DNA of 26,392 nucleotides from a virus, in the IMG/VR virus record IMGVR_UViG_3300032246_002097, positions 1-26,392 of that record. One strand, 5' to 3'. Made by a program: the position numbers and the translations under genes. The first letter of the stretch is position 1. The number at the start of each line of letters is the position of its first letter. Shown one piece after another: positions 1 through 26,392 of the stretch. The notes beneath the pieces were generated by a model. It was not told the DNA's origin, did not search any database, and saw nothing but the letters and a program-made list of their open reading frames with translations.

Positions 1-1
1 A

Positions 2-1429
2 TATAGACATGTTAAAACTGTTCATGGATGCTTGGAATCGAAAGATTTTTATAGATTATCAGACTTTGATAGAAAAAAATTAAGAAATAAATATAATTTA
101 CCACAAGATGCATTTGTAATCGGTTTCGTTTTTAGAAATCAATTAAGGAAAAGTGTTCCTAATCTATTAGAAGGATATGCTTTATGGAAAAAAGAAAATC
201 CAGATATTAAAAATACATTTTTACTTCTTCATACTCATTGGGGAGAAGGATGGAATATCCATAAATTATGTCAAGAACTGAATGTAAACCCAGCAGAAGT
301 ATTAACTACATATATATGTAAAAATTGTGGTGAGTACGAAATTAAGAATTTTACTGGTCAAGATTTAAATTGTAAGTATTGTGGAGCAGAAAAAAGTCAA
401 ACTACTACAAATGTTAGTATTGGAGTTACAGAACAGCAATTGAACGAAGTTTATAATTTAATGGATGTATATTGTCATCCTTTTACTAGTGGAGGACAAG
501 AGATTCCAATTCAAGAAGCCAAACTTACAGAGCTAATTACTTTGGTTACAAATTATTCATGTGGAGAGGAAATGTGCGAAATGGACGCTGGATCTATCCC
601 ATTAGAATGGTCTGAATATAGAGAGCATGGCACAGAATTTAGAAAAGCTTCTACATATCCAACTTCTATAGCTAAGAATTTAAATAAAGTATATAAAATG
701 TCTAAAGCTGAAAAAATAGAAATGGGTAAAAAAGCAAGAGAGTGGACAATTAAAAATTATTCAGTAGAATCGGTCGGTTCAATTATAGAAGATTTTATAG
801 ATAAATGCGAAACTACAAATTTTGATTTTTCAAATTCTCAAGTCGAAAGAAATCCAAACGCAGTTGTACCAGAAATAAAAGATAATAAAGATTGGATTTT
901 ATATCTATATCATAACATTCTTTGTCTTAAAAATATAAATGAAAATGACTCTGGATTTATCTACTGGATGGATCAACTCGCAAAAGGTGCTTCCAGAAAT
1001 GATGTAGAAGCATATTTTAGAAAAGTTTCAACAGAAGACTTGAATAAAAATAAACAAATTCCATTTGAAGAAATTTTAGGTAAAGATGATGAAGGCAAAA
1101 GAGTACTATTAGTAATGCCAGAAAGCGCAGGAGATGTATTCATGGCGACAAGCTTGCTTCCATCAATTAAAAAAATGTATCCAGAATATAATATATATTT
1201 CGCCACAAAACAAGAATACTTCTCTATTTTGAATGGTAATGAATATATTTATAAAACTATTCCCTATATTCAACAAATGGATAATCTGATGTGGCTGGAG
1301 GGAGCTGGTGATCATAAAGGATTTTTTGAAATTGCATTCTTGCCTCATGTTGGCACTCAAAGAGTCTTAAATTATCTTCATAATGGAAAAGATAAAATAG
1401 AATTTAATATCAAAAATTTTAATATATAA
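2..1429 (+). CDS. Multidomain glycosyltransferase (GT4, zinc ribbon, DUF4214-like, GT9 N-half); 5' partial
   Basis: The reading frame is open to the left edge, and the residues before the first possible start (TTG at 32) continue the GT4 pattern, so the gene begins outside the window. From about 32 to 800 it reads as the nucleotide-sugar-binding half of a group 1 (GT4) glycosyltransferase, with the Rossmann pattern around FVFRNQLRKS and the acidic QEIPIQEA segment near the end. An inserted zinc ribbon, CxxC-x14-CxxC, lies at 317-382. About 890-1050 resembles DUF4214 (LYxNIL...GxxYWMDQLxxGxS). From 1095 the sequence is the N-terminal half of a GT9/heptosyltransferase fold (GDVFMATSLLPSIK). The protein stops at 1427-1429, just where the GT9 C-half should start. 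It probably transfers sugars to virion or host surface glycans; the substrate is not readable from sequence. Family calls are good, function is inferred. Confidence 0.82.
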   Translation, partial: YRHVKTVHGCLESKDFYRLSDFDRKKLRNKYNLPQDAFVIGFVFRNQLRKSVPNLLEGYALWKKENPDIKNTFLLLHTHWGEGWNIHKLCQELNVNPAEVLTTYICKNCGEYEIKNFTGQDLNCKYCGAEKSQTTTNVSIGVTEQQLNEVYNLMDVYCHPFTSGGQEIPIQEAKLTELITLVTNYSCGEEMCEMDAGSIPLEWSEYREHGTEFRKASTYPTSIAKNLNKVYKMSKAEKIEMGKKAREWTIKNYSVESVGSIIEDFIDKCETTNFDFSNSQVERNPNAVVPEIKDNKDWILYLYHNILCLKNINENDSGFIYWMDQLAKGASRNDVEAYFRKVSTEDLNKNKQIPFEEILGKDDEGKRVLLVMPESAGDVFMATSLLPSIKKMYPEYNIYFATKQEYFSILNGNEYIYKTIPYIQQMDNLMWLEGAGDHKGFFEIAFLPHVGTQRVLNYLHNGKDKIEFNIKNFNI

Positions 1430-1430
1430 T

Positions 1431-2609
1431 ATGCATATTCTAGAACAATACGCTTTAAATTGTGGAGTATCTATCTCTAAACCATACATAAGTGAAGAAT
1501 TTTTTCCGCTTCCATTTGAAAAATATATAACATTACATCCAAAAGGAAAATTCCCATCCAGAGAATATGATTACTGGGAAGAAGTAACTACCAATTTATT
1601 TCCTATTCTAGAAAAACATAATATTAAAATAGTTCAAGTTGGTGGAAAAGAAGATCAAGTCGTACCCTTTTGTTATCCAACTAATGGACAAACAAATCTA
1701 AATAATTTAGCTTACTTAGTTAAAAATTCATTACTCCACTTAGGAGTAGATAGTCTTCCAATACATTTTGCTTCTGCATTTGGCAAAAAAATAGTTGGAC
1801 TTTATTGCAATATGTATCCTAATCAATCTGCCCCATATTGGTCTTCTTCAGAAGATTGCGATCTATTATTTGCGGATTTAAAGGGAAAAAAGCCATCCTA
1901 TGCACCTTTTGAAAATCCAAAAACAATCAATACTATAAAACCAGAAGATATTGCTAATAGTGTTCTTAAAAAATTAAATATTAATGAAACCATTAAAAAT
2001 AAAACTATTTACTTTGGAGATGCTAGTCATATAAGATCAGTGGAAATTATTCCAGATCACGTTCCTAATTTATCATCATTTAATATAGATATAGCAAATG
2101 TACGAATGGATTATTACTTTAATGAAATATTTTTATTTAATATACTAAGCGTATACAAGACTAATATCTTAACCGATAAAGCTATCAATATAAATGAATT
2201 AGTTAAATTTAAAAATAATATTTTACATATTTATTTTATTATTAATGACGAATCAAATTTTGATATTAAATTTATAGAAAATTTAAAAAATAATGGAATA
2301 AAATTCTCTATATTATCTTTTATTCCAGAAGATAAAATTGAAAAAATTAAAATACATACTATGGATTTTTGTAATATCATAATTAAAGATCCTCAACCTA
2401 ATAAGGAAATTATTAAATCATTCAAAGCTAATAATTTAAAATTTAAATCAAGTAAACTTTTATTAAGTCAAGGAAAAATGTATCCATCTTTTCAAAATTA
2501 TAAATCAAATACAAGCTATAATCAATTTTTAACCGAAGATTTTGATTTCAAGGAACAAGGCGATCTCTATAAAGAATTACAAAATTTTTATATATTTAGT
2601 ATTGACTAA
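1431..2609 (+). CDS. GT9-like glycosyltransferase C-terminal half with unknown C-terminal region
   Basis: The 392-residue product starts one base after the previous stop (TAA-T-ATG), with no visible Shine-Dalgarno sequence, so translation is probably coupled. Residues 1-180 match the C-terminal, donor-binding half of GT9 heptosyltransferase-like enzymes: ITLHPKG, then IKIVQVGG, NLAYLVKNS, and LGVDSLPIHFASAFGKKIVGLY at about 104-126, where GT9 enzymes carry a conserved Asp in an xDSxxxHxA motif. It lacks the N-terminal Rossmann half, which is instead at the end of the upstream gene, so the two products probably form one enzyme. Residues 190-392 are rich in Asn, Ile and Lys, contain alternating beta/alpha patterns, and match no family I recognise. 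The real enzyme could also be a single fused protein if a frame error exists at 1400-1430. Confidence 0.75.
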   Translation: MHILEQYALNCGVSISKPYISEEFFPLPFEKYITLHPKGKFPSREYDYWEEVTTNLFPILEKHNIKIVQVGGKEDQVVPFCYPTNGQTNLNNLAYLVKNSLLHLGVDSLPIHFASAFGKKIVGLYCNMYPNQSAPYWSSSEDCDLLFADLKGKKPSYAPFENPKTINTIKPEDIANSVLKKLNINETIKNKTIYFGDASHIRSVEIIPDHVPNLSSFNIDIANVRMDYYFNEIFLFNILSVYKTNILTDKAININELVKFKNNILHIYFIINDESNFDIKFIENLKNNGIKFSILSFIPEDKIEKIKIHTMDFCNIIIKDPQPNKEIIKSFKANNLKFKSSKLLLSQGKMYPSFQNYKSNTSYNQFLTEDFDFKEQGDLYKELQNFYIFSID

Positions 2610-2636
2610 ACCTTTAAAAGGTAGTATCATCTTAAA

Positions 2637-3437
2637 ATGAGTCCAAAAATTAAAGCAGAAGATAACACAATTTCAATCGGAAGTTCAGAATTATTTGAAT
2701 CGGTAGTAATCTCAGAGCAAAAGCAAGAAATTGCTCAAGTAGTGCCACCAAATGTTTTCACAAGAAATAAATATGGCCTTATTGAAGATAAGGGGCTCAA
2801 TTATATATTTAATGATGATGGTACAATTAATTGGCGTAAAATGGTCAAAACAGAACATCTTGTTCCGAATAGACAGAAAACACAAGAAACAGACGTTTCA
2901 AAGCTTCAAGATAAAGACCTACTTATTCTTCTTGGAGGAATAAAAGAACTGGCTCAAATTCGCGGATATACAAGTGTTGAGTATAAAGTTGTCGCAGCAT
3001 CTGAAAGTTATTTTGCAACAAGCTGCAAGATTACTTGGCTTCCAAATTATGAAACTGGTGGTAAAGAGATTATTTTTGAATCTCTTGCCGATGCCACAGT
3101 AAATAATACAAAAAGTTTTGCAAGATTCTTTTTAGCTGCAATTGCGGAAAACCGCGCTTTCGTTAGATGCGTAAGAAATTTCTTAAAAATTAATATCGTA
3201 AGCCAAGAAGAACTTGGAGATGCTAAACTAATAGATGATTCAGTATCTCAAAATGATAATCCAACTTCTCCTCATACTCTCTTAGAAAAGGTAATGAAAG
3301 ATAAAAGCATTAATTTTGATCAATTAAAGAAAAAATTAATTAAAGAAAAATTTGATAATGCAGAAAACTTGAATTCAATCTCAGATATTCCAAAGGCTAA
3401 AATCTTTGAACTTATAGAGAGAATTAAAAAAGTTTAA
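2637..3437 (+). CDS. Probable single-strand annealing protein (Rad52/ERF-like)
   Basis: The product has 266 residues. The central region (about 80-190) has the layout of phage annealing proteins of the Rad52/ERF type: a helix, a beta-meander containing ATSCKITWLPNYETGGKEIIFES, and a helix with the sequence AIAENRAFVRCVRNFL at about 168-183. That helix mirrors the AExRAxxRAxRxxL signature common in Sak and ERF recombinases. The C-terminal 55 residues are a charged helical tail ending in KIFELIERIKK, as often seen in partner-binding tails of such proteins. If correct, it anneals complementary ssDNA during phage recombination. A purine-rich AAAAGG lies at 2616-2621, rather far (15 nt) from the ATG. 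It is placed between glycosyltransferase and tail genes, away from any visible replication genes. The family assignment rests on one motif and overall pattern only. Confidence 0.5.
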   Translation: MSPKIKAEDNTISIGSSELFESVVISEQKQEIAQVVPPNVFTRNKYGLIEDKGLNYIFNDDGTINWRKMVKTEHLVPNRQKTQETDVSKLQDKDLLILLGGIKELAQIRGYTSVEYKVVAASESYFATSCKITWLPNYETGGKEIIFESLADATVNNTKSFARFFLAAIAENRAFVRCVRNFLKINIVSQEELGDAKLIDDSVSQNDNPTSPHTLLEKVMKDKSINFDQLKKKLIKEKFDNAENLNSISDIPKAKIFELIERIKKV

Positions 3438-4231
3438 TTTAATATATAGGCAGAAAAGCTAACAGAAGCCTTGCCATTATCAGCAACACTTAAATTTAAA
3501 CTTTCATTATTTTTAATTACATTATTGAAGTTGAATGATAATACATTAGTTAAGGTAGAGTAATTTTTAAAATTTATTTGTATTGATCTTATATCATTAT
3601 TTGTTAAAAATGCTCTCATATTAGACATCATATAATTATCAATATCTAAGTCGAAAGCAAAATCTATTTTTACAGGATACTTTATAAAAACTTCCGTTGG
3701 ATAATATTCACCAATATTATATTGAGCAACTCTTTCTGAAGAAATTGTCATATCAAAAGAAAGTAGCCTATTAGTTAAAGCTTCATTAAAAGTTATATCA
3801 GTATAGCATAAGTCATATGGTGTTATACTATAATTTATTGAATTATTTGTTATTATTCCAGTTTGCTCTGCGAATTGACCATAAACATCAATATCAGCCC
3901 TACAAACGATAGGATTATCAATTGCAGTTTTAATATTATATCTAGTTAGATAACCACTATTAAAATTTAAATATTTATTAGCATATCCAAAAGTTCCACT
4001 TATTACATTTTGTCCAGTAAAAGCTAGAATTGGGTCTACATTTGAAGGTATATATTCTATATTAATAGAAGCTTTATTTTGATCATTTACTAAAAAATTA
4101 AAACCTGTATCTTGTATAGCTATAGAAGGAGCTATATTTGTATCATAGGATACTCCTAAAGATTGAACCCCAGAAATAAACTGTCCATTTAAGTAAATAT
4201 TTTGATTTTGTTTAGAAGAAAAGATAGGCAT
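3434..4231 (-). CDS. Tail-tube-like protein (putative paralogue of the 22766-23908 product)
   Basis: The product has 265 residues. Its C-terminal ~110 residues parallel the major tail tube protein encoded at 22766-23908. Here LSFDM at 157-161 is followed by an Arg, a Gly at 174 and YPVKIDF at 185-191; the tube protein has LSFDL, Arg, Gly272 and FPLTVTL. Both end in a hydrophilic turn followed by a beta strand (ASVSFSAYI here, VTLTFSAQV there). The N-terminal parts also share a beta strand, then a spacer, then IxIEYI / LDFSYL. I infer a tube-fold protein, perhaps a ring between tube and tip, since it is transcribed divergently from the gpM homologue. The start at 4231 has no Shine-Dalgarno and lies only 8 nt from a GTGTAAT motif, suggesting a very short or absent leader. 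Its stop shares TTAA (3434-3437) with the convergent gene. It could be a Dit-like or decoration protein instead. Confidence 0.5.
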   Translation of the reverse strand: MPIFSSKQNQNIYLNGQFISGVQSLGVSYDTNIAPSIAIQDTGFNFLVNDQNKASINIEYIPSNVDPILAFTGQNVISGTFGYANKYLNFNSGYLTRYNIKTAIDNPIVCRADIDVYGQFAEQTGIITNNSINYSITPYDLCYTDITFNEALTNRLLSFDMTISSERVAQYNIGEYYPTEVFIKYPVKIDFAFDLDIDNYMMSNMRAFLTNNDIRSIQINFKNYSTLTNVLSFNFNNVIKNNESLNLSVADNGKASVSFSAYILN

Positions 4232-4236
4232 TTAAT

Positions 4237-4267
4237 ATAATTACACCATTAAAACAAGTGTAATTAT
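4237..4267. promoter_or_regulatory. Divergent promoter/operator with 10-bp inverted repeat
   Basis: The 53-base gap between the divergent genes starting at 4231 (minus) and 4285 (plus) holds a perfect 10-bp inverted repeat, ATAATTACAC at 4237-4246 and GTGTAATTAT at 4258-4267, separated by 11 bases. The half-sites are about two helical turns apart centre to centre (21 bases), as expected for a dimer-binding operator. Each half contains GTGTAAT pointing toward the gene it precedes, so they may equally be two back-to-back promoters. The same 7-mer recurs upstream of other tail genes. The rest of the gap contributes AAAAGG at 4269-4274 as a likely ribosome binding site, 10 nt before the ATG at 4285. 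Confidence 0.5.
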
Positions 4268-4284
4268 TTAAAAGGTATAAGGTT

Positions 4285-4821
4285 ATGGCAAGTATATACG
4301 ATACAGTTTCTGGCTGGTCTAATAGTGTTAACTATATTAAATACAATATAGTTTCTGGATCTGATTCTAGATATTACTATTCCACGATAAATAGTAATAC
4401 AACAAATAACCCAACTTTATTATCTAATCTCCAAAATAAATGGGATGGATATATAAATATTAATAGCGTTCTAGTTCCAAACTTTTTTTGGAAACCATCT
4501 TATACAAGTAATGTTAATTTTGAACCAAATATTATAAAAGTTCAATTTGGAAATGGATATCAACAAAGAATTAATAATGGAATTAATTCTGATTTAATGA
4601 AATTTGATGCGATTTTTGATAATAGATTAGAAATGGAAGCTGTATCAATGCTTCACTTCCTAGATCAAAGAGGTGGACAGCAATCATTTATATATAATGT
4701 TCCCACGATTTATAGTAAAACTAATTTCAATACTAGATTTGTTGCTCCAAATTGGAATGTATCATATAACTCATATAATAATTATAGTATTAAAGTAAAA
4801 ATAGAAGAGGTCGCAGTATAA
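4285..4821 (+). CDS. M: Lambda gpM-like minor tail protein with N-terminal carbohydrate-binding-like segment
   Basis: The product has 178 residues. Residues ~65-178 fit the lambda gpM family (phage minor tail protein): IIKVQFGNGYQQRINNGIN at about 85-103, then a beta-hairpin, FLDQRGGQQSF near residue 130, and the closing FVAPNW...SIKVKIEEV strands. Lambda gpM is about 109 residues, so the first ~60 residues are extra. They read as a small aromatic domain with the W...Y..Y..V..G.xxYY...NP....W pattern of chitin-binding CBM5/12-like modules, which might contact surface glycan. It is the first gene of the plus-strand tip operon. AAAAGG lies 10 nt upstream of the ATG, and the next gene starts after a 1-nt gap (TAA-A-ATG). 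In the tail tip, gpM-type proteins form a ring joining tip and tube. Confidence 0.78.
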   Translation: MASIYDTVSGWSNSVNYIKYNIVSGSDSRYYYSTINSNTTNNPTLLSNLQNKWDGYININSVLVPNFFWKPSYTSNVNFEPNIIKVQFGNGYQQRINNGINSDLMKFDAIFDNRLEMEAVSMLHFLDQRGGQQSFIYNVPTIYSKTNFNTRFVAPNWNVSYNSYNNYSIKVKIEEVAV

Positions 4822-4822
4822 A

Positions 4823-7162
4823 ATGCCTACAAGCTCTGACATTTATAATCAAATAGTAAGTGGAACAAGATCATTAAATACTGAAATATCTAGTATTCAG
4901 CCAAGTACTCCAATTTATTTATACGAATTAGATTTAAAAGAAATTTACCCTCAGATTAGCAACTTTACCCAAACTGGACAACCTCTTAGCAGTGGAGTTT
5001 TAAGAATTTATAATGATTATAATTTATTTAATTTAACTGATAACAATTATAGATATGGCACGGTCTCTTGGCAAGGAAATCTTTATTATCCTTTCCCAAT
5101 AATGGCAGAAGGCTTTAATTTAAATTCTGCTGGAACATTAGCGACACCAATAATAACCGTAGCGAATACTGCCCCAGATACATCTAACAATTCATTTTAT
5201 AAATATATTAGAATGCAAGTCCAATCATTAGGAGATATTGTTGGTTCTAAATTTACTAGAATAAAAAGTTTTTTAAAATATTTACATGGTTCAAATTTTT
5301 CTGGAGGATATAATCCATATACAAATGATCCAAGTATTTCTGAAATAGAATTACCTAGAGATATTTATTATGTAGAAAGAAAAGTAACAGAAAATAAATA
5401 TAAAATAGAATATTCTTTAGCTTCAATTTTAGATGTTGAAAATTTAACTTTACCATCAAGAACTGTATTAGCTAATAAATGTCCATTTCAATATAGAGGA
5501 GAAGGATGTTTGTATGAATATAATTCGAGAAAAACTCTTATACATAGCGGAATATATGGTCAAGTCACTAACCCAGGAATTCGTATACATCTTCCATTAG
5601 AAGCTCCGCCAGTTGCTACAGATAATGATGAATTGTTTTTAAATACAATTTTAAGTGGAACAGCAGATTCTGCAAGATTTAGTGGAATAGCTTATAACTT
5701 AGTTGGAGTAGGTAATTATGGAAATACAAATCAATGGAGTTTTACTAATTATACATTAAATGCTGGTACAGCAGCTCAATGTGCAACTGCTCTTAATGAT
5801 AACAGCACAGCATCAGTAGCAATAACTCAACTTGCAGCCCAAAGTATAGTTCAATTGGGTTTAAGTGGAAATGCAGAAGTAACAAGAGTTAGATTAACAG
5901 CAAATAATACTATCACAAATGATTATCAAATTCAATTTTCTCCACATGGCGGAACTTGGATGACAGTAAGAGATGTAAGTGGATTTGATTTAACATGGAA
6001 TTTAAATGGTCAAGCCGCAGGAACTTATAATATAACATTTCCATCAAGAGGCATGCATACAGGATGGAGATTAATATCCACAAATACAACAGCTGGAACA
6101 CAAATTTCAGAATTAAATTTTAGTGGGCAATATAGAGTTGGAGATCAAGGATTATGGAATACTGGGCTTGCTTATCAAAGAGGAGATTTCACTTTTTTAG
6201 AAAAAAATGGAATTAAATATTATTATGTTTCTTTAACTGGGCACACAGGAACAGTATTTAATTCGCCACCAAATAGAAATTTTTGGGGATCAGACTCTTG
6301 CAGTAAAACAGCCTATGCTTGTAGATTAAGATGGTTAAAAAATCCATATTTTAGACCAGTTTTTTGGCCAATGACAAGGGGGGGTTGGAATGCTGAAACT
6401 TTTAATATGAGATATAAAATAACTGGTGCAGTTTATAATTTTCAATATTTACAAGGATTAAGTCCAGCATATGCTTTTAGTTTCAGCGCAGGTATGAGTA
6501 GTGGCACAAGTTTCAGAAATGTAGGAGGGGCATATAGTTTATTTACAAAAACTGCAGCTGGTGGAGCTTGGGATCAGCAAGTATATACTACTCTTGGATT
6601 AGCAGCAGCAAATCAAGGATATGCAGAAGCTGTTCCTCAACATGCGACAAATAGATTTATGTTTGGTATCAATAAAGATCCAACGCTTGATCCAAATTAT
6701 ACGAGTATTGATTTTGCTTGGTACTGCAATAATGGAACACTTGAAATTTGGAGAAGTGGAACGCAATATGTATCTAACGCTGGAACATATGACACAAATA
6801 CTACATTAAGAATTATGATAGATACAGATGGTCTAGCTAAGTTTTATAGAAATGGAACTTTATATACAAGCTATCCTGGCGGAGTCGGAGTAAATTACGC
6901 TTTCGATTCTTCATTTTTCGATCAAAATGCATCTGCACTTTTTTATTTTGGTATTCCAAATTTAACTGGTTATGCTTTAGATTTTAGAAACGCTTTAATT
7001 CCAAGTTGGTATAATCTAGATTCAGGATTATGGCCAAGAAGACCAGATTGTCATGATCCTTCTAGTTATTATGCTCATGGTCTACCAAAAGACTATACTG
7101 GAGAATATCTCAATGGATTTCTTCCATATGGAGGATTTCCTGGAGTAGATAAAACAAAGTAA
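4823..7162 (+). CDS. L: Lambda gpL-like tail-tip Fe-S protein with two large inserts
   Basis: The product has 779 residues against about 230 for lambda gpL. The N-terminal ~230 residues follow gpL (YLYELDL, YYPFPIMAEGF, RDIYYVERK, then CPFQYRGEGC). The four cluster cysteines are present as two pairs, C220/C229 and C493/C500, the second in DSCSKTAYACRLRW. The C-terminus LPYGGFPGVDK (767-777) is the usual gpL ending. Between the pairs lie about 263 residues including a beta-sandwich-like segment (about 280-435) reminiscent of discoidin/galactose-binding folds (RVRLTANN, GWRLISTNTT). Between C500 and the ending lies a second insert (about 525-725) resembling a SPRY/concanavalin-like domain (FAWYCNNGTLEIW, LRIMIDTDGLAKFYRNG). 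The core forms part of the tail tip. The inserts probably project outward and may bind surface glycans (inference). Confidence 0.8.
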   Translation: MPTSSDIYNQIVSGTRSLNTEISSIQPSTPIYLYELDLKEIYPQISNFTQTGQPLSSGVLRIYNDYNLFNLTDNNYRYGTVSWQGNLYYPFPIMAEGFNLNSAGTLATPIITVANTAPDTSNNSFYKYIRMQVQSLGDIVGSKFTRIKSFLKYLHGSNFSGGYNPYTNDPSISEIELPRDIYYVERKVTENKYKIEYSLASILDVENLTLPSRTVLANKCPFQYRGEGCLYEYNSRKTLIHSGIYGQVTNPGIRIHLPLEAPPVATDNDELFLNTILSGTADSARFSGIAYNLVGVGNYGNTNQWSFTNYTLNAGTAAQCATALNDNSTASVAITQLAAQSIVQLGLSGNAEVTRVRLTANNTITNDYQIQFSPHGGTWMTVRDVSGFDLTWNLNGQAAGTYNITFPSRGMHTGWRLISTNTTAGTQISELNFSGQYRVGDQGLWNTGLAYQRGDFTFLEKNGIKYYYVSLTGHTGTVFNSPPNRNFWGSDSCSKTAYACRLRWLKNPYFRPVFWPMTRGGWNAETFNMRYKITGAVYNFQYLQGLSPAYAFSFSAGMSSGTSFRNVGGAYSLFTKTAAGGAWDQQVYTTLGLAAANQGYAEAVPQHATNRFMFGINKDPTLDPNYTSIDFAWYCNNGTLEIWRSGTQYVSNAGTYDTNTTLRIMIDTDGLAKFYRNGTLYTSYPGGVGVNYAFDSSFFDQNASALFYFGIPNLTGYALDFRNALIPSWYNLDSGLWPRRPDCHDPSSYYAHGLPKDYTGEYLNGFLPYGGFPGVDKTK

Positions 7163-7875
7163 TGAATACTAGAATTAAAAATTTTATTAAAAATCATGCA
7201 AAAGAATCATTTCCTAACGAATGTTGTGGGTTTATAGTAGAAAAAAATAACAAAATTGATTGTATAAAATGCGATAATGTAGCAATAGATAAAAAACAAG
7301 ATTTTCAAATTAAAGTTGATGACTATTTAAATATAAAAGATCAATATAATATACTATATGTTTACCATAGTCATACTAATGATAATGAAAATTTTAGTGA
7401 TACAGACAAATTATATTCTGACGAAATGGCATTAAATTATTTGATGTATCATTTAAAAACTGATCAATTTAAAATATATGAATCTGATAATTTTATTTAT
7501 AAATACGTAGGAAGATATTTTGAATATAGAAAATACGACTGCTTTACTCTTATCAAGGATTTCTTTAAGAATGAATTAAAAATAGATTTAAATTATGATT
7601 CAAATATAATTCAAAATGAAACATTACAAAATATAAATATACTAGATGAAGTTTATAAATTTTATTCAAAAAATCATTTAATTAAAATTGAAGATCAAAA
7701 TAATTTAATAAAAAATGATTTATTGCTTATAAATGGATTTAAATATGGAAGTCATTTCGCCATATATTTAGGAGAAGACAAGATACTTCATCATCCCATG
7801 AATAGTTTCTCTAAAATAGATAATTACTGTAATTTTTATAAAAGGAATACGGTCGTAGTTCTTAGAAGGAGTTAA
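7162..7875 (+). CDS. K: Lambda gpK-like tail-tip peptidase (JAMM + NlpC/P60)
   Basis: The 237-residue product has the two-domain layout of lambda gpK. The N-terminal JAB/MPN domain has a complete JAMM metal site: E20 in NECCGF and H69-S-H71 followed by S79 and D82 (HxH-x7-SxxD). The C-terminal NlpC/P60 domain has the catalytic Cys127 in KYDCFTLIKDF, His198 in YGSHFAIYLG, and a further His at 210-211 in ILHHP as the polar third residue. The usual length and all catalytic residues suggest both domains are active, the NlpC part cutting peptidoglycan peptides during DNA entry. The ATG overlaps the previous stop in TAATG, and the next gene starts after TAA-A-ATG, so it is translated as part of the tip operon. 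The gpI neighbour carries the ubiquitin-like partner domain typical of this pair. Confidence 0.88.
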   Translation: MNTRIKNFIKNHAKESFPNECCGFIVEKNNKIDCIKCDNVAIDKKQDFQIKVDDYLNIKDQYNILYVYHSHTNDNENFSDTDKLYSDEMALNYLMYHLKTDQFKIYESDNFIYKYVGRYFEYRKYDCFTLIKDFFKNELKIDLNYDSNIIQNETLQNINILDEVYKFYSKNHLIKIEDQNNLIKNDLLLINGFKYGSHFAIYLGEDKILHHPMNSFSKIDNYCNFYKRNTVVVLRRS

Positions 7876-7876
7876 A

Positions 7877-8656
7877 ATGGTAAAAGTTAATTTACATGGT
7901 AGATTAGGAAAAGAGATAGGAGAAAAATGGGAACTTGATGTTTCAAGCGTAAGTGAAGCTTTGAGAGCGATTGAAGCTAATACTGGAAAGTTCAGAAAAT
8001 GGATTTTAAGTAAAAATCAAAATTATTTAGAATATGCAATTTTAATAAATAAAAAACCATTAGATTTTGCGAATCAGCCAACTCTTCAAAATATGAAAGA
8101 TACAGAAATTTATGCTAATTTTGGAAATAAATTACAATCTATAGATATAATTCCAGTAATTGCTGGGTCAGGTGGTGGGGGTGGTTTTATGAAAATTATT
8201 ACTATTTTTGTTGGGGCCGCAGTTTTAGCTGCATCTTTTTTTGCTGGACCACTAGCGCCATTTGTGGCTTTAGCTGGACTCTCTCTTATTGCCGCGGGAG
8301 TAACAAGTTTATTAGCCAAACCACCCCCTTTACTTCCATTCAATGCTCAACAAGCGACAACTCAAAATCAAGGAGCAATTGGTCAAGGTGGAGGACCTCA
8401 ATCATATCTTTTTAATGGTCCAGTTAATACGGTAGGAGAAGGTGGTCCAGTACCAGTAGGATATGGAACGCTTATGGTTGGTAGCGTTGCAGTAAATGTT
8501 TATTATGAAAATGTTTATGTTGCAAATTTAAGACAAACTGATACGAATACAGGAAGCATGACTTTCACTCAAGATACAATATATGGAAAACAATTCTATT
8601 ATAATGAAGACATGATGTTAACTAGTCAATCTTCTAGTTATTTAAATACGGTATAA
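7877..8656 (+). CDS. I: Lambda gpI-like tail assembly protein
   Basis: The product has 259 residues. Residues 1-85 look like the beta-grasp (ThiS/ubiquitin-like) domain of gpI (KVNLHGRLGKEIGEKWEL, ending LQNMKDTEIYANFG). A glycine linker GSGGGGG near residue 100 is followed by a strongly hydrophobic segment of about 45 residues (105-150) and a PPP motif. The region SYLFNGPVNTVGEGGPVPVGYG at about 175-196 is the conserved block of the gpI family. A further ~65 residues with no clear match follow, making it somewhat longer than lambda gpI (223). It is needed for tip assembly in lambda-like phages but may not stay in the virion. The downstream gpJ homologue starts after TAA-T-ATG, so the two are translationally coupled. 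Confidence 0.82.
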   Translation: MVKVNLHGRLGKEIGEKWELDVSSVSEALRAIEANTGKFRKWILSKNQNYLEYAILINKKPLDFANQPTLQNMKDTEIYANFGNKLQSIDIIPVIAGSGGGGGFMKIITIFVGAAVLAASFFAGPLAPFVALAGLSLIAAGVTSLLAKPPPLLPFNAQQATTQNQGAIGQGGGPQSYLFNGPVNTVGEGGPVPVGYGTLMVGSVAVNVYYENVYVANLRQTDTNTGSMTFTQDTIYGKQFYYNEDMMLTSQSSSYLNTV

Positions 8657-8657
8657 T

Positions 8658-11600
8658 ATGGCAACATCAAATGAATTTGCTGATGGATTTGAAGGAATAG
8701 ATTATATCTCTAATCTTGGAGATGTATGGGGTAATCCAGATTTTCCAGATAGTTTAGCTGCACAACATGGAGGCGGAGCACATACTTTATTATTTAGCGG
8801 AAGAGACATGTGGGGATTAAATAATTATGATGCTCTTTCATTTTCTTTTAGTGGATTTAAAGGTCCAAGAAATCCAATAATAGATCAAACTGGTTGGTAT
8901 TGGCAACCAACAGGATTTGCTGGAGTAATTGATGCATTTAAATATGGAAGTAATGGGCTTTGGCCATATAAATGGTTTTATTCTGGCGTAGATGGGACTG
9001 CAAAAGGAACGAGATGGCATTGGGATACTAGAGAAACTGTCAATGGTGGTCCAATGGGAACAAGAGCAAGTTTTACATTTCAACCATTTAATACAGGAAC
9101 ACCAAATTTAAGAGCAGTATTTGGTTTACAAAATACCATACCACTTGGGGAAGAATATAAATTTGTAAGTAGTAATCCAAACAATAATTCATTCTATACA
9201 AATCAAACAGTAGGTATTATTGATTTAATATCCGAAGGACCAATTGAAGGGCTTGTTAGTGGAACATATTTTTATAGTGTGTCTGGAAAAAATCCAAATG
9301 ATATAGGTTATACTAGCGCTCAATTTGTTCCATATACTACATCTAATGCATCTCAATTTGCTTTTTTAGATCCAACAAGAATTGTTCCTCCAGAAGCAAG
9401 ATCTATATTTTGGAATGACACCCCAGTTGCTACGCAACAAGGTTATTTTAATTTTAGATATGTAAATTATAAATATGATTATGGAAATTATCCAATAGCG
9501 CATACAATATCAAACCCGATTATTAATCTATATGAAGATAGATACCATTATGATGGTTATCAAGTTGATCAATACAAGTATCCAGTAAGAGCCGCCTCAA
9601 CATCTCCTATTGGAGAAAGAATATATGGACCATCTTTTTTCAGTGGAGTAGTATCTGGAATTGCACCTGTTAAAAAATATTACGTATATAATACAGATGT
9701 TGAAGGGGTAAAAATAAATATTAGAATTGATTCTTTATATGCAACAATTGCATCAGGTACAAACGCAGGCGTTAATTTAAAAAATCAAATGCAGTTTGGA
9801 GTAAGATTATGGCGAGTTTTTTCTGATAGGTCTGAAACCGTGGCTGGAATGAATAGAGTTCAGGGAGATCCATTAAAATTTTCCCAAGATGCGTTTAAGA
9901 TTATTGGCAAAATTTATAATAATCCAAGTTTGATACATTATACTTTTTGGATAAGACCTTATGCAGAACAAGGATTTTTTTATGAAGTTGCAAAAGATCA
10001 AATAGGATGGGCCATAGAAGTTAATAAATTAACACAAGAAGATAGTCAATCTTTAAGAAAAAATACAACTTATGTAGATAGTATTACTGAAATCTATTCA
10101 AATAGATTTACGTATCCAAATGCTGCGGTTATGTATAATGATTTTGATGCAAAATATTTTTCTAATGTACCAACAAGAAAATATAAAACTAGACTTTTAA
10201 AAGTTAAAGTTCCAATTAACTACGACCCTATTGTAAAAAACTATAGTGGAGCTTGGAATGGTCAATTTAAACTTGCTTGGACCGACAATCCAGCTTGGTG
10301 TTTCTATGATTTAATTACAAATAATAGATTTGGATTAGGAAAATATATAGATTCAACACTAGTTGACAAATGGTCACTTTATGAAGTTTCACAATATTGC
10401 GATCAATTAGTTCCAGATGGTTTTGGTGGACTTGAACCAAGATTTACATGCAACGTCATGATTCAAGCTAAAGAAGAAGCTTATAAAGTTATAAATGATA
10501 TGGCTTCTATTTTTAATGGATTAGTTTATTATTCAGCTGGGCAAATTTTCACAAGTCAAGATAGACCCAAAGATCCAATTTATATTTTTAATAATAGTAA
10601 TGTTGTAAATGGAGAGTTTAATTATTCTAATAGCGCAAAGAGAGCAAGAAGATCAGTTGCTTTAATTAGATTTAATGATGAAAATAATAATTATGATCCA
10701 GCAGTAGAATACGTAGAAGATAAAACTAGTTTATTAAAATATGGCATAAGAGAAGTAGAAGTTACAGCTTTTGGAGCGACTAAAAGAAGTCAGGCCAGAA
10801 GACTTGGAAAATGGTTCTTAACTAGTGAAAATTTAGAGACAGAAACTGTTAATTTTACAGCTGGACTAGAAGGATCATTCTTGAAACCTGGAGATATCAT
10901 TAACATATATGATCAAAACAGAAGAAATAATGTCTTCGCTGGTAGAACTTTATCCTTAAATACGGGTTCATGTATATTAGATATTCCATATAACTCTTCA
11001 AATTTATTTGCATTTACTGGAGCAGTAAATCCTATTTCATTGAGTATATTGACTCCAACAGATAATCTAAATTTAGGGACATATCTTGGAGATTTATATG
11101 CTACTGGATTTAATGTTACTTCAAGTGGAGTATCAGGATTAAATTCTTCATTTTTTAGAAAATCTCAAATTCAAAATGTATTAATAAATGATCCAAAAAA
11201 TTTCATATCTCAAGGCACAGGTAATTTTACTGGATATATATCATTCTCATTTCCTACTGCATTAAATGGTAGTGGATATTCATTACCACAAAATACAGTT
11301 TGGACAGTTGATTTTGATGCAGCCTTGTATAGTGGATCTAATTTTGGTTTAAATAATAGATCACCAATTAATAATCCACAAAATTTATTATATCCAGGAT
11401 GGTATTTAGAAGGATATTTGAATGATGTAGCCGCTTATAGAGTAGTAAATATAGAAGAAAAAGAAGATTACAATTTTTCAATATCAGCTTTAGAATATGT
11501 TCCTCAAAAATATACCGATATTGTAACAGGAGAATCATTGATTTCTGTTCCAGTGAAAAATCCTGCGCCGACAGTACCTATATTAAATGTTGGTATTATT

Positions 11601-12035
11601 TATAGGGATATTAGTGGTAATTATAGTGCAAATGGTAATCCTCCACCATATGGAACTAATCAAAATGGTATAAATTCAATTTATTATCAAATAACTCCTC
11701 CATCTAACTCTGGAGTTGTAACACAATATAATATATATAGAAATTTCCAGCAAAGTTTTAATATCGATACTCTTTCTAATGATTTGTTATTCGATATTCA
11801 ATCAAATAATTTAAGAAATCAAAATTTTATATTACCAATTGCATCAAATACTGGAAATATACCAGCGTTCTTTACTCCAACTGGTATAGGAACTTGGTAT
11901 ATAGGAGTTTTAGCATTAAATGCTTACGGAGAAAAATCCCCATTAGCAATTTCTTCTATTAATTTAGCGAATCAAGCATCTATCGCAACTATACAAGCTT
12001 CTGGTATTAATGTAGTTGGTGGCGTACCAAATTGA
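8658..12035 (+). CDS. J: Lambda gpJ-like central tail tip / host attachment protein
   Basis: The 1125-residue product carries the gpJ hallmarks in order: IIDLISEGPIEGLVSG at about 185-201, LLKVKVPINYDPIVKNYSG then AWCFYDLITNNRFGLG, CDQLVPDGFGGLEPRFTCN, SNVVNGEF, GATKRSQARRLGKWFL with E(T)ETV, and EYVPQKY at about 942. These line up block by block with lambda gpJ. Two things differ. About 185 residues rich in W, G, Y and N precede SEGPIEG, which in lambda lies close to the N-terminus. After EYVPQKY only about 180 residues remain, containing one fibronectin-III-like domain (YQITPPSNSGVVTQYNIY...WYIGVLALNAYGEKS). The long lambda C-terminal receptor-binding part is therefore missing. It closes the tube tip and probably acts with other fibres for receptor recognition. 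Confidence 0.88.
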   Translation: MATSNEFADGFEGIDYISNLGDVWGNPDFPDSLAAQHGGGAHTLLFSGRDMWGLNNYDALSFSFSGFKGPRNPIIDQTGWYWQPTGFAGVIDAFKYGSNGLWPYKWFYSGVDGTAKGTRWHWDTRETVNGGPMGTRASFTFQPFNTGTPNLRAVFGLQNTIPLGEEYKFVSSNPNNNSFYTNQTVGIIDLISEGPIEGLVSGTYFYSVSGKNPNDIGYTSAQFVPYTTSNASQFAFLDPTRIVPPEARSIFWNDTPVATQQGYFNFRYVNYKYDYGNYPIAHTISNPIINLYEDRYHYDGYQVDQYKYPVRAASTSPIGERIYGPSFFSGVVSGIAPVKKYYVYNTDVEGVKINIRIDSLYATIASGTNAGVNLKNQMQFGVRLWRVFSDRSETVAGMNRVQGDPLKFSQDAFKIIGKIYNNPSLIHYTFWIRPYAEQGFFYEVAKDQIGWAIEVNKLTQEDSQSLRKNTTYVDSITEIYSNRFTYPNAAVMYNDFDAKYFSNVPTRKYKTRLLKVKVPINYDPIVKNYSGAWNGQFKLAWTDNPAWCFYDLITNNRFGLGKYIDSTLVDKWSLYEVSQYCDQLVPDGFGGLEPRFTCNVMIQAKEEAYKVINDMASIFNGLVYYSAGQIFTSQDRPKDPIYIFNNSNVVNGEFNYSNSAKRARRSVALIRFNDENNNYDPAVEYVEDKTSLLKYGIREVEVTAFGATKRSQARRLGKWFLTSENLETETVNFTAGLEGSFLKPGDIINIYDQNRRNNVFAGRTLSLNTGSCILDIPYNSSNLFAFTGAVNPISLSILTPTDNLNLGTYLGDLYATGFNVTSSGVSGLNSSFFRKSQIQNVLINDPKNFISQGTGNFTGYISFSFPTALNGSGYSLPQNTVWTVDFDAALYSGSNFGLNNRSPINNPQNLLYPGWYLEGYLNDVAAYRVVNIEEKEDYNFSISALEYVPQKYTDIVTGESLISVPVKNPAPTVPILNVGIIYRDISGNYSANGNPPPYGTNQNGINSIYYQITPPSNSGVVTQYNIYRNFQQSFNIDTLSNDLLFDIQSNNLRNQNFILPIASNTGNIPAFFTPTGIGTWYIGVLALNAYGEKSPLAISSINLANQASIATIQASGINVVGGVPN

Positions 12036-12051
12036 GAAACTTAATGAAGTT

Positions 12052-13524
12052 ATGAAATTAAACTTAAAAGATATAAATATTAACTGGAATGTATATCCGA
12101 ACATATCCTCTTTTGTAGAGAATAATTTTGATTTAATGTCGAATGTAAGTTTTAATGTAAAAATACTCGATGAAAATTTAATTATAGTAAATCAAAAAAA
12201 TAATATTCCTTCAGCAAAAATAGATAAGGCAGAATCATTTAATTTACACTTTGCTCATGATAATCCATTTGCTTTTGTTAATCCAATGCCTATTGAATTA
12301 ATGGTTTCTAGTCCAAAAAGAATTTTAGAAACAAGTTACTTTAATCAAAATATAAAACAAGTCATTGTACAAGATTTTATTTATTCATTTGAAGAAAATG
12401 CTAACGATTATTATTTAAAATATCAAAAAAATGGATTCTTTAAAAAATTAAACTTTTTTGTTGATTATAATAATTCTGATACAAAGCAGAATATAGATGT
12501 AGAATATCAAACGATAGATATACAAAAAACTCCGATGCAAAATATATTCACTAAAATATTTAAGTCAGAAGATAATGTTACCTTAAAATTTAAAATAAAT
12601 TTTGAAGAATTTAAAAAAACAGATATTAGGTCATTATTTATTATACCTTATATTCATGAAGGAGAATTTAAAACTCAATTAAAAGAAATGTATATATCTG
12701 ATATTGAAAATAAATGGCTTAATAATTCTGATAGTACTAAATTATTAACTATACCTTTTTCAGATAATTTTTCAATTGTTCAAGATATATTATCTTTAGA
12801 AATAATACCATTAAATAATGTTCAAACGGAAATAATTGAGTTCTTTAAAAATAGATTAAGTGCAACAGCTTTACTAGATTTAGTTAAAGAATTTTTTATA
12901 GATCAATTATATAAAACTAACTTAGTTTATAGTGAAAATTTATTAAATAAAATTGCTGGATTTTATCAAGGATATATATATTTATTCAACAGCGAAAGTT
13001 GGAATTCCATAAGCTGGCCCCCAACAGAGGAAGAAGTTATTGAAATTAAATATTTAAAATATTTTCCTCTTGCTGTTAAAGATGGCATAGAAACAGTTTC
13101 ATTAGAAAAAGAATTAGAAATTCAATCTTCAGTTTTAGAGGTTCATGATAATACTATTCAAAGTAATCTTTTAGGATATAATATAGAAAATTCATTTAAA
13201 GATGTTAAAGATGATATTATTTATTTTAAATCTAATAATATAAAATCTGTATCAATTTTAAACATAGAAGAACTCGAAAATAAAACTAAAATATATTTAG
13301 AATTTGTTACAAATTTTGATTTATTAAGTAATGTTTATATTGATAGTATTAGCAATGGATTATCTTTTATACAGAAATATTATAAAAATATAAATGATCA
13401 AAATTATGCGACTTTATTATTTTGTTATGAATATGATAATAATTTAACTAATAATAGCTCTGAAACTAAAGCCCACGGAATTCAAGGTAAAAAATTAATT
13501 AATTTTAATATTAGGCTTTATTAA
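12052..13524 (+). CDS. Large hypothetical protein, last gene of the tail-tip operon
   Basis: I prefer the ATG at 12052, 17 bases after the gpJ-like stop, giving 490 residues. An in-frame TTG at 12016 would overlap gpJ and lacks a ribosome binding site. The protein is rich in Asn, Ile, Phe, Lys and Asp with many short alternating hydrophobic strands, for example IYLEFVTNFDLLSNVYIDS near the C-terminus. No signal peptide or membrane segment is visible. A helical patch around the middle (EIIEFFKNRLSATALLDLVKEFF) is the only clear long helix. No family is recognised. Position directly after the gpJ homologue is where lambdoid phages encode fibre or tip accessory proteins, so a virion role at the tip or receptor binding is plausible but unproven. 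The stop codon shares TTAA 13521-13524 with the opposite tape-measure gene. Confidence 0.7.
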   Translation: MKLNLKDININWNVYPNISSFVENNFDLMSNVSFNVKILDENLIIVNQKNNIPSAKIDKAESFNLHFAHDNPFAFVNPMPIELMVSSPKRILETSYFNQNIKQVIVQDFIYSFEENANDYYLKYQKNGFFKKLNFFVDYNNSDTKQNIDVEYQTIDIQKTPMQNIFTKIFKSEDNVTLKFKINFEEFKKTDIRSLFIIPYIHEGEFKTQLKEMYISDIENKWLNNSDSTKLLTIPFSDNFSIVQDILSLEIIPLNNVQTEIIEFFKNRLSATALLDLVKEFFIDQLYKTNLVYSENLLNKIAGFYQGYIYLFNSESWNSISWPPTEEEVIEIKYLKYFPLAVKDGIETVSLEKELEIQSSVLEVHDNTIQSNLLGYNIENSFKDVKDDIIYFKSNNIKSVSILNIEELENKTKIYLEFVTNFDLLSNVYIDSISNGLSFIQKYYKNINDQNYATLLFCYEYDNNLTNNSSETKAHGIQGKKLINFNIRLY

Positions 13525-16500
13525 CTAGCCATAGTATATTTTGAGCTACTCAGTAATCCGCCAGGTCTTTGTTGCTCATTGATAACTTTAACTACTTCTG
13601 TTTTAATTTTTAGAGTTAATTCTTTTGCTTGTTCTATATCTTTTCTATTTTGTTCTGGATCATTAGATTTGCTTGTTTGATTTTGAGAAGAAGAAGATTC
13701 AGATGGAGCTTGAGTATTACTTAAATTAACTGTTATGTTAATATTATTTGATGTACCTGCATTAGTATTATCTACGGTACGAGAGTTGTCTTGAGTTGAA
13801 TAACCATCAACTGTACCTCCGTTAGCAAATTTTCTTATTCTACCACTATTTAAATCATCAAAGAATTTTCTCCCATAAGTATTAACTGCATCTTTTCTCA
13901 TTACATATTCACCACCCATAAGCATAGCTGGAATATCGTCCTTACCAGATGATCCACCATTAGCAAAACCCATAAATCCACCATCTTTAACATATGTAGC
14001 ATACTTGTATGGATTAACATTATAATCTCCAGCTGAAGTTTGATTAGCTGGAGTAGCTCTTCTTACCGTTTGAGAACCAAAACGATTTCCTGCCATAAAT
14101 GGATTTCCACCGCCAGGACTTAAATATTTTTGTAATGCTGGAGCACCATATGTAGAAAATGCTCCTCCTGCTATTGACATACCAGCTTGTATAAATGCTC
14201 CCTTTAAATTATTTTCTTGTTGTTTATCGAATGCATCTCGTTGTTCTTGATTAATTTGATCTATTCTTCTTTTTTCTTCTCTATTAGCTTCTATAGTTCC
14301 AATAATAGTTTCTCTATTTCTCTCGTAAGTGTCTATTCCCTCTTTTAAATAACTAGCTATCATTTCTCTATTTTGTTGATTTATTTGATTTTGAGGATCA
14401 TTTTCATCAAATAATGCCATTTGAGATAATAATGGATCGACAAGGTAAGTTCCAGCTGTAGCATAGTTACTATCTGCTGTATAAAATGCTGCTAGATTCG
14501 CTCTAAACGCACCACCAGAAGCAGTATTTGAAGATGCTAATCTAGAAAATGCATCACTATAAGTAACATCTGAACCTTCATATATACTAGCTAAAGATCT
14601 TCCTAATTGCTCTTTGAGATTAGCGTCTACTACTCTGCCAGTATCAGTTTCAGAAGCAGGATTTTTATTGGAATTTCTTAAATATTCTGCAATTAAATCT
14701 TCACTTATAGGATCACCAACACCACCCAAAGATCCTCCCCCAGCTAAACCTACAATCCCACCTTGATTTAAATTATTTAAGAATCTTGTTCCATATTTAT
14801 TAACAGAAGATTTTTTAATGACATATTCACCTTTGCTTAACATTGCTGGAACATCATCTTTTGTTCCAGATCCACCCAATACTTTTCCTCCTGTTGAAAA
14901 TCCCTGAATATATCCACCATTTGCACGACCTAGTGGAGATTTAAAAGCACTTGGTATACCTCCAACTGAACTAAATAAAGAATTAAATAATAGATTAGTA
15001 CTCATTTCTAGAGCCAATTGCTGTATTCTTTTACTTATGTTTGTTGCCATTGTTCTAAACGCATCTCCCACTGTTTGAGTCCCATCTATAACTGATTGAA
15101 ATGCGTTGTTGAATTCGCTTTTCATTGTTCTTGCTGTGTCGGAAGCAATTCCATTTAAATCTCTAAATGCATCTTGTGTTCCATATGTCATTTCATCTGA
15201 AAATGAACTAAACATATCCCCTATATTTCCTCCGCCACTTCTTATTCTGTCTTCTCTTGCTTTATTTTGTAATTGTTTATATTCATCTGCAAATATAGTT
15301 CCTTCTTTAAATGCAGCTATTGCTTGTAAACTAGTTGCAGCTGCAGATGCAGCATAATTCAATTTGACTATGTTATCTCCAAACTCTTTTGTAAGTTCGG
15401 TTTCTTTAGCTCTATAAGCATTTAAAGCTTCACTTCTTAAAGTTGCATCTCCAATTGAAGTTCCTAACTCTACTAAATTTTTAGTTGTCATACTAGCTTC
15501 TGTGCTAGTTTGTTGAATTGCTATTTGTAATTCTGCTAATGTTCTATCAGTTAAATTTCCAGTCTCTTTAATTTCTTCTGCAGCTTTTTTATATGTTTCT
15601 CCAAATTTTCTTTCTAATTCAATTCTTTTTCTTGCATCTGGTGTTCCTCCCAATATTCCTTGCAATGCTGCTGTATTAGTCCCTCCAAGAATATTACTCT
15701 GTTTAAATCCTGCTCCTGCATTTGTATTTAAAAAGTCATTTATTAAATTTCCAAAATCACCTTTTTGAATAAAAGCCGCTGCTTGTTGTCTTTGAGCTTG
15801 ATCCTCCGAAAACAATTTTTGTGTTTGAGCGCTTAAATTAAGTAAATTTAATTGTGCATCTGCTAATTTTTTAAATGTTTCATCTACTATTTCAGATGAT
15901 TTTCTTAAATTACCAAAAGTTTCTTGTAAGGCCTTTCCTTTTTCTTCTAAAGATTTGTTACTATCTAATATAGTTTGTATTGAATTAGCTAATTCCAGAG
16001 CTTTATCTTTTTGTAATTTTCCAGAATCTCCTAATTGAAGAATAAAGTTTTTTAATTCTTTTCCAGAATCTTGAATTGATTTTTGTAAATCTGCTTCATA
16101 CATTTGTCTATTTACGTCAGTAATTTTCGCTTCTCCACCTAAATTACCTGCAGTCCCCGTGAACTCTGTCTTTATGTTGCTACCAAAACCAACAGGACCC
16201 GCATTTACTTGTGGAGAGGTTGTATTAAATCCAAATATATCATTTTTTGCAAATTCATCTATACTCATTGTAGCTTTATCTGCTGCGATTGATGTTTGCT
16301 CTATAGATTTAGCTATTTGATCATTTATTCCATAGTATTTTTCTGAAGCAATTGTTAATGCGTCAAATGATTTCAATAATCCACTTTGTTGAGATATTAA
16401 ATCTCCAATATATTCTCCATTTGTTGTTTTTATTGATCCCAATTGTCTTAATGTCTCGGTTAAATCTAAATTTTTAGCTCCATCTTTAAGTTGTTCATTG

Positions 16501-19500
16501 GTGGTTTGTATGAATTGATTTACAAAATTATTAGAAGCAATTTCATCATTCGCTCTTTGTATTGCAGATTGTAATTGTTCTTCTGTACCAGATAATCCAG
16601 CTAAAAGTTCTTTTTGAATATCTTCGCTTACAGATGATAAAATTCTATTAAATGCTGCAGATCTTTGACCTTGTAGTTTAATTAGTTCGTTTGGCGTAGC
16701 TTTTATTGCTCCAGCTTCTACTCCAGCAATCTTTTCTCTTGAAGTTAAAAACGCCTGAACATCCTCAGAAAATCTTGCTACTTTATTGCCAGATTCTCTT
16801 GAATTTTTAGCAAATTCTTCTGATCTGTCATTTAATTCTTTAAATGCCTTAGTTAAGCCAATTGTAGCTCCAATTAACCCGCCAATAGCTGCACCCCATG
16901 GACCAAATAAAGCTCCTGTGCCAGCAAATGCTGCTGTATCACTTAAAGCTGTTGTTCCAAATTTTGCATATTTATTATTTGGCGCAAATTCCTGAGCAAT
17001 TTGACTTACTATTGGAACAGCTATACTTGCGCCAATTCCAATTCCTTGCAATCTTGAGGCTGCATCTGCTCTTCGTTCTCTCGCTGCTTCTAATCCTCCT
17101 CGGGCTACTTCTCCTGCTCTTCCTCCTTTTGCAGATCTTCTCTCTAATTCTTTAACCGCTCTAGATCCTGTTATTAAATTTCCACTTGCAGCAACTAATG
17201 CATCTGTTTCAATAACTAATTTTTGATAAGATTTGTCTGCGCGATTTAATGTATTTTTTACTTTTTCAGTACTAGATTCAACTAAATCAAATTCTCTTGA
17301 TAGTTTAACTAATTCCATTTGAGCTTGATCAAAACTTATTTTTCCATTATAAACGCTTCTTGCAAGAGCTGCAAAAGCTGCATTAGCTTCCTTACTAGCT
17401 GGGACTTGAACTGGACCAGGTTCAGTATGCTTGGCTGAATATAAAGCGAAATTTGGAATTAAACCTTTTGCTGCACCCGCTCTACGAGCACCATTTAATG
17501 AACCATATCTTGAAATTCCTTGAGACAATCCTCTTGGTTCATCTTTAGTGTTATAAACCCCCAGACCACTAGGATTCATATTAGAGATTAAAGAATTACT
17601 TCTTCCAACTCTTATGGAATTTGCATTTACTCCAGCTTTCTTTTCTCTATTTATTGCTTCATTTAAAGCATTTGCAAAATTAGGAACAAATCCTCCAGAA
17701 AGATATTCAGAGTATGGAAGACTTGGATCAAAATTAGAATTATAAGCTTTTTTAATAATACTAGCAATTGCTCCAGGACTTCCAGTTAATTTTGCATCTG
17801 CTTTTTGTAATTGTTCTCCAAATTTAAATCTCTTTTTAAAATTACTTGTAGCAGGACCTGCTTCTTCGAAATCAAATGGTCTATTATCTTCATCATCAAT
17901 AGATCTTATAAATTGTTTAGGAGTTTTTGTTGCAAGAGCAACTGCGGCTTCAAATATAGAACCTTCTGCTGTAGATGGTATTAATTTTTTGCCCTTTAAT
18001 GCACTTCGAACATCATTTAATGCAGCTGGAGAAGATTCTTCATCTCTTAAAACTGTACCAAGATACTTGTGAGTTAGACTTGCTATTGGATCAAGAAGAG
18101 TTTCATTTACTAAATTAGTAAACTCGCTTGGTTTTTTTTCTAAATTTCCTTCAAGACTTCTAACTTGAATATTAGAAAATGTAATTTTTTTAGTTGCTAA
18201 TTCTGGATTTTTTTCAACCGCGGAATTAAATACTTTTAATGCACCAACTTTAGTCGAAGCGGTTGCGGTTGGTGAACCAGCAGATACAGAAACAACACCT
18301 AATCTTCCTTCAGTATCATAAAAACCACTATCATAGTCTTTTTGTTTTGCTGCTTTTTTCTGCGCACTTAATTCTGTTTCTGGTTTCCAATTAGCGTCTC
18401 TTGCTGCTTTTTCGCTAATTGTTCCATTAGCAATTAATCTTGGAATTTGATAATTATTATAAGATGTTATTTTTCCATTTTTATCAGCTATCTCATAAAA
18501 TGTTTTTGCAAAATTAGGAATAAGTCCAGCGCTTGCATAAGGATTAAATCCGTGTTTATCAGAAAATGATTGCTTGTAATTTCTTCCAGCTTTACTATTT
18601 TCTGGAGGCATAATTGCTGGTTGAGAAAATCCTGGCATTCTTTTTACTGTTTCTGCTGAATTATAAATAGTTTTTCCTACTCCAGGAATATTCATTTCTT
18701 TAATATTTCCTGGTTTATATCCACCAGCTAATGCGCCATAAATTTCTTGCATTACAAAATTTGGAATAAACCCATCACTTCTTGTAGTAATTTGTCCACT
18801 TTTAGTACCTACTCCTTTACCAATTAATCCACTAGTAATTGAACGAGATAAAGCTGCGGCTTGTTCTCTTACAGCGTTTTGTTCTCTTAAAATTTGTAAA
18901 ATTCTATTTTCTGTATCTAATACAGTAATTTGTTTAGATGCTATTGCTGAAAGAAGTTGTGGTTCTTGAGCAAGAATACTTGAAATTTTTCCTTCAATAG
19001 CTGCTCTATCAGTAGCTTGTTTACCAATACCTAATAATGTTTTAGCAGAAGTAGCAGCAAATTTACTTAAATCTAAAAATAATTTTCCAATAACAGCAGT
19101 TATTAAAAGTAATCCAGGACCAGATATAAAAGTAGAAAGCCCACCTAAAATTCCAGCACCAATTTTAGCCCCAACACTTTCTGAATCTTGATTAGCTAAT
19201 CCTTCTAGTATATTATTTACATTTTTTAATGTGCCTTCTATTGCTGGTTGAAAAGCCCCAGCTCCAATTTTAGCTCCTAATTGAGTAAAGTTTGTTAATG
19301 TTCTGCTTGTTAAAGCAGATAAAGTTTCATTTAACGCTTCATTTCGTTTAATAGCTTGATCAGTTGCGCTTTTTGAAGTATTTAAAGCGTTATTATAAAC
19401 AGAATATTCTTTACCCAAATCACCTAAAGCAGCTTTTAAAATATTAATTTGGAAAACACCACCAACACTTTCTGCAATTTGTGATTTTTGAGAATCAGAA

Positions 19501-20390
19501 AGAGTATCAAAAGTTGATGATAATTGTTTTAAAATATCAATTGCTGGACGAGTACTACCATCTAAATTACGAACTTCTAAACCTAAGTTTTGTAATTGAT
19601 CTAATACTTCTGGTCTAGCAACTCTTGTAAAAATAGTTTTTAGTGAGTTACCAATAACTGCACCACCTCTAGCAGTAGTTTGCTGAACACTTGTTACAAT
19701 TGCTAACAATTCATCGAATCCAACCCCTGCATCTTGAGCCGAACTACCAACTCGTTGAACTGCATTTGCCAAATCAGCAGAGCTAACAGCAAAAGCTGCG
19801 TCAACATTTGCTAATTTATTAATAACAGTTGTTGAATCTAAAGCTGTTTGATTAAAACTGTTTAATGTAGCCGTTAAAGCTTCTACGCTAGAAACGGTAT
19901 CTAATCCACTTAATCTAGTTAAAATTAAAGCATCTCTTGTTCTTTTTAATGTTTCTTCTACTCCAAGACCTTGACGAGCTAATTCTGTTGCTGCTTCTGC
20001 GACTGATTGAAATGACTGTCCAGTATCTTTGGCTACAGTAAATAAATCTGCACCAAATTTTTCTAATCCCTTTGATGTTGTATTTAATATAATATTAATA
20101 TCAGTAAGAGATTTTTCAACATCTATTGTACTTTTAATTAAACTAACAAAAGCTTTCTCTACAGCAAAAATTGATCCAGCACTAGCACCGAATGCGATAA
20201 CACGAGCATTAGAAGCATCTAATGATTTCTGGAATTCATTAGAAGCACCAGTAATTCGGCCTAATGGTTGAGTAAAGGCCTTTTCATTAAATCCTTTGAA
20301 TTTAAAATCGCGAGATAAAGCACTTTGAATATCTTTTTCAAGTTGCCTTGTATCTGCACCTACAGAAATTGTAGCTGACGTTCTTGCCAT
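13521..20390 (-). CDS. Tape measure protein (2289 residues)
   Basis: Typical tape-measure organisation: an N-terminal minor-tail core at about 80-350 (ELARQGLGVEETLKRTRDAL, SVEALTATLNSFNQ, TTARGGAVIGNSLKTIFTR), hydrophobic segments near residues 425-440, 1160-1175 and 2065-2080, long helical stretches at about 1200-1800, and the C-terminal motif around 1745-1810 (FQSVIDGTQTVGDAFRTMATNI). The middle (540-982) is interrupted by four G-[LF]-[IV]-P-N-F repeats and a PD-(D/E)XK-like domain. Two copies of a DDxPAML..GEYV element lie at 1825-1878 and 2137-2183. It sets tail length, fills the tube and is ejected at infection. Scaling from lambda gpH (about 0.15 nm per residue) gives a tail near 340 nm. 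The start follows GAAAGG with good spacing and a GTGTAAT motif. Confidence 0.93.
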   Translation of the reverse strand: MARTSATISVGADTRQLEKDIQSALSRDFKFKGFNEKAFTQPLGRITGASNEFQKSLDASNARVIAFGASAGSIFAVEKAFVSLIKSTIDVEKSLTDINIILNTTSKGLEKFGADLFTVAKDTGQSFQSVAEAATELARQGLGVEETLKRTRDALILTRLSGLDTVSSVEALTATLNSFNQTALDSTTVINKLANVDAAFAVSSADLANAVQRVGSSAQDAGVGFDELLAIVTSVQQTTARGGAVIGNSLKTIFTRVARPEVLDQLQNLGLEVRNLDGSTRPAIDILKQLSSTFDTLSDSQKSQIAESVGGVFQINILKAALGDLGKEYSVYNNALNTSKSATDQAIKRNEALNETLSALTSRTLTNFTQLGAKIGAGAFQPAIEGTLKNVNNILEGLANQDSESVGAKIGAGILGGLSTFISGPGLLLITAVIGKLFLDLSKFAATSAKTLLGIGKQATDRAAIEGKISSILAQEPQLLSAIASKQITVLDTENRILQILREQNAVREQAAALSRSITSGLIGKGVGTKSGQITTRSDGFIPNFVMQEIYGALAGGYKPGNIKEMNIPGVGKTIYNSAETVKRMPGFSQPAIMPPENSKAGRNYKQSFSDKHGFNPYASAGLIPNFAKTFYEIADKNGKITSYNNYQIPRLIANGTISEKAARDANWKPETELSAQKKAAKQKDYDSGFYDTEGRLGVVSVSAGSPTATASTKVGALKVFNSAVEKNPELATKKITFSNIQVRSLEGNLEKKPSEFTNLVNETLLDPIASLTHKYLGTVLRDEESSPAALNDVRSALKGKKLIPSTAEGSIFEAAVALATKTPKQFIRSIDDEDNRPFDFEEAGPATSNFKKRFKFGEQLQKADAKLTGSPGAIASIIKKAYNSNFDPSLPYSEYLSGGFVPNFANALNEAINREKKAGVNANSIRVGRSNSLISNMNPSGLGVYNTKDEPRGLSQGISRYGSLNGARRAGAAKGLIPNFALYSAKHTEPGPVQVPASKEANAAFAALARSVYNGKISFDQAQMELVKLSREFDLVESSTEKVKNTLNRADKSYQKLVIETDALVAASGNLITGSRAVKELERRSAKGGRAGEVARGGLEAARERRADAASRLQGIGIGASIAVPIVSQIAQEFAPNNKYAKFGTTALSDTAAFAGTGALFGPWGAAIGGLIGATIGLTKAFKELNDRSEEFAKNSRESGNKVARFSEDVQAFLTSREKIAGVEAGAIKATPNELIKLQGQRSAAFNRILSSVSEDIQKELLAGLSGTEEQLQSAIQRANDEIASNNFVNQFIQTTNEQLKDGAKNLDLTETLRQLGSIKTTNGEYIGDLISQQSGLLKSFDALTIASEKYYGINDQIAKSIEQTSIAADKATMSIDEFAKNDIFGFNTTSPQVNAGPVGFGSNIKTEFTGTAGNLGGEAKITDVNRQMYEADLQKSIQDSGKELKNFILQLGDSGKLQKDKALELANSIQTILDSNKSLEEKGKALQETFGNLRKSSEIVDETFKKLADAQLNLLNLSAQTQKLFSEDQAQRQQAAAFIQKGDFGNLINDFLNTNAGAGFKQSNILGGTNTAALQGILGGTPDARKRIELERKFGETYKKAAEEIKETGNLTDRTLAELQIAIQQTSTEASMTTKNLVELGTSIGDATLRSEALNAYRAKETELTKEFGDNIVKLNYAASAAATSLQAIAAFKEGTIFADEYKQLQNKAREDRIRSGGGNIGDMFSSFSDEMTYGTQDAFRDLNGIASDTARTMKSEFNNAFQSVIDGTQTVGDAFRTMATNISKRIQQLALEMSTNLLFNSLFSSVGGIPSAFKSPLGRANGGYIQGFSTGGKVLGGSGTKDDVPAMLSKGEYVIKKSSVNKYGTRFLNNLNQGGIVGLAGGGSLGGVGDPISEDLIAEYLRNSNKNPASETDTGRVVDANLKEQLGRSLASIYEGSDVTYSDAFSRLASSNTASGGAFRANLAAFYTADSNYATAGTYLVDPLLSQMALFDENDPQNQINQQNREMIASYLKEGIDTYERNRETIIGTIEANREEKRRIDQINQEQRDAFDKQQENNLKGAFIQAGMSIAGGAFSTYGAPALQKYLSPGGGNPFMAGNRFGSQTVRRATPANQTSAGDYNVNPYKYATYVKDGGFMGFANGGSSGKDDIPAMLMGGEYVMRKDAVNTYGRKFFDDLNSGRIRKFANGGTVDGYSTQDNSRTVDNTNAGTSNNINITVNLSNTQAPSESSSSQNQTSKSNDPEQNRKDIEQAKELTLKIKTEVVKVINEQQRPGGLLSSSKYTMAS
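13842..13982 (-). repeat. Tape-measure C-terminal repeat, copy B
   Basis: Residues 2137-2183 read GGFMGFANGG, then KDDIPAMLMGGEYVMRKDAV, YGRKFFDDLNSG. This aligns with copy A (residues 1825-1878) at almost every Gly, Asp, Pro and aromatic position. The copies are 312 residues apart, suggesting an old internal duplication. Confidence 0.8.
14757..14918 (-). repeat. Tape-measure C-terminal repeat, copy A
   Basis: Residues 1825-1878 of the tape measure read GGYxxGFSTGG, then KDDVPAMLSKGEYVIKKSSV, YGTRFLNNLNQGG. The same order of motifs recurs at residues 2137-2183. The DDxPAML..GEYV element is a familiar recurring piece of tape-measure C-termini and is probably structural. Confidence 0.8.
17445..18773 (-). 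repeat. Four G-[LF]-[IV]-P-N-F repeats within the tape measure
   Basis: The motif occurs as GFIPNF at residues 540-545 (bases 18756-18773), GLIPNFA at 622-628 (18507-18527), GFVPNFA at 900-906 (17673-17693) and GLIPNFA at 976-982 (17445-17465). Three of the four continue with A. Spacings are 82, 278 and 76 residues, so the motif separates inserted modules of different sizes. The neighbouring text is Pro-, Gly- and Asn-rich (YKPGN, MPPENSKAGR, NMNPSGLGVYN), unlike the long helices of the rest of the ruler. Function is unknown; they may be linker or docking elements. Confidence 0.75.
17750..17993 (-). other. PD-(D/E)XK nuclease-like domain inside the tape measure (residues ~800-881)
   Basis: Residues about 800-880 of the tape measure carry the spaced signature of a restriction-endonuclease-like fold: a helix GSIFEAAVAL with E814, then RPFDF with D840 following Pro-Phe, and 25 residues later ADAKLTGS with D865-A-K867. 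This matches the order GxxxE, (P)D, (D/E)xK of PD-(D/E)XK enzymes. The segment is flanked by G622LIPNFA and G900FVPNFA, which look like module boundaries. If real, the domain would enter the cell with the ejected tape measure. The call rests on motif order only; loop lengths and secondary structure were judged by eye, and the region could be catalytically inactive or a false match. Confidence 0.4.
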
Positions 20391-20439
20391 TCCTTATACC
20401 TTTCCTGTAATAAATTACACGAAAATATAAGATATTTAA
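20391..20439 (-). promoter_or_regulatory. Leader of the tape-measure gene with GTGTAAT element and GAAAGG site
   Basis: This 49-base gap separates the upstream minus-strand stop (20440) from the tape-measure ATG. On the minus strand it contains GTGTAATTTA (the GTGTAAT part is 20414-20420), then GGAAAGGTATAAGGA directly before ATG. AAAGGTATAAGG is identical to 12 bases in the leader of the gpM homologue (4270-4281). AAAGG is the likely ribosome binding site, about 8 nt from the start. No hairpin terminator is visible, so the element probably adds a tape-measure transcript on top of read-through. Confidence 0.45.
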
Positions 20440-21444
20440 TTAAATTCCATGGAGTTTCATGAGGTCTTCCATACTTAAAGTACCACCTCTTTTCTTAGCT
20501 TCTTCAGTTAAGCTTATAGTATTAGATTCATCTAATCCAGCCTTTTTAAGGTCTTCTTTGGTTGCCCCAATAATAGATGTAGCTACAGTATCAGCTTTAC
20601 TACTAGCGCCCTTTTCTAGCAGTTCTTCAACATTTTTACTGCTCTCTAGCCATTCTATTAGTTTTTCTGGATCTTCAAAATATTCATCTGATGGCTTATG
20701 TTTTGCATAACTTAATTGATTTTTGAAATACTTAGCATAACCAAATATCTCAATTTGATAAAAAGTTAAATATACAATACTTTTACCATACATATAATAT
20801 GGATTATCATCAGATATATTAAAAAGTGTTAAATGGCTATTTAATAGAGATATTTTCTTTAAATTTTTATCATTATAAATTGATAGTTTATCATTATAAA
20901 TTTGTACTAATTTACTAATATCCACATTTTCAAGTTCATCAAATTCATTTTGAGAAAAGAAATTTTCTTTTAAATCAGAGTCTTTATATAAAGATATAAA
21001 CATATAATATTCATTAATCTTTTTATTAGCATAATCTTCTGCAGTAAATCCTATTAATTCTTTTTTTTCTAAATTTAAATTTAATAACTTGTTTTCTTCG
21101 TTAGTTATTTGTTCATTTATAGCTTTTAATTCTTGTTCTCGGAATAGTTTTAATTTTGTTTTTCTTAAACTAGTTAGATATTCTTTTATCTTTTGAATTT
21201 CTTTATTTTTTTCTTCAGACCAAAGTTCTTCTTTTAATATATATGCTTCTTGATCTGCTAAAGAAGGTAGTTTATTTTTTAAAGCCTTATGATAAAACTC
21301 TTCTTTTTTAAGATCTACCTCTCCAGAAGATAGAGAGTCCATGTGCTTAATATATATTAATTTATCGTTTAAATATGTTTTAGAGTATCCTTTTAAAATA
21401 TCTACTAAGTAAAGTCTTAATAAATTTTTGTTATCAATTTGCAC
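20440..21444 (-). CDS. Hypothetical coiled-coil protein upstream of the tape measure
   Basis: The product has 334 residues and starts with GTG at 21442-21444. That start overlaps the preceding gene by 11 bases, and the next in-frame ATG would lose the N-terminal NLLRLYLVDILKGYSK, so GTG is preferred. Residues about 80-135 are highly charged and heptad-like (KEIQKIKEYLTSLRKTKLKL...EEN), a probable coiled coil. The middle contains aromatic helices (EYYMFISLY, YLTFYQIEIFGYAKYF). The C-terminus (about 280-334) is Ser/Ala/Lys-rich and ends EDLMKLHGI. No family is recognised. Tube-to-tape-measure position suggests an assembly factor or a protein wrapping the nascent tape measure; this is inference from order alone. 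Confidence 0.72.
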   Translation of the reverse strand: MQIDNKNLLRLYLVDILKGYSKTYLNDKLIYIKHMDSLSSGEVDLKKEEFYHKALKNKLPSLADQEAYILKEELWSEEKNKEIQKIKEYLTSLRKTKLKLFREQELKAINEQITNEENKLLNLNLEKKELIGFTAEDYANKKINEYYMFISLYKDSDLKENFFSQNEFDELENVDISKLVQIYNDKLSIYNDKNLKKISLLNSHLTLFNISDDNPYYMYGKSIVYLTFYQIEIFGYAKYFKNQLSYAKHKPSDEYFEDPEKLIEWLESSKNVEELLEKGASSKADTVATSIIGATKEDLKKAGLDESNTISLTEEAKKRGGTLSMEDLMKLHGI

Positions 21445-22177
21445 TCTTATTTTCTTCTAAATTAAATAGCTTTTCAAATTCTTCTTGTGTTGAAGCTCTG
21501 CCCATATACCAGAAACTAATAAGAAGAACTAATTTTTGACATAACTTTTCAAAGAAAGGATCGCTTGTTTCCTCTAATTTATCATACTCTTTTAATTTAT
21601 CCTCAAATGCACCATCTCCAAATACTGGTGAAAACGTACCATTATCATTGTCTTTATAAGAAAGATTAAGAACCCAAAACATTATAGTTTTATTTCTCGC
21701 TCTATTTTCGGCTGTTTGATCAAAAAGACTAGCTTGAGCGAACTCATAATCTTGAATCTTTTCTCTAGATTCAGCTATATCTTTAATTAAATTATTATAT
21801 TGAAGCTCTTCTTCTTTACTTTTCTCTTTAACAGATAATCTTTGAAATTCATTTTGTAATTGGAAAAGCTTTAGATATAAACTAGTATATTGCTCTTTAT
21901 CTATTTCACTAAAAATTCCACCATCATTAGTAAATCTTTTAGCTAATAGAGCTCTAGTTAAAAGTCCAGCTTTAATACCTTCTGACAAACGAACTCCATA
22001 AAATAATTCTGCTTCATCAAATAAACCTCTGTTTGGTTTTTTGATAAAATATTTTTGAGGTAATTCTTTCTTAACATTTTTTGAGACTTCAATTTCTTCA
22101 CCTTTTTCATTTTTTTCGTTAGTAGTTTCTTTTATTTCTACTTCTTTATTTATTGAAAACTCATATAGTTTTTTCAT
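21434..22177 (-). CDS. Hypothetical protein between tail chaperone pair and tape measure
   Basis: The 247-residue product starts with ATG 3 bases after the previous stop. The N-terminus is charged (EVEIKETTNEKNEKGEEIEV) and is followed by KKPNRGLFDEAELFYGVRLSEGIKAGLLTRALLAKRF at about 49-83. A coiled-coil-like stretch with LYLKLFQLQNEFQRL and many Glu/Lys lies at about 100-145. A conserved-looking aromatic core AENRARNKTIMFWVLNLSY lies at about 156-174, and the protein ends with LISFWYMGRASTQEEFEKLF. No family is recognised. The WYMGRAxTQEEF ending reminds me of tail assembly chaperones, but I cannot support that further. It overlaps the next gene by 11 bases, indicating coupled translation in the order chaperones, this gene, coiled-coil gene, tape measure. 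Confidence 0.7.
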   Translation of the reverse strand: MKKLYEFSINKEVEIKETTNEKNEKGEEIEVSKNVKKELPQKYFIKKPNRGLFDEAELFYGVRLSEGIKAGLLTRALLAKRFTNDGGIFSEIDKEQYTSLYLKLFQLQNEFQRLSVKEKSKEEELQYNNLIKDIAESREKIQDYEFAQASLFDQTAENRARNKTIMFWVLNLSYKDNDNGTFSPVFGDGAFEDKLKEYDKLEETSDPFFEKLCQKLVLLISFWYMGRASTQEEFEKLFNLEENKSAN

Positions 22178-22180
22178 ATT

Positions 22181-22456
22181 TTAAGCTCCAGTTTGTTCTC
22201 TTTCTAGTTTTTGAAGAAAATTTTTAATTTTAGAAAAATATACTACTCCACCAATTGTTTTAATAAATTTATTTCTTTTTTCTTCATTCCAAGAATCATA
22301 AAATTTTAAAAAATTAGAATTAGTCAAATTTGAATAATTTGGATTCTTTATACCAAAATCTTTTGTTAAAGACCTTTGTATAGATTGAACGGACAAATTA
22401 CTTTGAATAATTTTTTCAATTGGAATAGCTTGATAAAGATTAAGTCTTTTTTTCAT
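22181..22456 (-). CDS. Small protein, candidate T-like part of a G/GT tail chaperone
   Basis: The product has 91 residues. The ATG overlaps the upstream TGA stop as ATGA, in the -1 frame relative to that gene, and no Shine-Dalgarno precedes it. Together with the slippery heptamer at 22456-22462, this makes it the candidate downstream part of a frameshift fusion of 164 residues. The protein is basic at the start (MKKRLNLYQAIPIEKI) and probably helical, with WNEEKRNKFIKTIGGVVYF in the second half and KNFLQKLEREQTGA at the end. No family is recognised from residues alone; its place between tube and tape measure is where lambda encodes T. It could also be a stand-alone protein made by reinitiation. 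Confidence 0.68.
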   Translation of the reverse strand: MKKRLNLYQAIPIEKIIQSNLSVQSIQRSLTKDFGIKNPNYSNLTNSNFLKFYDSWNEEKRNKFIKTIGGVVYFSKIKNFLQKLEREQTGA

Positions 22457-22674
22457 TTTAAATTAATATCAATTGTATTAAAATATTCTTCTATTTCTCT
22501 TATTGCATCATTAGCGTTATCAAGTACTCTTTTACGTATTTTTGCATAAGTTTCTTCGTTAATATTATATCCAGAATCGGATAAATCTTCAAGAATAAAA
22601 AAGAAATTTTTATAGATATTTGTTATCTTACGCTTTATCTGAAATAAAGTTAAATCTTTAATTTTGTGCTCCAT
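22453..22674 (-). CDS. Small helical protein, candidate G-like tail assembly chaperone
   Basis: The product has 73 residues, almost entirely predicted helical: FQIKRKITNIYKNFFFILEDL, a GYNINEET turn, then YAKIRKRVLDNANDAIREIEEYF. It is the first gene after the major tube gene and its terminator, as G is in lambda, and is followed by an overlapping -1 frame gene. Its last codons, AAT TTA AAA TGA, contain a canonical slippery heptamer. The leader on the minus strand carries GTGTAAA (22706-22712) and two AAAGG copies, the nearer 3 nt and the farther about 13 nt from the ATG. The chaperone role (binding the tape measure and recruiting tube protein) is inferred from gene order and the frameshift-like junction. 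Confidence 0.68.
   Translation of the reverse strand: MEHKIKDLTLFQIKRKITNIYKNFFFILEDLSDSGYNINEETYAKIRKRVLDNANDAIREIEEYFNTIDINLK
22456..22462 (-). other. Candidate -1 programmed frameshift site T_TTA_AAA
   Basis: Read on the minus strand in the frame of the 73-residue gene, the last codons are AAT TTA AAA TGA, giving X XXY YYZ = T TTA AAA. A -1 slip here makes the next codon ATG of the overlapping 91-residue gene, so the fusion joins the two proteins exactly. The stop codon immediately after the heptamer could add a pause. I see no strong downstream hairpin and no strong upstream stimulatory Shine-Dalgarno. In AT-rich DNA this heptamer also arises by chance. Confidence 0.45.
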
Positions 22675-22705
22675 ATACCTTTAACCAACCTTTACCTTGA
22701 CTGTA

Positions 22706-22712
22706 TTTACAC
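22706..22712 (-). promoter_or_regulatory. GTGTAAA element upstream of the small chaperone-like gene
   Basis: On the minus strand GTGTAAA ends 31 nt before the ATG at 22674 and follows directly the U-tract of the terminator at 22718-22743. It is the weakest (one mismatch) member of the GTGTAAT set found in five leaders in this window. Position right after a terminator fits a new transcription start. Confidence 0.35.
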
Positions 22713-22743
22713 AAAAAATAACCCCCGTAGAAACGGGGGTTAT
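22710..22743 (-). terminator. Rho-independent terminator after the major tail tube gene
   Basis: A perfect 10-bp stem, ATAACCCCCG (22718-22727) paired with CGGGGGTTAT (22734-22743), has a 6-base loop. On the minus strand it is followed by TTTTTTG, a good U-tract. It lies 22 bases past the tube stop codon at 22766, so it ends or attenuates the heavily expressed tube transcript before the tail chaperone genes. The plus-strand reading has only a weak T-run and no plus gene enters it. It is by far the most GC-rich spot in this area. Confidence 0.9.
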
Positions 22744-22765
22744 CTTTATAATTTATTCTTGACTA

Positions 22766-23908
22766 TTAGGCTTGACCACTGATGAACAACCCGCGAACTG
22801 TATCTTGGGGTCCACCAACTTGTGCACTAAATGTAAGGGTAACTGATTTATTACTACCAATATCAGAACTATATTCTTGACTATCAAGTTTAGCTCCTTT
22901 AAGGGTATATTTGGCTACAACATTATCATTTCCACATGCTGGATTTTTGATAGATATTGATGGATCGTATGTGCTACTATCGTTACAAATTAGATCATTG
23001 ATACTGCCTTCATTAATATCTGTTACTTGAGCGTCAACTTTTAAAGTTACAGTTAATGGGAAATCAATTGGTCTAGAGAATGCAAATTTACTACCAAGTC
23101 TTTGAATTGGAGTACGAGCCAAATCAAAACTCAATGTATAGCTTTGAATATTCATTGTTGTAGTATTTACTCCACCACCAGATGTTTGAGGAATTGTTAT
23201 AGTTATATCTCCTGGGCGCAAAGCACTAATTCCACTAGCTAAACCAGTAGAAGAAGTTGTTGCTGCGGTTGGAAGAGTATAATAATTATATACAGAACCA
23301 CCATCAGCAGGATTTACAGCTGGAATATAATTTCCAGTTGTTCCTTTTTGGAAGTTCATATTTAAACCTTCAACATTAATTGTTGTAGTTGAGAAATTTC
23401 CAACAGAACCTTCTGTAGAATAAGAACTGATAAAGCCATTTCCAACTCCAATAACGCCATTGTTTGCTGCAGTTGAGTCAGAATAATTAACAGCATCATT
23501 ACCTTCTGGTACTGTGCGGATAAAATAATTTCTTTCATCAGATGTTCCGTTTAGCAATCCAGAGATTGCAGAAACTTCAGTTGTATCGCCAGATTTATTT
23601 ATTGTAAATCCTAGATTTACTTCATTAACTAAATTTGCTACAAGATAACTAAAATCCAAAGCTACTGTTGGATTAGTTAAAATTACTCGATCAATAGCAG
23701 CCAATTGACCGAATTGATTAACATCGGTACGATCAACTGTAAAGCTATAGTTAGCTGTTTGAATTCTTTGAAGTTGATTGACTAAAGAATTTCCAGTTGG
23801 TCCAACGAAAGGGGTTTTCGCGGTTCCAGAAGTTAAGTGAAAACCTGTAGCTGGTGATGGACCAGCATATAAAGCTTCAGATTGATAAATTATACGATTT
23901 CTTGCCAT
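22766..23908 (-). CDS. Major tail tube protein
   Basis: The product has 380 residues. The N-terminal domain (to about 105) has IQTANYSFTVDRTDVNQFG and AIDRVILTNPTVALDFSYL, the pattern of phage major tail tube proteins in which the strand after an Arg-Val-Ile block packs into the tube barrel. The middle (about 110-255) is Gly/Ser/Thr/Asn-rich and may be a surface domain. The C-terminal part (256-380) returns to the tube fold with LSFDLARTPIQRLGSKFAF, FPLTVTLKV and SVTLTFSAQVGG. Position between tail completion genes and tape measure, its own promoter-like leader and a strong terminator all fit a highly expressed structural protein. GGAGA at 23918-23922 lies 9 nt from the ATG. Assignment by pattern and order, not by alignment. 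Confidence 0.78.
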   Translation of the reverse strand: MARNRIIYQSEALYAGPSPATGFHLTSGTAKTPFVGPTGNSLVNQLQRIQTANYSFTVDRTDVNQFGQLAAIDRVILTNPTVALDFSYLVANLVNEVNLGFTINKSGDTTEVSAISGLLNGTSDERNYFIRTVPEGNDAVNYSDSTAANNGVIGVGNGFISSYSTEGSVGNFSTTTINVEGLNMNFQKGTTGNYIPAVNPADGGSVYNYYTLPTAATTSSTGLASGISALRPGDITITIPQTSGGGVNTTTMNIQSYTLSFDLARTPIQRLGSKFAFSRPIDFPLTVTLKVDAQVTDINEGSINDLICNDSSTYDPSISIKNPACGNDNVVAKYTLKGAKLDSQEYSSDIGSNKSVTLTFSAQVGGPQDTVRGLFISGQA

Positions 23909-23932
23909 ATTATTTGTTCTCCATTTATTGTT

Positions 23933-23939
23933 ATTACAC
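23933..23939 (-). promoter_or_regulatory. GTGTAAT element in the tail tube leader
   Basis: The 57-base gap 23909-23965 carries, on the minus strand, GTGTAAT ending 24 nt before the tube ATG, then GGAGA (23918-23922) as a well placed ribosome binding site. A 12-base AT palindrome, ATTTTATAAAAT at 23943-23954, lies just upstream of the element. The spacing fits a promoter with a leader of roughly 15-20 nt. Confidence 0.45.
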
Positions 23940-23965
23940 CTTATTTTATAAAATTCTCACTTTTT

Positions 23966-24829
23966 TTATAATCTAGGGTATCTATTTTTTACTAATTCAA
24001 AATCAACAAAAGCTGAATATACATTACGATTTAAGCTATTAGTGGCATTTAATATTTTAGTATCAGACTTGGTAATATTAACTTCATTAATATATACATA
24101 TTCATTATCTACGCTTTTGTTTTTAGTTACATCAATATAATTAAAACAGCCTCCAGTAACACTATTTAATGCATCAAATGGCATATCACTTGGGTACATT
24201 AATGGTACTAATTGGCGACTTGTGTCTCTCATAATACTAGTTACAGCATCTAAATTAAAAACTGTATCTGATAATATGATTGCCCTTACATTACTTACTG
24301 TTTGGTCAAATCCGCCAAAAGCAAGAGGCTTATTTTTGCCTCCTTGATATTTTAAATATATAACAGGATAAGTTTCTGAGCCTACTGGTAAACCCGTTGG
24401 ATTTTGATATGTTTTAGGATTAATTTGGTAGGCTGTTTCAAATAAAATAGCTTCTTCTGTTTTACTAGTTAAATACATATTAAAATCTTTAACAGCATAA
24501 TTACCACTTAAAGCTACGCTAGGATTATTTATTGGTTGACTAAAATATAACTGACCTTCAGTAGCATTAATTCCACTTAATCCACTTTGACCTATTGTAA
24601 TAAAATTATTGTTTAAATATACTCCACTTATTATATTTGTTCCAGTTATAGAACAATCAATAATCATTTGTTTAAATGGAGCTCCATAAGTATAATATCC
24701 ATAATACATATTAGTTAGAGGATAAAAAACACTTTGATAATTAGTAAAAGCTTGACCTTTTGTTATGACGGTACGATCTAACCAAAATAACATACTTGTC
24801 ATTATGATATTATCAAATTGTGGCGTCAT
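23966..24829 (-). CDS. Putative tail terminator / tail completion protein
   Basis: The 287-residue product starts inside TAATG shared with the previous stop, so it is translationally coupled to the gene at 24829-25419. The N-terminus FDNIIMTSMLFWLDRTVITKGQAFTN is followed by mostly beta-type sequence with many Asn, Tyr and Ser (SGVYLNNNFITIGQSGLSG, NNPSVALSGNYAVKDFNMYL) and the ending NRNVYSAFVDFELVKNRYP. No enzymatic motif, signal peptide or membrane segment is visible. No family is recognised with certainty. Its position directly before the tube gene, after neck proteins, is where tail terminator or completion proteins are encoded, so I assign that role with modest confidence. Confidence 0.55.
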   Translation of the reverse strand: MTPQFDNIIMTSMLFWLDRTVITKGQAFTNYQSVFYPLTNMYYGYYTYGAPFKQMIIDCSITGTNIISGVYLNNNFITIGQSGLSGINATEGQLYFSQPINNPSVALSGNYAVKDFNMYLTSKTEEAILFETAYQINPKTYQNPTGLPVGSETYPVIYLKYQGGKNKPLAFGGFDQTVSNVRAIILSDTVFNLDAVTSIMRDTSRQLVPLMYPSDMPFDALNSVTGGCFNYIDVTKNKSVDNEYVYINEVNITKSDTKILNATNSLNRNVYSAFVDFELVKNRYPRL

Positions 24830-25419
24830 TACTTTAAACTCCTCATAAAATTATTATATATTTCTGACATATATTTTACTGTTTTAAAAGTTCCATTTCT
24901 AACTTTATTTTGAGATTGAATACCTCTTTTGGATCTACTTTTAGGAAATAATAAACCATATACATAATATCCGAACCCACTAATTCCATCTTCTATTCCT
25001 TTAACCCAGCTTTTTCCATTTTCAAAAGGTAATGGTGTTGCAGATTTAATTTCTTCAAAAGATGGAGTAAATACATTAAATTTTAATTCAAAAGTTTTTG
25101 AATTAAATGTTGATCTTTTATCTAAAAATGTATTTTCTTTTATTAAATTTTTTAAATCTTCTATTGGTTTATCTTCCGCTTCAAAACCTATAAAAGCAAA
25201 AAGATTTTCTTTTCCATCTAAAGTATAACTTATATTTTCTGCATCTGGCCCATTAGCAATCTCTTGAGAGACTGGATGATTTTCAATTTCATTTAAATAT
25301 TTTTTTGTGTTTTCAGTTAAGATTTCCTCAGCAAAATTTAATGCTTCTCTTTTAATAGCCTGTTCATAAGACTTAGAAAGTTCTTGATTGAGCTGCTTCG
25401 TATTAACTTTAGAAGCCAT
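24829..25419 (-). CDS. Putative neck / tail completion protein
   Basis: The ATG at 25417-25419 (MASKVNTKQL) follows the previous stop by one base (TAA-T-ATG), giving 196 residues. An upstream in-frame ATG at 25515 would overlap the preceding gene by 95 bases and is rejected. The N-terminal half is helical and charged (YEQAIKREALNFAEEILTENTKKYLNEIENHP), followed by a beta segment NLFAFIGFEAEDKPIEDL. The C-terminal half contains SWVKGIEDGISGFGYYVYG then SRSKRGIQSQNKVRNG and YMSEIYNNFMRSLK. This helix/sheet/helix layout is like HK97 gp10-type tail completion proteins, though the match is by impression. Order adaptor, stopper, this gene, tube supports a head-tail joining role. Confidence 0.58.
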   Translation of the reverse strand: MASKVNTKQLNQELSKSYEQAIKREALNFAEEILTENTKKYLNEIENHPVSQEIANGPDAENISYTLDGKENLFAFIGFEAEDKPIEDLKNLIKENTFLDKRSTFNSKTFELKFNVFTPSFEEIKSATPLPFENGKSWVKGIEDGISGFGYYVYGLLFPKSRSKRGIQSQNKVRNGTFKTVKYMSEIYNNFMRSLK

Positions 25420-25420
25420 A

Positions 25421-25861
25421 TTATTTTGTTTGCTCCAATCCATATACATAATAACTGTTGTTGAGATATCTTTTAACGGTATCTTCTGTAATAATATTCC
25501 ATGTTTTACCATCAAATTCTACATTTATAGTTTTACCATTAGCTATAAAATCTCTAGCTGGTTGTTTTACTTTTAACGTAACGTCTCCTCTTGCAAATAC
25601 AAGTTTTAAATCTGAATCTACTGCGTCTGTGTCTCTTGCGTTATTATAATATATTCTTCCACGAAAAACACCAGTAACAGGCACATATGTAAAATTAGTT
25701 TGATCAGAATTTTGTCCATATCCATAAATCATTGGGCTAGATAATTGATTAATAACTCTTATTGGATCCTTATTAACTACAAAAGGTCTAGAGAAATAAT
25801 CAAAAAATTGATCATATTCATTAGAAAAGCTAGCCGCAACATCTGAACTTATGTAGCTCAT
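25421..25861 (-). CDS. Putative head-closure (stopper) / neck protein
   Basis: The product has 146 residues. A helical start (AASFSNEYDQFFDYFSRP) is followed by FVVNKDPIRVINQ and a run of beta strands (TGVFRGRIYYN, LKLVFARGDVTLKVKQPARDFI, KTINVEFDGKTWNIITEDTVKRYL). That is the size and small beta-barrel style of siphovirus head-closure or stopper proteins, which follow the adaptor gene. There is an 8-base gap after the previous stop with no Shine-Dalgarno visible. The next gene begins after TAA-T-ATG. Assignment rests mainly on order. Confidence 0.52.
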   Translation of the reverse strand: MSYISSDVAASFSNEYDQFFDYFSRPFVVNKDPIRVINQLSSPMIYGYGQNSDQTNFTYVPVTGVFRGRIYYNNARDTDAVDSDLKLVFARGDVTLKVKQPARDFIANGKTINVEFDGKTWNIITEDTVKRYLNNSYYVYGLEQTK

Positions 25862-25869
25862 AAATTAAA

Positions 25870-26388
25870 TTATGGAATAAAATTATTTCTTCTGGTTCTA
25901 AATCCTGGACCATCAAAATCAAAACGAAAATCTCCATAAAATCCTGGTATTGTGTCATCTCCAGCAACTTGAACTGGTGAACTTTCATTATTTCTATATT
26001 GATAGACAAGACCTTTAAGTTCATCGTATTCTTGTTTTCTTATAGAGACATAATTTTTAAGTACTTCATTTTTATTAACTTTTTGAACGCTTCCAATATC
26101 ATCTTTGATTGTAATGAAATCTGTTGTAGCTAAACTTCCTACACTTTTGATTTTTAAATCAAAATAATATACATTATACATTTTTTTGAATATATATTTT
26201 TGAACATCATTTAAAGCTGGAGAAATTTCTAAGCCTTGATCATTAATTGAGAAAGATTCATTTAAAAAATTGCCTAAACCTCCAATATTTCTTCTTAACC
26301 ACGCAGCAATAGCGGATATACTAAAATCAGAAGGTTCTCCCAATTCTTCAAATATTTCTTGAGCGATAGAAGCAATGTAATTAGTCAT
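25870..26388 (-). CDS. Putative head-tail adaptor (connector) protein
   Basis: The product has 172 residues. The start at 26388 lies 4 bases from the right edge, so its leader is not visible, although the first residues look like a natural N-terminus. Residues 1-90 are largely helical (IASIAQEIFEELGEPSDFSISAIAAWLRRNIGGLGNFLNESF, VQKYIFKKMYNVYYFDLKI), consistent with gp6/HK97-type adaptor or neck proteins that add a helical ring under the portal. An acidic segment TIKDDIGSVQKVNKNEVLKNYV precedes a Gly/Phe/Asp-rich tail (GFYGDFRFDFDGPGFRTRRNN). It is the first visible gene of the minus-strand neck-to-tape block. Function inferred from layout and order. Confidence 0.52.
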   Translation of the reverse strand: MTNYIASIAQEIFEELGEPSDFSISAIAAWLRRNIGGLGNFLNESFSINDQGLEISPALNDVQKYIFKKMYNVYYFDLKIKSVGSLATTDFITIKDDIGSVQKVNKNEVLKNYVSIRKQEYDELKGLVYQYRNNESSPVQVAGDDTIPGFYGDFRFDFDGPGFRTRRNNFIP

Positions 26389-26392
26389 ACAC

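Follow-up and report, generated by a model that had tools for sequence, protein, structure and literature searches.

Phage tape measure proteins (TMPs) are treated chiefly as rulers and DNA conduits; in siphophages they exit the tail before the DNA and aid its crossing of the membrane. The lambda tape measure adjoins inner-membrane proteins of the host during injection (PMC13190303). Iyer et al. described polyvalent proteins, in which one polypeptide holds many unrelated enzyme domains, including GNAT and zincin-type domains, predicted to be co-injected with phage DNA (Iyer et al. 2017; PMC5512222). In P23-45, an active virion RNA polymerase is fused to the TMP and is used at the start of infection (PMC10770324). 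Sle1-type actinobacterial contractile systems are reported to have TMP-related effectors with diverse exchangeable domains (PMC13277306). Injected multi-domain proteins, enzyme-TMP fusions and exchangeable TMP-related effectors are already known. Our searches of the open-access literature yielded no description of a nuclease domain within a tape measure, and none of an exchangeable nuclease-like cassette that is near-universal in phage TMPs.

The stretch of DNA analysed here (the window) comes from a virus record and is a phage contig of 26.4 kb. Its TMP is encoded by a single open reading frame (ORF) of 2,289 aa (13521-20390, minus strand). Residues 120-311 match PF10145 PhageMin_Tail (E 6.6e-30), the protein matches many PHROG tape-measure families (best 1e-50), and the genes nearby include those for a minor tail protein and the central tail fibre J; the ORF is thus a tape measure by its profile matches and by its place among tail genes. 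Two glycosyltransferase-like genes (32-2609, plus strand) adjoin the tail genes, with matches to Glycos_transf_1 (E 5.1e-05, below the cut-off) and Glyco_transf_9 (E 2.6e-08, above the cut-off). At 3434-4231, a 265-aa ORF lies on the minus strand with plus-strand genes on either side; it has no family match and no counterpart was matched in the 15 relatives compared, whose stretches may stop short. Host assignment was rejected as unreliable, because the four genome matches are contigs of metagenome-assembled genomes (MAGs) assigned to three different phyla.

PNF motifs occur at aa 543, 625, 903 and 979 of the window TMP, and they bound an exchangeable cassette of aa 625-902 (17685-18518; this and all features below are on the minus strand), which was delimited by DNA identity to the related locus L004 and by an alignment of 48 cassettes. 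Directly before it stands a conserved unit of about 82 aa, from the PNF motif at aa 543 to that at aa 625 (18519-18764), which keeps its spacing in most relatives and is highly identical even in pairs with differing cassettes. A second conserved unit of about 76 aa follows between PNF motifs (aa 903-978; 17457-17684); it contains NPSGLGVYNTKDEP and in most relatives comes after the last cassette. Within the cassette, a beta-rich half (aa 688-745; 18156-18329) has strands predicted by AlphaFold2 (model md19f1eeccb47) at aa 688-692, 697-701, 708-714 and 735-745, with comparable strands in the model of the cassette from relative L069. The nuclease-like core (aa 800-890; 17721-17993), defined by conservation in 93 distinct cores and by predicted secondary structure, consists in order of a helix with E814 (17949-17951), D840 (17871-17873), a strand with D865-A866-K867, the (D/E)xK motif (17790-17798), and a helix with the invariant lysine K881 (17748-17750). 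By conservation, E814 and D840 are predicted metal ligands. An earlier note on this DNA had placed a PD-(D/E)XK nuclease-like domain at residues 800-881 without K881 in its catalytic set. The core is indeed located there, but that segment is just the C-terminal half of the larger unit of aa 625-902.

Compared with the described systems, some relatives of the window TMP resemble polyvalent proteins in having several putative enzyme domains of different kinds, GNAT (by Pfam) and zincin-type (by motif) among them, in a protein that would be expected to enter the host with the DNA, but the carrier here is a TMP with PNF-delimited slots, and the word 'tape' is absent from the text of PMC5512222. 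The cassette and the P23-45 polymerase are alike in that an enzyme, predicted in our case, is fused to a TMP, whereas the polymerase is one fixed N-terminal domain and the cassette is central, exchangeable and present in many phages. Sle1-type effectors (PMC13277306) share the tape-measure-like carrier and the diverse, exchangeable functional domains, although they belong to a bacterial contractile system and not to a phage virion. Polymorphic toxin systems likewise combine a conserved carrier with a highly variable toxin-like domain; in the TMP, however, the variable domain is central and not C-terminal, and no adjoining gene covaries with it.

Relatives were collected from IMG/VR contigs with the conserved N-terminal part of the TMP as the query (170 confirmed, then 425; 80 kept per search), and about 190 related tape-measure loci were fetched. 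The window cassette as the sole query found one 97% relative in IMG/VR and no match in Pfam, PHROGs, PDB sequences or 50,697 phage records. Neither a record nor an isolate with the cassette was found in the phage collection, and thus no cultured representative is known from it. TMPs of the relatives share the PNF anchors near aa 543 and 625, and at least one PNF-bounded cassette comes after them. As the 48-row cassette alignment has no conserved stretches, a 12-row subfamily was used as the query instead. The core profile matched 96 of 104 distinct PNF-bearing TMP ORFs, 91 of them once and five twice. Among the eight ORFs without a match, those of L078, L148 and L181 are truncated; L078 and L080 each contain an ExK-type cassette of a different kind; L196 and L197 have a version of the core that is still recognisable (GTIFEAS...GDFDV...GDYK); and the L117/L119 pair has diverged too far for a judgement. 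In a six-frame search of 198 loci, the core was found in 186, invariably within a PNF-bearing ORF, and 12 phage contigs of 81-172 kb had one or two copies each, all within the large TMP frame; in neither set was it ever found outside a TMP.

The earlier note had also suggested that the domain was inserted as a cassette between PNF-containing repeats, and this was directly confirmed by breakpoints at the PNF motifs in the DNA. When the window and L004 were compared in steps of 40 aa, DNA identity was 83-99% to aa 600, 63% at aa 601-640 and 41-50% at aa 641-880, and then returned to 72-87%; the drop within the cassette was likewise observed in the pairs L027/L030 and L025/L052. At the protein level, identities of the N-terminal flank, the cassette and the part after it are 92%, 24% and 75% for the window and L004, and 96%, 31% and 91% for L027 and L030. 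Flanks at least 80% identical enclose cassettes less than 35% identical in 53 of 94 pairs, some of which involve near-duplicate contigs. Thus, the cassette is swapped as one unit between near-identical flanks. The cassettes form 13 clusters at 35% identity, and dN/dS within cassette subfamilies is 0.04-0.61, which shows purifying selection and hence that the cassette is maintained as a protein.

Despite an identity of only about 20% to the window cassette, the 48 aligned cassettes keep the active-site residues. E814 in GSIFEAAVAL, D840 in RPFDF and D865-A-K867 in ADAKLTGS are all at the residues claimed, and the claimed order and spacing of a PD-(D/E)XK enzyme are borne out across the cores as E-(19-33)-D-(20-30)-[DE]xK-(12-19)-K. 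E814 is found in all 48 cassettes and in 92 of 93 distinct cores (one D), and D840 in 47 of 48 (one E) and in 92 of 93 (one E). Position 865 is acidic in every cassette (40 D, 8 E) and is D or E in 92/92 cores, while K867 and K881 are each present in 48/48 cassettes and 92/92 cores. The E/D/(D/E)xK set, whose loss in homologues would have spoken against the proposal, is therefore kept in nearly all of them. Outside the PNF ends, the invariant or near-invariant positions of the 48 cassettes are G810, F813, E814, D840, F855, position 865, K867 and K881 only, and in the median column the commonest residue occurs in merely 35% of the cores. Since the named residues together with K881, G810, F813 and F855 alone are near-invariant at such low identity, the conservation is beyond chance. 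In one of the two cores of the L079 TMP (aa 637-714), the helix E is replaced by D, which is the sole such change among the 93 cores.

The textbook PD-(D/E)XK core is alpha-beta-beta-beta-alpha-beta, and two neighbouring strands carry D and (D/E)xK. We modelled the window cassette from 48 sequences (AlphaFold2, pLDDT 82.2, pTM 0.64) and the compact relative L069 from 75 sequences (pLDDT 85.4, pTM 0.76). In both models, a beta meander comes first and helices follow; the last long helix carries E, a short bridge or loop contains D, the DxK residues form part of a strand, and the helix after that strand bears K881 or its counterpart. For the expected restriction-endonuclease fold, the models show the helix with E, the D segment, the DxK strand and the helix with K; neither Foldseek nor VIA-align found a restriction-endonuclease match. 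Foldseek searches of PDB with both models and of BFVD with the first gave nothing below E 0.001 and no restriction-endonuclease folds, and the best VIA-align hit (Z 3.2) was to an unrelated receptor. The 48-cassette profile gave only chance-level lectin and G-protein matches among PDB sequences. The cassette family has no Pfam, PHROG or PDB sequence match, which is still compatible with remote membership of a known family.

The cassette is thus like the PD-(D/E)XK superfamily in its helix E, D, (D/E)xK strand and helix with a conserved basic residue, at spacings of 19-33 and 20-30, and unlike it in the lack of any sequence, profile or fold match and in strands that precede the E helix. The strands that in a textbook core separate the E helix from the (D/E)xK strand are missing there or displaced in the models, which have strands N-terminal of the E helix instead, so that the cassette may be a permuted or derived PD-(D/E)XK member or another metal-dependent enzyme. 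In four relatives (L067 at aa 631, L079 at aa 621, L082 at aa 616 and L060 at aa 634), the core is at the N-terminal end of the cassette, and hhalign related the window-type family to these core-first cassettes with 95% probability (E 2.6e-08). Their homology suggests a permuted arrangement, possibly a natural circular permutation, and a fold permuted in this way could escape the search programs used. From its active site, we regard membership of the PD-(D/E)XK superfamily as a strong hypothesis.

The PNF frame of some relatives holds other cassettes as well. L058 has a GNAT acetyltransferase cassette (PF00583, E 8.9e-07), and a region of L080 resembles PcfJ (PF14284, E 1.3e-06); the two matches exceed the Pfam cut-off. 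By motif only, cassettes of zincin (HELFH, HEASH), HAD-like, P-loop, nucleotidyltransferase-like, ART-like, kinase-like and GHKL-like type were recognised in relatives. Extra cassettes were seen among the TMPs of L058, L059, L060, L061, L068, L074, L079, L080, L082 and L196, with up to about eight PNF-bounded cassettes per TMP, and the total length of the TMP varies with their number; the window TMP has one enzyme-like cassette. The first-slot cassettes of L059, L068 and L078 read by motif as ordinary E...PD...ExK nucleases, and hhalign found no link between the window family and ordinary-looking ExK cassettes of the same slot, for which the ExK alignment is small and poor. As a tentative generalisation, to which we give somewhat under even odds, the TMP of this widespread uncultivated phage clade could be a modular rack for injected enzymes exchanged by swapping at PNF linkers, in which one slot nearly always holds a diversifying, catalytically intact nuclease of a new, possibly permuted fold, and extra slots hold acetyltransferase, peptidase, kinase-like and ADP-ribosylating domains.

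Judged from sequence and predicted structure, the best explanation of aa 625-902 is a metal-dependent nuclease module of PD-(D/E)XK type that is injected, is diversifying and may be permuted (probability about 0.58), and the earlier interpretation as a whole is partly supported. We infer this type because catalytic-type residues alone are near-invariant at about 20% identity and because their spacing suits PD-(D/E)XK enzymes. The reading is further favoured by the swapping between near-identical flanks, the purifying selection, the confinement of the core to TMPs, the enzyme-like cassettes beside it in relatives and the precedent of the P23-45 polymerase. Weighing against it are the lack of any fold, Pfam, PHROG or PDB sequence match, the missing or displaced strands, the failure to find a DNA methylase that might protect the phage genome, and its absence from isolates in the phage collection. 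The confident models without a fold match, the unusual order of strands and helices and the extra invariant lysine would equally suit a metal-dependent enzyme of another, undescribed fold, with a convergent E/D/DxK/K site and perhaps a substrate other than nucleic acid; we consider this unlikely, as the residue order and spacing match PD-(D/E)XK and some first-slot cassettes of relatives read as ordinary E-PD-ExK nucleases, although no profile links them to the window family. The same active site might act on the phage's own DNA, by holding or trimming the genome end at the TMP or by processing the DNA on entry. Presence in nearly every TMP of the clade is as expected of an essential step, and no immunity gene adjoins, but an essential enzyme should not fall to 21-31% identity while its flanks stay at about 88-96%, and this role appears improbable.

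TMPs are structural proteins whose length tracks the number of cassettes, and a folded but inactive nuclease-like domain could serve as a tail spacer or contact DNA only. However, exactly the catalytic positions are kept while all else changes; the spacer was rejected as the main explanation for this reason, and we regard it as very improbable. Slightly less probable again is a selfish cassette of homing type, which would spread through cleavage of TMP alleles without it. The sharp replacement boundaries within one gene and the nuclease-like content are what such an element would give, but about 100 TMPs include no clear empty allele (the non-matches are mostly truncated or have other cassettes), and the PNF frame also holds non-nuclease cassettes, so homing too was rejected as the main explanation.

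If the cassette is a PD-(D/E)XK-type nuclease module, it would be a self-contained enzyme in the middle of the TMP, its core carrying the metal-binding and catalytic set E814, D840, D865-x-K867 and K881. It would ride in the tail, enter the cytoplasm with the TMP as infection starts, and most likely cut nucleic acid in a metal-dependent manner; the target may be the DNA of the host, a competing element or nucleic acid involved in defence. Recombination at the PNF-containing linkers would swap in divergent versions with the active site kept, an exchange that resembles an arms race over inhibitors or targets. That the cassette is exchanged rapidly and yet keeps its active site suggests that selection favours a change of specificity or an escape from inhibitors. 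The TMP abuts its neighbouring genes with no room for an extra gene, conservation of the upstream genes does not depend on which cassette is present, and no immunity gene that adjoins the TMP and covaries with the cassette was found. DNA methylases of the N6/N4, C5 and D12 families were absent from 15 related contigs. Possibly, the phage DNA is spared by confinement of the enzyme in the tail until ejection, by substrate specificity, or by other base modification.

Recent domain exchange in TMPs was suspected but could not be confirmed in a broad survey of mosaicism among phage proteins (PMC10684548), and the cassettes described here are clear cases of such exchange. That a module with an intact nuclease-type site is near-universal and rapidly exchanged points to a first-strike weapon or a tool of host takeover, which would arrive before any phage gene is expressed. 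The role of the TMP inside the cell thereby becomes a testable question.
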